This document shows positions 1 through 64,000 of a stretch of DNA of 64,000 bases, piece by piece (the stretch's first letter is position 1; each line of letters opens with the position of its first letter). Both the position numbers and the translations under genes were made by a program. The stretch comes from Noviherbaspirillum cavernae (GTDB taxonomy: Bacteria > Pseudomonadota > Gammaproteobacteria > Burkholderiales > Burkholderiaceae_D). The stretch lies in the NCBI RefSeq assembly GCF_003590875.1, contig NZ_QYUN01000002.1, forward strand, positions 992,001-1,056,000, given 5' to 3'. The notes below the pieces were generated by a model that did not search any database, was not told the DNA's origin, and was given only the letters and a program-made list of their open reading frames with translations.

Positions 1-169
1 CGCATACCGTGCAGGTACCGGCAACCTCAGTGCCGTCTTCAATGCAAAGAAAGCGGCGCTGGAAATGCAACTGCAGATATTGGACGTCGAGAAAGAGGCG
101 GCGTTGATGTGGACAAAGCTGGAGTACCACGTGATCCCCCACGACTTTATTCGGAGGGCCGCACCATGA
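1..169 (+). CDS. cusC: TolC-family outer membrane efflux protein, C-terminal end (CusC-like), partial
   Basis: Reading from base 2, the last 55 codons are open and end in TGA at 167-169. The tail reads AYRAGTGNLSAVFNAKKAAL and continues through LEMQLQILDVEKEAALMWT, the helical end of an outer membrane factor (the YRAG motif precedes the last periplasmic helix in this family). The stop overlaps the ATG of the next gene as ATGA, so the two are translationally coupled. From context it is the outer membrane channel of the Cus tripartite pump. The gene begins outside the window, so signal peptide and lipobox cannot be checked. Confidence 0.8.
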   Translation, partial: AYRAGTGNLSAVFNAKKAALEMQLQILDVEKEAALMWTKLEYHVIPHDFIRRAAP

Positions 170-1704
170 AATCGGCATCCACATTGAAAGCTGTTAAAGC
201 TGTTGCCTTGTTGTTTGCAGGCGCTGGATTGGCGTTTGGCGGCTATTGGACAGGCATGCACAAGAGTGCTGGCGACGCCCCGCCCTCCTCAGCAGTTGCA
301 GACAAGATCGATCCCGCGACAGGCCGCAAGGTGTTGTACTGGCATGACCCGATGGTGCCCGGCCACAAATTCGACAAGCCGGGCAAGTCACCCTTCATGG
401 ACATGCAACTCGTGCCGGTCTATGCGGACGAAGCTGCGGCGGACGGGGTGAAGATCAATCCGTCACTGCAGCAGAACCTGGGGATCCGATTTGCCGCCGT
501 GCGGCGCGAAGACGCACGCGATTCGTTCGAGATGGTGGGCACGACCCAATTCGACGAAAGCGTCGCGGAAGTCGTGCAGAGCCGCGTTACCGGCTATATC
601 GAACGCCTTCATGCACGCGCGCCAATGCAGCGCGTGAAGCGCGGCGAGCCCATAGCTTCACTGTTTGTTCTTGACTGGATCGCGCCGCAGGAAGAATACC
701 TGGCGCTCAAGCGAGCCGGCAATAACGATCTGGCCGCCGCGGCGCGTCAAAGGATGAGGGCGTTGTCCATACCGGATGGCCTCGTCGCCCAAGCGGAGCG
801 CACCGGGCAGGCGCAGAAGCATTTCACGATCACGTCGCCAGTCACTGGCGTCATCACCGAGCTGGCGGTGCGCGACGGCGCGATGGTGTCCCCAGGCGTG
901 ACAATCGCGAAGGTCGCAGGCTTGCAAAAGCTGTGGCTGATCGCGGAAGTGCCTGAGCTGTTGGCTACATCCGTGCGCCCTGCAATGACCGTGGAAGCGA
1001 CGTTCGCCGGCGACCCGAGCCATAAATACTCAGGCAAGGTGCGCGAAGTCCTGCCAGGCGTCAGCACGGCAACCCGTACGGTGCAGGCGAGGCTTGAGCT
1101 CGACAACCGTGACGGCAAGCTCACTCCGGGAATGCTCATGCGTGTTCGTCTGGGCGCGGAACAGTCGGTCAGCCGGCTGCTGGTTCCCACTGAAGCGGTG
1201 ATCACGACCGGCAAGCGTTCGGTGGTGCTGGTGGCTGGCGACAACAACAGCATGCAGCCGGTGACTGTTACCACCGGGCGCGACATCAGCGGTGATACTG
1301 AGATATTGAGCGGACTGAGCGAAGGGCAGAGGGTGGTTGCCTCAGGCCAGTTCCTGATCGATTCGGAGGCAAGCCTGAAGGCGGTGTTGCCCAGGCTGGC
1401 CGTAGCGCAGGCAAATGCGCAGGCCGCCGGCACGAGCGCATCTCCCTCGTCCCCGAAGGCAAGCAGCGCACCTGCATACCACGGCGTTGGCAAGGTCGAG
1501 CGCATCGACAAGGATGCCTTCACCATTTCGCATCAGCCTATTCCTGCGCTGCAGTGGGGAGCGATGACGATGGGCTTCAAAAAGCAGCGGCCCGACGCTT
1601 TCCCCGACATCAAGGTGGGGCAGAGCGTCGAGTTCTCCTTTACCCAGGCCAACGACGACTATGTGCTGGTCGAAGTGAAACCCGCGTCCGGAGGTGCGAA
1701 ATGA
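166..1704 (+). CDS. cusB: CusB-like RND periplasmic adaptor with fused CusF domain
   Basis: Membrane-fusion protein of a copper/silver efflux pump (512 aa), linking inner membrane CusA to the outer membrane channel. The start at 166 is preferred because GGAGG lies at 153-157; an upstream start at 109 would lie inside the previous gene. Residues 8-30 form a signal anchor. Residues about 56-87 carry a heavy-metal-binding domain (YWHDPM, then MDMQLVPVY). The hairpin, lipoyl and beta-barrel regions follow, and residues 438-512 form a complete CusF-like domain with H456, W464, M467 and M469 (QWGAMTM), the ligand set of E. coli CusF. The chaperone is therefore tethered to the adaptor. The stop overlaps the start of cusA as ATGA. 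Confidence 0.92.
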
Positions 1705-4700
1705 TTGCGCGGATTATCCGGGGATCGATCGCGAACCGCTTTTGGGTATTGGCGGCGACGCTGGTGCTGGCCGGGTGGGGCTTGTGGTCGCTCGGCAGCA
1801 CGCCGCTGGATGCCTTGCCTGACTTGTCCGACACGCAAGTCATCATCCGCGCCCAGTATCCGGGGCAGGCGCCGCAGATTGTCGAAGACCAGGTAACGTA
1901 TCCGTTGACCACCGCTTTGCTCGCCGTTCCCGGCGCGAAAACGGTCAGGGGATACTCCTTCTTCGGCGATGCATTCGTCTATGTGCTGTTTGACGACGCC
2001 ACCGACTTGTACTGGGCGCGCGCCCGCGTGCTGGAGTATCTGAACCAGGTGCAAAGCCGCCTGCCGCAAGGCGTGCGGGCCGAGCTGGGGCCGGATGGCA
2101 CGGGAGTCGGCTGGATATACGAATATGCGCTGGTGGATCGCACGGGACATCACGATCTGAGTCAGTTGCGGGTGCTGCACGACTGGTTCCTGAAGTTCGA
2201 GCTGAAAACGGTTCCCGATGTGGCCGAAGTTGCCAGCGTCGGTGGCATGGTAAAGCAGTATCAGATCGTGCTTGATCCGGACCGGCTGCGGGCGTTCGGC
2301 ATTTCCCATGCGAAGGTGCTCGATGCATTGGCAAAGGCGAATCAGGAATCAGGCGGCTCCGTCGTCGAGTTGGCCGAGACTGAATACATGGTGCGTTCGC
2401 GCGGTTATCTGCGTTCGCTGGAAGATTTCCGCAACATCGTGTTGAGCGCCAGTGAGGCAGGCACGCCGGTGCTGCTGCGGGATGTGGCGACGGTGCGACT
2501 CGGGCCCGAAATGCGTCGTGGCATCGCGGAACTCAATGGCGAAGGCGAAGTGGCAGGCGGCGTGATCGTCATGCGTTCCGGCAAGAATGCGCTGGAAACC
2601 ATCAAGGCGGTCAAGGCCAAACTGGCGACGCTGCAAAGCGCGCTTCCCAAGGGCGTCGAAGTGGTCGCGACGTATGACCGCTCCAACCTGATCACGGCGG
2701 CGGTCGCCAACCTGCGCGACAAGCTCATCGAAGAGTTCATCGTCGTCGCCGTCGTCTGCGCACTATTCCTGTTCCACCTGCGCAGCGCGTTCGTCGCGAT
2801 CGTGTCGCTGCCGCTGGGCATTCTTGCCGCATTCATCGTCATGCGCTACCAAGGCGTCAACGCCAACATCATGTCGCTCGGCGGCATCGCCATAGCGATC
2901 GGTGCGATGGTCGATGCCGCCATCGTGATGATCGAGAATGCGCACAAGCACCTGGAAATACATGCCCGTGAGCACCCGAATCAGGACTTGAGTCCGACGC
3001 AACGCTGGGAATTGATTACGGAATCGGCCATCGAAGTCGGTCCGGCGCTGTTTTTCTCGCTGCTGATCGTTACCTTGTCCTTCATCCCCGTATTCGCACT
3101 GGAGGCGCAAGAGGGCAAGCTGTTCGCGCCGCTTGCCTACACCAAGACCTATACCCTCGCGGCGGCGGCCGGGCTGGCGATCACGTTGATACCGGTGTTG
3201 ATGGGTTACCTGATTCGCGGACGCATCCCGAGTGAAGCATCGAATCCGATCAATCGCATCCTGATCCGCGTCTATCGCCCGCTGCTGGAGATGAGCTTGC
3301 GTCACCCGGTCGCGACGATTGGCATTGCCCTGGTCGCGCTGGTGCTGACCGCGATACCTGTCTCACGTCTGGGCGGCGAGTTCATGCCGCCGCTCGACGA
3401 GGGCGACTTGCTGTACATGCCTTCGGCGCTGCCCGGTTTGTCCGCATCGAAGGCGAGCGAACTCTTGCAGCAGACGGACCGCTTGATCAAGACAGTACCG
3501 GAAGTTGCCACCGTATTCGGCAAGGCCGGGCGCGCGGAATCGGCGACGGACCCGGCGCCGCTGGAGATGTTCGAAACCACGATCCAGTTCAAGCCCAAGA
3601 GCCAGTGGCGACCCGGAATGACGCCCGAAAAGCTGGTCGAGGAACTGGATCGTGTGGTCAAGGTGCCGGGGCTTTCGAATGTCTGGGTGCCGCCGATCCG
3701 CAATCGCATCGACATGCTGTCCACCGGCATCAAGACGCCTGTCGGCATCAAGGTGTCCGGTGCCGATCTTGGTCAGATCGACCAGATCGCAACGCAAATC
3801 GAAGCGGTCGTGAAGACCGTGCCGGGCGTCACCTCGGCGCTCGCGGAGCGCGTCGGCGGCGGGCGCTATATCGACGTCAACATGGATCGGGCGAGAGCGG
3901 CGCGCTATGGCCTGTCGGTGGCGGATGTGCAGTCGGTCGTCTCGTCCGCCATTGGCGGTGAAAATGTCGGCGAAGTCGTCGATGGCCGTCAGCGCTTTCC
4001 CATCAATGTGCGCTACCCACGAGACTATCGCGATTCGGTGCAATCGTTGCGTGAGCTTCCTGTGGTGACGGAAAAGGGCGCGCAATTACGGCTCGGTGAT
4101 ATCGCGGCGATACAAATTACTGATGGCCCGCCGATGATACGCAGCGAAAACGCGCGGCTGTCCGGGTGGGTTTATGTCGATGTGCGAGGGGCCGACCTGC
4201 GTTCGGCAGTGACCACCATGAAGGCGCGTGTCGCCAAGGAGGTGAAGCTGCCGCCCGGCTATGCGATCGCCTGGTCCGGCCAGTTCGAATATTTGGAGCG
4301 TGCCTCGGCGAAATTGAAGACGGTGATTCCCGTGACGCTCGCTGTCATTTTCATCCTGCTGTTCATCATATTCGGCTCCTTCGCTGAAGCATTGCTGCTC
4401 ATGCTGACCGTGCCCTTTGCCCTGGTGGGCGGCTTCTGGTTTGTATGGCTGCTCGGACATGCCGTTTCGGTGGCGACCGCAGTCGGGTTTATCGCATTGG
4501 CCGGCCTGGCCGCGGAGTTCGGTGTGGTGATGTTGATCTATCTGCGCAATTCCCTCGACAAGCGCTTGGCGGAAGGGCAGCCGCTTACGATCGCGGTGAT
4601 CGACGAGGCGATACGCGAGGGCGCCGTCATGCGGGTGCGTCCGAAGGCCATGACGGCGGCGGTCATCCTGGCCGGCCTGGTTCCGATCATGTTTGGCGGC

Positions 4701-4865
4701 GGTGCCGGTTCCGAAGTCATGCAGCGCATCGCCGCGCCGATGGTGGGCGGCATGATCACAGCACCTCTGTTGTCGCTCTTCGTGATCCCGGCGGCATGGC
4801 GTTTGTTGATGGAATACAAGCTGGGCCCCGCAGTACGGATGAAATTCTCACGAACTGCGACGTGA
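1701..4865 (+). CDS. cusA: CusA-type heavy-metal RND transporter
   Basis: Inner membrane proton-driven pump of the HME family (1054 aa), expelling monovalent copper or silver. The start at 1701 overlaps the cusB stop. The first helix opens [14 protein letters not shown]. The TM4 signature [19 protein letters not shown] is typical of CusA/SilA (HME-4) and differs from the DFG...DGAVV motif of the CzcA in this window. Periplasmic segments hold [11 protein letters not shown] and [12 protein letters not shown], the contexts of two methionines of the CusA Met relay; a third candidate is the Met in GGRYIDVNM. The N- and C-terminal TM blocks are complete and the length is normal. It is operonic with cusC, cusB and cusF. 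Confidence 0.95.
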
Positions 4866-4912
4866 CTATTCGCGGTGCATTACCTCAGCTTTAGTCATCA
4901 AGGAGTAGTGAA

Positions 4913-5302
4913 ATGAAAAAGTCGATTTATGCGGTAGCCACAACTGCAGCCGCAGTTTTCGGATTTGCCGCACTTGCAATGAACGCCCAGGCAGACCAGG
5001 AAAAAGGTGGCAAGGACATGGGCATGGATATGGGCGGCATGAACATGGACAGCATGAAGAGCCATTCGGCGGGACGGGCGTCAATGACGGAAGGCGTAGT
5101 GCGTGGTGTCGATAAGGCGAACAAGAGCATTCTGCTGAAACACGGCCCGATCGAGAACATGCACATGGGCGCCATGACGATGGCCTTTGTCGTCAAAGAC
5201 GTCGCCATGCTGTCCAAGGTCAAGGACGGCGACAAGGTGAAATTCTCAGTCGAAAACATCGACGGTGTCGCGACTATCACTGCATTGAACGTTGAGCAGT
5301 GA
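4913..5302 (+). CDS. cusF: CusF-like periplasmic copper/silver-binding protein
   Basis: Small periplasmic metal chaperone (129 aa). Residues 1-27 form a signal peptide ending in NAQA. A methionine-rich linker follows (M36, M38, M40, M43, M45, M48), then an OB-fold CusF domain from about residue 57. Metal-site residues H77, M88 and M90 are present, but the position of the cation-pi tryptophan of E. coli CusF is M85 (MHMGAMTM). This Met variant occurs in other CusF relatives and contrasts with the Trp-bearing CusF domain fused to CusB. It lies 47 bases after cusA with AAGGAG ahead of the start, so it is probably the last gene of the cus operon. Confidence 0.9.
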   Translation: MKKSIYAVATTAAAVFGFAALAMNAQADQEKGGKDMGMDMGGMNMDSMKSHSAGRASMTEGVVRGVDKANKSILLKHGPIENMHMGAMTMAFVVKDVAMLSKVKDGDKVKFSVENIDGVATITALNVEQ

Positions 5303-5350
5303 TAGGGATGTCTTCACCATGAAGCGCTGAGGCTTGATTGACCTCAGTGT

Positions 5351-6829
5351 TCAAGAAAGGCTGCCGATTTCCCGTTCAAAGAATCGCAGGATGCCGACAT
5401 CGTGCATGTACCCCACATTCAGCCGCATCCGGGTGGACGGCAGCTGGCTGGGCGAGAACAGGCTGCCGGGCGCAAGCAGATAGCCGTGCTCCATGCCTCT
5501 TTCGGTCAGCACATTGGTATCGCAGCCGGCATCCACCCAGAGGAACATGCCGGCCGGCGGCGCGATATCGACTGTCAGGCCGACGCGCTCCAGTTGCTTG
5601 GCGGTCTTGTCGCGCACGCCGTCGAGCTTGCTGCGCAGGCGGTCGACATGCTTGCGGTAATGGCCTTCGGACAGAATCTTGTAGACGGTGCGTTCACCCA
5701 GGTCGCTGGTGGTCAGGGTGGACAGCATCTTGCGGTCGGACAGGCGTTTGGCCATGTCCTCCGAGGTCGCGATGAAGCCGACCCGCAGGTTGGCTGCCAG
5801 TGTTTTTGAAAAGCCGCCGAGATAGATCACGCGGTTCAACTGGTCGAGCGCCGCAATGCGCGTGGCCGGCTGGATCGCGCTGCCGGGATGCATGTCGCAG
5901 TAGATATCGTCCTCCACGATCGTGAAGTCGTGCTGCTCCGCGATTTTCAGTATCTGGAACGCCTTGGCCGCCGACAGGGAAGTGGAAGTCGGGTTGTGCA
6001 AGACCGAGTTGATCACATACAGCTTGGGCTTGTGCAAGGCGGCCAGCTCGGCCAGCTGCGCGACATCCGGTCCATCCGGCAGGCGCGGGATGCCGACCAC
6101 CTTTGCGCCCAGCAGGGCGAACGAGCCGAACATCAGGAACCAGGCCGGATCGTCGACGAAGATCGTGTCGCCCGGTTGCAGGAAATGCCGCGCGACGATG
6201 TCCAGCGCCTGCGTCACGCCCGAGGTGGTGACGATCTGATCCGGGGTGGCGGCGATTTCCAGTTCCGCCAGTTTCAATTGCAGTTGCTGGCGCAGTGGCA
6301 AGAAGCCTTGCGGATTGCCGTACTGCAGCAGCAGGTTCTGGTTCTGTCGACTGATGGCACGCAAGGCATTGGCAACCAGCTCGCCGTCCAGCCAGTCGAC
6401 CGGCAGCAGGCCGGAACCCGGCATCTTCTGCTGCGGATTCTGGCGGAACATGCTGCGCACCAGCCAGACCACATCGAGATGCGGCGGCGGCGCTTCGCTG
6501 GCGCGAGGGCTGGCGGCGTTCGTTGCCAGCATCGGCGAGCGTTCGCGCACATAGAACCCGGAACCGCGGCGCGATTCCAGGAAGCCTTTGGCGACCAGCC
6601 GGTCGTAGGCCTCCACCACCGTGAAGCGCGAAACGCGATGCGTGTCGGCGAATTGCCGGATCGAGGGCATGCGCGCGCCGGTGCGCAGCAGCTTGTCATC
6701 GATGCGCGTCTCGACGGAGCGCACGATCTGTTCGACCAGCGATTCCCCCGACTGGCGGGAAAGTGTCTGGGGCACGGCCGCGTTCAATTCGGTCACGCCG
6801 GCTTTGCGTGGAGAAATTGTATTGGTCAT
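5351..6829 (-). CDS. MocR-type GntR regulator with aminotransferase fold
   Basis: Transcription factor (492 aa) with an N-terminal GntR winged helix-turn-helix (about 25-95: RMPSIRQFADTHRVSRFTVVEAYDRL and RRGSGFYV) joined to a fold-type I PLP aminotransferase domain (about 130-485). The PLP-lysine context is GGFSKTLAANLRVGF and the substrate-loop NPTS motif is present, so PLP binding should be intact. MocR proteins use the PLP domain as effector sensor; PdxR, GabR and TauR are known members. It is divergent from the NIPSNAP-LysE gene run, which is its likely target through the tandem repeat at 6866-6877. The effector cannot be read from sequence. Confidence 0.9.
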   Translation of the reverse strand: MTNTISPRKAGVTELNAAVPQTLSRQSGESLVEQIVRSVETRIDDKLLRTGARMPSIRQFADTHRVSRFTVVEAYDRLVAKGFLESRRGSGFYVRERSPMLATNAASPRASEAPPPHLDVVWLVRSMFRQNPQQKMPGSGLLPVDWLDGELVANALRAISRQNQNLLLQYGNPQGFLPLRQQLQLKLAELEIAATPDQIVTTSGVTQALDIVARHFLQPGDTIFVDDPAWFLMFGSFALLGAKVVGIPRLPDGPDVAQLAELAALHKPKLYVINSVLHNPTSTSLSAAKAFQILKIAEQHDFTIVEDDIYCDMHPGSAIQPATRIAALDQLNRVIYLGGFSKTLAANLRVGFIATSEDMAKRLSDRKMLSTLTTSDLGERTVYKILSEGHYRKHVDRLRSKLDGVRDKTAKQLERVGLTVDIAPPAGMFLWVDAGCDTNVLTERGMEHGYLLAPGSLFSPSQLPSTRMRLNVGYMHDVGILRFFEREIGSLS

Positions 6830-6865
6830 ATTGCCGTAACAGTGGGTTGAATTATTTGGGTAATT

Positions 6866-6877
6866 GTACTGGTACTG
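6866..6877. promoter_or_regulatory. Tandem GTACTG repeat in the MocR/NIPSNAP divergent region
   Basis: Two perfect adjacent copies of GTACTG lie between the divergent MocR gene and the NIPSNAP gene (intergenic 6830-6926). MocR/GntR regulators commonly bind direct repeats in such regions, so this is a candidate operator. A TAGGAT hexamer at 6894-6899 could be a -10 for the rightward genes, but no well-spaced -35 is visible. Only the repeat is seen directly; the function is inferred. Confidence 0.45.
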
Positions 6878-6926
6878 TATCGGTTTTGTCGGCTAGGATA
6901 CCTCATCGATACCGACAGAGGAAGCC

Positions 6927-7232
6927 ATGATTACCTGCTACTTGCGCTACGTGATAGATCCGTACAAGCAGAAGGAGTTCGAGCATTACGGACGTTTGTG
7001 GATTCCGCTGGTGGAGAAATTCGGCGGCAAGCACCACGGCTATTTTCTGCCGTCCGAAGGCGCGAACAATATCGCGCTCGCGTTGTTCACGTTTCCGAGC
7101 ATGGCTGAATACGAGCAATACAGGATCAGGTCGATGGAAGATGCGGACTGTATTGCCGCCTTCAAATACGCGGAAGACACGCGCTGCATCGTCAACTACG
7201 AACGCAGCTTCCTGCGCCCGGTCTTCTTCTGA
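6927..7232 (+). CDS. NIPSNAP-family protein
   Basis: Short protein (101 aa) that is one NIPSNAP domain, a dimeric alpha-beta barrel-like fold: it opens MITCYLRYVIDPYKQKEFEHYGRLW as two halves of sequence typical of the family, with GGKHHGYFLPSEGANNIAL in the middle. The molecular function of bacterial members is largely unknown; they often sit near small-molecule modifying enzymes. GAGGAAG precedes the ATG. It is the first gene rightward from the MocR regulator, 17 bases before the first LysE gene, so probably co-transcribed with it. No signal peptide or membrane segment is visible. Confidence 0.85.
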   Translation: MITCYLRYVIDPYKQKEFEHYGRLWIPLVEKFGGKHHGYFLPSEGANNIALALFTFPSMAEYEQYRIRSMEDADCIAAFKYAEDTRCIVNYERSFLRPVFF

Positions 7233-7249
7233 TACGGCGGAACATAGTC

Positions 7250-7840
7250 ATGGAAACCCTGCTCCCGCTTGCGCTCTTTGCCTTCGTGTCCTCCATCACG
7301 CCGGGACCGAACAACATCATGCTGACTTCCTCCGGCATCCTGTTCGGCTTCGTTCGCTCGATCCCGCACATGCTGGGCATCACGGTCGGTTTCGGCGTCA
7401 TGCTCGCCTTGTGCGCGACGGGCATCGGCGGCCTGATCCTGGCGGTGCCGGCGATCCAGGTCATCCTGAAAGTCCTCGGGTCCGGCTATCTGTTGTACCT
7501 GGCGTGGCAGCTGCGCCGCATGGCCTTCAGGCAGGACGACAGCGGCCGCGCCAAGCCGATGTCCTTCCTCGGCGCGGCCGCATTCCAGTTCGCCAATCCC
7601 AAGGCGTGGGTGATGGCCGTCACCGGCGTGTCGGCCTTTCTGCCTGCGATGCAGCCGGTGTGGTTCGCGATCACGATGTTCTGCCTCGTGTTCTGTGCCA
7701 TCAACCTGCCATGCGTCGGCGTGTGGGCCGGTACGGGGGCGGCGCTGCGCCGTCATCTCGCACAGCCGAAATGGCAGCAGGTGTTTTGCATTGTGATGGT
7801 GTCGCTGACCGTCTATTCCGCTGTCGCCATCTGGATGTAA
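7250..7840 (+). CDS. LysE/RhtB-family exporter (first of two)
   Basis: Integral membrane exporter (196 aa) of the LysE superfamily, which pushes amino acids or related amines out of the cytoplasm. The family signature SSITPGPNNIMLTSSG appears near residue 15, followed by about six hydrophobic helices and the mid-protein FLGAAAFQFANPKAWVM motif. Length is normal. It is followed 74 bases later by a second LysE gene only distantly similar to it, so the pair may serve different substrates or form a heteromer. Regulation by the divergent MocR factor is inferred from position. The substrate is unknown. Confidence 0.9.
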   Translation: METLLPLALFAFVSSITPGPNNIMLTSSGILFGFVRSIPHMLGITVGFGVMLALCATGIGGLILAVPAIQVILKVLGSGYLLYLAWQLRRMAFRQDDSGRAKPMSFLGAAAFQFANPKAWVMAVTGVSAFLPAMQPVWFAITMFCLVFCAINLPCVGVWAGTGAALRRHLAQPKWQQVFCIVMVSLTVYSAVAIWM

Positions 7841-7914
7841 AAGCATCTGATGAACGTTCCGGGGGCCTTGCGTCGCTTTGCCGCTCGCAGGAATCCAATG
7901 AGGAGTGAACTGAA

Positions 7915-8547
7915 ATGATCGATCCATCCACACTGTCGGTGTTCCTGTTTGCCGTGTTGATGCTGTTCCTGTCGCCGGGCCCGAACATGGCCTTCGTGCT
8001 GTCACATGGCGTGGCGCGTGGGCCGCGTGGCGGATTTGCTGCAGCCCTGGGCATCGGTGCGGCGGACCTTGTGCACACGGTGTTCTCCGCTACGGGGATC
8101 ACGGCGCTGGTCGCTGCCTGGCCGCCCGCGTTCGATCTCCTTCGCTATGCCGGCGCGCTCTATCTGATCTGGCTCGCCGTCCAGGCCATCCGCTCGCCCG
8201 GAAGCGCCGGCATCTCCAGCCGAAAACAGGCCTCCATGACGCAGATATTCAGGATGGCGATGCTGAACAATCTGCTCAACCCAAAGGCATTGCTGTTTTT
8301 CATCGTGTTCCTGCCGCAGTTCGTCGATGTCGCGCGCGGCCACGTGGTGCTGCAGCTGGTGATGCTGGGCGTGATTCTGTCGATTGCCGCGGTGTTCTTC
8401 AACACCGCATTGGGTGCATTCAGCGGACAGGTCGGGAAGTTTCTGAACGGGAATCCGCGCGCGGCAAGGTATCAGGGCTGGTTCCTGGGCAGTGTGCTGG
8501 GTGCGCTCGCACTGCGTCTGCTGTTGCTGGATCGTCCGGGGCGGTGA
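7915..8547 (+). CDS. LysE/RhtB-family exporter (second of two)
   Basis: LysE-superfamily inner membrane exporter (210 aa) with the signature FLSPGPNMAFVLSHG near residue 20 and FRMAMLNNLLNPKALLFF in the middle, closer to classic RhtB/threonine-type exporters than the preceding gene. Six hydrophobic segments are apparent. An AGGAG stretch lies just before the ATG at 7915. It is 24 bases upstream of the EamA exporter and looks co-transcribed with it. Substrate unknown; amino acids or amino-acid analogues are the family expectation. Confidence 0.9.
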   Translation: MIDPSTLSVFLFAVLMLFLSPGPNMAFVLSHGVARGPRGGFAAALGIGAADLVHTVFSATGITALVAAWPPAFDLLRYAGALYLIWLAVQAIRSPGSAGISSRKQASMTQIFRMAMLNNLLNPKALLFFIVFLPQFVDVARGHVVLQLVMLGVILSIAAVFFNTALGAFSGQVGKFLNGNPRAARYQGWFLGSVLGALALRLLLLDRPGR

Positions 8548-8571
8548 TGATTGCATGTATGGAGGAATGAA

Positions 8572-9453
8572 ATGAGTGCGGTAATGACACAGGAAACCAG
8601 GGGCATGTGGCTGGGCATGGTCGGCGTTGCGATCTTCAGCCTGACACTGCCGTTTACGCGCATGGCGGTGGCTGAACTGAACCCGGTGCTGGTCGCGCTC
8701 GGGCGCGCGGTGGTTGCCGCAGCAGGCTCGGCCCTGCTGCTGTGGCGGATCGGCGCGACGCGTCCGACGCGCTCGCAATGGAAGGCATTGACGATCACGG
8801 CGCTCGGTGTCGTGGTCGGCTTCCCGCTGCTGTCGTCGATTGCGATGCGCTATGTGCCGGCGTCGCATGGCGCGATCGTGCTCGGCATCCTGCCATTGGC
8901 GACGGCCTTGTTCGGTGCACTGCGATTCGGCGAGCGGCCTTCAATCGGTTTCTGGCTGGCCGCCATCGCCGGCAGCGGCATCGTGGTTGCGTTTGCGCTG
9001 TGGCAGGGCGGCGGTGAACTGCATGTCGCCGACCTCGCCTTGTTCGGCGCGGTGATCGCGGCGGCCATGGGTTACGCCGAGGGCGGCCGCTTGTCGCAGA
9101 CGATGGGCGGGCAGCAGGTGATCTCGTGGGCGCTGCTGCTGTCGATGCCGATCCTGATACCGGTGACGGCATGGCTCGGCTGGCGTTATGGCGTCAGCGC
9201 ATCGCCGCAGGCCTGGCTGGGGTTCGCCTATGTGTCGGTGTTCTCGATGTTCATCGGCTTCTTCTTCTGGTACAAGGGCCTGGCACTGGGCGGCATCGCG
9301 CGCGTGGGGCAGGTGCAATTGTTGCAACCCTTCCTGACGCTTCTCGGCGCGGCGCTGATCCTCGACGAGTCGCTGGATGCGAAAAACATCCTGTTTGCCG
9401 TGGCCGTGCTCGCGGTCGTCGCCATCGGACGGCGCATGACGATCAAGCGATGA
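8572..9453 (+). CDS. EamA/DMT-family transporter
   Basis: Drug/metabolite-superfamily permease (293 aa) with ten hydrophobic helices in two EamA repeats; the second begins at about residue 150. The start at 8572 is supported by GGAGG about 5 bases upstream; an earlier in-frame ATG at 8551 has no such site. Features include PLATALFGALRFGERP ending repeat one and LLQPFLTLLGAALILDESL in repeat two, both standard for the family. It is the third exporter in a row, following two LysE genes, so the cluster looks dedicated to small-molecule efflux. The 117-base gap to ridA has a small hairpin (9478-9492). Confidence 0.88.
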   Translation: MSAVMTQETRGMWLGMVGVAIFSLTLPFTRMAVAELNPVLVALGRAVVAAAGSALLLWRIGATRPTRSQWKALTITALGVVVGFPLLSSIAMRYVPASHGAIVLGILPLATALFGALRFGERPSIGFWLAAIAGSGIVVAFALWQGGGELHVADLALFGAVIAAAMGYAEGGRLSQTMGGQQVISWALLLSMPILIPVTAWLGWRYGVSASPQAWLGFAYVSVFSMFIGFFFWYKGLALGGIARVGQVQLLQPFLTLLGAALILDESLDAKNILFAVAVLAVVAIGRRMTIKR

Positions 9454-9570
9454 CATGGACAATCAAGCTGATGCACGACCCTCGTTGAGGGTAAAATCGG
9501 GGCATCATTCACCCTGCCATCCCGATGCGGATCGACGTGCATTGCGATGGCATTATTTCTGGAGTCGCCG

Positions 9571-10029
9571 ATGTCCTTTTACGACAAGCTCAAAGCCTTG
9601 AATATCGAATTGCCCGCAGTAGCGGCGCCCGCCGCCGCCTATGTGATGCATGCACAAATTGGCAACACCGTGTTTCTGTCCGGTCACATTGCCAAGAAGG
9701 ATGGCAAGCCATGGGTCGGTCAGCTTGGCAAGAACGTCACGACCGAAGAGGGCAAAGAGGCTGCGCGCGCCGTCGCGATCGATCTGCTGGCGACCTTGCA
9801 GGCAGCGTGTGGCGGCGACCTGAATCGCGTCAAGCGCATCGTCAAGGTAATGAGCCTCGTCAATTCGACCGGCGACTACACTGAACAGCATCTGGTCACC
9901 AATGGCGCGTCGGAATTGTTCGTTGAAATCTTCGGCGAGCAGGGCAAGCATGCGCGCTCCGCGTTCGGCGTTGCGCAGATTCCGCTGGGCGCCTGCGTCG
10001 AAATCGAATTGATCGCAGAAGTCGCGTAG
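9571..10029 (+). CDS. RidA-family (YjgF/YER057c/UK114) protein
   Basis: RidA-like protein of 152 aa, slightly longer than the usual 130 or so. RidA enzymes hydrolyse reactive enamine/imine intermediates made by PLP enzymes. It opens MSFYDKLKALNIELP, then FLSGHIAKKDGKPWVGQLG and a C-terminal ARSAFGVAQIPLGACVEIE segment in which the substrate-binding Arg (A-R-S-A) and the terminal Glu are conserved. This pattern fits the COG0251 subgroup resembling chorismate-mutase-like Rid proteins. Position directly before a PLP aminotransferase gene agrees with scavenging its reactive products. GGAG precedes the start. Confidence 0.88.
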   Translation: MSFYDKLKALNIELPAVAAPAAAYVMHAQIGNTVFLSGHIAKKDGKPWVGQLGKNVTTEEGKEAARAVAIDLLATLQAACGGDLNRVKRIVKVMSLVNSTGDYTEQHLVTNGASELFVEIFGEQGKHARSAFGVAQIPLGACVEIELIAEVA

Positions 10030-10129
10030 TAATCGACATTCCCTTGAATACAGCGGTGTTGTTCAATGCTGCTCCGTTCAAGGAATTGCCGCAAACAGGT
10101 CCATACAGCATTGATACCGTGAGATAAGC

Positions 10130-11323
10130 ATGAAGCCAGAAAATCCCGCTCCCATCCAATGGCATTTCGCACAGCGTGTGCAGCAATTGCAAAGCTCCGT
10201 GATCCGCGAAATCCTGAAGATCACGGTGCGTCCGGAAGTCATCTCCTTCGCTGGCGGCTTGCCGTCGCCTGCGACCTTTCCGGTGGCGCAAATGCAGGCC
10301 GCATTCGACGCCGTACTGTCGCGCCAGGGCAAGGTGGCCTTGCAATACGGCCCGACCGACGGTTACGGACCGCTGCGCGAATGGGTTGCGGACCGCCTAT
10401 CGCGCGGCGGCGCGAAAATCCTGCCGGAGCAGGTGCTGATGACATCCGGTTCGCAGCAGGCGCTCGATTTGCTGGCGAAGGTGCTGGTCGATGAAGGCAG
10501 CAAGGTGCTGGTCGAGACGCCGAGCTATCTCGGCGCCTTGCAGGCATTCTCGGTGTATCAGCCGCAATATATGTCGATTCCGACCGACGAGGATGGTTTG
10601 ATACCGGAAGCGGTGCCGGCCATCGGGCAGGACGCCCGGTTGCTGTACGCGCTGCCCAATTTCCAGAACCCGACCGGACGCACGCTCTCGGTCGAGCGCC
10701 GCGCCGCATTGGTCGAGGCCTGCGCGCGCCTGGGCGTGCCGCTGATCGAGGACGATCCTTACGGTGAACTCAGCTATCGCGCCGCGCCGCTGCCCAGGAT
10801 GATCTCGATGAACCCGCAGGGCGTGGTCTACATGGGCTCGTTCTCGAAGGTGCTGACGCCTGGCATCCGCCTCGGTTATGTTGTCGCGCCGCTGCCGCTG
10901 GTGCAGAAGCTGGAGCAGGCCAAGCAGGCCGCCGACCTGCACACCTCGCAGCTGACGCAGATGGTGGTGTACGAAGTGATCAAGGACGGTTTCCTCGATC
11001 AGCATATCCCGACGATCCGCAAGCTCTACGCCGAGCAGTGTCAGGTAATGGACGCGGCATTGACCGAGCATTTCCCGGCGGGCGTGACGTGGACCAAGCC
11101 GGAAGGCGGCATGTTTACCTGGGTCACCTTGCCGAAGCACATCGACAGCATGAAGTTGCTGGATGAAGCGATTGCGCAAAATGTCGCCTTCGTGCCCGGC
11201 GCGCCGTTCTATGCGAACGTGCCGGAGTCCAATACCCTGCGTTTGAGCTTCGTGACGGTGCCGCCGGAGAAGATTCGTGAGGGGATTGCGCGGCTCGGTG
11301 CCTTGATCAAGACGAAAGTGTGA
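10130..11323 (+). CDS. Class I/II PLP-dependent aminotransferase
   Basis: Cytosolic fold-type I aminotransferase of 397 aa without a DNA-binding domain. It shows QYGPTDGYGPLREW near the N-terminus, NFQNPTGRTLS, EDDPYGELSYR and the PLP-lysine context GSFSKVLTPGIRLGYV; the C-terminal RLSF arginine binds the substrate carboxylate. The best family fit by pattern is 2-aminoadipate/LysN-like or MocR-related aminotransferases. It follows RidA by 100 bases and precedes a strong hairpin at 11364-11398. The amino donor cannot be assigned from sequence. Confidence 0.9.
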   Translation: MKPENPAPIQWHFAQRVQQLQSSVIREILKITVRPEVISFAGGLPSPATFPVAQMQAAFDAVLSRQGKVALQYGPTDGYGPLREWVADRLSRGGAKILPEQVLMTSGSQQALDLLAKVLVDEGSKVLVETPSYLGALQAFSVYQPQYMSIPTDEDGLIPEAVPAIGQDARLLYALPNFQNPTGRTLSVERRAALVEACARLGVPLIEDDPYGELSYRAAPLPRMISMNPQGVVYMGSFSKVLTPGIRLGYVVAPLPLVQKLEQAKQAADLHTSQLTQMVVYEVIKDGFLDQHIPTIRKLYAEQCQVMDAALTEHFPAGVTWTKPEGGMFTWVTLPKHIDSMKLLDEAIAQNVAFVPGAPFYANVPESNTLRLSFVTVPPEKIREGIARLGALIKTKV

Positions 11324-11363
11324 TCAGTGTGCGCGCCGGTATCACGAACCGCGGCGCGCGACA

Positions 11364-11398
11364 AATGTCACGCCGTGCAGCGTGCATGGCGTGACATT
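11364..11398. terminator. Strong hairpin between convergent genes
   Basis: Arms AATGTCACGCCGTGC and GCATGGCGTGACATT pair over 15 positions (one G-T) around a 5-base loop. It lies between the aminotransferase stop and the end of the convergent minus-strand gene. No U-run follows on either strand, so it may be a bidirectional, non-canonical terminator or an RNA-stabilising hairpin. Confidence 0.6.
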
Positions 11399-11415
11399 GC
11401 CGGCGAGGGGACCCG

Positions 11416-11871
11416 TCAAAAACCGGGTCGTTTCATGTCCTTGAAAGCCTCCGCTTCCTGACCCACGGTCCAACCGTTGAGGCCGCACACGAGTTTTTTC
11501 AATTCAGGGTGCTTCTCCAGCAAGCCCAGCGCGAGAGCTGTATTGCCGGATCCAGCCGCCGCATTGGCCAACGTGGCGGCGACCTTGACTGCCGGGGTGT
11601 TGCCGAAGGCTTTCGCTGCGATGTCGATGCCTGGCCCGCTGTTCTGCGCGGCGAGCTTTCCTGCCTGCCCCAACTTTTCCATGAGCGAGTTTTGCAAGGC
11701 GCCACCTGTGCCGCGGGAAAGTTTCGCAGTGGCTTCACCGCCGCCGATTTTTTGCGCGGATACTGGCGTCCCGGTTGTCGTCCCGGTTTTCGCCGTGGAC
11801 GTTCTACGAGATGCTTCGGTCTCGTGCAGAGTGGTTGGCGACTGAAAATTGTGGGGGATTCTGTTGGTCAT
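11416..11871 (-). CDS. Hypothetical protein, Ser/Thr-rich N-terminus
   Basis: Not recognised. The 151-aa product has a polar, Ser/Thr-rich first 45 residues (many T, S and G, no hydrophobic signal peptide) and an Ala/Gly-rich helical remainder (LAAQNSGPGIDIAAKAFG, VAATLANAAAGSGNTALALG). Only two aromatic residues follow residue 10 before the tail. It lies 65 bases downstream of the DUF6745-like gene on the same strand and may be its partner. The disordered N-terminus recalls secreted effectors, but no secretion genes are present, so nothing firm can be said. AGAGAACACA precedes the ATG, a fair ribosome site. Confidence 0.6.
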   Translation of the reverse strand: MTNRIPHNFQSPTTLHETEASRRTSTAKTGTTTGTPVSAQKIGGGEATAKLSRGTGGALQNSLMEKLGQAGKLAAQNSGPGIDIAAKAFGNTPAVKVAATLANAAAGSGNTALALGLLEKHPELKKLVCGLNGWTVGQEAEAFKDMKRPGF

Positions 11872-11936
11872 TGTGTTCTCTCCATGCTTGATGGGGTGTG
11901 CTGGTCAACCGATGGAAGCAGCCAGCATGTCCTTGT

Positions 11937-13058
11937 TTATTGCGGAACGCTCGAAAAGCGCAGCGCGCCATCCGTTGCATAGACCTGCCACCCATCCGGG
12001 TAAGTCAGCGCCGGCCCGTCGCTGGAATGCAGTTTTCCCTTGTCGTTCAGCGACAGCGTGCGCGGCCTTTCGCTGACCCAGCACACCCTGGCATGCGGGG
12101 TGAACCATCCCGCCGTCTTGGCCAGATCCAGCAGGCCGGTGATCTGCTCGGTTTCTTCCTCCAGACCCTCCACCTCGCGGAAGTAGGCATAGAACGATAG
12201 CCAGTACGCGTCATGTTGACCGTAGCCGCTCGCTTGCGCGCTGCCGCTGGCGCAGGTCTTCACGTGTTCGCCGATCGGGCTCGCGATGTTTTCCCAGATC
12301 GGTTTTTGCAGGACTTCCCACAGATTCTTCCACGCACTCACGCGCGCCTTGCTGTCGGCGCCGCTGCGGATGTTGGCCCATGCATTTTCCATCACGCCGT
12401 CCCAGACCGTCGTCTTGACCGAGTCACCGATGCATGCCGTGAGCCGGCTCCTGATCGTGTCTTCCAGCACTTGCTTGTCCTGCGCTTTCACTGCGGCGCG
12501 GATGCCGTCGCCGATCGCAGTCAGGATGCAGTCTTCGGTGCTTTCCCATACGCTGTGCCAGATGCTTTGCCACACGCTATCGGTTGCGCTGAAGCGCACG
12601 CTCTCGTTCATCGTGCCGAGCATGTGTTCATACATGCCTGCCGTGACATCGTTCTTGATCGCATTGATCAGCCTCTGCTTGACCGCGCCGGTGTCGAACA
12701 GGCGCATGCTGCTGCAGAAGGCATCCTTTATGTCGTCCCGGATACCGGGGCCGTTGGTTTTCTTTACGTTGACCCACATGCTGCTTACCACGCCATCGGC
12801 GAAGTGCGGGTCGAGCACAATGGCGCGTACCAGCGCCTGCGAGAATGGCGATTCGCACCAGACCACTTTTTCCGGCACGGCGAGGCCGGCCGCCTGGTAG
12901 GCCTTTCTGACTGCGGCCTCGGCGGCATCGCGTTCGGCGGGCTGCGTGGTCAGTCCGATGCGGACCCAGGCCTGCCGCAGCCTGGAAAAATCCAGAGTGG
13001 AGACGGCTTTCCGCGCCATCTGGTTGTTCAGTGATTTCTGCAGGAGTGATTGCTGCAC
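11937..13058 (-). CDS. DUF6745-like protein
   Basis: A 373-aa cytoplasmic protein of unknown function. The N-terminus (WVRIGLTTQPAERDAAEAAV, then AGLAVPEKVVWCESP) and the C-terminal 100 residues (WLSFYAYFREVEGL, AKTAGWFTPHARVCWVSERP, KGKLHSSDGPALTYPDGW) match what I know of DUF6745 proteins, which occur in actinobacteria, cyanobacteria and others, sometimes with leucine-rich repeats. Between them is a run of short tryptophan-containing helices (VWQSIWHSVWES, VWDGVMENAWANI, AWKNLWEVLQKPIWENI). The protein ends soon after the YPDGW motif, so the usual longer tail is absent. No regulator is visible. Confidence 0.7.
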   Translation of the reverse strand: MQQSLLQKSLNNQMARKAVSTLDFSRLRQAWVRIGLTTQPAERDAAEAAVRKAYQAAGLAVPEKVVWCESPFSQALVRAIVLDPHFADGVVSSMWVNVKKTNGPGIRDDIKDAFCSSMRLFDTGAVKQRLINAIKNDVTAGMYEHMLGTMNESVRFSATDSVWQSIWHSVWESTEDCILTAIGDGIRAAVKAQDKQVLEDTIRSRLTACIGDSVKTTVWDGVMENAWANIRSGADSKARVSAWKNLWEVLQKPIWENIASPIGEHVKTCASGSAQASGYGQHDAYWLSFYAYFREVEGLEEETEQITGLLDLAKTAGWFTPHARVCWVSERPRTLSLNDKGKLHSSDGPALTYPDGWQVYATDGALRFSSVPQ

Positions 13059-13371
13059 GCTCGCGCCTTGTTGTTGTGTTGTCGGAGCGAGTCGCGGTGC
13101 GTATTGGAGGCGGTGACGTTGCCGGTTTGCCTGGCCGCCGCTGCCATCTCACTGCGATTTCGCTGTCATGATTGAGTGGCGTCGGGCGGGATTTGGTTCC
13201 ATGCCGGAGCGAGGGCGGCTGGAAAGAGGGGGCGGAGGTACGACTATGCGTGCGGGGAGGCGCTGCGTCGAACCTGCGGTCGATCCGGCGTTTCTTTCGA
13301 TGCTGCAGGGAACGGGAGCGTTGCCGTTGCACGCAACGCTCCCACCGGGTTTCGATGGATGGCGGCTGGCT
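13059..13371. other. Intergenic region with a hairpin downstream of parC
   Basis: No credible gene. A perfect 11-bp inverted repeat (GGGAGCGTTGC at 13314-13324, GCAACGCTCCC at 13333-13343) with an 8-base loop lies about 30 bases beyond the parC stop. It is a probable transcript end for the minus-strand parE-parC operon although no U-run follows. The rest should hold the promoter of the DUF6745 gene; no clear -35/-10 was found. Confidence 0.5.
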
Positions 13372-15684
13372 TTATCGGGTTGCCGCCAGTCCCGCCGGCT
13401 TGATCTTCGCGTCCAGCACCTTGCCCTTGCGCGCGCGCTTGCCGATATGCGATGCCAGTCCCGATGCCGACAAGGCCACTTCCTGCTCCTTGCCGCCGCG
13501 GCCAGTGCCGGATACGGTCACGCCTTTCTGGCTGATGGCCTGCGCGGCAAGCAGCTTCTCGTCCTTTTCCAGCTCCATCAGGATCACGCCGCGTCCGCCG
13601 CCCGACAGGGTCTTGATTTCATCGAGGCCGAACACCAGCAGACGGCCTTTCTCCGACAGGCAGGCGATTGCGCTGGCATTGCTGCCGACCACGCCGGGTG
13701 CGAGCGGCTCGTCGCCTTCATCGAGCGTGACAAAGGCCTTGCCGGCCTTGTTGCGGCTGACCATGTCGCCCGCCTTGGCGGTGAAGCCGTAGCCGGCTGT
13801 GGAGGCAAGCAGGAGTGTCGTGTCGGCCGGCCCGGTGAAGTAATGCAGCAGGCGCGTACCGCTGGCCAGTTCGCATAGCGTGGTGACCGGGACGCCATCG
13901 CCGCGCGCCCCCGGCAGCGCCGCGACGGAAACCGAGTAGATGCGTCCGTTCGAGCCGAAGGCGAGCAGCGTATCGACCGTGCGGCATTCGAACGTGCCGT
14001 ACAGGCCGTCACCCGCCTTGAAGGTGAATTGCGCGGAGTCGTGGCCGTGGCCGGTGCGTGCGCGCACCCAGCCTTTTTGCGAAATGACGACGGCCACCGG
14101 TTCGTCGATCACTTTCTGCTCGACGACGGCCTTTTCCGCTTCCTCGATCAGGGTGCGGCGCGCGTCGCCGTACTGCTTGGCGTCGGTTTCGATTTCCTTG
14201 ATGATGAGTTTCTTCATCGACGCCGGATTGTCGAGCAGGTCGTGCAGCGTGGTCTTTTCGTTGCGCAGCTCGGCCAGTTCCTGCTGGATCTTGATCGATT
14301 CCAGGCGAGCCAGCTGGCGCAGGCGGATTTCGAGAATGTCTTCCGCCTGGCGGTCCGACAGCTTGAACGCCTGCATCAGCGCGGTCTTCGGTTCGTCCGA
14401 TTCACGGATGATCCTGATGACCTTGTCGATGTTCAGCAGTACCGCTTCGCGGCCTTCGAGGATGTGGATGCGATCGTCCACCTTCTGCAGGCGGTGACGC
14501 GTGCGGCGCGTGACCGTGGTGAAGCGGAATGCGATCCACTCGCGCAGGATGTCGGACAGCGGTTTCTGGCGCGGACGGCCGTCGCCGCCGATCATCACCA
14601 GATTGAGCGACGCACCCGTTTCCAGCGAGGTGTGCGCCAGCAGGATGTTCATGAATTCGGTCTGATCCTGGTTCTTGGACTTCGGCTCCAGCACCAGGCG
14701 CACCGGCGCATCCTTGCCGGACTCGTCGCGCACCGTGTCGAGTACCGACAGGATCATCTGCTTCAGGGCCATCTGCTCGGGCGAGATCGTTTTCTTGCCG
14801 AGCTTGACCTTGGGATTGGTGAGTTCCTCGATTTCTTCCAGCACCTTCTGTGACGACGTCCCGGGCGGCAGTTCGGTAACCACTGCCTGCCACTGGCCAC
14901 GCGCCAGCTCTTCGATCTTCCAGCGTGCGCGGACTTTCATCGTGCCGCGCCCGCTTTCGTACATTTCCGAAATGACCGAGGCGGGCGTGATGATCTGTCC
15001 GCCGCCCGGGAAGTCAGGACCGGGGATGAACTCCATCAATTCCTTGTGGGAGAGATGAGGATTTCGAATCAGGGCGACTGCCGCTTTTGCCACTTCCGTC
15101 AGGTTGTGCGACGGGATCTCGGTGGCGAGGCCGACCGCGATGCCGGATGCGCCGTTCAGCAGCACGAAGGGCAGACGCGCCGGCAGCAACTTCGGCTCTT
15201 CGGTCGAACCGTCATAGTTGGGCTGGAAATCGACCGTGCCCATGTCGATTTCATCCATCAGCAGCTTCGAAATCGGCGTCAATCGCGCTTCCGTGTACCG
15301 CATCGCCGCCGCACCGTCGCCGTCGCGCGAACCGAAATTGCCCTGGCCGTCGATCAGCGGATAACGCAGCGAGAAGTCCTGCGCCATGCGTACCAGCGCG
15401 TCGTACACCGACTGGTCGCCGTGCGGGTGCAGCTTGCCGAGCACGTCGCCGACCACCGCTGCCGATTTGCGCGGCTTGGCAGTCGAGTTCAGTCCGAGTT
15501 CGTTCATCGCGAACAGGATGCGCCGCTGCACCGGCTTCTGGCCGTCGGAGACGTCGGGCAGGGCGCGGCCTTTCACCACCGAGATGGCGTAATCGAGATA
15601 GGCGCGCTCGGCGAAGCTGGCGAGCGTCAGCGATTCGCCGTCGCCGGCGGGTGCTTGATCGAAGAGATTGGCTTGTTCAGTCAT
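13372..15684 (-). CDS. parC: DNA topoisomerase IV subunit A
   Basis: Catalytic subunit that cleaves and religates DNA to decatenate daughter chromosomes (770 aa). The winged-helix/tower region begins [20 protein letters not shown]. The active-site tyrosine is Y130 in [11 protein letters not shown], with [10 protein letters not shown] and [12 protein letters not shown] as expected. In the quinolone-resistance region the order is [11 protein letters not shown], giving Q91 and D95 where E. coli ParC has S80 and E84. The C-terminal beta-pinwheel is complete but diverged. It lies third in the order parE, lytic transglycosylase, parC; only 17 bases separate it from the transglycosylase gene. Confidence 0.96.
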
Positions 15685-15701
15685 TGTGTTTCACTTTTAT
15701 T

Positions 15702-16469
15702 CTATTCACTGGTCATCGTCGGCATGTTGCTGCGTCCGGGGATCGTCATGCGGATGCGCTTGACGACAGGGACGGCAACATCGGATGCGCCGACCGCAAC
15801 CCGGTCGGATGATGGTTTGAAAAGCTGATAAAACTGCGTCACCACTTTCACGTAGTTGACCGTCTCGGGATAGGGGGGGATCTGGTTGTTGTACTTCTGC
15901 ACCGCGCCTTCGCCGGCGTTGTAGGAGGCGATCACCAGGTGCGGCTTCAACGGGAACATGTCATGCAGGTCGCGCAGGTAACGCGCGGCGAGCCGGATGT
16001 TGATCCCCGGGTCGGCCAGTTTCTGTGTCAGCGTCCGGTTTCGGTCCGCCTGCAGGCCGTAGCGCTCGGCGGTGGCAGGCATGATCTGCATCAGGCCGAC
16101 CGCGCCCTTGGGTGACACGGCGCTCGGGTTGAAGCCCGATTCCGCCGCCATCACCGCCTTCAGCAAGGCCGGGTCGAGCGAAAAATCCTGCGCCGCCTGA
16201 TGCAGCAGCGGCTCGTATTTTTTCAGGTTCGGATGCTGAGCGAAATACTGCGAGGCTGGCAATTTTTTCGGCGAGCCCGGCGAAGAAGGTTCCGCGCGCG
16301 CGCTGTCGAACACCATGCCGCCTTTCATGAACAGGCGATAGCGGCCGTCCAGTTTCTCCGTCGAAAAATGCTCGACGCCGCCCGCATCGACATAGCCGTA
16401 GATGTCGGCCAGCGCCGGCAGCGCCACCGAGCCGACGGACAATGCGATGCAAAGCGGGACAAACCGCAT
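15702..16469 (-). CDS. Lytic transglycosylase (SLT domain) with DUF4124-like N-terminus
   Basis: Periplasmic peptidoglycan lytic transglycosylase of 255 aa. The start at 16469 shares one base with the parE stop (TGATG) and gives a clean signal peptide (MRFVPLCIALSVGS, cleavage near ALA at 19-21). Residues 23-55 resemble DUF4124 (YGYVDAGGVEHFS). The SLT catalytic domain follows, with the catalytic Glu in AAESGFNPSAVSPKGAVG, then LMQIMPATAERYG and AARYLRDL...NAGEGAVQKY. Translational coupling to parE is unusual but conserved-looking in this region. A longer upstream reading is open but lies inside parE. Confidence 0.9.
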   Translation of the reverse strand: MRFVPLCIALSVGSVALPALADIYGYVDAGGVEHFSTEKLDGRYRLFMKGGMVFDSARAEPSSPGSPKKLPASQYFAQHPNLKKYEPLLHQAAQDFSLDPALLKAVMAAESGFNPSAVSPKGAVGLMQIMPATAERYGLQADRNRTLTQKLADPGINIRLAARYLRDLHDMFPLKPHLVIASYNAGEGAVQKYNNQIPPYPETVNYVKVVTQFYQLFKPSSDRVAVGASDVAVPVVKRIRMTIPGRSNMPTMTSE

Positions 16470-18451
16470 CAGATATCCGCTTCCGCTTCGTTGCCGTGCT
16501 CTTCCAGCCAGGCGCGCCGCGCCGCGGCTTCGCCTTTGCCCATGAGCATGTTGAAGCGCGTTTCGGAGGCGGTCAGATCGTAATCGCCGAGCGATACCGG
16601 CAAGAGGCGGCGCGTATCGGGATTCATCGTGGTTTCCCACAACTGCTCCGCGTTCATCTCGCCCAGGCCTTTGAAGCGCGAGATGGCCCAGCCGCCATCC
16701 TTCACGCCATCCTTGCGCAGCTTGTCCTCGATCGCTTCCAGTTCGCCGTCGTCCAGCGCATACAGTTTCTGCGCCTGCTTCTTGCCGCGCGCCGGTGCAT
16801 CGACACGATACAGCGGGGGCCGCGCGACGCAGATGTGGCCGCGTGCGATCAGTTGCGGGAAATGCTTGAAGAACAGCGTCAGCAGCAGTACCTGGATGTG
16901 CGAGCCGTCGACGTCCGCGTCCGACAGGATGCAAATCTTGCCGTAGCGCAGGCCGCTCAAATCCGGCGTGTCATTCGGCCCGTGCGGATCGACGCCGATG
17001 GCGACCGATATATCGTGAATTTCATTGTTGGCGAACAGGCGATCACGCTCGGTTTCCCACGAATTCAGCACCTTGCCGCGCAAGGGCAGAATCGCCTGAA
17101 ATTCCTTGTCACGTCCCATTTTCGCCGAGCCGCCGGCGGAATCGCCCTCGACCAGGAACAGTTCGTTGCGCGACACGTCATCCGATTCGCAATCGGTCAG
17201 CTTGCCCGGCAATACCGCGACGCCGGAGGATTTCTTCTTCTCGACCTTCTGCGCTGAGCGCAGGCGGGATTGCGCCTGCTTGATGACCAGTTCGGCCAGC
17301 TTTTTGCCGTAATCGACGTGATGATTCAGCCACAGTTCCAGCGCCGGCCTGGTATAGGTCGCCACCAGCCGCACCGCATCGCGCGAATTCAGGCGTTCCT
17401 TGATCTGGCCTTGGAATTGCGGATCGAGCACCTTGGCCGACAGCACGAAGGAAACGCGTGCGAATACGTCTTCCGGCAGCAGCTTGACGCCCTTGGGCAG
17501 CAATGAATGCATTTCGACGAAGCTCTTCACCGCGCCGAACAAGCCTTCGCGCAAGCCGGACTCATGCGTGCCGCCGGCCGGCGTCGGGATCAGGTTCACG
17601 TACGACTCGCGCACGATGTTGCCTTCCTCGGTCCATGCCACCACCCACGCTGCGCCTTCGCCTTCCGCAAAACCTTCGGTATCGGCGCCGGCGTATTGCG
17701 CGCCTTCGAACAGCGGAATGAGCGGCTCGGCATTCGAGGTCTGCGCCAGCGATTCGAGCAGATAGCCGCGCAGGCCCTGATCGTATTGCCAGGTCTGGGT
17801 ATCGCCGTTCTTCGCGTTGGCCAGCGTGACCCTGACACCCGGCAGCAGCACGGCCTTCGAGCGCAGCAGGCGCAGCAGTTCGGCTTGCGGGATGGCGGAG
17901 GAATCGAAATACTTCGCATTCGGCCACACCGTGACGCGCGTGCCGGATTTCTTGTCATCCCTGGTCGCAGCGCGCGATTTCAGTTTTTCCACCACATCAC
18001 CGTCGGCGAAGGTGAGCTGATGCACACCACCTTCACGCCACACCGTGATTTCCAGCCGCGAGGAGAGGGCATTCGTGACCGATACGCCGACGCCATGCAA
18101 GCCGCCGGAGAAGGAATATGCACCGCCCGAACCCTTGTCGAACTTGCCACCCGCATGCAGGCGGGTGAAGACGATTTCGACCGTCGGTACCTTTTCCTCG
18201 GGATGAAGGCCGACCGGGATGCCGCGCCCGTCGTCCTCGACGCTGACGCTGCCATCGGTGTTCAAGGTGACGAGAATGTTCTTGCCATAGCCGCCTAGGG
18301 CTTCGTCGGAGGCGTTGTCGATGACTTCCTGGATGATATGCAGGGGATTCTCGGTCCGGGTGTACATGCCGGGCCGCTGCTTGACCGGTTCGAGTCCTTT
18401 CAGAACCCGGATCGAGGCTTCGCTATAGTCGGAAGTTTTTTTGGTAGCCAT
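16469..18451 (-). CDS. parE: DNA topoisomerase IV subunit B
   Basis: ATPase subunit of topoisomerase IV (660 aa). GHKL ATP-binding motifs are present: EVIDNASDEALGGYG, DDGRGIPVGLHP and GGLHGVGVSVTNALS. The toprim metal site follows in LFLVEGDSAGGSAKMGRD and LSDADVDGSHI, with PLRGKVLNSWE between. The length is normal for the ParE type, without the GyrB insert. It is the first gene of the parE-transglycosylase-parC unit. The 284 bases upstream (18452-18735) should carry its promoter; no clear -35/-10 was found. Confidence 0.96.
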   Translation of the reverse strand: MATKKTSDYSEASIRVLKGLEPVKQRPGMYTRTENPLHIIQEVIDNASDEALGGYGKNILVTLNTDGSVSVEDDGRGIPVGLHPEEKVPTVEIVFTRLHAGGKFDKGSGGAYSFSGGLHGVGVSVTNALSSRLEITVWREGGVHQLTFADGDVVEKLKSRAATRDDKKSGTRVTVWPNAKYFDSSAIPQAELLRLLRSKAVLLPGVRVTLANAKNGDTQTWQYDQGLRGYLLESLAQTSNAEPLIPLFEGAQYAGADTEGFAEGEGAAWVVAWTEEGNIVRESYVNLIPTPAGGTHESGLREGLFGAVKSFVEMHSLLPKGVKLLPEDVFARVSFVLSAKVLDPQFQGQIKERLNSRDAVRLVATYTRPALELWLNHHVDYGKKLAELVIKQAQSRLRSAQKVEKKKSSGVAVLPGKLTDCESDDVSRNELFLVEGDSAGGSAKMGRDKEFQAILPLRGKVLNSWETERDRLFANNEIHDISVAIGVDPHGPNDTPDLSGLRYGKICILSDADVDGSHIQVLLLTLFFKHFPQLIARGHICVARPPLYRVDAPARGKKQAQKLYALDDGELEAIEDKLRKDGVKDGGWAISRFKGLGEMNAEQLWETTMNPDTRRLLPVSLGDYDLTASETRFNMLMGKGEAAARRAWLEEHGNEAEADI

Positions 18452-18735
18452 TCAGTTAAAACGCCAGATGATCGGAATGTTGCCTGATTTGTTGCTTTCG
18501 GGAATGAATTTAAACACAAACGGGCGGCAATGCCCAATGCGTGTGTCGGCCTTGATTGTAACCAGAGTGCCGTAACGGCATGCGAAGAAAACCGGAGGCA
18601 GGGCCGCATTCAAGGAAACTGCGGAGAAACTGCAGGGAAACGGAAGCAGGCGAAGCCGGCAGAGGCGGGATTGTTTCTTATATGCAACGCTGCGATGTCT
18701 CGCGATGCCCATCCTGCCTCATCACGTCGGCATCA

Positions 18736-19671
18736 TCACGGCGTATGCCGATCCGGAAAGCGAAAGGTGTTGCCCCCGTTCTTTTTTGCGCGGTACATCG
18801 CTTCGTCCGCTTTTTTCATCAATTCCTCGGGCGTGTCGCCATCGTCCGGGTAGATGGCGATGCCGATGCTGACGCCGATGTGCAGTTCCCGTTCGGTGAT
18901 TCTGAACGGCTGGGCGATGATGGCGGTCAGCTTGCGGGCAAGATTGACGGCGACGCCGGTGTCGGCGAGATTGGGGATAAGGATGGCGAATTCGTCGCCG
19001 CCGAAGCGCGCCACGGTGTCCGATTTCCGGATTGCGGCCATCAATCTTTCCGCCACGGCCAGCAGCAGGCGGTCGCCGACGATGTGCCCGAACACGTCAT
19101 TGACTTCCTTGAAGCGGTCGAGATCGAGAAACAGCAGAGCCAGCGCAAGCTGCTCGCGTTTTGCGTAGGACAGAGCTTGCTGCTCCAGATTGACAAACAT
19201 CGTGCGGTTGGGCAAACCCGTCAATACGTCATGATAGGCAAGGTAATGTTCCCGTTCATGCTCGCTCCCCTCCTTTTGCAGCGTCATGTCCAGCTGGATG
19301 GCGATGAAATGCGTGATGACACCTTGTTCGTCCCGCAGCGGCGTGATGGTTTCCTCGACTGAGTACAGCGCCCCGTTCTTGCGACGCTCCACCATCCGTC
19401 CGCGCCACGCATTGCCGGTCAGGATGGTGCGCCACAGGTCCGCATAAAAGCTGTCGCTTTGCATGCCGGAATTCACCATGGCGGGCGTGTAACCGAGGAC
19501 TTCCTGCAGGGAATAGCCGCTCAATCGGCAAAACGCTTCGTTGGCCCAGACGATATGCCCGGTACGGTCGGTCAGGAAGATGGCATTGGCCGCACAGGAG
19601 AGCGCATTGGCGAGCATGCCAACAGGCAGTTGCTGCAAGGGCCGTTCCGATCTTGAGATGGGCGGTGACAT
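18736..19671 (-). CDS. PAS-GGDEF diguanylate cyclase
   Basis: Predicted cyclic-di-GMP synthase of 311 aa. A PAS domain occupies about residues 15-130 (AIFLTDRTGHIVWANEAFCRLSG, then RRKNGALYSVEETITPLRDE) and a GGDEF domain about 140-305 (AYHDVLTGLPNRTMF, LFLDLDRFKEVNDVFGH, VARFGGDEFAIL). The catalytic GGDEF is intact. No transmembrane segment is seen, so it is cytosolic. The ATG at 19671 is preferred; the in-frame extension to 19734 begins with TTG and has no ribosome site. An RxxD inhibitory site five residues before GGDEF is possible: the residues there read RKSD, which fits RxxD. Confidence 0.88.
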   Translation of the reverse strand: MSPPISRSERPLQQLPVGMLANALSCAANAIFLTDRTGHIVWANEAFCRLSGYSLQEVLGYTPAMVNSGMQSDSFYADLWRTILTGNAWRGRMVERRKNGALYSVEETITPLRDEQGVITHFIAIQLDMTLQKEGSEHEREHYLAYHDVLTGLPNRTMFVNLEQQALSYAKREQLALALLFLDLDRFKEVNDVFGHIVGDRLLLAVAERLMAAIRKSDTVARFGGDEFAILIPNLADTGVAVNLARKLTAIIAQPFRITERELHIGVSIGIAIYPDDGDTPEELMKKADEAMYRAKKNGGNTFRFPDRHTP

Positions 19672-19740
19672 TGCAAACCAGACCTTGTACCTTGTATTTG
19701 CGGCGAAGGCGCCGCGCCGCAATTCATCCAGCAAAAAAGC

Positions 19741-19869
19741 TCAACGCACGATCAGCACCGGGATGTCGGCATCCATCGCCAGCATCTTGGACGCGACCGA
19801 ACCCATGATCAGTTTCTTGAATGCGCCGCGTCCGTGCGACCCCATGATGATCATGTTCAGGATGGGTTT
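19741..19869 (-). pseudogene. Truncated universal stress protein (C-terminal remnant)
   Basis: In the minus-strand frame ending at the TGA complementary to 19741-19743, the sequence reads NMIIMGSHGRGAFKK, then LIMGSVASKMLAMDADIPVLIVR. This is the UspA ATP-binding end (G-x2-G-x9-G-S). Upstream of about 19870 the frame no longer resembles UspA and no N-terminal part is recognisable in any frame, so the gene is 5'-truncated, perhaps after a frameshift. It lies just upstream of the PAS-GGDEF gene. Confidence 0.75.
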
Positions 19870-20259
19870 TCTTTGGTGCGGTTTCCTTGATTTGGGTCAA
19901 ATGCTTCTTACTCGGCACGATGACGATGCGCAAAGCCGGATCCTTGATTCAGGACATGCAAGTTGGTGACCCGCGATGAACAGCATGAGCTGGTGCTGAA
20001 GCAAGCTGATGGCACGCTGGCCATTCGGAGATGTTGGAGGCCGACCTGCAGTTGTCGGAATTCGTTTTGTAATCGCTGAGAATCGACGCCGGCGCGGCGG
20101 GCCGCATCGTCGATGGCGATCGCCGCATTACGATGTTGCGCGGAGATACGCAAGCGTGAAATTCCACTTGTGGTTCGAAAGATGAAAATTGCCCGGATAT
20201 GGGCAAAAACCCCGCCAAGCTTGCAACAAGGCACGAAAAACTTTATAAAATGCAACACC
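19870..20259. other. Gene-poor region upstream of the pseudo-receiver gene
   Basis: About 390 bases with no gene I can support. Open frames exist on both strands but look random. It may contain decayed sequence of the UspA gene and the promoter of the gene at 20260 (an AT-rich stretch, CTTTATAAAATGC, lies at about 20240). Confidence 0.4.
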
Positions 20260-21087
20260 ATGTCACGCCCGTATTTTCCATTCGCCGTCCGCCTGATCGG
20301 CTTCTCCGAGCAGGAGCAAGCGGCATTCGAATCGATCTTTGCCACTGAACAAGGCAAGGGATACGGCTACTTCGCGCTGGCTGACGACAACCTGCAGGAC
20401 CCCAACCTGTACCTCGTCAACGCCGACGATCTGAAAGCCCTGGCGGCATTGCCGAGCATGCACCCCAGCGTGATCCGGCCGGCGCTGTTGGTCGGTGTCC
20501 CGAAAATGGACTTGCCGTTTCCATGTGTGGAGCGGCCGATTTGCTGGCCAAAGTTGTTCGAGGTGCTGGATGAACTGGTGGAAAGGCGCGCCGATGCCTT
20601 GTCGCGATTGCAGGCGTCCGACATCGTGATCGTGCCGGAGCGCCGTCGCCGTGCGCGGCTCGATTCGAATGCTGATCCGGCTGAATATGAACGCATGCGC
20701 GTCAAGCGTCCCGACCAAGGCGCGGTGCTGGTGGTGGACAAGACGCCGGCGCTGCGCGATTTTCTGGCCGAACTGCTGACGCGTCACAACGTGCCTGTGG
20801 TCTGGACGGACTCTGAAGACCAGGCGCTCGACGCATGCCGGCAGCAAGTCGTGGCGGTCGCCATGATCAACACCTCCGCTCAGGAGGTGGACCCGTACCG
20901 TTTGTGCTGGGCCATCAAGGAAAAGGACGCGCCGGCGAAAAGCACGGTGATGCTGCTGGTCGGCAATGCTGCCGAATACGATATGCAGCAGGCGCGCCAT
21001 GTCGGCGCAGACGGCTACCTCATCAAGCCGCTGGCGCCGCAGCACATGTTGAGCGCGCTCAAGAAGTTCATGCCCTTCCTGCGCTGA
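20260..21087 (+). CDS. Pseudo-receiver (response-regulator-like) protein
   Basis: Cytosolic protein of 275 aa with a CheY-like receiver fold in residues 155-273: VLVVDKTPALRDFLAELL, then VAVAMINTSAQEVDP, and GADGYLIKPLAPQHML. The phospho-acceptor aspartate is replaced by N204, and the acidic pair is D160-K161, so phosphorylation is unlikely; the conserved K256 remains. Residues 8-110 look like a second, more degenerate receiver (LYLVNADDL, VERPICWPKLFEVLDEL). The start at 20260 was chosen since the 49 extra in-frame residues upstream look non-coding. It probably acts as a phosphorylation-independent scaffold. No output domain is present. Confidence 0.75.
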   Translation: MSRPYFPFAVRLIGFSEQEQAAFESIFATEQGKGYGYFALADDNLQDPNLYLVNADDLKALAALPSMHPSVIRPALLVGVPKMDLPFPCVERPICWPKLFEVLDELVERRADALSRLQASDIVIVPERRRRARLDSNADPAEYERMRVKRPDQGAVLVVDKTPALRDFLAELLTRHNVPVVWTDSEDQALDACRQQVVAVAMINTSAQEVDPYRLCWAIKEKDAPAKSTVMLLVGNAAEYDMQQARHVGADGYLIKPLAPQHMLSALKKFMPFLR

Positions 21088-21111
21088 ATCCGCGCCGAGG
21101 TTCGCCGCGTC

Positions 21112-22281
21112 CTACTTGCTCAACAAGCGCATCCCGCGTTCCAGCCCGTCGATCGTGACCGGGAACATGCGATTGTTCATGATCTGACGGATCACCGAAA
21201 TCGACTGCCGGTATTGCCACAATCCTTCCGGTTCCGGATTGAGCCAGATGAACTTGGGGAAGGTGCTGGTGAATCGCTGCAGCCAGACTGCGCCCGCTTC
21301 CTCGTTGTTGTATTCGACCGAGCCGCCGGGCTGCAGGATTTCGTACGGGCTCATGGTGGCGTCACCGACGAAGATCAACTTGGTGTCGGGCGTGTATTTG
21401 CGCAGAATGTCCCAGGTCGGGAAACGCTCCGCATGACGTCGCCGGTTGTTCTTCCACACATAGTCGTACACGCAGTTGTGGAAGTAGAAAAACTCCATGT
21501 TCTTGAACTCGGTCTTCGCCGCCGAGAACAATTCTTCGGTGCGCGCGATGTGGTCGTCCATCGTGCCGCCGACATCCATCAGCATCAGTACCTTGATGTT
21601 GTTCTTGCGCTCCGGCTGCATCTTGATGTCGAGATAGCCGGCGTTGTGCGCGGTCGCGCGGATCGTGTCGTCCAGCGCGAATTCCTCTTCCGCACCTTCG
21701 CGCGCGAACTTGCGCAGACGGCGCAGCGCCACCTTGATATTGCGCGTGCCGAGTTCGCGCTCGTCGCCGTAGTCGCGATAGGAGCGCGCTTCCCACACTT
21801 TCACCGCCGAGCGGTTGCCGCCTTCGCCGCCGATGCGGATGCCTTCCGGATTGTTGCCGCCATTGCCGAACGGCGAAGTGCCGCCGGTGCCGATCCACTT
21901 GCTGCCGCCTTCGTGACGCTCCTTCTGTTCCTTCAGCAGCTCCTTCAGACGGTCCATCAGCTTGTCGTAACCGAACTTTTCGATCGCGGCTTTCTGTTCC
22001 GGCGTCAGCTCGCGCTCCATGCGCTTCATCAGCCATTGGAGCGGGATCTCCGGATTCTTCTCGAAGATCGCATCGACGCCTCGGAAGTACATGCCGAAGG
22101 CCTTGTCGAACTTGTCGTAATGTGCTTCGTCCTTGACCAGTGTCGTGCGCGAAAGGTAATAGAAATCGTCGAGCGACGGACTGATCACGTTCTTCTGCAT
22201 CGCTTCCAGCAGGATCAGGAATTCCTTGATCGACACCGGGATTTTGGCGTCTTTCAGCGTGAAGAAAAAATCGATCAGCAT
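21112..22281 (-). CDS. VWA-domain protein (COG3825 type)
   Basis: Cytoplasmic protein of 389 aa. Residues 1-140 are helical, with an N-terminal IPVSIKEFLILLEAMQ segment; a Gly-rich linker (GTGGTSPFGNGGNNPEG) leads to a von Willebrand factor A domain from about residue 230. The MIDAS motif reads LMDVGGTMDDH, i.e. DxGxT rather than the classic DxSxS, a pattern I associate with the COG3825 family. FVGDATMSPYEI supplies later metal-loop residues. MoxR ATPases and VWA proteins commonly work together as chaperone-like pairs; here they share a transcription unit with a GNAT gene between them. Confidence 0.85.
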   Translation of the reverse strand: MLIDFFFTLKDAKIPVSIKEFLILLEAMQKNVISPSLDDFYYLSRTTLVKDEAHYDKFDKAFGMYFRGVDAIFEKNPEIPLQWLMKRMERELTPEQKAAIEKFGYDKLMDRLKELLKEQKERHEGGSKWIGTGGTSPFGNGGNNPEGIRIGGEGGNRSAVKVWEARSYRDYGDERELGTRNIKVALRRLRKFAREGAEEEFALDDTIRATAHNAGYLDIKMQPERKNNIKVLMLMDVGGTMDDHIARTEELFSAAKTEFKNMEFFYFHNCVYDYVWKNNRRRHAERFPTWDILRKYTPDTKLIFVGDATMSPYEILQPGGSVEYNNEEAGAVWLQRFTSTFPKFIWLNPEPEGLWQYRQSISVIRQIMNNRMFPVTIDGLERGMRLLSK

Positions 22282-22282
22282 G

Positions 22283-22891
22283 TCATGCCTCCAGGCGTTG
22301 CTGATTGCGGGCGAGCCGGTAGTGCAGTTGCGCGCGCACTTCTGGCCATTCTCCCGCGACGATGCTGTACATCACGGTATCGCGGATGGTGCCGTCGCGC
22401 CGCAAGGCATGATGCCGAATCACGCCATCGCGTTTTGCGCCAAGACGCTCGATCGCGGCTTGCGACGCATGATTGAAGTTGTCGGTGCGGAAGCCGACGA
22501 CCTTGCATCCCAGCGTGTCGAACGCATGCTCCAGCAGCATCAGCTTGCAGCTCGCATTGACGTGTGTGCGCTGCCAGGATTTCGCGTACCAGGTATAGCC
22601 GATCTCGACGCGGTCTATCGTCGGCATGATGTCGTGATAGCTGGTGGTGCCGATGATCTTGTCGCCGGCCAGTTCACGCACGACGAAGGGCAGGCGGGAG
22701 CCGGCAGCACGCATCTCGAGCGCCGTGTTCACATAGGTGCCTTCATCGCCCGGGGCCGGTACCGATGTGACCCGGATATTCCAGAGCGCGCCATCCTGCG
22801 CGGCGCGCGCAAGCTCGGATACGTGCGCAGCCGTCATCGGTTCGAGGCGAACGCCGTTCGATTCCAGCGTCACTGGCTCAACGTTGATCAT
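22283..22891 (-). CDS. GNAT-family N-acetyltransferase (RimL-like)
   Basis: Acetyltransferase of 202 aa that transfers acetyl from acetyl-CoA to an amino group. The family pattern is TLESNGVRLEPMTAAHVSEL, VEIGYTWYAKSWQRTHVN at the acetyl-CoA loop and VVGFRTDNFNHASQAAIERLGAKRDGVIR near the end, closest to RimL/ribosomal-Ser or spermidine-type GNAT proteins. It sits 6 bases after moxR and 1 base before the VWA gene, so it is embedded in that operon. Whether it modifies MoxR, the VWA protein or something unrelated is not known. Confidence 0.85.
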   Translation of the reverse strand: MINVEPVTLESNGVRLEPMTAAHVSELARAAQDGALWNIRVTSVPAPGDEGTYVNTALEMRAAGSRLPFVVRELAGDKIIGTTSYHDIMPTIDRVEIGYTWYAKSWQRTHVNASCKLMLLEHAFDTLGCKVVGFRTDNFNHASQAAIERLGAKRDGVIRHHALRRDGTIRDTVMYSIVAGEWPEVRAQLHYRLARNQQRLEA

Positions 22892-22897
22892 GGCTTC

Positions 22898-23752
22898 TTA
22901 ACGATTCGTGCGCGACATGAACACCAGCCGCTCGAACAGATGCACATCCTGCTCATTCTTCAGCAGCGCGCCGTGAAGGGGCGGCACCACGCTTTTCGCA
23001 TCCTTGCTGCGCAGCGCCTCGGCGGGGATGTCTTCCGACAGCAGCAGCTTCAGCCAATCCAGCAATTCGGAAGTCGATGGCTTCTTCTTCAATCCCGCCA
23101 CGTCGCGCACTTCATAGAAGGTCTGCAGCGCCTGCGCCAGCAGATCCTTCTTCAGCCGCGGGAAATGCACATCGACGATCTGCTCCATCGTGTCCTTGTC
23201 CGGGAACTTGATGTAGTGGAAGAAGCAGCGGCGCAGGAAGGCATCCGGCAATTCCTTCTCATTGTTCGACGTGATGATGACCAGCGGACGGTGCCTTGCC
23301 TTGACCATCTCGCGCGTTTCGTACACGTGGAATTCCATGCGGTCGAGTTCGCGCAGCAAGTCGTTCGGAAACTCGATGTCGGCCTTGTCGATCTCGTCGA
23401 TCAGCAGCACGACCTGCTCATCGGCGGTGAACGCCTGCCACAGAACGCCCTTGACGATATAGTTGTGAATGTCCTTGACACGCTCGTCGCCCAACTGCGA
23501 ATCGCGCAGGCGCGACACGGCGTCATATTCGTACAGACCCTGCTGCGCCTTGGTGGTGGATTTGATATGCCACTGCAACAGCGGCATGCCGAGCGCGGCC
23601 GCGACTTCCTCGGCCAGCATGGTCTTGCCGGTGCCGGGTTCGCCCTTGATCAGCAGCGGGCGTTGCAGCGTCAGTGCCGCATTGACCGCCAGTTTCAGGT
23701 CGGCGGTCGCCACATAATTTCCGGAGCCTTCGAAGCGTGTCTCTTGTCGCAT
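22898..23752 (-). CDS. MoxR-family AAA+ ATPase
   Basis: AAA+ ATPase of 284 aa. Walker A is GEPGTGKTMLAEEVA, Walker B is VVLLIDEIDKAD, sensor 1 is IITSNNEKELPDAF and the arginine-finger region FLRRCFF follows. MoxR proteins act with VWA partners to assemble or activate metal- or cofactor-containing enzymes. It is the first gene of the moxR-GNAT-VWA unit on the minus strand. The target enzyme is not evident here; the neighbouring divergent cytochromes c are possible but unproven clients. Confidence 0.92.
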   Translation of the reverse strand: MRQETRFEGSGNYVATADLKLAVNAALTLQRPLLIKGEPGTGKTMLAEEVAAALGMPLLQWHIKSTTKAQQGLYEYDAVSRLRDSQLGDERVKDIHNYIVKGVLWQAFTADEQVVLLIDEIDKADIEFPNDLLRELDRMEFHVYETREMVKARHRPLVIITSNNEKELPDAFLRRCFFHYIKFPDKDTMEQIVDVHFPRLKKDLLAQALQTFYEVRDVAGLKKKPSTSELLDWLKLLLSEDIPAEALRSKDAKSVVPPLHGALLKNEQDVHLFERLVFMSRTNR

Positions 23753-24082
23753 GGTTTTGTATCAGTTCGAGGAAAATGAAATCAAGTATAAGCGAGAAAG
23801 AGTGCGGCGTTTTCTGGCTGAATTCGGCGAAATTCGAAGCATGATGCAGGATGATTGCGTCGTCGAGACGTGCCCGGCAGTGAATGGTGAAGGCGGAAGA
23901 TGTCAGTCGGTCAACATCGATCAAGCGCAATTCCGATACAAGAATCGCCATGGACTGCAAAACGGTCTTAAGGTAAAATTAAGCGTTTTTAGTGCAGCAA
24001 AGCAACTTTTAAAGTCGTTGCCCAAGCCCATGCAGTCCGCTGCCGCACTGAGCCAATTTCGCATTAAATTACCCCAGCTATC
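23753..24082. other. Divergent intergenic region, moxR versus cytochrome c
   Basis: 330 bases between divergent genes. A weak 111-codon open frame crosses it but has no family resemblance and merges into the cytochrome start, so I leave it out. Promoters for both directions should lie here. An AT-rich patch, GGTAAAATTAAGC, around 23970 could hold a -10 for the cytochrome genes. Confidence 0.4.
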
Positions 24083-24403
24083 ATGAAAAAACTAATTGCG
24101 CTTCTCGCGCTTGCGGGTGTCGCCAATCTCGCCGCAGCGGCGGATGTCGTCGGTAATGCCAAAGCAGCTGAGAACAAGGTTTCGATGTGCATCGGCTGCC
24201 ACGGCATTCCGGGCTACAAGACCACGTTCCCCGAGGTTTATCAGGTACCGATGATCGGCGGTCAATCGGCCAAGTACATCGAGAATGCGCTGCGGGCCTA
24301 CCAGAAAGGCGAGCGCAAGCATCCTTCGATGCGTGGCATCGCTGCTGGTTTGACGGATCAGGATATTGCTGACGTCGCCGCTTACTACGCCGAGCAGAAA
24401 TAA
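24083..24403 (+). CDS. Periplasmic monohaem cytochrome c (class I)
   Basis: Small soluble electron carrier of 106 aa. Signal peptide MKKLIALLALAGVANLAAA is cleaved before ADVVGNAKA. One haem site is seen (CIGCH, about residue 36-40) and M76-region PMIGGQ with the later M in PSMRG as possible axial ligands. Resembles cytochrome c4/c553-type domains. It lies 11 bases before a second cytochrome gene, and the two form an operon ended by the terminator at 24812. Partner oxidase or dehydrogenase is not in the window. Confidence 0.9.
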   Translation: MKKLIALLALAGVANLAAAADVVGNAKAAENKVSMCIGCHGIPGYKTTFPEVYQVPMIGGQSAKYIENALRAYQKGERKHPSMRGIAAGLTDQDIADVAAYYAEQK

Positions 24404-24414
24404 GGGGATACGTG

Positions 24415-24768
24415 ATGAAAAAGATTTTTGCATGCGCCGCCGTTCTGGCCACTTCCGCGATTTCGTTCAGCGCATTCGCTGCCGGCAATATCGCGGCGGG
24501 CAAGGCTGCCGCTGACAAGTACAATTGCTTTGCCTGCCATGGCAAGGATTACAACACACCGATCGATCCGAGCTATCCAAAGCTGGCGGGCCAGCACCAG
24601 GATTATCTCGAGCGTGCGTTGATCAGCTATCAGCGCGGCGGCGACGGTGCGAACGGCCGCAGCAACGCGATCATGGGCGCCCAGGTCAAGCCGCTGTCGC
24701 GTCAGGATGTTCAGGATATCGCTGCCTATTTGCACAGCCTGCCGAGCGTGCTCGTATTGCGCAGGTAA
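24415..24768 (+). CDS. Periplasmic monohaem cytochrome c (class I), second
   Basis: Cytochrome of 117 aa. Signal peptide MKKIFACAAVLATSA is cleaved after AFA. Single haem motif CFACH; likely axial methionine in AIMGAQVKPLS. The ATG at 24415 follows AAGGGG; an overlapping GTG one codon earlier is possible. It contains YPKLAGQHQDYLERAL, the c4/c5-like helix also seen as the corresponding region in the preceding gene (VPMIGGQSAKYIENAL), so the two are tandem paralogues. Together they resemble a split di-haem cytochrome c4. Confidence 0.9.
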   Translation: MKKIFACAAVLATSAISFSAFAAGNIAAGKAAADKYNCFACHGKDYNTPIDPSYPKLAGQHQDYLERALISYQRGGDGANGRSNAIMGAQVKPLSRQDVQDIAAYLHSLPSVLVLRR

Positions 24769-24811
24769 GCAATGAAATACGCGCTGCAATATGCAGCGCG
24801 ATCGCAGCATG

Positions 24812-24839
24812 AAAAAGCCACGGTTTCCGTGGCTTTTTT
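24812..24839. terminator. Bidirectional rho-independent terminator
   Basis: A perfect stem, AAAAAGCCACGG with CCGTGGCTTTTTT around a 3-base loop, followed by T-run. The A-run on the other side makes it work in both directions. It lies between the cytochrome genes and the convergent DUF1841 gene. Confidence 0.92.
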
Positions 24840-24859
24840 GTTTTCGGAAGTACGCGGGC

Positions 24860-25282
24860 TTATCGCCGCTTGATGCAGTCAACATAGGCCGCGCCATCCG
24901 GCGGCAAGCCGCTGCGCTGCGATGCCCATACCATCTCGCCGAGGCATTCCATCATTTGATGGTGCGCTTCATGTCCGGAACCGAGCCGCTGCGCCAACGC
25001 CGTGAAGGCGGCGCGGATGCCCGGTGGTTGATCGATCGATATCTGCTCGGCAATGGACAAGTGCATCGACAAGTGCAGAAAGGGATTGCTCTGGCCGCGT
25101 TCGACCGAATAGTCGGCTGCCAGTGCCGCATCCACGTCTTTCAACGCATCGTCATATTCCGGGTGCTGCACGATCCAGTCGCGCGCGATGGCTTCGAGTG
25201 GCGTCAGGATTTCACCTGCGCGCTGCTTGCGGAAGGTCTCGCAAAAGAATCGGCGAACGTCGTGCTGGGATGGATTGAACAT
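24860..25282 (-). CDS. DUF1841 family protein
   Basis: Cytoplasmic protein of 140 aa and unknown function, common in betaproteobacteria. The start at 25282 gives MFNPSQHDVRRFFCETFRKQ, the family's usual opening, followed by LTPLEAIARDWIVQHPEY, and an HLSIAEQISIDQPPGI segment with a HEAHHQMMECLGEMVW motif near the C-terminus. A longer upstream reading overlaps nth and is rejected. Its arrangement downstream of nth and rsxB on the same strand suggests one transcription unit rsxB-nth-DUF1841. The His-rich HEAHH could bind a metal, which is only a suggestion. Confidence 0.9.
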   Translation of the reverse strand: MFNPSQHDVRRFFCETFRKQRAGEILTPLEAIARDWIVQHPEYDDALKDVDAALAADYSVERGQSNPFLHLSMHLSIAEQISIDQPPGIRAAFTALAQRLGSGHEAHHQMMECLGEMVWASQRSGLPPDGAAYVDCIKRR

Positions 25283-25313
25283 TGCTTCAAGAATATTGCG
25301 TTTGCGATAGCCC

Positions 25314-25964
25314 TTAGACGCCTTTCGACGGCAGGGATGTTTTCGGCTGATATTCGCACAGATCGGCAATGATGCAGTTCCAGCACTGCGGCTTGCGCGC
25401 GATGCAGGTGTAGCGTCCATGCAGGATCAGCCAGTGATGGGCATCATGCCGGAACTCCGCCGGCACGAATTTCATCAGCTTGCGTTCGACTTCGTCGACA
25501 TTCTTGCCGGGCGCGATATTGGTCCGGTTGCTGACGCGGAAAATGTGCGTGTCGACCGCGATGGTCGGTTCGCCGAACGCGGTGTTGAGCACCACATTGG
25601 CGGTCTTGCGGCCGACGCCGGGCAGCGCTTCGAGCGCTTCACGCGAACGCGGCACTTCGCCGCCGTGCCGCTCCAGCAGCAGGCGGCAGGTTTCGATGAC
25701 GTTCTTCGCCTTGGTGCGGTACAGGCCGATGGTGCGGATATAGGCGGTCAGTTCGTCGACGCCCAATGCATACATCGCGGCCGCCGTCGGCGCCACCGGA
25801 AACAGTTTGCGCGTCGCCTTGTTCACGCCCACATCGGTCGCCTGGGCCGACAGGATGACGGCGATCAGCAATTCGAATGGCGTGATGTATTCGAGTTCTG
25901 TGGTCGGATGCGGGTTTGCGGTGCGGAATCGCCTGAAGATTTCCAGTCGCTTTTCGGCGTTCAT
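25314..25964 (-). CDS. nth: Endonuclease III
   Basis: Bifunctional DNA glycosylase/AP lyase for oxidised pyrimidines in base-excision repair (216 aa). The helix-hairpin-helix [13 protein letters not shown] carries catalytic K120, and D138 lies in VDTHIFRV, at the same numbers as in E. coli Nth. The C-terminal 4Fe-4S cluster loop C-x6-C-x2-C-x5-C is visible in [17 protein letters not shown]. The start overlaps the rsxB stop by four bases (ATGA), so translation is coupled. Confidence 0.97.
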
Positions 25965-26755
25965 TGCTTGCCCTTTTGTTGTTCGAGTTTTTCCGCAATC
26001 TCTTCGATGCCTTTGCGCACCGAGCGCGACACGTCGACGAGCGAGGTCGAGGCTGGCGCGGTGGGCGTGGATTGTGCCGCCATCTGCTCCTTCTTCAGGC
26101 GGGCGCGTTCCATCGCGGCCTGGATGATCGCCTTCTTGCGTTCCTGTGCAGCTTGCTCTTCGGGCGATGATGCGGCTTCCAGTTCGGCCTGCTTCAGTTT
26201 TGCCGCCGCCTTGGCGGCAAGGCGCGCATCATTTTCTTCCTTTTCGCGCCGCAGGCGGAAGGTGCGGAAAGTGTGGCGCTCGCGCGCATCGTCGGCCTGC
26301 TGCTGTGACCACGCGGTCCATCCCGTCTTGCCGGGCGTGACCTCGACCATGTCGATGCAATCGACCGGGCAGGGTGCCACGCACAGGTCGCAGCCGGTGC
26401 AGAGGTCGGTGACCACGGTGTGCATCTGCTTGGCCGCACCGACGATCGCATCGACCGGGCAGGCCTGGATGCACAGTGTGCAGCCGATGCACAGCGTCTC
26501 GTCGATCACGGCCACCGGGCGCGGGCGCTCGATGCCGTTGACCGGATTGAGTGGGATGACCGGCTTGCCCAGCAAATGCGCGAGTTGGGCGATGCCTTCC
26601 ATCCCGCCAGGCGGGCACTGGTTGTAATTCGCCGCGCCGGCCGCGACCGCTTCCGCATACGGACGGCAGGCGGGGTAGCCGCACTTGGTGCATTGCGTTT
26701 GCGGCAACAGATCCTCGATCCGGTCGGCCAGCGTTTTTGATGGGGATGAAGACAA
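25961..26755 (-). CDS. rsxB: RsxB/RnfB-type 4Fe-4S ferredoxin
   Basis: Iron-sulfur protein (264 aa) of the RnfB/RsxB family. A 4Fe-4S domain at the start has C22, C25, C30 and C47. Two ferredoxin clusters follow ([12 protein letters not shown] and [12 protein letters not shown]). The C-terminal third is a charged coiled-coil-like extension ([20 protein letters not shown]) seen in betaproteobacterial members. Unlike enterobacterial RnfB it has no N-terminal membrane helix and no other rnf genes are present, so it acts as a stand-alone electron carrier whose partner is unknown. Coupled to nth, itself an Fe-S protein. Confidence 0.9.
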
Positions 26756-27177
26756 GGCGGAATTCTTTGAGGTAAAACGAGATTATCCGAGTAAATCGAC
26801 CATGCTTCAAATAAAAAGGGCGGCTTCCGGATGCCGCGCTTATTGGCGGAGGAGATGCAAGTCAGGTGCGGTGATAGCGCCTGAAAATGTGTTGTGTATT
26901 TGGAAAGCAAATACGATCAATCGCTTGTCATGTTTGTCATGTGAGTTCCGGAATGCTTTCTATTGTCGTTTTTGTGAATAAACGCTTTGAATTTGTTCAA
27001 CGCAGCTGAGTAAAATCAGGTTTCACTTCCTTGAGAAAAAACGAGGAAGAGGGCGCTGGCGCATGGGACATTCAGCGCATCTCCACTGCGCCAATCCTGC
27101 ATAGTTGAATCGGTACAGTACACGGGTTGGCAGTTGCCAATCCATAATTTCCGCGTGAAGCGGCATGGGCCACGTCA
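26756..27177. other. Intergenic region upstream of lacI-type gene with an inverted repeat
   Basis: About 420 bases without a supported gene. A perfect inverted repeat TTGGCA-GT-TGCCAA lies at 27127-27140, about 37 bases before the regulator start, a possible autoregulatory site though it lacks the central CG of LacI operators. A weaker AAACGCTT element at 26980-26987 has the central CG. The stretch TTGCCAATC-TAATTT (27134-27150, two differences) also resembles one arm of the palindrome at 50405-50455. Confidence 0.4.
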
Positions 27178-28254
27178 ATGTCAAAAGATTTGCCAAGCGA
27201 TAGTCTGTCTCCGCTTCCATCAAGTGCGCGCGCGACATTGAACGATGTCGCCTCCCATGCGGGTGTCGATGTTTCCACCGCATCGCGCGTACTGCGCGGC
27301 GATCAGAAACAACGCGTGGGAGAGGAAACGCGCCTGCGGATTCTGGAAGCCGCGAAAAGGCTTGACTACCAGCCGAACATCACGGCGCGCAGTCTGCGCG
27401 TGGCCAAGACATTTTCGCTGGGAATCGCCGTTCCCCAACTGGATAATCCCGTGTTTTCCCAAATGATCATCGGGGCCGAGCGGGGCGCTCGTGAACGCGG
27501 ATATTCGCTGCTGATCGCGCATATCGAAGAAGGCTTCCCGGATGATGACGCTTATGAACGGCTGGCGAGCGCCAACCGCGTCGACGGGCTTCTGATCACG
27601 ACACTGGACGACAACAGTGTCGTCTTGCGCGCGGCCCGGAAAGCCAGGGTGCCGGTCGTGCTGTTGAACCGCGCGATGCAAGGCATCGACAATTCGATTT
27701 ACTTCGACAGCAGCGAAGCAGCCAGAATCGCGGTTCGACATTTGATCGATCTCGGCCATACCCGGATCGCGCATTTGTCCGGCCAACTCAATCCCTCTAC
27801 CGGCATCGGGCGTTTCGCCGGTTATCGCGATGCGCTGGCCGAAGCGGGGATTCCTTTTGATCCCGGCCTCGTGGCGGTTTCCGGTTACACCATCAAGGGC
27901 GGAGCGGAAGCGATGCGCACCGTTCTCCGGCAAGCCGGGACGTCACCCACCGCGGTGTTTGCCATCACGCTGGCCGCTGCCGCCGGCGCCATCATGGCGA
28001 TACAGCAATACGGCATACGGGTTCCCGAGGATCTATCGGTTGTGACCGTGCATGACGGGCCCATTGCAGAAGCGATGTTCCCGCCGCTGACCACGGTGCA
28101 GATGCCGGTCGAGCAGATGGGCTATGACGGTGCGATCGGTTTGATTGATTTGATCGAAGGGCGGAAAACGCAGATCAACTCCATGCTCCATCCTTTGCAA
28201 CTGGTAGTGCGCGGCTCCACCGCTGCGCCCGGACAGCCGCACGACGTTGCCTGA
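27178..28254 (+). CDS. LacI-family transcriptional regulator
   Basis: Repressor of 358 aa. The N-terminal helix-turn-helix and hinge are in ATLNDVASHAGVDVSTASRVL (residues 19-39) and RLDYQPNITARSLR. The periplasmic-binding-protein-like sensor covers about 75-345 (FSLGIAVPQLDNPVFSQMI, GLLITTLDDNSVV, HLIDLGHTRIAHLSG). It converges on the minus-strand catabolic operon, whose last gene ends 14 bases beyond. It most likely represses that operon through the ACAAACGTTTGT site at 37999-38010. The inducer is probably the operon's sugar or a phosphorylated intermediate. Confidence 0.92.
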   Translation: MSKDLPSDSLSPLPSSARATLNDVASHAGVDVSTASRVLRGDQKQRVGEETRLRILEAAKRLDYQPNITARSLRVAKTFSLGIAVPQLDNPVFSQMIIGAERGARERGYSLLIAHIEEGFPDDDAYERLASANRVDGLLITTLDDNSVVLRAARKARVPVVLLNRAMQGIDNSIYFDSSEAARIAVRHLIDLGHTRIAHLSGQLNPSTGIGRFAGYRDALAEAGIPFDPGLVAVSGYTIKGGAEAMRTVLRQAGTSPTAVFAITLAAAAGAIMAIQQYGIRVPEDLSVVTVHDGPIAEAMFPPLTTVQMPVEQMGYDGAIGLIDLIEGRKTQINSMLHPLQLVVRGSTAAPGQPHDVA

Positions 28255-28268
28255 CGCGCCGACTACGA

Positions 28269-29369
28269 CTACTGCATCAGGCTGTTGCCCAGGCGATCCG
28301 CGCGCTGCAGGCAATCGACGATACGCTCGGCATCCGCTGCCGGCTGCAGGTTGCCGATGTAGGGCGCAGCGCATGTTTTCTGGGCGATGTCGGCCAACTC
28401 GACATCGCTGATATGCGCCACATCCATGTCGGCAAAGCGTACCGGCAATCCCAGCGAATGACAGAAGCGCGCATGCTTGCGGACCTCGGCTGCCGACCGG
28501 TCCTCGGCAATGAGCTGAACAATCGTGCCAAACCCGACCAGTTCGCCATGCAGGAACCTGCTCAACTGCGCATGCGCGGTAAAGCCCCGCGTCAGCGCAT
28601 GCGAAAGCGACAGGCCGCCGCTTTCGAAGCCCAGTCCACTCAGCAATACCGATGCTTCGACACAGCGTTCCACGGCTTCATTGGGCGTTCCATGCACTTG
28701 CACCTGAGCGACGGCATCCAGGCCGAATTCGAGAATGGTGTCATGGCAGCGATCCGCCAGCAGCCGCGCGGTGGACAGGGATTCGGTCCCGAAGAAGTTC
28801 TTTCCTCCGGCCAGATGGCATTGCGCTGCTTCAAATTTCTTGCTCAATGCATCGCCCAAACCGGCAATGAAGAATCGTGCCGGCGCGCGCGCGATGATCG
28901 CCGTGTCCACGAGGACGACATCGGGATTGCGCACCATCGTCTCGACGCCGGCCACCATGTGCTGTTCGTTGTAGAGAACGATCAGGCGACTGGTTGGAGA
29001 GTCGTTCGAGGCAATCGAGGGCACGATGAAAAGCCGGCAGCCGAGCGCTTTTGCCACGCCCTTTGCGGTATCGATCGTCTTGCCCCCGCCAAAGCCGATC
29101 ACCATGTCGATGCCGCTGCTCGCAGCTTCCTCGGCAAGCCCGCCGATCACGGCAGCCGTGCATTCACCGGGAAAGCGTGCATGGCGGGCGGTGATGCCTG
29201 CGGATGCCAATGCCTCATCCAGTTCCCTGCCGGCCGCCTGCCGCACGATATCGTCCGCCACCACCAGCGGCAGCCTGCTGCCGAACTCGCGCAACAAGCT
29301 GCCGAGTTCGCGTATTGCTCCGGGACCTTGCAAGTAGCGTCCGGGAAAACCGATTGCCTTGACCGGCAT
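28269..29369 (-). CDS. Glycerol-dehydrogenase-like iron-containing alcohol dehydrogenase
   Basis: NAD-dependent polyol dehydrogenase of 366 aa. GxGGGKTxDTAK (GFGGGKTIDTAKGVAK) binds the nucleotide. Metal-site motifs match the GldA type: GLGDALSKKFEA, LSHALTRGF and FLHGELVGFG. Expected reaction is oxidation of a vicinal diol such as glycerol or reduction of a hydroxyketone; the true substrate is unknown. The start codon ATG at 29369 follows AAGGAG on the minus strand. It is the last gene of the catabolic operon. Confidence 0.9.
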   Translation of the reverse strand: MPVKAIGFPGRYLQGPGAIRELGSLLREFGSRLPLVVADDIVRQAAGRELDEALASAGITARHARFPGECTAAVIGGLAEEAASSGIDMVIGFGGGKTIDTAKGVAKALGCRLFIVPSIASNDSPTSRLIVLYNEQHMVAGVETMVRNPDVVLVDTAIIARAPARFFIAGLGDALSKKFEAAQCHLAGGKNFFGTESLSTARLLADRCHDTILEFGLDAVAQVQVHGTPNEAVERCVEASVLLSGLGFESGGLSLSHALTRGFTAHAQLSRFLHGELVGFGTIVQLIAEDRSAAEVRKHARFCHSLGLPVRFADMDVAHISDVELADIAQKTCAAPYIGNLQPAADAERIVDCLQRADRLGNSLMQ

Positions 29370-29381
29370 GAGCCTCTCCTT

Positions 29382-30158
29382 TCAGTTGCCCCAATAAAAA
29401 TCGCGTCTGCCGCCATCCATGCAGACAATCTCGCCATTGATAAACGCCGCCTGGCTTGAGCACAGGAATGTCACGAGCGCGGCGACTTCCGATGGCTTGC
29501 AGGTGCGGCCCACCGGATTCTGCTTGCAGAGACGTTCGCGCATGTCATCCGAAAACTGCGCAATCAAGTCGGTGTCGACGTAGCCGGGCGCGATCGCATT
29601 GGCGGTAATGCCGAACGGCCCGACTTCTCTGGCCAGGGTCTGCGTGAAGCCGAGGATACCGGCCTTGGCGGCGGCATAGTGGGAAACGCCGGGCCGGCCG
29701 CCGCCGGTGAAGTTCATCGAGGACGTATTGACGATACGGCCGAATCCGCCAGCCTTCATGTGCGGGATTGCTGCCCGCGACCACAGGAAGGTGCTTTTCA
29801 TGTGCACATGAATCATGGCGTCCCACGCCTGGGCCGGCATGTCTTCCACCAGGTAGGCGGGCTTGACGCCGATGCCCGCATTGTTGATCAGGATATCGAT
29901 GCGTCCGAAGCGCTTCACAACATCATCGACGGCATGCCTTGCCACCGTCTCGTCCGCAGCGTCGCCCACATAATGGAATGCGTTGACGCCGCTTTCTTTC
30001 AGCGTGGCCACGGCATGCTCCGCCGCTGTTTCATCGAGTTCAATGATGATGACGGTGACGCCTTCCGCGCCAAGCGCCCGTGCGTCCGCAAATCCGATGC
30101 CGCGTCCGCCGCCGGTAATCAGCGCGACTTTTCCCGCGAGTCCGAAATCCATGGTCAT
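29382..30158 (-). CDS. Short-chain dehydrogenase/reductase (SDR)
   Basis: Classical SDR of about 258 aa. It has the TGGGRGIG nucleotide loop, NNAG, the catalytic Ser in NTSSMNF and YAAAK (Tyr-x3-Lys), and the C-terminal INGEIVCMDGG. The D in IIIELDET at the end of beta-2 suggests NAD. Two starts are possible: 30158 (ATGA overlap with the permease stop) and 30152 (six bases after AAAGG). Its neighbours suggest a role in polyol or sugar-alcohol oxidation. An in-frame extension to 30551 overlaps the permease gene and is rejected. Confidence 0.9.
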   Translation of the reverse strand: MTMDFGLAGKVALITGGGRGIGFADARALGAEGVTVIIIELDETAAEHAVATLKESGVNAFHYVGDAADETVARHAVDDVVKRFGRIDILINNAGIGVKPAYLVEDMPAQAWDAMIHVHMKSTFLWSRAAIPHMKAGGFGRIVNTSSMNFTGGGRPGVSHYAAAKAGILGFTQTLAREVGPFGITANAIAPGYVDTDLIAQFSDDMRERLCKQNPVGRTCKPSEVAALVTFLCSSQAAFINGEIVCMDGGRRDFYWGN

Positions 30159-30991
30159 CCTTTCATGGCACCGGCCGCAAGGCCCTTGATGAAGTAGCGG
30201 CTGAGGAACATGAACATCACGAAGAGCGGCAGGGCAATCAGCGTCGCGCCCGCCATCAGCTCTCCCCAGCGCGCATCGAAGGTCCCGAGGATCGAGGCAA
30301 GTCCGACCGGGAGCGTCTTGTTGGCATCGCTGTTGACCAGCACGAATGAGAATACGTAATCGGTCCATGACAGCAGGAACGAGAAAATCGCAACCGTGAT
30401 GATCCCGGGGGCCGACAGCGGCAGCACCATGCGGAAGAACGCGCCGGCACGCGAACAGCCATCCACCATCGCGGCTTCCTCCAGGTCGAACGGCATGGCC
30501 TTGAAAAATCCCCACAGCATCCAGACCCCGAGCGGAATGCTCAGGGTGCAATGCGCCAGCACCACGGATATCAGGTGGTCTGCCATCCCCAGACGCGCAA
30601 AAATCGATAGCAGCGGAATCGCCAGCAGCAGCGGAGGGAACATGTACGCATACAGCATGCTGCCGATGATCACGGTTTTACCGGGTATGCGATAGCGCGT
30701 CACGACATAGGCAATGACAACCGAAATCAGCAGCGTGATGACCACCACGGCCAGCGCCACCTGCACGCTGTTTGCAAATTGCACCGGATAGTCGGTCAGC
30801 TCAAGCAGGTTGCGGTAGGAGCCGAATTTCCAGTCGATGGTTTTCGGGATGAGTGTCGGTTCCGCGAACAGATCGCGCTCCGGCCGGAAGCTGGAAGCGA
30901 TCATCCAGTAGATCGGAAAGAATGACCACAACCCCAGGAGCGCGGCGGCCACCAGGGTCAGTGCGCGCAGATGCAGGGAGCGTTCCATCAT
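30155..30991 (-). CDS. ABC sugar importer permease (MalG/UgpE type)
   Basis: Inner membrane permease of 278 aa with six hydrophobic segments. The EAA loop is DLEEAAMVDGCSRAGAFFRMVLPL, where the conserved Gly contacts the ATPase. First helix LVAAALLGLWSFFPIYWMI. The start at 30991 overlaps the stop of the companion permease by four bases (ATGA). It forms the translocation pore with the gene at 30988-31875. Confidence 0.93.
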   Translation of the reverse strand: MMERSLHLRALTLVAAALLGLWSFFPIYWMIASSFRPERDLFAEPTLIPKTIDWKFGSYRNLLELTDYPVQFANSVQVALAVVVITLLISVVIAYVVTRYRIPGKTVIIGSMLYAYMFPPLLLAIPLLSIFARLGMADHLISVVLAHCTLSIPLGVWMLWGFFKAMPFDLEEAAMVDGCSRAGAFFRMVLPLSAPGIITVAIFSFLLSWTDYVFSFVLVNSDANKTLPVGLASILGTFDARWGELMAGATLIALPLFVMFMFLSRYFIKGLAAGAMKG

Positions 30992-31875
30992 TGATTGCCA
31001 TCCTTTCCGTCCAGCGGATAGAAATAGAAATACACGATGATCAGAAGCGACAGCACGGCAAATGACAGCGTGGCGATGGCCGCGCCGCCGCCGACATCGT
31101 ATTGCATGAACGCGCGCCGGTAGGCAAGCACGGGCAAATGCTCGGTGGCCGACAAGGGACCGCCCTTGGTCATGAGCCAGATGATGTCGAATTTGTTGAA
31201 CATCCAGATGCTGCGCAACAGAACGATCACCGTCAGCATCGGCACCAGCATCGGGATGGTCACATGCCAGAAACGGCTCCACGGGCCGGCGCCGTCGACG
31301 CGCGCCGCTTCATGGAGCGATTTAGGAATGGTCTGCAGCGCCGCGAGGAAGGAGATGGTCACGAACGGCGTCCAGGTCCATACGCTGGCGACGACCACGA
31401 TCAGCATGGCCATCGTCGGATGCTCGAACCAGGCCGGCCGGCCGAACCCGAGACGCTCGGCCCAGATCGTCAACAGGCCGAGACTGCCGTCGAGCAGCCA
31501 TTGAAAGGCAACCGCCACCACGACGGTTGGCAGCAGATAGGGCAGGATGGCAAGTCCGCGAATCACCGGTCGGCCAAAGAATGGCTGGTCCAGCAGCAGC
31601 GCGCAGGCAATGCCCAGCACGACTTGCAGCACGATGGTCAGGACGCTGAAATTGAGCCCGATGAGGAAGGCACGCCAGAAGCCGGGTTCGTTCAAGACCC
31701 GCAGATAGTTTCCGATACCGATCCATGTGCGTGCGGAAACGAAGGATTCGGACTGGTAAAAACTGAGCTGTATCGCGTGCAAAGCCGGGAACAGGATCAG
31801 CACCAGCGTGACCGCGACACTGGCAATGAAGAAGACGAGCAGGAGCTTGTCGCTGGTTGTACGGAAGGAAAGCAT
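30988..31875 (-). CDS. ABC sugar importer permease (MalF/UgpA type)
   Basis: Inner membrane permease of 295 aa, partner of the MalG-type gene. The EAA loop reads SLHEAARVDGAGPWSRFWHVTIP. About six helices. I start at the ATG at 31875 since the in-frame extension to 31893 begins with TTG and has no ribosome site. The 242 bases upstream, between it and the substrate-binding protein gene, contain a hairpin (32036-32058). Confidence 0.92.
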   Translation of the reverse strand: MLSFRTTSDKLLLVFFIASVAVTLVLILFPALHAIQLSFYQSESFVSARTWIGIGNYLRVLNEPGFWRAFLIGLNFSVLTIVLQVVLGIACALLLDQPFFGRPVIRGLAILPYLLPTVVVAVAFQWLLDGSLGLLTIWAERLGFGRPAWFEHPTMAMLIVVVASVWTWTPFVTISFLAALQTIPKSLHEAARVDGAGPWSRFWHVTIPMLVPMLTVIVLLRSIWMFNKFDIIWLMTKGGPLSATEHLPVLAYRRAFMQYDVGGGAAIATLSFAVLSLLIIVYFYFYPLDGKDGNQ

Positions 31876-32035
31876 ACGCGTCGCCGGCCTCAAGAGTCGA
31901 TTGTCATGTGAGTCCCGTCCGGTCTGTGATGAGCGGGTGGGACGTGTGTTTCAACAGACTGCAAAGCAGGTCAGAAAAAGTCTTTGACAAAGCCCGGGCC
32001 GAATGCAGGTTTTCCATCCGTCCGAGGGATGTCAG

Positions 32036-32058
32036 CAGGGTGCGCATGGCGCATCCTG
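32036..32058 (-). promoter_or_regulatory. Intercistronic hairpin between SBP and permease genes
   Basis: Arms CAGGGTGCGC and GCGCATCCTG (one G-T pair) close on a three-base ATG loop. Hairpins after substrate-binding-protein genes commonly cause partial termination or 3' protection, making the binding protein more abundant than the pore. The role here is inferred. Confidence 0.5.
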
Positions 32059-32117
32059 CCTTCATCAGGACACTGGATTCTTGCCAAAAAACTTTTGTGT
32101 GCCTGCCTGGAGATGCA

Positions 32118-33476
32118 TCAGGCAGCGGGAAGCACTGCCCGGTACTTCGCAGACATGAGATCGACTGCTTCGGCGGAAGGCATCCCCTTGTACAAGACGT
32201 TCTGGATCGCGTCGCAGATCGCGAACGATTCAAACATCTTGCCGGGCCGCAGATCGACGGTCGGACCTTCGGTGTCGATGGAGCGGATGGCGATGTCCTT
32301 GCGCGTCAGCATGCTCTTCATGAAGGCAACGAGATCCGCATGCTTTTCGACCATCGGGTGCGCGCGCCAGCGGATGTCGTCGTACACATCCATGCGTGGC
32401 GGCTGGAAGTGCAATGGCGCAGAGTGCAGGAAATTGATGTAGTGGTTCTCGATGAACCATTCCATGAACTTGAGCGACTCGTCTTGCATCGGCGTGTTGA
32501 GCACCACCCAGCCGTCGTAGCCGTGATTGACCGCCGACCCCTTGCCGGCGCTGTCCGGGTACATGAAGAAGCCGGTCTTTGCCACCAGGTCCGGGGCCTT
32601 GTCTTCCAGCACCTCGATCAGGCGGCCTGCGTAAGGGGCATGCGCAATCTGTCCGCCGGAATACTGGCCGAGTACCGTGCCGAACAGAGCCTGGGTCATC
32701 CCCGGCGGCATGCTCGGAGACATTTTCTTCATGAAGTCGAGATACGCGATCATCTTCGGCTTCATTTCCGCATTGTCGGCAATCAGCTTGAAGTTGTTGT
32801 CCAGCAGGCGTACGCCATCGGCCCACATATAGCCGATCGACATCCATTGCGTTGCCGCGTTGCCGCCGACAGGGTGGCCGACGCCGAACTTTCCGCCTTC
32901 GGTCAGCGCCTTGCAGTTCTCCGCCATCTGATCCCAGGTGGTCGGAACCTTCAGCCCCTTCTGCTGGTACAGATCCTTGCGGTAGTACATCCAGCAGAAA
33001 TTGTAGTCGTAGGGATACCAGTAATTTTCGCCATTGACGGGGAAGAGGATGTTGGGGCCCCAGGTGTTCTTTTTCACCAGCTTTGTGAGCGGAACCAGTT
33101 TGCCGGCCTGCGCGAGCAGCAATACATGTCCGGCAAATGCGAGCGTGCCGACGTCGTATGGCGCGCCGGCGGCGATGGAGCTTTGCAGCTTGTTGTAGGC
33201 ATCATCCGGCGGCACCGTATCGATCACCACCTTGACGCCGAATTTCTTTTCATACTCGGCGGCTGCCACCCGCAGCGCACGCACGGAATCGCGGCCAGGT
33301 TCCGCGTTCAGAAAGCGAATCGTTTTTGGCTGGGCGAACACCGCCGGACTGCCGACGCTCATCAGCGTCAATCCCGCTGCGACCGATTTCAGCACATCGC
33401 GTCTGCGGACCGGGGCGGGCATTTGTGCGAGCCGGGCATCCTGCGTCAGTAAATCGTTGTTGTCATCCTGTTTCAT
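32118..33476 (-). CDS. ABC sugar substrate-binding protein, Tat-exported
   Basis: Periplasmic binding protein (452 aa) of the family 1 / MalE-like group. The start at 33476 follows AAGGAG. A Tat signal RRRDVLK (24-30) precedes the hydrophobic region SVAAGLTLMSVGS and AFAQ-type cleavage site (AVFAQ). The mature part opens KTIRFLNAEPGRDSVRALRVAA with KKFGVKVVID and AYNKLQSSIAAGAPYDV, typical of these lipoprotein-like binders. Tat export suggests folding before export or a preference for it; the ligand is unknown. Belongs to the ABC importer with the genes on either side. Confidence 0.9.
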   Translation of the reverse strand: MKQDDNNDLLTQDARLAQMPAPVRRRDVLKSVAAGLTLMSVGSPAVFAQPKTIRFLNAEPGRDSVRALRVAAAEYEKKFGVKVVIDTVPPDDAYNKLQSSIAAGAPYDVGTLAFAGHVLLLAQAGKLVPLTKLVKKNTWGPNILFPVNGENYWYPYDYNFCWMYYRKDLYQQKGLKVPTTWDQMAENCKALTEGGKFGVGHPVGGNAATQWMSIGYMWADGVRLLDNNFKLIADNAEMKPKMIAYLDFMKKMSPSMPPGMTQALFGTVLGQYSGGQIAHAPYAGRLIEVLEDKAPDLVAKTGFFMYPDSAGKGSAVNHGYDGWVVLNTPMQDESLKFMEWFIENHYINFLHSAPLHFQPPRMDVYDDIRWRAHPMVEKHADLVAFMKSMLTRKDIAIRSIDTEGPTVDLRPGKMFESFAICDAIQNVLYKGMPSAEAVDLMSAKYRAVLPAA

Positions 33477-33539
33477 TGTCGTCTCCTTGGTTATTGGATA
33501 TGTCAGGACTGCATCAATCAACTGCATCAACTGCAATTA

Positions 33540-34649
33540 CTACATCGCCAAATTGTTGCCCGATGCTGCATCGAATAAATGGATGCGGGACGGGTCCGGA
33601 TGCACGCGGCAACGTTCCCCTGTGCGCACTTCGTCGCGCCGCGCGGACAGCACGCGAAAACGGGATGGAGCCGCGGAGGGGGAGGTCTTGTCGCAGTCCA
33701 GGTCAAGGACCGTGAGCGTATGCGGCCCCATTTGCTCGACCAGGGAGATTGTTCCGGCCGTGCCATCGCCATGGCCGCTCGTCATGCTTGCATGCTCGGG
33801 ACGTATCCCGAGAACGACTTCCGTGCCCGGCCTGGCCTTGTTCGGCATCGCTGGCGGAACGGGCAGGGAAATGCCCGGTCCCTGGAACATGATGCGGCCC
33901 TGGACTTCCTGCAGCGTCCCCTTGATCAGATTCATTTCAGGCGCGCCGATGAAACCGGCGACAAACAGATTCGCGGGCTTGTCGTAGACGTCGAGCGGCT
34001 TGCCGACTTGCTGCACGCGACCCTGATTCATGATCACGATGCGGTCGCCCAGGGTCATGGCCTCGACCTGGTCATGCGTGACATAGATCATGTTGGTGCC
34101 GACGCGCTTGTGCAGTTGCCCGATTTCCTCGCGCATCCTGATACGGAGCTTGGCATCGAGATTCGACAGCGGTTCATCCAGCAGGAAGGCCTCGGGCGAT
34201 CTGACCAGCGCTCGTCCGAGGGAGACGCGCTGCATCTGTCCGCCCGACAACTGGCGCGGCTTGCGGGTCAACAGATTCTCGATACCGAGCATCTGCGCCG
34301 CCCAGCGCACCTTGCTCTCGATCTCGGCCGCCGGAACCTTGCGCATGCGCAGGCCGAAGGCGAGGTTTTCGTAGACCGACTTGTGCGGATAGAGCGCGTA
34401 ATTCTGAAACACCATCGCGATGTTCCGCTCACCGGGCTGGAGTCCCGTCACATCGCGGTCGCCGATCCGTATTGCGCCGCTGCTCACGTCTTCGAGGCCG
34501 GCGATCATGCGCAGCGTCGTCGATTTGCCGCAACCCGACGGCCCGACCAGCACGATGAATTCGCCATCCGCCATTTCCAGATCGAGGTTTTCCACGACGG
34601 CCTGTTCGCCGTAGCGCTTGCTTACCTGGGACAGAACAATTTTTGTCAT
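33540..34649 (-). CDS. ABC importer ATPase (UgpC/MalK type)
   Basis: ATP-binding subunit of 369 aa. Walker A GPSGCGKSTTLRM, Q-loop QNYALYPH, signature LSGGQMQRVSLGRAL, Walker B FLLDEPLSNLDAKL, H-loop THDQVEAMTLGD and a C-terminal TOBE regulatory domain (LGIRPEHASM). It energises the two permeases downstream. It follows the kinase gene after five bases, hence co-transcribed. No deviation from the family length. Confidence 0.95.
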   Translation of the reverse strand: MTKIVLSQVSKRYGEQAVVENLDLEMADGEFIVLVGPSGCGKSTTLRMIAGLEDVSSGAIRIGDRDVTGLQPGERNIAMVFQNYALYPHKSVYENLAFGLRMRKVPAAEIESKVRWAAQMLGIENLLTRKPRQLSGGQMQRVSLGRALVRSPEAFLLDEPLSNLDAKLRIRMREEIGQLHKRVGTNMIYVTHDQVEAMTLGDRIVIMNQGRVQQVGKPLDVYDKPANLFVAGFIGAPEMNLIKGTLQEVQGRIMFQGPGISLPVPPAMPNKARPGTEVVLGIRPEHASMTSGHGDGTAGTISLVEQMGPHTLTVLDLDCDKTSPSAAPSRFRVLSARRDEVRTGERCRVHPDPSRIHLFDAASGNNLAM

Positions 34650-34654
34650 CGTGG

Positions 34655-36193
34655 CTATCCCGTCATGCGTGAAAGAGCGTGATTGACCTGGGCCAAACCT
34701 GCCTGCGCATCCTTGTAGACGCGGAACAGTCTGTCGTAGAACGCCACATTTTCCGGATCGGGCAGCGAGCGGCCGACGATGCGCGCACAGCGTCCGGCAG
34801 CAGTCATTTCGTCGGCAAAAACGCCGACCCCGACGCCGGCAAGCAGCGCTGCGCCGAAGGAGGCATCCGTCGTTTCCGGCAAAAGGATTTCGACATTGAG
34901 AATGTCGGCAACGATTTGCCGCCAGGTCGCGCTTTTGGAGCCGCCGCCAATGATGCGCGCCGTCCTGATATCCATGTCCTGCGCGCGGAATTGCTCCAGC
35001 ACGTCACGCAGCGAGAATGCGATGCCTTCGTAGATGGCGCGCGAGAAGTGCGCCTTGTCGTGACGGAAGGTCATGCCGACAAAATCCGCCCGCAACATCG
35101 GATCCCAGTAGGGCGCGCGCTCGCCCTGCAAATAGGGGTGGAACAGCAAACCTTCCGCGCCCGGCGCGACGGTGCCTGCCAATCGGTCCATCTCGGCAAA
35201 GGCGTCGCTGCCGCTGATGCCGGGCGTCATCAGAAAACGGTCGCGGAACCAGCGGTGCGCCGACGCGCAGCTGTTGGTTCCGGTGATCACATACCAGAGG
35301 CCGGGTACGGCCAGCGGGTAATTGATCAGTGTCGGATGGACGCGCGGCCTGCTGCTGACAACGCTCACCGTCCCGGCGGTTGCCAGTTTGATGGTGCCAT
35401 CGCCGGCGGCGACCGAGCCTGCGCCGAAGGTTTCGATCGAGGTGTCCGAGGTGCCGCAGACGACCGGCGTGCCTTCGGCAAGACCGCTTTCACGTGCCGC
35501 GCTGGCGGTGACCTTGCCGACCACGGTGGTTGGCGCGACCACTGGCGGCAAGGTGTCGATATTCCATTGCGCGAGATCGCACAGTTCCCTTGACCATGCG
35601 TCTTGCGCGGGATCGAAGAGCAGGGTGCCTACCGCTTCGGTGCGGTCGGTTTCCCACGTGCCGGTCAGGCGCGAGCGCAGCCAGTCTTTGGCGATGTATA
35701 CGCGAGCGGCCTTCTTCACGGCTTCCGGTTCGTTGCGAACGAGCCAGAGAAATTGCGGCATGGTCCAGGTCGGCGCGGGGCGGTTCAGGCCGAGGGCGAG
35801 AATCCGCTCGCCATGACGCTCCTGCAGTTCGCGCGATTCTTCGCCGCTGCGCTGGTCGTTCCAGAGAATGGCGGGCCGAACCAGATTGCCGTCAGCGTCT
35901 TCGAGGACCGGCGTATGCGCGCCCGCACTGAACGATACGGCCGCAATGTCGCCGGCCGCGATGCCGGCCTGCTTGAGCGCACGGGGGACGGTATCGCACA
36001 CGGCCCGCCACCAGTCCTGCGGATTCTGTTCGCTCCAGCGCGGTTTGGGCGAGTGGGTCTCGATATCGACGGCGGCGCTTCCGCATACCTTGCCGTCGGC
36101 ATCCACGATCATCGTCTTGAGACTGCCGGCGCCAATGTCGATGCCCATCAACCACGTTTTCATGCTGCCTGCGGCAAGTGCGTCGTCAGCCAT
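34655..36193 (-). CDS. FGGY-family carbohydrate kinase
   Basis: Sugar/polyol kinase of 512 aa that phosphorylates the incoming substrate with ATP. N-terminal phosphate loop GIDIGAGSLKTMIVD, catalytic Asp context ILWNDQRS, GTNSCASAHRWFRD and the adenosine motif IGGGSKSATWRQIVAD support XylB/FGGY membership. Substrate cannot be assigned; ribulokinase- and xylulokinase-like enzymes share these motifs. Its start overlaps the small Fe-S gene by eight bases. It precedes the ABC ATPase, in keeping with uptake followed by phosphorylation. Confidence 0.92.
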   Translation of the reverse strand: MADDALAAGSMKTWLMGIDIGAGSLKTMIVDADGKVCGSAAVDIETHSPKPRWSEQNPQDWWRAVCDTVPRALKQAGIAAGDIAAVSFSAGAHTPVLEDADGNLVRPAILWNDQRSGEESRELQERHGERILALGLNRPAPTWTMPQFLWLVRNEPEAVKKAARVYIAKDWLRSRLTGTWETDRTEAVGTLLFDPAQDAWSRELCDLAQWNIDTLPPVVAPTTVVGKVTASAARESGLAEGTPVVCGTSDTSIETFGAGSVAAGDGTIKLATAGTVSVVSSRPRVHPTLINYPLAVPGLWYVITGTNSCASAHRWFRDRFLMTPGISGSDAFAEMDRLAGTVAPGAEGLLFHPYLQGERAPYWDPMLRADFVGMTFRHDKAHFSRAIYEGIAFSLRDVLEQFRAQDMDIRTARIIGGGSKSATWRQIVADILNVEILLPETTDASFGAALLAGVGVGVFADEMTAAGRCARIVGRSLPDPENVAFYDRLFRVYKDAQAGLAQVNHALSRMTG

Positions 36194-36470
36194 GCGCGGT
36201 CCCCGTCAACAAGGCGGCATCGATCGCCGCCGGCATGTTCAATCCATAGGTGCATTGGCCGACGCTGGCCTCGGTCGGGCCGCGCCGGCCGAGCGTCTTG
36301 CGCGTTTCCTCGTCAAGGGACAGGCGTCCGTCGAGTACCGCCAGCGTGATCAAGGAGAGCGCGGAGGGTGTCTGCGATTCGATCTGCACGGGAGCCGCCG
36401 CAGCGTAACCGGAGCGGCAGGTATTGGGACAGTAGGCGCACGTGGTCAAGTCTTTGCGATATTCGCTCAT
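36186..36470 (-). CDS. Small Fe-S protein with four cysteines
   Basis: A 94-aa protein resembling the N-terminal Fe-S part of GlpC/GlcF-like subunits. C11-x2-C14-x3-C18 (CAYCPNTC) and C73 (GQCTYGLNMP) could hold one 4Fe-4S cluster; the helix between them (TPSALSLITLAVLDGRLSLDEETRKTL) fits the family. The CCG domains that make up the rest of GlcF/GlpC are missing. It lies 9 bases after the FAD oxidase gene and overlaps the kinase by eight bases, so it should carry electrons from the oxidase. I cannot name the family. Confidence 0.65.
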   Translation of the reverse strand: MSEYRKDLTTCAYCPNTCRSGYAAAAPVQIESQTPSALSLITLAVLDGRLSLDEETRKTLGRRGPTEASVGQCTYGLNMPAAIDAALLTGTAHG

Positions 36471-36479
36471 GCTTCATCC

Positions 36480-37958
36480 TTATGATTGCCAATTGGAGCC
36501 GGCTGGTTGTCTCAGGGCGAGCTTTCCCGGATTGATCAGATTATCCGGATCGAGTCCATCCTTGAGGATTTGCAGCATGTTCAATCCCTCGTTCAGTTCC
36601 TTGCGTATCCAGGGATTGCGGAAAAGGCCTGCACCATGATGATGTGCCACCGAGCCGCCCAGTTCAAGGCAGAGGTTTTCGATTTTTTCCCATGCTAGCT
36701 GATGCAGCCGGATTGCCTCATCCTCCGGCATGGGCGGCAGCCGCACGGTCATGTACTGGCATGCGCCTTCGGGATAGATGTGCGACCAGTGCGCGCCGAA
36801 ATGCATGTCCGGGTGAATCGCGTGTGCCGCGTCGCGCATCGCTTCGTACATCTGCGGCAGATGCGTCCACGTTCCCGTGACCTCGATCGTATCCATGTAG
36901 TAGCCGTCGCTCTGCCACTTGGTGGAGTAGGAGTGGAAACGGGTCTGCTCCCAATGCTCGTACGGGGCATTGCCGCAAACGACCGCGTCATGCTGTCTGC
37001 AGATGGCCAGAGTCAGCTCGCGCTCGACCGTCGCAAGGGCTTCCTTGCCCGAGAATTTCATGATGCACAGGATCGGGCGCTCGACAAATTCGGGCATGCC
37101 TTCGGTGCGCTGCACACTCTCCTTGATGTCATACAGGCGGATGACTTCGGGCCGCAGCTCGCTTTGCACGACTTCGCGCAAGGCGGCAAAGCCTGCCTCC
37201 AGCGAGCCGAATGCGAGCACCAGAGCGCTGGTGTGCTCCGGCTTGCGCCAGACGCGCAGCGTGACTTCCGTAATGAAGCCGAGCACGCCTTCCGAGCCCA
37301 CCAGCAAATCCTTGATGCTCGGGCCGACCGCGCGACGGGCGACCGGCCGCACTTCCAGCAGCTTGCCGTTGGGGAGCACCGCTTTCAGGCCCAGAACGAT
37401 GTCTTCAATCTTGCCGTAGCGGGAGGACGCCTGACCCGCGCCGCGGCACGCGACCCAGCCGCCGACGGTCGACATGGCGATGGATTGCGGCAAGTGCCCG
37501 GCGGTATAGCCGTTGCGCTCCAGCTCTTGCTCGAACTGCATGCCGTTCATGCCCGCTTGCACGGTCACGGTCCCATCGGTGGTGTTGAGGTCAACGATGC
37601 GATTGATGCGCTTGAGGTCGACCATGATCTCATTGACGAGCGGTATCGTCCCGCCCAGTACGCCCGAGCCGGCACCAAATGGAATCAGGGAAAGCTTGTT
37701 TTGCCGGGCATAGTCGACGATGGCTTTGACTTCTGCGGCTGTTGCCGGCGAGAGGATGGCGGAAGGCAGGGTGCCGGGCAGGTTGTTGGCGCGCAATTTG
37801 AACAGGCCATAAGGCAGGCGATCCCTGCAATACGCATATCGATCGGCAACCCCGGTCAAGACATTTTCCGGGCCGACTATTGCAGCAAACCCGGCAACGA
37901 CATCTCTGTGCAGACTTGGGGTTTCCCCCTGCAGATGCGCCAAACTTGTAACGTTCAT
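36480..37958 (-). CDS. FAD-binding oxidase (AGPS/GlcD-like)
   Basis: Flavoprotein of 492 aa with a PCMH FAD domain (SPATAAEVKAIVDYARQNKL, IPFGAGSGVLGGTIP, SIAMSTVGGWVACRGAGQAS) and a C-terminal AGPS-like cap (VAHHHGAGLFRNPWI). AGPS-type proteins use the His cluster near the flavin. Such enzymes oxidise 2-hydroxyacids or sugar acids/alcohols. The start at 37958 follows AAGGA. It is the promoter-proximal gene of the operon and is expected to work with the small Fe-S protein just after it. Substrate unknown. Confidence 0.88.
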   Translation of the reverse strand: MNVTSLAHLQGETPSLHRDVVAGFAAIVGPENVLTGVADRYAYCRDRLPYGLFKLRANNLPGTLPSAILSPATAAEVKAIVDYARQNKLSLIPFGAGSGVLGGTIPLVNEIMVDLKRINRIVDLNTTDGTVTVQAGMNGMQFEQELERNGYTAGHLPQSIAMSTVGGWVACRGAGQASSRYGKIEDIVLGLKAVLPNGKLLEVRPVARRAVGPSIKDLLVGSEGVLGFITEVTLRVWRKPEHTSALVLAFGSLEAGFAALREVVQSELRPEVIRLYDIKESVQRTEGMPEFVERPILCIMKFSGKEALATVERELTLAICRQHDAVVCGNAPYEHWEQTRFHSYSTKWQSDGYYMDTIEVTGTWTHLPQMYEAMRDAAHAIHPDMHFGAHWSHIYPEGACQYMTVRLPPMPEDEAIRLHQLAWEKIENLCLELGGSVAHHHGAGLFRNPWIRKELNEGLNMLQILKDGLDPDNLINPGKLALRQPAGSNWQS

Positions 37959-37998
37959 GATTTCTATCCTTAGGGGACTTCGATGAAAAACCACTTGA

Positions 37999-38043
37999 AC
38001 AAACGTTTGTGCAGATTCTGAAGAAGGTTTTTTTGCTTGTCAA
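37999..38043 (-). promoter_or_regulatory. Catabolic-operon promoter with LacI-type operator
   Basis: On the minus strand TTGACA (38043-38038) is followed after exactly 17 bases by CAGAAT (38020-38015). The perfect palindrome ACAAACGTTTGT with central CG (37999-38010) lies right after the -10 and would cover the start site. It matches the LacI-family operator form. The first gene starts about 40 bases on. The operator-regulator link is inferred, the sequence elements are seen. Confidence 0.75.
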
Positions 38044-38070
38044 TCCATTTCTTGCTTCCGCTCGGCGCAT

Positions 38071-38255
38071 CGCAAGCTGGGCCAGGAAACGTTCGCTGCA
38101 CGTGCGGGCATCAGCGTACGCGCGTTGCGCAATCTCGAAATTGGCAACGGCTCGTCGCTACGTGCTCTATTCAGGTAGTTCGCGCTTTTGGGTGCGAGCA
38201 ATGGTTGGAAACCATTGCGCCTGTGGCGAGCATCAACCCGCTAATGCTGACCTAG
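38071..38255 (+). pseudogene. Broken XRE/HipB-like transcriptional regulator
   Basis: Plus-strand reading gives KLGQETFAARAGISVRALRN, then LEIGNGSSLRALFR and an early TAG. The matching continuation, EQWLETIAPVASINPLMLT, is in another frame, so a frameshift at about 38170-38180 separates two halves of an XRE domain. The 5' end before residue 1 of this stretch is also missing. It ends at TAG 38253-38255, immediately next to the inverted repeat. Sequence at 41483-41566 (after the right repeat) resumes the same frame with RRQNHAHARASRDS, which might be its continuation. Confidence 0.7.
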
Positions 38256-38275
38256 TGTCCTGAGTTAGAAATTCG
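38256..38275. repeat. Left inverted repeat of candidate mobile cassette
   Basis: TGTCCTGAGTTAGAAATTCG is matched in reverse complement at 41461-41480 with one difference. Similarity continues inward for roughly 100 bases with gaps (for example TAAAAG, AATCGC, GCAAGGCC), and TTGAAATGACCACC recurs near 38390 and 41375. No transposase is found between the repeats. The region 38276-38682 has no convincing gene. Confidence 0.65.
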
Positions 38276-38682
38276 CTACATAAAAGATGACGAGAATCGC
38301 ACCGATACTGCGTCAAAAATGCTCGCAAGGCCTCGGTGCGGGTGCGGGTCATCGTTGACCAGCAATCCGTTCGGAGCTGACCGGCGCACTTGAAATGACC
38401 ACCAGCAGCAATCGACCCAAAGCGGACCCAGGCGGGCGGCGAAAGCGGACGCTCAACGTCCGCGATAGCCAGCAACGCAAGCTGCCGGTAGCAAAGCAAA
38501 CCTTCCTGTTCCTGCGCCAGCGGCAAAACCTTACTTGTCTAAACGCAACCAGCTTTCTGGTTGGAATGCGCACTGGACTTTTGGCAAAACGCAAGTTGGA
38601 GATTGACCATCCTCATCGAGAAAGAGCGTCGCCCCCGTAGACTTTCGACATACAGGACGAAAACTTTCTATTGGAGATGGAT

Positions 38683-40989
38683 ATGGTCAAAGGCTTCACC
38701 CGTGCGTGGGGAATACGAGCATTGGTGCCGGTTTTAATTGGATTGTTATTAGCGGCGTGCGGTGGAGGTGGAAGATCGACTAGCGCCTCATCCGTTCAAG
38801 CTCCGATGGACATTTCTAATACAACTGGTTCAGGTACCTCAACGCCTAACCAACCTGAGCCACTCACTTCCGACTCATCGGCATCCCCCTCTCAGCCAAA
38901 CACATCCGCTGCAAGCGCTTCGGCTCCCTTTTCTGTCTCCTATGTGGCCGGCATCATTACCGGCTTCGGAGACGTTGATGGCAACGGCGCCGAGGCTCGA
39001 TTTGGTACGCCGGACCAAATGGTTGTCGATAAGTCCGGCAATGTCATCGTGGCCGAGCGCTGGGCGTCTCGTCTAAAACGAATCACCCCCGCTGGGGAAG
39101 TCAGCACTCTGGCGACTCAAATGCAGGTTTGTGGGCCTAGCGACACCGATCCCAACATCGCCAGATATTGCGCCATCGACTCACTGGCTTTGGACAACGA
39201 AGGAAATGTATTTTTTGCTGACGACTTCACGCTCAAGAAATGGAGCGCGTCCGGCAAGCTCACCGTCGTCGCCGGCGGCGGCACCGATACGTCGGCAAAT
39301 ACTTCAGCGCTTGCTCTCAAGCTTGGAAGAGTTGCCGGACTGTTGGTGGACCCATCGGGCAATATCTACGTGTCTGAGGGAGATAACTTCGTCGTCAGAC
39401 GTATCAGCCCAAATGGCCAGGTCACGACCATCGCAGGCAAGTACCAGACACGCGGCTTCGCAGATGGGCAGGGAGCAGATGTCCTGTTCTTCGGCCCCGG
39501 GCCCATGACATTCGATCCGAGCGGGAACATTTACATTCTGGATGTCGGGAAAATTCCAGCAGTCGGTGGAGGCCCCGCCAGTGCCTTAGTCCGAAAAATG
39601 ACGCCAAGCGGAACGGTGACAACGCTCGCCGGAAAGTACCTGCAACATGGTTACTTGGACGGGGCAGGAAGCGCAGCCCGGTTCGATATGCCGACCGCCA
39701 TTGCTGCCGATACCGTCGGCAACCTGTATATCGCCGATCCCGAAAATAATGCAATCAGAAGGATGACACCTGAAGGCATCGTCAGTACGGTCATCCGGGA
39801 TACCAGCCAGTTTGATACTCCTCATGGAATGAACTATCACCTCGACAGAGGAAGTTATGACAGTTTCGAGCCATTTGGCCTTGTGCTCGATAAGGCGGGC
39901 AATCTGGTTTTTTCCGACCCCAATCGCAGTTTCATAGGTAAGGTCGAGAATAACGGCACATATAGTGTCCTTGCTGGCGCTCCATGGGATGCAGCGCAAT
40001 TTCCACTGGATGGAGGGCCTGTAGATCTCATCGCTAGTGCAGATGGCCTTCAATGGGACCCCAGCGATAGCACCCTACTCCTTTTAGTAAATTCTGGGAG
40101 TGACCCGAGTGGTTACAGCTCGACCAAGGCCATATCAAGAAAAGTGGCCCTTGATGGAGGTTTTAGTACCTTGCCGAGAGATCCGAATGGCATTCGAACA
40201 GACTATACCGGTACAACGCAGCGACAATTTAGTCAGACCGGGGGTTTTGTTGGATGGGGATGGAACTACGTCCAGCTCGGCATTCCAAATGCACAAGGGC
40301 TTTATTCCACCACCATGATTGCCGGGAAAATCGATGGGAGCATTCAAGAAAACTTCCGATACCAGACGGACATTGATGGCCCTGGAAAAGATGCCCAATT
40401 CAGCCATATCTATGCTGCCGCTGCCGACAAGGATGGCAATGTCTATGTCTCTCAAACGAATCGTTCCGTGATACGCAAGATCGACACCAACGGCGTGGTG
40501 AGCATCTTTGCCGGCGTTGCAGGCGTCAAGGGAAACATTGACGGACAAGGTGTGCAGGCACTTTTCAATGAGCCAAGGAATTTGGTAACGGGGCCGGATG
40601 GCTCGTTGTTTGTCTATGATTCGGCTAACAACAACATTCGCAAAATTACTCCGAGTGGAGTAGTCACTACGGTGCTGACATCGGCCGCGTCTTACGGGGT
40701 CGCCTATAACGGCGGCTACGTCGAGCCTGTCGCTTCCATGGTGGTTGACAGCGAAGGAAACCTATATGTCGCCGATGAATATTCAACCATCATTCGGAAA
40801 GTGACACCGTCAGGAAAAATCGTTGCTGTGGCAGATACCGGAACCCGGAGAGGCATCCATCTCGGTTCGAATGCACCAAGTTTCAATCCACCGAGAGCAA
40901 TGACCCTCATTGGTCCGAATACCCTGGCGATCCTTTGCCAATACGCCATATTGACTGTGAAGTCTCCCCTCATTGGAAGGCCACAATGA
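38683..40989 (+). CDS. NHL-repeat beta-propeller lipoprotein
   Basis: A 768-aa surface or periplasmic lipoprotein. The start at 38683 has GGAG six bases upstream; a TTG at 38671 and an ATG at 38677 are alternatives. Signal peptide ends in a lipobox (LLLAAC) followed by a Gly/Ser/Thr linker to about residue 90. At least six NHL repeats follow (GNIYVSEGDNFVVRRISPNGQVTTIAGK-like units of about 50-60 residues). NHL propellers bind proteins or ligands; function here is unknown. Base composition is lower in G+C than its neighbours (one sampled 60-base line is 50%) and it lies within the inverted-repeat cassette, pointing to transfer. Confidence 0.85.
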   Translation: MVKGFTRAWGIRALVPVLIGLLLAACGGGGRSTSASSVQAPMDISNTTGSGTSTPNQPEPLTSDSSASPSQPNTSAASASAPFSVSYVAGIITGFGDVDGNGAEARFGTPDQMVVDKSGNVIVAERWASRLKRITPAGEVSTLATQMQVCGPSDTDPNIARYCAIDSLALDNEGNVFFADDFTLKKWSASGKLTVVAGGGTDTSANTSALALKLGRVAGLLVDPSGNIYVSEGDNFVVRRISPNGQVTTIAGKYQTRGFADGQGADVLFFGPGPMTFDPSGNIYILDVGKIPAVGGGPASALVRKMTPSGTVTTLAGKYLQHGYLDGAGSAARFDMPTAIAADTVGNLYIADPENNAIRRMTPEGIVSTVIRDTSQFDTPHGMNYHLDRGSYDSFEPFGLVLDKAGNLVFSDPNRSFIGKVENNGTYSVLAGAPWDAAQFPLDGGPVDLIASADGLQWDPSDSTLLLLVNSGSDPSGYSSTKAISRKVALDGGFSTLPRDPNGIRTDYTGTTQRQFSQTGGFVGWGWNYVQLGIPNAQGLYSTTMIAGKIDGSIQENFRYQTDIDGPGKDAQFSHIYAAAADKDGNVYVSQTNRSVIRKIDTNGVVSIFAGVAGVKGNIDGQGVQALFNEPRNLVTGPDGSLFVYDSANNNIRKITPSGVVTTVLTSAASYGVAYNGGYVEPVASMVVDSEGNLYVADEYSTIIRKVTPSGKIVAVADTGTRRGIHLGSNAPSFNPPRAMTLIGPNTLAILCQYAILTVKSPLIGRPQ

Positions 40990-41460
40990 TGTCATCACCA
41001 ACGCGGGGATATCGGATGTTATTAATGGTTCAGTCAGTCCGGCATCGTCATCACTGGCAGAAAAAGTTCAACAACAGTACATTGGCTGAGTATTCACACG
41101 AATACCGCCAGTGATAATCATCCAAAAGCAGCCATCGGTTCGCGCCTGAAAACCCCCACCCGGCATCTTCGACAAATAACTAATCCTGATCAGCTGTGAG
41201 TGGCCGCAACCGAAACAATTGAGAACCACTTGGCGGAGTCGCGTTGAATCGCCCCCACTTCCGTAGACACGCTCAAGTCGTTCGGAAAGTGCCGCTTTTG
41301 GGGATGATATGAATTCCGCTTTTGGCCGCACTCTGCCGGTCAGCACTAGTGAGCCGGTCAACCGTAACCAGCACAGGTGGTCATTTCAACCGGAATGCGT
41401 ACTCGGCCTTGCTGTGCTTTTTTCCTTGCCTCGTCGCGATTTCATCACTTTTATTTGCAA
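40990..41460. other. Gene-free tail of the cassette
   Basis: No gene can be supported between the NHL gene and the right repeat. Antisense and sense open frames are short and unrelated to any family I know. It contains the inward, diverged copy of the left repeat region (about 41365-41460, reverse orientation). Confidence 0.4.
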
Positions 41461-41480
41461 CGAATTTCAAACTCAGGACA
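41461..41480. repeat. Right inverted repeat of candidate mobile cassette
   Basis: CGAATTTCAAACTCAGGACA is the reverse complement of the left repeat apart from one base. The two ends define a unit of 3225 bases (38256-41480). If the match is extended by three bases outward (TAGTGT against TGGTGT) the ends lie at 38253 and 41483. No clear target-site duplication is visible. Confidence 0.65.
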
Positions 41481-41647
41481 CCAGGCGGCAAAACCACGCT
41501 CACGCGCGAGCAAGCCGAGACTCAAGATGCCGGGCTGAGACAGCTTCGACTTCCTGCACGCAGTAGTGACGCGCGCTCATGAATCCTCAAAAAGGGAGTG
41601 CTCTCGTTGCCCCCTGGCGATTTACGACCTCGAGGCCGGAAATCTCC

Positions 41648-41688
41648 AGAGAGAGGGAGGGAAGAGGGAAAGAGGGAAAGAGAGAGAG
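41648..41688. repeat. 41-base pure purine tract
   Basis: An unbroken A/G run with repeated AGAGGGAA units lies between the cassette and the czc operon. Homopurine runs can form triplexes or arise from slippage; no function is evident. Confidence 0.6.
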
Positions 41689-41708
41689 CCGAACGATTGC
41701 TCAGATTT

Positions 41709-42143
41709 TTACTTGATAGAAAACTTTACGCTTTGCGCGGGCTGGTTTCCAATCTTCACGTTGCCGGCAACCTTGGTCCCCGCCTGTACCTTGAAGCTGC
41801 CCTTGGCCTGCAGCTTGTTTTCGCCTGCGGGTTCCAGCTTCACGTCGGACTTCTCTGCGGACGACAGAATCGTCAGATTGGCTGATGCGCCTTTCGTGTC
41901 AACCGGTTTGCCGTGGTCGGTTACATACAGCGTAATGGTGTCGGGTTTGGTGACAAGCTCGTAATTCACATCCTTCACCACGGACACGACGCCACCGTAC
42001 ACCGACTTGGCGTCGTGCGCATGTTCGGCGCCTTTCTTGTCATCGTGGTTGTGGCCTTTGTGGTCGTCGGCAGCTGCCGCGATGTTGGTCAACGACATTG
42101 CGAGAACGGCGACGGTAACAGAGGCATGTTTAAACAGTTTCAT
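41709..42143 (-). CDS. Periplasmic His-rich protein at the end of the czc operon
   Basis: A 144-aa protein with signal peptide (MKLFKHASVTVAVLAMSLTN, cleavage after AAA). Residues 25-45 are His/Asp/Lys rich (DDHKGHNHDDKKGAEHAHD), a likely metal buffer. The rest (VYGGVVSVVKDVNYELVTKP through VKLEPAGENKLQAKGSF) looks like a beta-sandwich. The start at 42143 follows GGAGAGAAA. It comes 81 bases after czcA and is probably co-transcribed. I do not recognise a named family; CzcE-like periplasmic proteins are analogous by position. Confidence 0.75.
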   Translation of the reverse strand: MKLFKHASVTVAVLAMSLTNIAAAADDHKGHNHDDKKGAEHAHDAKSVYGGVVSVVKDVNYELVTKPDTITLYVTDHGKPVDTKGASANLTILSSAEKSDVKLEPAGENKLQAKGSFKVQAGTKVAGNVKIGNQPAQSVKFSIK

Positions 42144-42224
42144 TTTCTCTCCTGAGAGTGACAAAAAATTGTGCTTCGCTGGAAATGGATGCCCCTGATC
42201 CGACTGAATCAGGGGCATCGCGGG

Positions 42225-45200
42225 TCAGGTTGGAAGTTGCTGTGGCACAGCCTTTACCGCAATAGCCTGTTCCTCTTCTGCTTCGTCCTTGCGATAAGCA
42301 AGGCGGTACAGAAGTGGAAGTACCAACAGCGTCAGCGCAGTGGAGGACAGGATGCCGCCAATGACAACGGTGGCCAGGGGGCGCTGCACTTCCGCCCCTG
42401 TTCCGGTAGCAATCGCCATTGGCACGAAGCCGAGCGAGGCGACCAGGGCTGTCATGAGTACCGGGCGCAAGCGGGTCAGCGCTCCCTCGCGAACTGCCTC
42501 GTCCAGCGAACGGCCTTCTTCGCGAAGCGTCCGGATGAAGGAAATCATCACGAGGCCGTTCAATACGGCGACACCAGAAAGTGCGATAAAGCCCACTGCC
42601 GCCGAAATGGACAAGGGAATGCCTCGCATCCAAAGCGCGACTATCCCACCGGTAAGAGCAAAGGGAATCCCGCTAAAGACAAGCAAGCCATCCTTGATGT
42701 TGCCGAACATGGCGAAGAGCAAAGTAAAGACCAGGAGCAATGCCACCGGCACGACGATTTGCAGGCGTTGGGCAGCTGACTGCAACTGCTCGAACTGTCC
42801 GCCCCAGGTCGTCCAGTAACCGGCCGGAACCTTTACCTGCTCCCGAATGACCTGTTCCGCTTCCGAGACAAACGAACCGATATCGCGGCCACGCACGTTG
42901 GCGCTAATCACGATGCGCCGCTTGCCATCCTCGCGGCTGATTTGGTTCGGACCGGGAGCCAACTCAAGCGTTGCCACTTCGCCCAATGGAATAAAGGCCG
43001 CTCGGTCATTGCCGTTTTCGGCGCGAGGCAGGGAGATGGGCAATCGCTTCATCGCTTCCAGGTCATTACGCAGACTTTCTGGAAGCCGGACGATGATGTC
43101 GAATCGGCGGTCTCCTTGAAACAATGTCCCCGCCTCTTTGCCACCGATGGCAGTCGCCACCATGTCTTGCACATCGCCGACGTTCAAGCCATATCGGGAA
43201 GCCTTTTCCCTGTCGATATTGACCGTCAACATGGGAAGCCCGGTGGTTTGCTCGACCTTCACCTCGGCTGCGCCCGCTACTCGTCCGAGTACAGACGAAA
43301 TCCTGGCCGCCGTGTCGTTGAGCACGTCCATATCGTCGCCAAACAGCTTGACCGCCACGTCGCTGCGCACCCCCGATATCAACTCATTGAAGCGCAACTG
43401 AATCGGCTGCGAAAACTCGTAATTGCTGCCCGGTATCTTGGCCAGGGTTCGCTGCACCGCCGCCAACAGCTCGTCGCGTGACTTCTTCGGTTCAGGCCAC
43501 TGGTCTTGCGGCTTGAGCATGATGTAGCCATCCGAGATATTCGGCGGCATGGGGTCGGACGCGATTTCCGCAGTGCCGGTACGAGCGAAAATGCGATCGA
43601 TTTCCGGATGCTGCTTCTTCAACGTGCGCTCAAGTTGTTGCTGCATGGCGACCGACTGTGACAGGCTGGTACCCGGGATGCGTAACGCCTGGATGGCAAA
43701 GTCGCCTTCGTTCAAACTTGGCACGAATTCGCTACCCATGCGTGTCGCCAGCAGCGACGACAGGATGACAGTGACAGCCGCAAACGTCAGTACCACCGAT
43801 TTGTTCGCCATCACAAAGTCCAGCACGGGGGCGTAGAGACGCTTTGCCCCCTGCATGACGACGTTCTCCTTCTCCGCAACCTTGTTACCGATGAATAGAG
43901 CTACCGCCGCAGGGATGAACGTTATCGACAGAATCATCGCGCCCAGCAGTGCAATGACCACTGTCAGTGCCATCGGATGGAACATGCGACCTTCCACGCC
44001 GGTCAGCGCGAAAATCGGCAGATACACGACCATGATGATGAGCTGCCCGTACAGCAGCGGCCGCCTGGCTTCCCTTGAAGCAGCGAACACCTCATGGAAA
44101 CGCTCGGTTCGAGTCAAGGGTCGACCGTGGTGTGCCTGCGCATGCGCGAGCCGCCGCACGCAGCTCTCCACAATCACCACGGCGCCGTCAATGATGATCC
44201 CGAAATCGAGTGCTCCCAGGCTCAACAGGTTGGCGCTGACCTTGTTCGACACCATGCCGCTGAACGTGAACAGCATCGACAGCGGGATGACCATCGCGGT
44301 GATGAGCGCGGCCCGGATATTACCGAGGAAGAGAAACAGAACCGCGATGACCAGGACCGCGCCTTCGACCAGGTTCTTCTTGACCGTGTTGATGGCTTTG
44401 TCGACCAGGACAGTGCGGTCATAGACGGTGACAGCCTCCACACCTTCGGGGAGGGTGCGGTTAATCTCTGTCATCTTCTTGTCGACCGCCTGCGAAACCG
44501 TTCGGCTGTTTTGACCAATCAGCATGAACACGGTGCCCAGGACGACTTCCCGACCGTTCTCGGTAGCGGCGCCGGTACGCAGTTCACGGCCGATTTCGAC
44601 CTCGCCGATATCGCGCATCCTGATTGGAACACCTTGGACGTTGCCCAGGATGATGTTGCGGATATCGTCAATCGTCTGCACCTGGCCAGGGGCGCGTATC
44701 AACAGCTGTTCTCCGCGCTTTTCGATATAGCCTGCGCCTGCATTGCTGTTGTTGCGGTCCATTGCATTCACAACGTCCTGAAGGGTCAAGCCGTATGAAG
44801 CCAGACGCTCGGGAACCGGAGCAATCTGGTATTCCTTGGCGAAGCCGCCAATGGAATTGATTTCAGTTACCCCGGGAACGTTACGCAACTGCGGCTTGAT
44901 AATCCAATCCTGGATCTCGCGCAGGTCTGTCGGCGTATACGGCGTACCGTCCGGCTTTTTCGCGCCGTCCCTGGTTTCCACCGTCCACAGGTAAATTTCT
45001 CCCAGGCCGGTTGAGATGGGTCCCATTACCGGAGTCACCCCGGACGGCAGCCGCTCCTTCGCCTCTTGCAGGCGCTCGTTCACCAGCTGTCGCGCAAAGT
45101 AGATGTCCGTGCCGTCCTTGAAGATGACAGTAATCTGGGACAAGCCATATCGCGATAAAGAGCGCGTTTGCTCGAGATTGGGCAACCCCGACATCACGGT

Positions 45201-45410
45201 CTCAAGCGGGAACGTGATGCGCTGCTCCGTTTCCAGTGGCGAGTAACCCGGCGCCGACGTATTGATTTGCACCTGGACGTTGGTGATGTCAGGGACGGCG
45301 TCAATCGGCAGCTTCTGATAGCTGAATATGCCGACGATCGCCATGCCGAATACCGCCAGCAGGACTAGCCATCGCTGCTCGATGGCAAAACGTATGATGC
45401 GTTCAAACAT
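42225..45410 (-). CDS. czcA: CzcA-type heavy-metal RND transporter
   Basis: Inner membrane HME pump of 1061 aa for divalent cations. The TM4 motif SLGALDFGIIIDGAVVIVES carries the DFGxxxDGAVV signature of HME-1 (Co, Zn, Cd). N-terminus MFERIIRFAIEQRWLVLLAVFG and C-terminal RPVLMTALVASLGFVPMAIATGTGAEVQRPLA are typical. The length is normal and intact. It follows czcB by 18 bases. This pump complements the Cus pump of the left end (monovalent copper/silver). Confidence 0.95.
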   Translation of the reverse strand: MFERIIRFAIEQRWLVLLAVFGMAIVGIFSYQKLPIDAVPDITNVQVQINTSAPGYSPLETEQRITFPLETVMSGLPNLEQTRSLSRYGLSQITVIFKDGTDIYFARQLVNERLQEAKERLPSGVTPVMGPISTGLGEIYLWTVETRDGAKKPDGTPYTPTDLREIQDWIIKPQLRNVPGVTEINSIGGFAKEYQIAPVPERLASYGLTLQDVVNAMDRNNSNAGAGYIEKRGEQLLIRAPGQVQTIDDIRNIILGNVQGVPIRMRDIGEVEIGRELRTGAATENGREVVLGTVFMLIGQNSRTVSQAVDKKMTEINRTLPEGVEAVTVYDRTVLVDKAINTVKKNLVEGAVLVIAVLFLFLGNIRAALITAMVIPLSMLFTFSGMVSNKVSANLLSLGALDFGIIIDGAVVIVESCVRRLAHAQAHHGRPLTRTERFHEVFAASREARRPLLYGQLIIMVVYLPIFALTGVEGRMFHPMALTVVIALLGAMILSITFIPAAVALFIGNKVAEKENVVMQGAKRLYAPVLDFVMANKSVVLTFAAVTVILSSLLATRMGSEFVPSLNEGDFAIQALRIPGTSLSQSVAMQQQLERTLKKQHPEIDRIFARTGTAEIASDPMPPNISDGYIMLKPQDQWPEPKKSRDELLAAVQRTLAKIPGSNYEFSQPIQLRFNELISGVRSDVAVKLFGDDMDVLNDTAARISSVLGRVAGAAEVKVEQTTGLPMLTVNIDREKASRYGLNVGDVQDMVATAIGGKEAGTLFQGDRRFDIIVRLPESLRNDLEAMKRLPISLPRAENGNDRAAFIPLGEVATLELAPGPNQISREDGKRRIVISANVRGRDIGSFVSEAEQVIREQVKVPAGYWTTWGGQFEQLQSAAQRLQIVVPVALLLVFTLLFAMFGNIKDGLLVFSGIPFALTGGIVALWMRGIPLSISAAVGFIALSGVAVLNGLVMISFIRTLREEGRSLDEAVREGALTRLRPVLMTALVASLGFVPMAIATGTGAEVQRPLATVVIGGILSSTALTLLVLPLLYRLAYRKDEAEEEQAIAVKAVPQQLPT

Positions 45411-45428
45411 AACGATAATCCTTCCGCA

Positions 45429-47003
45429 TCAATGGGTATGTTCGGCGCTGGCTTTACCCTGCTCCGACTTGACGATAAAGCTGCCGGGGCCGGCGTACTT
45501 GCTACCGGCCTTCAGGCCCTTCACGACCTCGACCACCTTGCCGTCGGTGCGACCGAGGGTGACTTGTTGCGGGAGGAATCCACCCGGCACGCGGACGAAG
45601 ATGGTCGGTTTGTCGTCGACCGTCTGGATGGCATCCGTCGTCACGGCAACCGGGACGTCGGCCTGGCTTGCCACGATTTCGACGTTCACGAACAGACCTG
45701 GACGCCAGGACATGTCCGGGTTCGGCAAGGAGACACGCGCCTTTGCGGTACGGGTTTGTTCTCCGAGCAGGGAGCCCACAAAGGAAATCGTGCCGGCCGC
45801 TGTCGCGTCGAACGCGGTGGCCTTCATCGTCACCTTTTCACCGACTCGCACCATGTTCAGGTCTTTTGCCGGCACAGCTACTTCGGCCCACACCGTCGAC
45901 AAGTCCGAGATTGTGAAAATGTCGGCATCCTCCTTGATGGCTTCACCCAGGGAGATGTGTTTTTCCATGATCATGCCGTCAAACGGGGCGCGAATTTCGT
46001 AGCTGCTGAGCGAACCCTTGCCATTGGTACTGGCACCTAATGCGGCGAGTTTTTGCTGGACATTGCGGACGGCGATTTCTGCCTCGTGCATGGCTTGTTC
46101 TGCCTGCAGGTAGTCCTGTTCCGCCGAGATTTTGTCCTGCCACAGCTTCTTTTCACGTTCGTAGGTCGTCCTGGCTAACGCGAGCCGCTTCTGCGCCGCC
46201 AACAGTTCACTGCGTTGTTCCGACAGTCCGGAGCTGGCAATGACAGCCAGGACCTGTCCTTTCTTGACCTTCTGTCCCAGATTGACATGGACGCTTTCCA
46301 CGACACCTGCCATTCGCGGCACAACGTGGGCGGTACGGTCTTCGTTGTAGCGAATTTCGCCAGGCAGTATCAATGAACTGTTTATCTTCGCCGGGCCTGC
46401 GGAATTGACGGTCACGCCTGCAGCTTTCGCCTGCTCGTCACCCATCTCGATGGTTCCTTCGGCCTGTTCAAATGTGAACAGATAGGGTTCCGTGCGGGTT
46501 TGCGCCGCAACTGTGGCTTCAAATACATGCGGCTCAGCCACGGGCGCAGCGCTCTTCAGGTAATCCTTCTCCGGCGTGAATGCCAACTCCTGCTTTTCGC
46601 CGTCCGGGCGCGTGAGGGTTATCGACACCTTTGCCGCATTGGGCGCGAGCGGCTTTTCCTTCTCGAACAGGTAAACGTGGAACCGTGGTTCGCCGCCTTC
46701 CTCGTTCAGGGCGACTTCCAGACCGAAGTCGCCTTCGGTGAATAGTTTGCCCCCATGCGGTCCTTTTGCCTGCTCTTCCTCGTGTCCGTGTTCATCGCCA
46801 TGCTCGTCGTGATCGCCTTTTTCGGCGTGCGCATGCTTGTTGCCGTCTTTTTCTTCGGCGTGCTCGGCATGACCACCGTGCCCGTGTCCGTCTCCAGCGG
46901 GTTTTGCTTTCCCCATCGTCATGATAAGCACGCCAAGCAAGACGCCGATGACAACAATGGCGAGGATGGAAAATGACTGTTTCTTCGTAAGATTGGTTTT
47001 CAT
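45429..47003 (-). CDS. czcB: CzcB-type periplasmic adaptor, His-rich
   Basis: Membrane-fusion protein of 524 aa. An N-terminal membrane anchor (QSFSILAIVVIGVLLGVLI) is followed by a His/Asp/Glu-rich region (residues about 37-80: GHGHGGHAEHAEE and further repeats), a probable metal sensor or scavenger. Then a CzcB beta-domain, a coiled hairpin (about 265-330: AAQKRLALARTTYEREKKLWQDKISAEQDYLQ in part) and a barrel domain. It couples CzcA to CzcC. Gene order czcC-czcB-czcA on the minus strand, with 9 and 18 bases between genes. Confidence 0.94.
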   Translation of the reverse strand: MKTNLTKKQSFSILAIVVIGVLLGVLIMTMGKAKPAGDGHGHGGHAEHAEEKDGNKHAHAEKGDHDEHGDEHGHEEEQAKGPHGGKLFTEGDFGLEVALNEEGGEPRFHVYLFEKEKPLAPNAAKVSITLTRPDGEKQELAFTPEKDYLKSAAPVAEPHVFEATVAAQTRTEPYLFTFEQAEGTIEMGDEQAKAAGVTVNSAGPAKINSSLILPGEIRYNEDRTAHVVPRMAGVVESVHVNLGQKVKKGQVLAVIASSGLSEQRSELLAAQKRLALARTTYEREKKLWQDKISAEQDYLQAEQAMHEAEIAVRNVQQKLAALGASTNGKGSLSSYEIRAPFDGMIMEKHISLGEAIKEDADIFTISDLSTVWAEVAVPAKDLNMVRVGEKVTMKATAFDATAAGTISFVGSLLGEQTRTAKARVSLPNPDMSWRPGLFVNVEIVASQADVPVAVTTDAIQTVDDKPTIFVRVPGGFLPQQVTLGRTDGKVVEVVKGLKAGSKYAGPGSFIVKSEQGKASAEHTH

Positions 47004-47012
47004 GGTTTGCTC

Positions 47013-48305
47013 TTAATGCTTGGAGGCAGACATTGGTTCGCCGAGAATGCGATCGATGTCTGCGGCTGCGCGATGCGCTTCGGACAATGCGCGCAGGTAT
47101 TGGGATTTCGCTTGCAACAAGGTGCGTTGGCCATCAAGTACATCGAGGAAGCCGAACTTGCCGAACTCAAATCCTTTCGCGGCAGCGTCGTATGCGCTCT
47201 GGGCTCCCGGTACGACGTCTGTTCGCAATGACTCTGCATCCTGCCGCGCAACGCTCAACTTTTCATAGGCCTGCGCCAATTCGCCGTCCAGACGAATTTC
47301 AGTGGCGGAAAGCTCGTCGCGCGCCTTGTCGACACGTCGCAACGACTCCAGCACGTTGCCTTGGTTGCTATCGAACAGAGGTAACGGTATGGAGACTCCG
47401 ACAATGGCTTGGTTGCGCCCCAACTCTTCGGAACGCTTGACGCCCAGGCTCATCGTCACATCGGGAATGCGGCGGCTGCGTTCGACTTGCGCCAGCGCCT
47501 GGCGCCGGTCCACTTCATGGCGTGCGCGTGCCAAGGCTGGAGCACTAACCAAACGTTGGGAAAGGTTGGGGAGCTCTGGTAGTTCTGGCAAGTTGTCGAG
47601 CTGTCCATCGGCCTTTTCAAAGCGAGGCGACGGATTACCCCACGTTGCGCTCAACCGCTTGCGCGCCGACACCAACTCGCTACGCGCTTGCGCCAACTCC
47701 AGGCGCACACTCGACTCCGCCACGCGCGCCTTGGTTTCTTCCACTGGCGACACCTTGCCGGCGGCTACGCGTTTGCTGGCAATCGTTGTCGCTCGCTGAG
47801 CCAGCTCCGCCGACTCCTGGGCAAGTCGCAGGCGTTCTTGCGCGGACAAGACATCGAAAAATGCGGCAATCACGCTGGCACGAACTTCCGCTCTCGTCGC
47901 GTTCAATTCGGCTGACGCGGCGTCACGGCCACGTTCCGCAGCACGCGTACGGGCCGAGCGCTTTCCACCCAGCTCGACAGGCTGGCTGAACAAGAGCGTT
48001 GTTTCCCGGGTTTCCCGGCGCTTGTCTTCTACGCCGAGCTCCATCGACGGGTTCGGAAGCACATTGGCTTGCAGAACAGAGGCCTCGACGGCTTGCAGTT
48101 CGTATTGGGCTGCAGACAAGTCCGGGCTGGACTGCATTGCCAATGCCAGTGCGGCATGGAGCGTTAGCGGGGCTGCCGGTTCCGCTGCGCGGGCTGTGTT
48201 CGACCCGGCAGCGACGTAGGTATTACCTGGTACAACAGAAGTAGTTTGCGCACTCCCTGGCAAACTGAATGCCACCAGACTCAGCGGCAAGAGATACCGA
48301 TACAT
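47013..48305 (-). CDS. czcC: CzcC-type outer membrane factor
   Basis: TolC-family channel of 430 aa. Signal peptide MYRYLLPLSLVAFSLPGSAQ. Two OEP repeats: ALQSSPDLSAAQYELQAVEA-like start, PNPSMELGVEDKRRETRETT and later NQAIVGVSIPLPLFDSNQGN. Start at the ATG at 48305 with AGGAG upstream; the TTG just before (48308) is an alternative. C-terminal helix ends YLRALSEAHRAAADIDRILG. It completes the czcCBA pump. Confidence 0.93.
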   Translation of the reverse strand: MYRYLLPLSLVAFSLPGSAQTTSVVPGNTYVAAGSNTARAAEPAAPLTLHAALALAMQSSPDLSAAQYELQAVEASVLQANVLPNPSMELGVEDKRRETRETTLLFSQPVELGGKRSARTRAAERGRDAASAELNATRAEVRASVIAAFFDVLSAQERLRLAQESAELAQRATTIASKRVAAGKVSPVEETKARVAESSVRLELAQARSELVSARKRLSATWGNPSPRFEKADGQLDNLPELPELPNLSQRLVSAPALARARHEVDRRQALAQVERSRRIPDVTMSLGVKRSEELGRNQAIVGVSIPLPLFDSNQGNVLESLRRVDKARDELSATEIRLDGELAQAYEKLSVARQDAESLRTDVVPGAQSAYDAAAKGFEFGKFGFLDVLDGQRTLLQAKSQYLRALSEAHRAAADIDRILGEPMSASKH

Positions 48306-48392
48306 CAAATTCTCCTGACAAATGGGAAAGAATTTGACGAGACGTCACCTCAGATTTACGTTCTGATAGGCGTGGTAAAGCGTCTCGTCGCG

Positions 48393-48740
48393 TTATGCGA
48401 CGAGTTGCCAATTGGGCTTTTGGGGCCCGTCTGGAATGTGCGAGGAATAGAAGTCGGGAAGACGCACTGCGTGCCCGATATCGCCGGGCGGAACGCCGGC
48501 AGGGAATGTAGTCAGAAAAGATGCCTGCGCAGAAAACTGGCAGACGCCGCAGTCACTGTGGACTTTATTAACCTTGCCTTGGTCGTCCGAGTCGCCATCC
48601 ACGGTTTGATGCTCGTGGGGGTGGTGGCCAGGATGCGATGCCTGCACTTCCTTTTCATGCTCGCAATACGCTGCTGCCGCTGCCCAAGTGTATTGGAGCG
48701 GCAGAATCGCAAGCAGCAGGATGAGAAGGAATTTTTTCAC
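48393..48740 (-). CDS. czcI: CzcI-like periplasmic cation-efflux protein
   Basis: A 115-aa protein with signal peptide MKKFLLILLLAILPLQYTWAAA, then YCEHEKEVQASHPGHHPHEH and HSDCGVCQFSAQ. The hydrophobic leader LPLQ-WAAAAAYCEHE and HxDCGVC are the CzcI pattern. CzcI precedes czcC in czc operons and affects their expression. The start is a GTG; the only upstream starts are rare ATT codons. The GTG overlaps the stop of a six-codon ORF (see 48737-48757). Confidence 0.85.
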   Translation of the reverse strand: MKKFLLILLLAILPLQYTWAAAAAYCEHEKEVQASHPGHHPHEHQTVDGDSDDQGKVNKVHSDCGVCQFSAQASFLTTFPAGVPPGDIGHAVRLPDFYSSHIPDGPQKPNWQLVA

Positions 48741-48757
48741 GGGCCAAATAATAGCAT
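48737..48757 (-). CDS. Possible six-codon leader peptide of czcI
   Basis: On the minus strand AAGGAG (48773-48768) precedes ATG 48757 by 10 bases; the ORF reads MLLFGP and stops at TGA 48739-48737, overlapping the czcI GTG as GTGA. czcI has no other ribosome site close to its GTG, so the ORF may deliver ribosomes to it. Too short for homology evidence. Confidence 0.35.
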   Translation of the reverse strand: MLLFGP

Positions 48758-49008
48758 TGAATTCTTGCTCCTTGACCTGCAAGAAATCGATAGATCCACC
48801 AATGATCAAGGCGTGAGGTGGATGGCAATACGAATGGCAAGGCGGGCATGCCCTTGCCTGCAGAACCGGCCATGGCTGCCGGATTGATCTGTTGGGTTCG
48901 GAAAGGAAAACGGGCCGCGTATTTGCGGCCCGAGAGGGAATGCCTTGCGTATCGAACGCTATCCGATGCAAGAGAAGGCTGCACGGCCTTCTCTTGCGAA
49001 AATCCGAA

Positions 49009-50244
49009 TCAGGCGTGTTCCTTGATGAATGCACCGATCTTCGGGCAAATGATTTCGCGCCAGCGGCGGCCGGAGAAAATCCCGTAGTGCCCGCACTTTT
49101 CCGCAGTGAAGTGCTGTTTTTTGGATTCCGGAATGCTGGAGCACAGGTCCTGCGCTGCCTGCGTCTGGCCGGAGCCGGAAATGTCGTCCAGTTCGCCTTC
49201 AATGGTGAACAGGGCGACGTTCTTGATGTCCTGCGGCCGCACCAGCTTGCCTTCGACTTCCCAGGTGCCAAGCGGCAGGCGGAATTCCTGGAAGATGATC
49301 TTGATCGTTTCCAGATAATAGTCGGCATCCATGTCGAGCACGGCGTTGTATTCGTCGTAAAACTTGCGATGCTCCTCCGCCGAATCGTTGTCGCCTTCCC
49401 GCAGGTGCATGTAGAAATCCCAATGGCTCTGCGCATGGCGTTGCGGATTCATCGCGACGAAACCGGCGTGCTGCAGGAAGCCCGGATAGACCTTGCGGCC
49501 GAAGCCTGCATAGTTGGCCGGGACGCTGTAGATCACGGTGTTTTCAAACCAGGAGAACGGCTTTTCCGTTGCCAGGTTGTTGACCTCGGTCGGCGATTTG
49601 CGCGGATCGATCGGGCCGCCCATCATCGTCATGGACTTCGGCAGTTTCGGGTCATTGGCGCTGGCCATCAGGGAAATGGCGGCGAGCACCGGCACGGTCG
49701 GCTGGCAGACCGAGATCACGTGCAGGTCAGGGCCGAGGCGACGGATGAAATCCTGCACGTAGTAGATGTAGTCATGCAGATGGAATGCGCCTTCGGCGAC
49801 CGGCACCATGCGCGCATCGGTCCAGTCGGTGATATAGACGTCGTGATCGGAAAGCAGGGCGCGCACGGTATCGCGCAGCAGGGTGGAATGGTGTCCGGAC
49901 AGCGGCGCGACCAGCAGCACGACCGGCTGATGCAGGTTGGCGAGCTGCTTGTCGCTCATGTCCTTCTTGAAGTGAATCAGGCGGCAAAACGGCTTTTGTT
50001 CCGCGATTTCTTCATAGACACCGACGGTCTTGCCGTTGACGGCGACGGACCTGATGCCGAATGCGGGTTTTTCGTAGTCCTTGCCGAGGCGGTACAGCAG
50101 TTCGTAGCCGGCAGCGATGCGCTGCGCGAAGGGCGTGTGCGCGAGCGGTGAAACCGGATTCGTGAAGAGCTTGGCGGAAGCCTGCGCCCATTGGATCATG
50201 GGATTGAGGAAAGTACGGTTCAGTTCATGCAGTTGGTAAAGCAT
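49009..50244 (-). CDS. phaZ: Intracellular polyhydroxyalkanoate depolymerase
   Basis: Enzyme of 411 aa that mobilises stored PHB from granules. It matches the intracellular PhaZ family: QLHELNRTFLNPMIQWAQAS at the N-terminus, VVLLVAPLSGHHSTLLRDTV, VYITDWTDARMVP, and the lipase-box-like SVCQPTVPVLAAI with nucleophile C180 in place of Ser, as in Ralstonia eutropha PhaZa1. The C-terminal half holds EGELDDISGSGQTQAA and the His in AEKCGHYGIFSGRRW. Start at 50244 with GAGG upstream. Confidence 0.92.
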   Translation of the reverse strand: MLYQLHELNRTFLNPMIQWAQASAKLFTNPVSPLAHTPFAQRIAAGYELLYRLGKDYEKPAFGIRSVAVNGKTVGVYEEIAEQKPFCRLIHFKKDMSDKQLANLHQPVVLLVAPLSGHHSTLLRDTVRALLSDHDVYITDWTDARMVPVAEGAFHLHDYIYYVQDFIRRLGPDLHVISVCQPTVPVLAAISLMASANDPKLPKSMTMMGGPIDPRKSPTEVNNLATEKPFSWFENTVIYSVPANYAGFGRKVYPGFLQHAGFVAMNPQRHAQSHWDFYMHLREGDNDSAEEHRKFYDEYNAVLDMDADYYLETIKIIFQEFRLPLGTWEVEGKLVRPQDIKNVALFTIEGELDDISGSGQTQAAQDLCSSIPESKKQHFTAEKCGHYGIFSGRRWREIICPKIGAFIKEHA

Positions 50245-50404
50245 TGTGGCCTCTTTCAAGTGGTGCCTGTATTGAGTGATTCTCCAGCGAAACAATTATT
50301 GCTGCAATGCATCACATGCAATTTTCGGCATTTCCATGAAAAAATATTCTTGTGTTTCCATGTCTGTTTTCCAACCTTTCCGCAATCAGTGGACTGGCGC
50401 GCAT

Positions 50405-50455
50405 TGGTATGTTGCCAATCAGTAATTTTGAAAATTACTGATTGGCAACATACCA
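50405..50455. repeat. Perfect 51-bp palindrome
   Basis: Two perfectly complementary 25-base arms around a single G at 50430, centred on AATTTT-G-AAAATT. A further TGGCGCG match on both sides (with small gaps) extends the stem. It could form a cruciform or hairpin and may be a mobile-element remnant, a bidirectional terminator without a U-run, or a binding site. TTGCCAATC-TAATTT, one arm's core, recurs with two changes at 27134-27150. Confidence 0.8.
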
Positions 50456-50620
50456 TGAATGTCGCGCCATTGCGCAAGATCGCTTGAACCGCTGATACTC
50501 CTTTCATCCGGCCATGTATATACATGTATATGGGAGCGTGCCATGTGAAAAACAATTTCATGGCTGCACCATGTGAACGCGATAGAGCATGATCCATGCC
50601 GGGAACTGCATCATGCATGT

Positions 50621-50649
50621 TTGTTCGATATCACAAGTTCAGCGATAAT
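50621..50649 (+). promoter_or_regulatory. Candidate promoter of the DUF2946-TonB operon
   Basis: TTGTTC (50621-50626), a 17-base spacer and GATAAT (50644-50649). The -10 matches five of six; the -35 is weak. The DUF2946 gene starts 58 bases further on. Confidence 0.4.
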
Positions 50650-50707
50650 CCTGCCCTAATGTGTGTTCCATGCATTGAATTCGCGCAATTCTCATCCAAA
50701 AATCCCG

Positions 50708-51076
50708 ATGACGTGGTCGATAGGCAATAAGCTCAAAAGCAAGGCGTGGGCAGCGATTTTTGTGCTGCTCATGCAGGCGTTGCTGCCTGCCGTCAGCTAT
50801 GCCACCGCATCGAGGGGCGGCTTCCTGGCCGAAGTCTGCACGGCGTTCGGCATCAAGAAAATCGCGTCACCGGACAGCGATTCGCCGGACGGAATGGCGA
50901 TGCAGCAGCATTGCCCCATCTGTTCGGTCGCGCAGATGCTCGCGTTGCCGAACAGTCATGCGGCGTTGCCTCTGCCTTCATCCATTGCGTTTGAAATTCC
51001 CCAACAGGTCGATAGCCAGGAGTATGCGGCTGTCCGACTGTCTCCCTGGTTGCGCGGTCCTCCTGCCTACGCCTGA
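50708..51076 (+). CDS. DUF2946 family protein
   Basis: A 122-aa protein with an N-terminal signal anchor (AWAAIFVLLMQALLPAVSYA). The middle has EVCTAFGIKK, then a QHCPICSVAQ motif, and it ends RLSPWLRGPPAYA, the typical DUF2946 tail. DUF2946 proteins are often encoded beside TonB-dependent receptors, copper ones among them; the CPIC could bind a metal. Start at 50708 is chosen on the hydrophobic N-terminus; the earlier ATG at 50663 is possible. First gene of the five-gene plus-strand run. Confidence 0.8.
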   Translation: MTWSIGNKLKSKAWAAIFVLLMQALLPAVSYATASRGGFLAEVCTAFGIKKIASPDSDSPDGMAMQQHCPICSVAQMLALPNSHAALPLPSSIAFEIPQQVDSQEYAAVRLSPWLRGPPAYA

Positions 51077-51311
51077 GTTCTGAATCCGTCCGCCCCTGCG
51101 TGATGCAGCCGGATGGTTTGGCGTATCCGCACTTGCGATGCAGGTCGCGGATTTTTGAGTCCTGTCATTGATCTCGACCGGCGCGCTGCTGCGCTCCGTG
51201 CTGCGGATCATGGCGGACCGATTTCGGGATGGCGAATCGGCGAGTACACGCAAGTACGTGGTGCCGCGCGACGCTCTTTCCCGAAAGAACTTTCCGTTCT
51301 GGCGGAAGACC

Positions 51312-53618
51312 ATGCACACATTCAACAAGAATATCTTCACGCCCCGGCGCTCGTTGCTGGCGGCTTCCCTATCCTCCGTTTTTGCCGCTTCCGCGCTGGC
51401 GCAGGGCGTTGCAACCGACAAGGCGCTGGAGCCGGTGGTTGTGACCGGTACGCGCTCGCCGCTCGATCCCAACCTGCCGACCACCACCGAAACCAGGACT
51501 GCCGATCAGTTGCGCGAACAAAACTTCGTCAACGTGGAGGACGCGCTCAAGTACATGCCGGCCACCACGATTCGCAAGCGCTATATCGGCGATCGCAATT
51601 CCCTGATCGGCGGACGCTCCTTCAGCGAACTGCAGGCGCCGCGCGGGCTGGTGTATGCGGACGGCTATCTGCTGTCGCAGTTTCTCGGCCAATTCAACGC
51701 GCCGCGCTGGAACGTGGTTGCGCCGGAGGAACTGGAGCGTATCGACGAGCTGTACGGCCCGTTCTCCGCGCTGTATCCGGGCAACTCGATCGGTACCACG
51801 GTCGTGATGACGACGCGGCAACCGCAGAAGTTCGAGGGTTCGGCACGCGTGCAGTACTTCACCCAGGATCTCGACGACGCCGGCTTTTCCGGCACCTACC
51901 GGGGCAATCAGGAAAGTCTGTGGCTGGGAGACAAGATTGGTGGCTGGAACTACACGATCAGCGCCAACCGGCTGAAAAACAGAAGCCAGCCGATGCAGTA
52001 CGTGACGCTGCAGACGCCGTCGACTGCACCCGGTACTGCCATTCCAGTGACCGGTGTGTTTGCGACGCTGGATCCGACCGGCAAGCCGTGGCTGCTGGCG
52101 GGACCGGCCGGGAACAGCGGCGGCATCGAAGACAACACACAGGAACAGGTCAAGCTCAAGATGGGCTACGATTTTTCGCCTACCTTGTATGGAGAGGCGT
52201 TATACGTTTACTGGCGCAACGAAGGCAAGCGCAGCGGTGCAAGCATTCTGCGCGACGCCGCCGGCAACCCGGTGTATGCAGGACTGGTGTCGATCGACGG
52301 CGTGCGCTACAGCATTCCCGCGAGCGCCTATTCGCCGCAGAACGTGGAAGAGGGGCATGGCATGTTCGGCTTGCAGCTCAAGACGAAGAACAGGACCGGC
52401 TGGAACGCGTCTGCGGTGGCGACGATTTACGACATCAGCACCGATCTGACACGCTCCTCGACCACGCCGCCGCCGGCAGCCAATGCAGGTGGAGCGGGCA
52501 CCTACGCCGACAACAGCGGTACCGGCTGGAAGACACTCGACCTGCAAACGACGTACACGCCGGGCAAGGACGAGGCGCACGCGCTGGCTTTCGGCTATCA
52601 CATCAATCGCTACGACTTGCGCAATCTCACCTTCAATGCGGATGACTGGCTGAATGGCGGGCCGACCACCAAACTCTCGACATTCCTTGGCAAGACCAGC
52701 TTGCAGGCCTTGTTCGCGCAGGATACCTGGAAGCTTTCGCCACAGTGGCTGACGACGCTGGGCGTGCGCTACGAGCAATGGAGAGCGATGGATGGCCGGC
52801 GCGACAGCGCGACTGCCAGCGTGGCGTATCCCGGCCGTAGCGAATCGGCATGGTCGCCCAAGGCGTCGGTGTCGTGGCTGCCCGGCGGCGACATGGTGGT
52901 GAAGGCGTCAATCGGCAAGGGTGTGCGCTTTCCGACGGTGGCGGAATTGTTTCAAGGGACAATCGTCGGCAACACGCTGGTCAACAACGATCCGAACCTG
53001 AGGCCGGAACGTTCGCTGGCGAAAGAGTTGACGATGGAAAAGGGCTTTGAATTTGGTGCGACCAGCGGTTCGTTGCGTGCATCCGTGTTCGAGGATGACG
53101 TACGCGACACCATTCTCAGCCAGACCAATACGCTGATATTTCCCAACGTGACCAATGTCCAGAACATCGACCGCGTGCGCACGCGCGGGGTCGAATTGTC
53201 GGGAACGGCGAACGATGTCGGCATCAAGGGTTTCGACCTGACCGGCAACATCACCTACGCGCATGCCGTCACGCTGGAGAACACCAACAATCCGGCGACC
53301 GTGGGCAGGAACTGGGTACGTGTGCCGCGCGTGCGCGCCAACCTGATCGGCAGCTGGCGACCGAACGAGCAATGGACCACCAGCCTCGCGGTGCGCCATT
53401 CGGGGCGGCAATACAACACGCTCGACAACAGCGACATCAATCCGAACACCTATGGCGGCACCTCGACCTATACGGTGTGGGATGCGAAGGCGACCTGGCG
53501 TTTCACGAAGCAGATCGATGCGTCGTTCGGCGTCAACAATCTCACGAACCGGAAGTACTACGTCTTCCACCCCTATCCCGGCCGCACATTCGTTGGAGAA
53601 CTCCATGCAAGTTTTTGA
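51312..53618 (+). CDS. TonB-dependent outer membrane receptor
   Basis: Outer membrane receptor of 768 aa. Signal peptide to ALA at about residue 30; TonB box-like EPVVVTGTRSP; plug domain (LREQNFVNVEDALKYMPATTIRK, ERIDELYGPFSALYPGNSIGTTVVMTT) and a 22-strand barrel ending in YYVFHPYPGRTFVGELHASF with terminal Phe. Start at 51312 follows GGCGGAAG; the in-frame extension from 51168 lacks a signal. No clear Met/His/Cys cluster defines its cargo. The downstream CECC and Trx-like genes overlap or abut it, so the five genes act together, perhaps in metal uptake. Confidence 0.9.
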   Translation: MHTFNKNIFTPRRSLLAASLSSVFAASALAQGVATDKALEPVVVTGTRSPLDPNLPTTTETRTADQLREQNFVNVEDALKYMPATTIRKRYIGDRNSLIGGRSFSELQAPRGLVYADGYLLSQFLGQFNAPRWNVVAPEELERIDELYGPFSALYPGNSIGTTVVMTTRQPQKFEGSARVQYFTQDLDDAGFSGTYRGNQESLWLGDKIGGWNYTISANRLKNRSQPMQYVTLQTPSTAPGTAIPVTGVFATLDPTGKPWLLAGPAGNSGGIEDNTQEQVKLKMGYDFSPTLYGEALYVYWRNEGKRSGASILRDAAGNPVYAGLVSIDGVRYSIPASAYSPQNVEEGHGMFGLQLKTKNRTGWNASAVATIYDISTDLTRSSTTPPPAANAGGAGTYADNSGTGWKTLDLQTTYTPGKDEAHALAFGYHINRYDLRNLTFNADDWLNGGPTTKLSTFLGKTSLQALFAQDTWKLSPQWLTTLGVRYEQWRAMDGRRDSATASVAYPGRSESAWSPKASVSWLPGGDMVVKASIGKGVRFPTVAELFQGTIVGNTLVNNDPNLRPERSLAKELTMEKGFEFGATSGSLRASVFEDDVRDTILSQTNTLIFPNVTNVQNIDRVRTRGVELSGTANDVGIKGFDLTGNITYAHAVTLENTNNPATVGRNWVRVPRVRANLIGSWRPNEQWTTSLAVRHSGRQYNTLDNSDINPNTYGGTSTYTVWDAKATWRFTKQIDASFGVNNLTNRKYYVFHPYPGRTFVGELHASF

Positions 53619-54843
53619 TCAGAACCGCCGCACCGCCATTGCCGCCGGCCTCGCTGTCTTGTTCGGCCTGGCGCTCCCGGCCATGGCGCATGATGGGCCC
53701 CACCAGGCCGGTGGCACGAAGCCTGCAAAGGCGGGGGAATTGGGCGCCTCGGCCGCGATCGATGCGCAGGGTCGGCTGTGGATCGTCAGCAAGGAGACGG
53801 CAGGGGCCGACCAGTATGTGGCCGTGCAAACATCCATCGACATGGGACAGACCTGGTCCGCGCCGCGCCGCGTGCAGCAGCAGCCGGAAGCGGTATCGGC
53901 GGAAGGCGAAAATCGGCCGAAGATCGCCTTCGGCAGCAAGGGCGAAATCTACATCACCTACACCAAACCGCTGGCAAAGCCCTATACCGGCGACATCCGA
54001 TTCGTGCGCTCCACCGACGGCGGGAAAACCTTTGCGCCGCCTGTCACCGTGCATGCGAACCGCGACCTCATCACGCACCGTTTCGAGTCCCTGATCGTCG
54101 ACCGGGAAGGGCGGCTCTACGTCGCCTGGATCGACAAGCGCGATCTGGAGGCCGCCGCTGCGCGCAAGAAGAAATATGCCGGCGCGGCGTTGTACTACGC
54201 AGTGTCGGAGGATGGCGGCGCGAGCTTCAAGGGCGATTACAAGATCGCCGATCACTCCTGCGAATGCTGCCGCATCGCGCTGGCGCTCAATCCGCAAGGT
54301 CGGCCGGTCGCGTTGTGGCGGCACGTGTTCGAGCCCAACGTGCGCGACCATGCCTTGATCGAGTTGACGCCGGACGGCAAGCTGGCGCCGCTCACGTCAA
54401 TGAAGCGCGCCAGCTTCGATGACTGGCGTGTCGATGCCTGTCCGCATCAGGGACCGGCGCTGGCGATTGCGGCGGATGGCACGCGGCATCAGGCCTGGTT
54501 CAACGTGAAGGATGGCGAAGGCGGCGTGTTTTATGCCGCCACCGATGCTTCCGGCGAACTCGGCAAACCAATCCGGCTCGGGTCGGCGCAGGCGGCGCAT
54601 GCCGATGTGGCGGTAACGGGAAAGAATGTCCTGCTCGCGTGGAAACAGTTTGACGGCAAGTCCACCGCCATTCTCGGCAAGCTGTCGAACGACGGCGGAC
54701 ATACCTGGCAGGATCGCGAACTTGCGCGCACGCAAGGGGCATCGGATCAGCCGCGCTTGCTGAACACGCCGTCGGGGTTCATGCTGGTATGGCACACGCA
54801 GCACGAGGGTATGCGCACGGTCTTGTTGAAAGGGAGGCAATGA
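53605..54843 (+). CDS. Asp-box (BNR) beta-propeller with CECC motif
   Basis: Exported protein of 412 aa (signal peptide to about residue 28, AMAHD). Four Asp-boxes are visible: SIDMGQTW, STDGGKTF, SEDGGASF and SNDGGHTW, defining a sialidase-like propeller. Catalytic residues of true sialidases cannot be confirmed. The third repeat is followed by a conserved-looking DHSCECCRIAL with C219, C221 and C222, a possible metal or disulfide site. The start overlaps the receptor gene by 14 bases; its stop overlaps the next start. The name exo-sialidase would be misleading here. Confidence 0.78.
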   Translation: MQVFDQNRRTAIAAGLAVLFGLALPAMAHDGPHQAGGTKPAKAGELGASAAIDAQGRLWIVSKETAGADQYVAVQTSIDMGQTWSAPRRVQQQPEAVSAEGENRPKIAFGSKGEIYITYTKPLAKPYTGDIRFVRSTDGGKTFAPPVTVHANRDLITHRFESLIVDREGRLYVAWIDKRDLEAAAARKKKYAGAALYYAVSEDGGASFKGDYKIADHSCECCRIALALNPQGRPVALWRHVFEPNVRDHALIELTPDGKLAPLTSMKRASFDDWRVDACPHQGPALAIAADGTRHQAWFNVKDGEGGVFYAATDASGELGKPIRLGSAQAAHADVAVTGKNVLLAWKQFDGKSTAILGKLSNDGGHTWQDRELARTQGASDQPRLLNTPSGFMLVWHTQHEGMRTVLLKGRQ

Positions 54844-55328
54844 TGGCAAGAAAGCTTTGCCACACGGGCATCGGGTTTCTGCTGATGCTGTGCGCGCTGA
54901 CCGCGCATGCGGCGCAGGCGATCCAGGCATTTGAAGCGGACAGCATGGCGCGCCTCGTCGAGAGCAGGAAGGGGCAGCCGTTCGTGCTGATCGTGTGGTC
55001 ACTGGATTGCACCTATTGCCAGCAGAGCCTCAAAACCCTGGCCGAGGAAAAGCGCAAGCGCAAGAACCTCCACGTCGTCACGCTGGCGACCGATGCGCTG
55101 GACGATCCGCAAGCCGCTGCATTGATGAAGAAGAAGCTGGCCGCTGTCGGCATGCGCGGCAATGCGTGGGCGTTTGGCGCCGCGCCGCCGGAGCAGTTGC
55201 GTTATGCAATCGATCCGAAGTGGCATGGAGAAATCCCCCGTACCTACTGGTTCAATGCGCGCGGCGAAAGCGTCGCGCACTCCGGTGTGGTAACGGCGGC
55301 AACGATAGAGAAGCTGATGGCGCGTTGA
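54843..55328 (+). CDS. Thioredoxin-like/TlpA-type exported protein
   Basis: A 161-aa exported protein. Signal peptide MARKLCHTGIGFLLMLCALT ends near AHA. Thioredoxin-type CxxC is C56-TY-C59 in VWSLDCTYCQQSLK, and the C-terminal part contains GEIPRTYWFNARGES (cis-Pro in IPRT). This supports a redox role, probably keeping cysteines of the CECC or DUF2946 partners reduced, or loading metal. The start at 54843 lies five bases after GGAGG; the ATG at 54840 (overlapping the previous stop) is an alternative. Confidence 0.85.
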   Translation: MARKLCHTGIGFLLMLCALTAHAAQAIQAFEADSMARLVESRKGQPFVLIVWSLDCTYCQQSLKTLAEEKRKRKNLHVVTLATDALDDPQAAALMKKKLAAVGMRGNAWAFGAAPPEQLRYAIDPKWHGEIPRTYWFNARGESVAHSGVVTAATIEKLMAR

Positions 55329-55400
55329 GAGGCCCGGTGCGCACCGTCATTCAGCGGTGGATGGACACAACGCAATTTGAGAGAGAAAAAGGAGACTGGC

Positions 55401-55685
55401 ATGAGCATTTTGCGAATCAACGAATTTCGCGCGCACGAAGGCGGTGGCGACACGCTGCGCGACCGGCTCAAGGTTTTCGTGCCGGCGATCAAGGCATCGC
55501 TCGGCTGTCTCTCCTGCGAATTGCTTCAGAGTCAGAAGAATCCGGCGCACATCGTGCTGCTCGAAGTGTGGGAAAGCGCCGAGGCGCATCAGGCGTCGCT
55601 GAAGAACATCCCGCCGGACGAGTTCAAGGAAACGATGAAGCTGGTTGCAGTGCCGCCGACGGGGGAGTACTACGATTACACGTGA
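55401..55685 (+). CDS. ABM-domain (antibiotic biosynthesis monooxygenase-like) protein
   Basis: A 94-aa cytosolic protein with the dimeric ABM fold: INEFRAHEGGGDTLRDRLK, VFVPAIKASLGCLSCELLQS and VLLEVWESAEAHQASLKN. The start at 55401 has AGGAG at the right distance. Members act as haem-degrading enzymes, quinol monooxygenases or stress proteins; none is specified. It lies 72 bases after the thioredoxin gene and may be the operon's last gene. Confidence 0.82.
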   Translation: MSILRINEFRAHEGGGDTLRDRLKVFVPAIKASLGCLSCELLQSQKNPAHIVLLEVWESAEAHQASLKNIPPDEFKETMKLVAVPPTGEYYDYT

Positions 55686-55755
55686 TCGGCCAGGCGGATT
55701 CGTCCGAGCCGACAATGCAGCGACGGCATGCCTCGGTACGGCTTGCGCCAGACGC

Positions 55756-55786
55756 AAAAAAGCCCGCAAGCCTTTCGGCTGCGGGC
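55756..55786 (-). terminator. Hairpin with U-run for the minus-strand RND operon
   Basis: GCCCGC-A-AGCC pairs with GGCT-GCGGGC around TTTC (one bulge), preceded on the plus strand by six A's (55756-55761), which give a U-run on the minus strand. It would end the transcript of the opcM-side operon about 300 bases after its last stop. The intervening 55787-56082 holds no gene I can support. Confidence 0.7.
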
Positions 55787-56082
55787 ACAAATCCAACTCT
55801 TGGAGAGAGTAGGCAAACATCGTGACGAGCGACGCGTCAATCGAATCAGCGTCTCTCTCGAATTCTGGCGATCATGCGCAACGATTCGGTCATGCATCCA
55901 TGAACCACTGCCACAACATGTGCGCACCAAAGCGCAGCACGTCGATCGATCGCCCGAAGTATAGGCAGTGCGACCGACATGAAAAAGCGTGAATCACACA
56001 ATGCATCATTGCTGATTACGAACCAATCCCGAGCAGTCGTCCTGCTGAATGCGTGCGAAGGGATGCCGCCACGGTGTCACGC

Positions 56083-57525
56083 TTACCACCCGCCGCCGAG
56101 CGAACGGATCAGCGCGACCGTCGTTGTCGCCCGTGCGCCGCGCAACTGCACTGCGCTGCGTTCGACCGTCGCCAGATTGCGCTGCGCATCCAGCACGTCG
56201 AGGTAGCCGGAGCGTCCCGCGAGATACAGCTTGTTCGCCAGTTCCGCCGAACGCCGTGCCGAGGCCACCGCGTCATCGATCGACTGCGCCTGTCCTGCCA
56301 GCGTGCGCAGGCCGACGAGGTTGTCTTCCACCTCGGCGAATGCGGCCAGCACGCTTTGCCGGTAATCGGCGACCGATTCTTCCAGTGCGGCTTCGCTGCG
56401 CGCGATGTTTGCCTTGTTGCGGCCGCCGTCGATGATCGGCAGCGACAGCAGCGCGCCGACCACCCAGGTGCGACTGCTCCACATGAACAGGTCGGCGATG
56501 TCCTCCGACTGGTAGCCGCCCGCACCCGTGAGCCGGAGAGCGGGGAACATGGCCGATCTGGCGACGCCGATGCGGGCATTGGCGGCGATCATCGCGCGCT
56601 GCGCGGCGGCGATGTCGGGACGGCGCTCCAGCAGCGCGGAGGGCAGGCCGGCCGGGATGCCCGGCAATACTGCAGATTCAGGCAGCGGATTGTTCTGTGC
56701 ACTGAACGCGGCGGCCGGCTTGCCGAGCAGCACCGCCAGCGCGTGTTCCAGCAATGCGCGCTGACGTTCCATCGCGATGGCGTCGGAGCGCGTTGTCGAC
56801 AGTTCCGTCTTGGAGCGCGCCAGATCGAGTTCGCCGAGATCGCCGAGATCGTAGCGGCGCTGGTTGATGCGCACATTCTCCTCGCGCAGGCGCACCGTCT
56901 CGTTGAGTACGGCCAGTTCGCCGTCAGCGGCGCGCAAGCGGAAATAGGTCTGCGCGACGTCCGCCTGCAGCGCCAGCAGCACGGAGCGGTAGGTCGCTTC
57001 GCTCGCCTGCGCATCCGCTTGCGCGGCGCTGATGTTGTTGGCGACGCGGCCGAACAGATCGACTTCATAGCTGGCGGTGAGGCGTCCCTGCCATGCCGTC
57101 ACCGGCACAACCGCGGTATCCTGCGACAGGCCGAGCGAGACGGGCGAGCCTCGCCCGCGCTGCCCGCTGAATTCCACTCCCACGGTCGGGATGCGGTCGG
57201 CTTCGGCCACGCCCGCCAATGCGCGCGCCTGCTTCACGCGTGCTGCAGCGGTTGCGAGGTTGGCGTTGGCGGTGGTTGCGTCCTCGATCAGCTTGTCGAG
57301 CGTGCTGTCGTTGAATGCCTTCCACCATTCGCCGCGCGGCTGGGCTTCCGCCGGCTGCGCAGGCTTCCAGCGGGCGGACTCCGTCACGGCGGCTTCCTTG
57401 TATCCGGACGGCACGTCGAGCTCCGGTGCGCGCAGTTCGGGTGCCGCGCATCCGGCGAGGACCAGCGCGGCCACTAATGGCATCAATGAGGGCGATGCAA
57501 ATTTCAGCAATGGATTTGTTTTCAT
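56083..57525 (-). CDS. opcM: Outer membrane efflux lipoprotein (NodT family)
   Basis: RND outer membrane channel of 480 aa. Lipoprotein signal with lipobox LVLAGC, then two OEP repeats with long helices (LEDATTANANLATAAARVKQARALAG, YDLGDLGELDLARSKTELSTT). It matches NodT/OprM-type channels such as OpcM. Start at 57525 gives a good lipoprotein signal; a start at 57561 overlapping the RND stop is also possible. Symbol is by synteny with the Burkholderia ceo operon. Last gene of the operon. Confidence 0.9.
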   Translation of the reverse strand: MKTNPLLKFASPSLMPLVAALVLAGCAAPELRAPELDVPSGYKEAAVTESARWKPAQPAEAQPRGEWWKAFNDSTLDKLIEDATTANANLATAAARVKQARALAGVAEADRIPTVGVEFSGQRGRGSPVSLGLSQDTAVVPVTAWQGRLTASYEVDLFGRVANNISAAQADAQASEATYRSVLLALQADVAQTYFRLRAADGELAVLNETVRLREENVRINQRRYDLGDLGELDLARSKTELSTTRSDAIAMERQRALLEHALAVLLGKPAAAFSAQNNPLPESAVLPGIPAGLPSALLERRPDIAAAQRAMIAANARIGVARSAMFPALRLTGAGGYQSEDIADLFMWSSRTWVVGALLSLPIIDGGRNKANIARSEAALEESVADYRQSVLAAFAEVEDNLVGLRTLAGQAQSIDDAVASARRSAELANKLYLAGRSGYLDVLDAQRNLATVERSAVQLRGARATTTVALIRSLGGGW

Positions 57526-57560
57526 TTTTTGCAATCCGTTCAATTTTTCATCAGCGGCCA

Positions 57561-60500
57561 TCACAGCACCTCGTTATGCGTGGCGGGAATTGCCGGTGTG
57601 GATTTTTCGAAGCGCTTGGCGAACGTGCGCAGCAGCACGTAGAACACCGGCGTCAGGAACAGGCCGAAGAAGGTCACGCCGAGCATGCCCCAGAACACCG
57701 CGACACCCATCGCGTGGCGCATCTCGGCACCCGCGCCGGAGGAGTACACCAGCGGCACCACGCCCATGATGAAGGCGATCGAGGTCATCAGGATCGGGCG
57801 CAGACGCAGACGGCATGCTTCGAGCGCCGCCTGCACCACGGTGCGGCCATGGTCTTCCAGCTCGCGTGCAAATTCCACGATCAGGATCGCATTCTTCGAC
57901 GCCAGGCCGACCAGCACGAACAAGGCGATCTGCGTGAAGATGTTGTTGTCGCCGCCGGTGAACTTGACGCCGAGCAGGGCGCACAGGATCGACATCGGCA
58001 CGATCAGGATCACGGCCAGCGGCAGCGTCCAGCTTTCGTATTGCGCGGCGAGCACCAAGAACACCAGCAGCACGCACAGCGGGAACACGATCACCATCGT
58101 ATTGCCGGCCAGGATTTCCTGGTAGGTGAGGTCGGTCCATTCATATGTAACGCCCTTGGGCAGAACTTCCTGCGCGATCTTTTCCATGATCGCCTGCGCC
58201 TGTCCGCTGGAAACGCCCGGTGCCGCGCCGCCGTTGATGTCGGCGGAAACGTAGGCGTTGTAGCGCTGCACGCGGTCCGGGCCGTAGCTGTCCTTGACAC
58301 GCATCAGCGACGACAGCGGGATCATCTCGCCCTTGTTGTTGCGCACCTTCAGCTGCGCGATGTCTTCCGCATGCGAACGGAACGGCGCGTCAGCCTGGAC
58401 CTTCACCTGGTAGGTGCGGCCGAACTGGTTGAAGTCGTTCACGTACAGCGAGCCGAGGTTGATCTGCAGGGTCTGGTAGATCGTCGACAGCGGCACGCCG
58501 AGCTGCTTGGCCTTGGTGCGGTCGATGTCGGCGAACAGCTGCGGCACGTTGATCTGATAGCTGGAGAAAATGCCTGCCAGCTCCGGCGTCTGCCATGCCT
58601 TCATCTGAACTGCCTGTGTCGCCTTGTACAGTTCGTCGTAGCCGAGGTTGCCGCGGTCTTCGATCATCAGCTTGAAGCCGCCAATGGTGCCGAGACCGTT
58701 CACCGGTGGCGGCGGGAACACCATGATGAAAGCGTCCTCGATGCTGCCGAGTTTGGCATTGATCTGCTGCGCGATCGCGCCGCCCGACAGCTCCGCCGAC
58801 TTGCGCTCATTGAACGGCTTCAGGCTGACGAAGACGATGCCGGAGTTCGGCGCATTGGTGAAACCGTTGATCGACAGGCCGGGGAAGGCGATCGAATCTT
58901 CCACGCCCGGCACCGATTTCGCGATGTCGGACATGCGGCGGATCACCGCATCGGTACGCTCCAGTGAAGCGGCGTCCGGCAATTGCGCGAAGCCCACCAG
59001 ATACTGTTTGTCCTGCGCCGGCACGAAACCGTTCGGCACCGACTGGAACACGAACACGGCGGCCACTGCCAGCGCAGCATAGACTGCCAGCGCAGCAGTC
59101 TTGCGGCCCAGCACGCTCTTGACGCCGCCTTCGTAGCGATCGGATGCGCGATGGAACATGCGGTTGAACCAGTTGAAGAAGCGGCCGAATACCTTGTCCA
59201 TGCCGCGCGTCAATGCATCCTTCGGCGCATCATGCGGCTTCAGCAGCGCGGCGGCGAGAGCCGGCGACAGCGTCAGCGAGTTGAAGGCAGAGATCACCGT
59301 CGAGATCGCAATCGTCAGTGCGAACTGGCGATAGAACTGACCCGACAGACCGGAGACGAAGGCGATCGGCACGAACACCGCGCACAGTACCAGCGCAATC
59401 GCGATGATCGGGCCGCTGACTTCCTTCATCGCCTGCACCGTCGCGTCTCGCGGCGACAAACCGTTCTGGATGTTGCGCTCGACGTTTTCCACCACCACGA
59501 TGGCGTCATCGACGACGATACCGATCGACAGCACGAGGCCGAACAGCGTCAGCGTATTGATCGAAAAGCCGAACATCAGCAGCACCGCGAAGGTGCCGAC
59601 GATGGACACCGGCACCGCCACCAGCGGGATGATCGATGCGCGCCATGTCTGCAGGAACACGATCACCACCAGTACCACCAGCGCGACAGCTTCGAGCAGC
59701 GTCTTGATCACGGCGTTGATCGACTCGCGCACGAACTGCGTCGGGTCGTACACCACGCTGTATTCGACGCCTTCCGGGAAGTCCTTTTTCAGTGTTTCCA
59801 TCGTGGCGCGCACGTCCGACGACAGTTGCAATGCATTTGCGCCCGGTGCTTCGAAGATGCCGATCGCGGCAGCGGATTTGTTGTTCAACAGCGAACGCAA
59901 GGCGTAGTCGGTGGAGCCGAGTTCGACCCGCGCCACATCCTTCAGCAGCGTGACCGAACCGTCCGCGCCGGTGCGCACGATGATGTTGCCGAATTCCTCT
60001 TCCGATTGCAGACGACCTTGGGTGTTGACGGTGAGCTGGAACTCGGCGTTCTTCGACGGTGCCGCGCCGATCACGCCGGCGGCCACCTGCACGTTCTGTT
60101 CGCGGATCGCGTTGACCACGTCGCCGGCGGTCATGCTGCGCGCCGCGACCTTCTGTGGGTCGAGCCAGACGCGCATCGCATAGTCGCCCGCGCCGAACAG
60201 CAGCGTTTCGCCCATACCGGGAATGCGCGACAGTTGATCCTTGATGTTCAGCACCGCGTAGTTGCGCAGGTACACATCGTCATAGCGGCCGTTGGGCGAG
60301 GACAGGTGCACCACCATCGTCAGGTTGGGCGAACTCTTGGCGGTGGTCACGCCGATCTGCCGTACTTCTTCCGGCAGGCGCGGCAAGGCGCGCTGTACGC
60401 GGTTCTGCACCTGCGTTTCGGCCTGCTCGACGTTGGAACCGACCTTGAAGGTGACGGTCAGTGCCAGCGCACCGTCGGAGGTCGCCTGCGATGACATGTA

Positions 60501-60734
60501 CAGCATGTTCTCGACGCCGTTGATCTGTTCTTCCAGCGGCGCGGCGACGGTTTCCGCAATCACTTTCGGATTGGCGCCCGGATAGACGGCGCGCACCACC
60601 ACCGATGGCGGCACCACGTCGGGATATTCCGATATCGGCAGCTTGAACAAGGCCAGCACGCCGGCCACGAATATGAGGATCGACAGGACCGCCGCGAAGA
60701 TCGGGCGGTCGACGAAAAATCTGGAGAAGTTCAT
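57561..60734 (-). CDS. ceoB: Multidrug RND transporter (MexF/CeoB-like)
   Basis: Inner membrane HAE1 pump of 1057 aa. N-terminus MNFSRFFVDRPIFAAVLSIL; TM4 FGLVLSIGIVVDDAIVVVENVERN with the D-D pair of the proton relay; C-terminal LRPILMTSIAFIMGVVPLV. Pattern YPDVVPPSVVVRAVYPGANP and VIGAAP fit the MexF group. The expected cargo is chloramphenicol, fluoroquinolones, trimethoprim and the like. The start at 60734 follows AGAG(A)AC. Symbol is by synteny with ceoB/bpeF. Confidence 0.94.
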   Translation of the reverse strand: MNFSRFFVDRPIFAAVLSILIFVAGVLALFKLPISEYPDVVPPSVVVRAVYPGANPKVIAETVAAPLEEQINGVENMLYMSSQATSDGALALTVTFKVGSNVEQAETQVQNRVQRALPRLPEEVRQIGVTTAKSSPNLTMVVHLSSPNGRYDDVYLRNYAVLNIKDQLSRIPGMGETLLFGAGDYAMRVWLDPQKVAARSMTAGDVVNAIREQNVQVAAGVIGAAPSKNAEFQLTVNTQGRLQSEEEFGNIIVRTGADGSVTLLKDVARVELGSTDYALRSLLNNKSAAAIGIFEAPGANALQLSSDVRATMETLKKDFPEGVEYSVVYDPTQFVRESINAVIKTLLEAVALVVLVVIVFLQTWRASIIPLVAVPVSIVGTFAVLLMFGFSINTLTLFGLVLSIGIVVDDAIVVVENVERNIQNGLSPRDATVQAMKEVSGPIIAIALVLCAVFVPIAFVSGLSGQFYRQFALTIAISTVISAFNSLTLSPALAAALLKPHDAPKDALTRGMDKVFGRFFNWFNRMFHRASDRYEGGVKSVLGRKTAALAVYAALAVAAVFVFQSVPNGFVPAQDKQYLVGFAQLPDAASLERTDAVIRRMSDIAKSVPGVEDSIAFPGLSINGFTNAPNSGIVFVSLKPFNERKSAELSGGAIAQQINAKLGSIEDAFIMVFPPPPVNGLGTIGGFKLMIEDRGNLGYDELYKATQAVQMKAWQTPELAGIFSSYQINVPQLFADIDRTKAKQLGVPLSTIYQTLQINLGSLYVNDFNQFGRTYQVKVQADAPFRSHAEDIAQLKVRNNKGEMIPLSSLMRVKDSYGPDRVQRYNAYVSADINGGAAPGVSSGQAQAIMEKIAQEVLPKGVTYEWTDLTYQEILAGNTMVIVFPLCVLLVFLVLAAQYESWTLPLAVILIVPMSILCALLGVKFTGGDNNIFTQIALFVLVGLASKNAILIVEFARELEDHGRTVVQAALEACRLRLRPILMTSIAFIMGVVPLVYSSGAGAEMRHAMGVAVFWGMLGVTFFGLFLTPVFYVLLRTFAKRFEKSTPAIPATHNEVL

Positions 60735-60842
60735 TTGTGTTCTCTCTTGGTGTTTTGCTGAACGTCGTGTCGTTGCCATTGTTCCGGCAATAGACCGGAC
60801 TTGCCCGGGGAATGCCGGGGTTGCTCGCGGTATGACACTGGC

Positions 60843-60858
60843 TTCCGGCTTGCCGGAA
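60843..60858. promoter_or_regulatory. Intercistronic hairpin between adaptor and pump genes
   Basis: A perfect TTCCGGC-TT-GCCGGAA hairpin lies in the 176-base gap (60735-60910) between ceoA-like and ceoB-like genes. It may modulate the ratio of adaptor to pump; no U-run follows. Confidence 0.45.
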
Positions 60859-60910
60859 TGGTGACGCTGCTTATTTGTGCATGCTATTGCTGCCTACGGT
60901 CAGCCTTGCA

Positions 60911-62137
60911 TCAGGACTTCGAAGCGGCGGTATCGGCCTTCACTTCCGCCTTGGGCGCGGCCTGCGGCTGGTTCTGGTCGGCATCCATCGATACCATCTG
61001 CGCCGTGACCGGCGCGCCGGGGCGAACGCGCTGCAAGCCGTTCACCACGATTTTTTCACCCGGCTTGACGCCGTCGCGCACCACGCGCAAGCCATCGACC
61101 ACCGGACCCAGTTTGACCGCGCGATACTCGGCCTTGCCATCGGCAGTGACTACATACACGAACTTGCGGTTCTGGTCGGTACCGACTGCGCGATCGCTGA
61201 TCATCGCCGCATTGCTCGCGCCAGCCATGCCGTTGCCGCTGGCCAGCTGCACGCGGGCAAAGAGGCCGGGCGCCAGTGCATTGTCGGCGTTGGCGAACAC
61301 CGCACGCATGCGCACGCTGCCGGTGGCCGGATCGACGCGGTTGTCGACGAACTCCAGCCTGCCTTCGTGCGGGAAGCCGCTTTCATTGGCAAGGCCGATG
61401 CGTACCGTGACCGGCGTGCCCTTGCGCGCCAACGCACCCACGCGCAGGAACGATTCTTCATCGCCATCGAAGCTGGCGTAGATCTGCTTGTTCGACACCA
61501 CCGAAGTCAGCACGACGCTGCCATCGACCAGGTTGCCGGTCGTGATTTCCGCCTTACTGACACGGCCGTTGATCGGCGAATGCACCTTGGTGAAGCCGAG
61601 GTTCAGCTTCGCCGCCTCGTAGGTCGCCTGGGCGGCGCGTGCGCCGGCTTCCAGCTCCTTCATGCTGGAAGCCTTTTCATCGGCTTCGCGCTGCGCGATG
61701 GCTCTTTCCGCAACCAGTTTTTCGGCGCGCACCAGTTCGATTTTCGCCAGATCAGCCTTGGCGCGTGCTGCCAATGCCGCGGCTTCGGTGCGGCTTGCCT
61801 CGGCTTCATACGGGCGCGGGTCGATGACGAACAGCACATCGCCTTTCCTCACTTCGGCACCCGGCTTGAAATTGACCGAGGCGATGAAACCGGACACGCG
61901 CGGACGGATTTCGACGTGGTCCACCGCTTCAAGCCGGCCGGAAAATTCCTGCGTCTCCACCACTTGCTTTTCGATGACGGTGGCGGCGGTAATCGGCGGC
62001 CCGCCTGCGGGCTGCTGGCCGACTTCCTGCGCAGACGGCTGGCCGCAGCCGGACAGCACCAGTGCTGCGGTGCCGCTCAACAGCAGGGCGGTGGATGCGG
62101 AGCGTGCGGCGTGAGTGAATGCGGATACGTTTTTCAT
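60911..62137 (-). CDS. ceoA: RND periplasmic adaptor lipoprotein (MexE/CeoA-like)
   Basis: Membrane-fusion protein of 408 aa. Lipobox ALVLSGC, then beta-barrel/lipoyl segments (VDHVEIRPRVSGFIASVNFKPGAEVRKGDVLFVIDPRPYEAE in part) and a coiled hairpin (about 95-170). The start at 62137 gives a clean lipoprotein signal; the in-frame extension to 62188 is unlikely. Its 5' leader holds an 18-codon ORF and, 140 bases upstream, a SoxR-type promoter. Symbol by synteny with ceoA/bpeE. Confidence 0.92.
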   Translation of the reverse strand: MKNVSAFTHAARSASTALLLSGTAALVLSGCGQPSAQEVGQQPAGGPPITAATVIEKQVVETQEFSGRLEAVDHVEIRPRVSGFIASVNFKPGAEVRKGDVLFVIDPRPYEAEASRTEAAALAARAKADLAKIELVRAEKLVAERAIAQREADEKASSMKELEAGARAAQATYEAAKLNLGFTKVHSPINGRVSKAEITTGNLVDGSVVLTSVVSNKQIYASFDGDEESFLRVGALARKGTPVTVRIGLANESGFPHEGRLEFVDNRVDPATGSVRMRAVFANADNALAPGLFARVQLASGNGMAGASNAAMISDRAVGTDQNRKFVYVVTADGKAEYRAVKLGPVVDGLRVVRDGVKPGEKIVVNGLQRVRPGAPVTAQMVSMDADQNQPQAAPKAEVKADTAASKS

Positions 62138-62195
62138 GTTGTTTTTCCCCAGCTGGTTATGGATTGTTCGGTAATGCCTTGAATTCATTTACGCA

Positions 62196-62252
62196 CTACA
62201 TCGATGGATGAAAGTGTTCATCGATGCATGCAATGCCGATTCTGCTGCTCAT
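62196..62252 (-). CDS. Possible 18-codon leader ORF of the ceoA transcript
   Basis: Minus-strand ORF MSSRIGIACIDEHFHPSM with GGAGAG six bases before its ATG, lying inside the predicted 5' leader between the SoxR-type promoter and the adaptor gene. Two copies of CATCGATG (62199-62206, 62219-62226) sit inside it and can pair. It may regulate the operon by translation-dependent folding. No homology evidence. Confidence 0.4.
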   Translation of the reverse strand: MSSRIGIACIDEHFHPSM

Positions 62253-62283
62253 CGTTTTCTCTCCGTAAAAGAGGTGACGGCCC

Positions 62284-62314
62284 ATTATCAAACCTGAAGT
62301 TAGCTTGAGGTCAA
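62284..62314 (-). promoter_or_regulatory. SoxR-like promoter with 19-bp spacer upstream of ceoA
   Basis: On the minus strand TTGACC (62314-62309), 19 bases, then GATAAT (62289-62284). The spacer holds a dyad, ACCTCAAGCT/AACTTCAGGT (8 of 10 matched), close to the SoxR box of the soxS promoter (CCTCAAGTTAACTTGAGG) with two differences. A 19-bp spacer is the hallmark of MerR-family activated promoters. No soxR gene is in the window. Confidence 0.75.
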
Positions 62315-62420
62315 GCGGTCGCGGATGTCTGATTCGGTACACGGTGCCGTGCCGCAAGGCGGCAGGTGACTACAGATATTGCAAGCTGACGTCAGCCTCG
62401 GGCTTCCCGTAACGGGAAGG

Positions 62421-63284
62421 TCAAGCACTTTTTGCTGCATCCAGCCCTGCCACGAAGGCGGCGATTTCCTGCAGCACGCTTTCCTTGCGCACACAGCTAC
62501 ATCGCGCATCCGGCTGTTCCAGCTCGATCGGCGGCAGTCGCTTGACGACGGCCCTGATGCCGGCCGCAAGCAGCTTGGCGCCGTACTGTTCCGCCTCGTC
62601 GCGCAAGGGATCGTCGTCCGCCGAGAGAATCAGGGCCGGCGGTAAACCCTTCATGCGGCTCGACTGCAGCGGCGACGCATACGGATGGGTGCGGTCAATT
62701 GCACGCGGCAGATAGTCGCGATAGCCGGCGGCGCATTCGCCGGCTGCCCGCGCCGCGCCGCCGTCATCGGCAATGGTGCGCATCGAGCAACTGGTCAGGC
62801 CGGGATCCAGCATCGGCATGATCAATATCTGCGCAGCCAGTGCAGGACCGCCCCGGTCGCGCGCCATCAACGCAGACACTGCGGCAAGATTGCCGCCTGC
62901 CTCGAGGCCTGCGGTAATCAGGTGTTTGCCATCCCAGCCCAGCTTTGCCTTGTGCCTGGCAGCCCACTTCAGCAACGCATGCGCGTCTTCAACGGCTGCC
63001 GGAAACGGTTGCACATCGGCCACCGTGTAGGTCGACGCAAGTACTTTGCAACCGGTGATTTCCGCCAGCCCGCGCACGAAGGGATCGATGGCGTCCAGTT
63101 CTGAGGTGACGAACCCTCCCGGCGGGAAAAACACGATCAATTTCTGATCATCATGTCGCGCAAGGGCAGGCTCAGGTGTCGGTGTATACAGGCGCGCGTC
63201 GAGCTTGTTGCGCTCGCCTTGCACGACCAGCGTACCGACGGTCACTCCATCGGCAACGACATCCTTGCGGCTGCCAGGGTTCAT
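62421..63284 (-). CDS. llpE: Alpha/beta-hydrolase-like protein lacking the catalytic serine (LlpE-like)
   Basis: A 287-aa HSL/lipase-type fold protein. Where active esterases have HGGG it reads PPGGF (54-58), and the nucleophile elbow GxSxG is GLEAG with E128 replacing Ser (codon GAG). The Asp in LSADDDPLRDEA remains; the His in the last segment is not recognisable. It matches the lipase-like llpE gene placed between the regulator and adaptor in the Burkholderia ceo/bpeEF operons. It is probably not a hydrolase. The start at 63284 faces the LysR gene. Confidence 0.8.
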   Translation of the reverse strand: MNPGSRKDVVADGVTVGTLVVQGERNKLDARLYTPTPEPALARHDDQKLIVFFPPGGFVTSELDAIDPFVRGLAEITGCKVLASTYTVADVQPFPAAVEDAHALLKWAARHKAKLGWDGKHLITAGLEAGGNLAAVSALMARDRGGPALAAQILIMPMLDPGLTSCSMRTIADDGGAARAAGECAAGYRDYLPRAIDRTHPYASPLQSSRMKGLPPALILSADDDPLRDEAEQYGAKLLAAGIRAVVKRLPPIELEQPDARCSCVRKESVLQEIAAFVAGLDAAKSA

Positions 63285-63404
63285 TTGAGAGCCTTGTCTT
63301 TCCTTGCGTGAATATCCGCAGCAAAGCGGAATTGCTGCACCCGTTGCATCATGGAGCGAACTATAGCTTTACTCTAGAATGTGAATAAATAGGCAAATTC
63401 GGAA

Positions 63405-63432
63405 TTGACTGTTCAGTATTCTGAACAATCAA
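63405..63432. promoter_or_regulatory. Inverted repeat in the LysR-llpE divergent region
   Basis: TGTTCAG-TATT-CTGAACA is perfect and extends to 12-base arms with one mismatch (TTGACTGTTCAG against TTGATTGTTCAG). It lies 15 bases before the LysR gene and is a good candidate operator for it (LysR boxes are typically T-N11-A dyads). TTGACT could also be a -35. Confidence 0.6.
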
Positions 63433-63447
63433 ACAAGGCGGTGTGTG

Positions 63448-64000
63448 ATGGACAAATTGCAGGCGATGGAAATCTTCGTGAAGGTGGTTGATGCAGGCGG
63501 TTTCACGCGCGCGGCGGACAGTATGCAGCTGCCGAAGGCAACGGTGTCGACGCTGATACGCAATCTGGAAGCAGGGCTGTCCGTCAAGTTGTTGAACCGG
63601 ACGACGCGCCAGATCAGCCTGACCGCTGATGGCGCGGCCTACTATGAACGCTGCCTGAGAATCCTGGCGGATGTGCGCGATGCGGAAGAGTCACTATCAA
63701 AGACGCATGCCAGCCCGAGCGGGCGCTTGCGGGTCGATGTGCCGACCGGACTCGGGCGGCCGCTGATCATTCCGGCGCTGCCGGCATTCTTCGAGCGCTA
63801 TCCGGAGATCGACATGGAGCTCGGTTGCAGCGACCGCCCGGTTGACCTGATCGAGGAGGGCGTCGATTGCGCCGTGCGCGTGGGCTCGCTGCCGGATTCG
63901 ACGCTGATCGCGCGCCGTATCGGCACCGTGCATTCGGTCATCTGCGCCGCGCCATCCTACACGGCGCGCCACGGGCGACCGCAGCATCCGCAGGACCTGA
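63448..64000 (+). CDS. ceoR: LysR-family transcriptional regulator (CeoR/BpeT-like), partial
   Basis: The first 184 codons are in the window. The N-terminal winged helix reads MEIFVKVVDAGGFTRAADSM, then QLPKATVSTLIRNLEAGLSV, RTTRQISLTADGAAYYERCL. The effector domain begins at about residue 90 (GRLRVDVPTGLGRPLIIPALPAF). It is divergent from llpE-ceoA-ceoB-opcM, as in CeoR and BpeT loci, so it likely controls the RND operon; effector unknown. The gene continues past 64000. Confidence 0.88.
   Translation, partial: MDKLQAMEIFVKVVDAGGFTRAADSMQLPKATVSTLIRNLEAGLSVKLLNRTTRQISLTADGAAYYERCLRILADVRDAEESLSKTHASPSGRLRVDVPTGLGRPLIIPALPAFFERYPEIDMELGCSDRPVDLIEEGVDCAVRVGSLPDSTLIARRIGTVHSVICAAPSYTARHGRPQHPQDL

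Follow-up and report, generated by a model that had tools for sequence, protein, structure and literature searches.

The closest described relatives of the operon studied here are ceoAB-opcM and bpeEF-oprC of Burkholderia, in which a divergent LysR-type regulator gene is followed by llpE and the genes for adaptor, permease and channel (PMC5587915, PMC4396416). Known control of bpeEF-oprC acts at the gap between bpeT and llpE through BpeT and BpeS, and the excerpts of these accounts that we used describe no internal MerR-type promoter (PMC5587915, PMC4396416). For substrate induction of the Burkholderia pump an extra regulatory factor besides BpeT and BpeS has been deduced (PMC5587915). MerR-family activators act on promoters with hexamers 19-20 bp apart, and the published CueR signal is ACCTTCCC-(5)-TGGAAGGT within a 19-bp spacer (PMC1526738). 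Both CueR and SoxR have been connected with efflux. In Pseudomonas aeruginosa the multidrug RND pump mexPQ-opmE belongs to the CueR regulon together with the copA and copZ genes (PMC7922089, PMC12833586), and SoxR acts as an activator of the RND pump mexGHI-opmD (according to PMC8859910). In Stenotrophomonas maltophilia a SoxR box lies between hexamers 19 bp apart before the efflux gene mfsA; oxidized SoxR distorts the promoter, and a box with just 14/18 identity is bound by SoxR and functional in this species (PMC4411124). At the level of titles and abstract openings, with subscription journals mostly outside the scope, we found no literature that links SoxR or CueR to ceo/bpeEF-type operons.

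The operon and the llpE-adaptor junction

The window is a stretch of 64,000 nucleotides (G000:C2:992001-1056000) from a genome of 4.66 Mb, which is assembled into 4 contigs and 99.84% complete. The following features were located in it:

63448..63999, + strand: LysR-type regulator gene in the CeoR/BpeT position, divergent from llpE; the window end cuts the gene
62421..63284, - strand: llpE-like alpha/beta hydrolase, gene 1 of the operon
62394..62424, - strand: P1, CueR-type promoter TTGACC-N19-GAGGCT with the perfect 17-bp dyad CTTCCCGTTACGGGAAG
62284..62314, - strand: P2, SoxR-type promoter TTGACC-N19-GATAAT with the box CCTCAAGCTAACTTCAGG
62196..62252, - strand: leader ORF of 18 codons, MSSRIGIACIDEHFHPSM, with the ribosome-site-like GGAGAG
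62199..62226, - strand: two CATCGATG copies (at 62199 and 62219), able to pair as a stem within the leader ORF
60911..62137, - strand: ceoA/mexE-type periplasmic adaptor, likely start MKNVSAF at 62137; the open frame extends to 62188
57561..60734, - strand: ceoB/oqxB-type RND permease, likely start MNFSRFF; the open frame extends to 60779
56083..57564, - strand: opcM/NodT-type outer-membrane channel

The gene order (divergent LysR gene, llpE, adaptor, permease, channel) is the ceoAB-opcM / bpeEF-oprC arrangement, which places the operon in this group, and the same order was observed in most of the Burkholderiales loci compared. The permease scored over the cut-off for RND_permease_1 and the channel over that for the NodT type; for the adaptor the top NCBIfam profile was MexE, with a score under its cut-off. 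A scan of 62050-62520 gave 0 terminator-like sites and 0 promoter-like sites with 16-18 nt spacing.

We read the llpE-ceoA junction as a pair of tandem MerR-type promoters, of which P1 is predicted to put the pump under CueR, while P2 would be an orphan of the SoxR type; we assign this reading as a whole a probability of about 0.6. The initial annotation had proposed a redox-responsive internal promoter that lets the pump be induced without llpE. Because a MerR-type promoter lies directly before the adaptor gene, the pump could indeed be transcribed without llpE, but redox induction through SoxR in this strain gained no support, since no SoxR was found.

The CueR-type promoter P1

P1, which the initial annotation had overlooked, is the better supported of the two promoters. 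It precedes P2 by 79 bp, and its -35 encloses the TGA that terminates llpE. With TTGACC-N19-GAGGCT it has the 19-bp spacing expected of its class, and the -10 GAGGCT is poor. Its dyad ACCTTCCC-GTTAC-GGGAAGCC agrees with the published CueR signal at 13/16 positions (PMC1526738).

With at most 1 mismatch the CueR pattern occurs at 4 sites in the source genome and at 0 in the control. These sites belong to a small His-rich gene, copZ, copA and ceoA, the last being P1. CopA and CopZ of this genome carry heavy-metal domains, cueR is present, and the like sites at copA and copZ put P1 in the company expected of a CueR regulon. At 3 mismatches the pattern gave 119 rows versus 39 in the control, which is only ~3 times as many and not specific, so the weight of the pattern rests on the closer matches. 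The best CueR-type site of the genome (L089, 1583-2026) fronts the gene of a small His-rich, secreted-looking protein that has no Pfam match.

Across 15 genomes of the genus we obtained 42 distinct sites with at most 1 mismatch (45 rows versus 3 for the reversed control). Their neighbours were determined by tblastn with the low-complexity filter off: 33 sites lie near relatives of CopA, CopZ or the His-rich gene, a count that includes L275 with its ATPase match (39%) ~1.2 kb off, 3 lie at ceoA (G000, G004 and G010) and 6 were left unassigned. Relatives of the His-rich gene stand behind CueR-type sites at 11 more loci of the genus (L253, L255-L257, L259, L261, L265, L268, L270, L278, L287).

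The genus comparison covered 13 of 14 loci (L129, which is cut, was left out), and L131 and L132 (35% identity) represent another pump and were not counted. P1 was found at ceoA in 6 of the 11 readable orthologues (G000, G001, G004, G007, G009 and G010), three of them with at least 2 mismatches. It is degenerate in G002 and absent at ceoA in G005, G006, G012 and G014. Five relatives preserve TTGACC as well as the spacing, with variable bases in the loop and the arms. When P1 was scored at 42 of the 71 loci, values of at least 17 were reached only by 4 Noviherbaspirillum loci; the next best value was 12.5, shuffles gave 0/3000, and none of the 42 scored loci had a site of comparable score outside the genus.

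The SoxR-type promoter P2 and the leader

On the minus strand TTGACC-N19-GATAAT is found at 62284-62314; this is its single occurrence in the window and 100 shuffles gave none, which bears out the promoter motif that had been reported for the adaptor gene. The SoxR box reported in its spacer is also there: it matches the SoxR consensus CCTCAAGTTAACTTGAGG at 16/18 positions (2 mismatches), its dyad pairs at 7/9 positions (8/10 when extended), and it sits between -35 and -10 within the 19-bp spacer in the same register as the boxes adjoining soxR genes. In a whole-genome scan it was the sole site within 3 mismatches of the consensus, and the further copies that the initial annotation had suggested looking for did not turn up.

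The bare 18-mer is a poor guide, with 9 forward versus 12 reversed-control matches at 3 mismatches in the 15 genus genomes, which is not significant. For the box together with an in-register TTGA we found matches in 60/244 genomes of the family compared to 0/244 for the reversed control. We further built a SoxR-box matrix on 25 distinct sequences out of 40 soxR-adjacent loci. P2 scored 36.9 bits, a value reached by 0 of 96.4 million simulated positions, the best of which stayed more than 4 bits short. As its matrix score is unmatched in simulation and the fuller pattern is free of control matches, it is very improbable that P2 arose as a MerR-type element by chance. Among genuine SoxR boxes it stands near the bottom (leave-one-out minimum 36.0, median 50.5).

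Among the 11 readable orthologues of the genus, P2 is present at ceoA in the source genome only. The regions upstream of ceoA were scanned at 65 of the 71 loci, some with short upstream DNA, leaving out L046, L056, L072, L078 and L087 (match near the contig start) as well as L073; the sites nearest to P2 had 5 mismatches (L043 and L061). A conserved operon feature was rejected, as P2 was seen at no other ceoA upstream region scanned except that of G111, a genome of another genus.

The distance between P1 and the ATG of the adaptor is 256 nt in the window compared to 31-57 nt in 5 relatives, and the extra leader of ~200 nt contains P2 and the leader ORF. Among the compared loci the extra leader showed four local similarities, all spanning the box and a few flanking bases, and in the plasmid collection it had no match. 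As the similarities are confined to the box and no plasmid matched, we discarded the idea that P2 and the leader are a copy of other DNA. A known RNA family was discarded as well, the only two matches being far below threshold and to eukaryotic families. The folding energy of the leader is ordinary (z -0.18). The 18-codon ORF, its ribosome site and the paired CATCGATG copies that the initial annotation had pointed out are all present, but simulated leaders contained an ATG ORF of at least 18 codons in 36% of the cases and one with a ribosome-site-like motif in 3.7%. A repeated palindromic 8-mer, a feature chosen post hoc, occurred in 0.23%. The comparison across related species that the initial annotation had called for showed the leader ORF in none of the relatives compared.

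SoxR and the MerR proteins of the source genome

A search with the SoxR profile TIGR01950, with stop codons read through, gave no match over the cut-off in the source genome; the top match was the CueR gene. Elsewhere the same profile identified soxR in 4 of the 15 genus genomes, each with a box at soxR. The initial annotation had made its reading depend on a soxR gene or another MerR regulator of this box, and for this assembly the outcome goes against it. Because no SoxR was found, we do not file P2 as a SoxR-regulated promoter in this genome, and we have given up redox control by SoxR as its default reading.

PF00376 found five genes over the cut-off and PF13411 found the same five plus a sixth with a partial match (positions 32-67, 25.3 bits) that lacks the first half of the domain. 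In the frame of this sixth match (RLQFIRHCRSLQLGLPEIRVLLDLK, L011 1366-1632) the MerR-family domain is reduced to its second half; the frame resembles the CadR-type protein and looks like a decayed MerR gene. The five whole MerR proteins include a CadR/PbrR-type protein and CueR, both over their NCBIfam cut-offs (CueR: 175.9 bits versus 147.4). The third carries a TipAS (antibiotic-recognition) domain (C2:3855866-3856066); the fourth we take to be LiuR-like and the fifth presumably an orphan beside a gene read as ihfA. The SoxR Fe-S motif is absent from all five and present in the SoxR of a relative. Upstream of the gene for the TipAS-domain protein (L008, around 1737-1790) there is a promoter with a 19-bp spacer, TTGACCCTCACGCAGCGTGAGACTTCAAAAT, and a CTCA/TGAG dyad, which probably serves self-regulation. 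Judged by reading, this gene adjoins MFS-like exporter genes.

SoxR boxes across the family

The 60 box-bearing genomes of the family hold 76 box sites (81 rows minus 5 palindromic repeats). SoxR was found in 49 of these genomes and another MerR gene beside the box in 10; only the source genome has neither. By site, 40 boxes lie beside soxR and 17 beside a second MerR type; another 2 adjoin a monooxygenase-like gene that has no soxR nearby, and 17 are elsewhere. The last group includes the box of the window (L158) and one in G111 (L192), and by reading, the remaining neighbours comprise SnoaL-like enzymes and transporters, proteins resembling RidA or reductases, and a few genes of unclear kind.

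The second type of MerR-family regulator (MDITEVARRSGVPASTLRFYEEKGL...) adjoins SoxR-like boxes that are mostly TTGACYTCAAGTTGACTTGAAGT (L137, L139, L142, L144, L155, L156, L159, L162, L172, L173, L175-L178, L190, L213, L215-L217, L219, L220). Its other neighbours read as a small membrane-protein-like gene (L137/L144) and a methyltransferase-like gene (L139/L142). A box scan alone would miscall these boxes as SoxR sites. We rejected P2 as an operator of this type, which stands beside CTTCAAGT-like boxes: the corresponding matrix gave 32.6 compared to 36.9 for SoxR, and there is no such gene among the five. A small antibiotic-biosynthesis-monooxygenase-like gene, again by reading, recurs beside the SoxR boxes of the family, with soxR or alone (L146, L149, L163, L193, L200-L204, L214). 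In G064, G141, G150, G191 and G212 the soxR match contains one in-frame stop codon.

At L192 of G111 the box TTGACCTCAAGTTAAGTTGAGGTCCGAGAAT (1 mismatch) follows an llpE relative, an alpha/beta hydrolase with 58% identity to the llpE of the window. After the box come 34 codons starting MKTTRQNTDRLHSG and then the contig end. We read these codons as the start of the adaptor, because the remainder of an adaptor starts at a different contig end in G111. This genome has soxR. An adaptor match was obtained in 57 of 62 genomes of its genus (L221, cut by a contig end, has no upstream DNA), and no site with fewer than 9 mismatches of 23 turned up in the 450 nt preceding the adaptor in 29 other genomes. 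A box at the same junction in G000 and G111, and in none of the 29 congeners of G111, suggests sporadic installation: a SoxR-type promoter seems to have been put in at the llpE-ceoA junction at least twice.

Interpretation and competing explanations

In the preferred reading, P1 and P2 could each transcribe ceoAB-opcM without llpE. P1 would be a CueR operator-promoter, with CueR sitting between hexamers 19 bp apart and Cu(I) binding distorting the DNA so that transcription starts. This would bring the multidrug pump into the copper-response regulon beside copA and copZ, and copper-induced, llpE-independent transcription is the most likely reading of P1. P2 may have been gained in this lineage, within the ~200 bp of extra leader, as an operator-promoter of the SoxR class. 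As the source genome yielded no regulator for it, it is most likely an orphan left behind after the loss of SoxR in the lineage, a relic that would now be a weak unregulated promoter, firing weakly or not at all. The poor -10 of P1 and its patchy occurrence even within the genus count against this explanation, and P2 retains both hexamers and most of its dyad, which is more than a long-abandoned relic might.

The intact box, register and hexamers of P2 would also fit a live, redox-inducible promoter whose SoxR gene lies on a replicon that the assembly lacks or escaped the search. G111, with a box at the same spot and soxR in its genome, is in favour of this, as is the 14/18 box bound in S. maltophilia (PMC4411124). 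However, an assembly of such completeness in only 4 contigs yielded no SoxR over the cut-off even with stops read through, and the same search does succeed in 4/15 genus genomes and 49/60 box-bearing genomes, so we consider a live SoxR promoter unlikely. P2 could alternatively answer to one of the five MerR proteins that the genome does encode. The TipAS-domain protein would be the most plausible candidate and the pump would then answer drug-like ligands: the protein has an antibiotic-recognition domain, and its gene has a 19-bp-spacer promoter of its own and lies beside putative exporter genes. Yet its dyad differs from that of P2 in both sequence and centre, the source genome has no second P2-like box within 3 mismatches, and CadR- and CueR-type sites differ from P2 as well, which makes this reading rather improbable.

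That P2 resembles a SoxR promoter by chance, with no regulatory history, might be argued from its restriction to the ceoA of a single genome of its genus, its low rank among genuine boxes, the regulator that was not found and the control-level matches of the bare 18-mer. The fuller pattern with 0/244 control genomes, the simulated positions, none of which reached its score, and the parallel in G111 leave this with a very small probability. Almost as improbable is that, instead of a CueR promoter, P1 forms an RNA hairpin where llpE ends, for processing or attenuation. Its perfect dyad would fold in the transcript too and its -10 is poor, but 62050-62520 contains no terminator-like site, five relatives keep TTGACC and the spacing while the bases of loop and arms vary, and the pattern marks copper-type genes across the genus.

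A wider generalization is tentative. The llpE-adaptor junction of BpeEF/MexEF-type pumps might be a hot spot for MerR-type stress promoters, with CueR in a Noviherbaspirillum clade and SoxR independently in G000 and G111. Such inputs would bypass LysR and llpE and could make the operon of the source genome a three-input one (LysR, copper and redox-type).

Comparison with known systems

If P1 acts as predicted, copper would activate a broad multidrug pump across a group of environmental bacteria, which would make it a concrete case of metal-antibiotic co-regulation. The junction also suggests the kind of answer to seek for the extra regulatory factor of the Burkholderia pump, with which the operon shares its gene order. 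P2 offers a naturally occurring example of a SoxR-type operator that is well preserved although no SoxR was detected in the genome.

Among the described systems mexPQ-opmE is alike in being a multidrug RND pump grouped with copA and copZ. In contrast to it, the pump described here belongs to the MexE/OqxB/BpeEF type and is accompanied by llpE and a divergently oriented LysR gene; its CueR-type site is internal, with the -35 over the llpE stop codon and regulation that is predicted. P2 resembles mfsA in having a SoxR box within the 19 bp that separate the hexamers before an efflux gene, and mexGHI-opmD in the association of the SoxR system with an RND pump; it differs from both in that no soxR was detected in the source genome and that the pump family is another one. 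P1 is predicted to be a pump promoter of the CueR regulon and P2 most likely an orphan promoter of the SoxR type, whose sensor was not found in this genome, both placed within an operon that follows the ceoAB-opcM / bpeEF-oprC plan.
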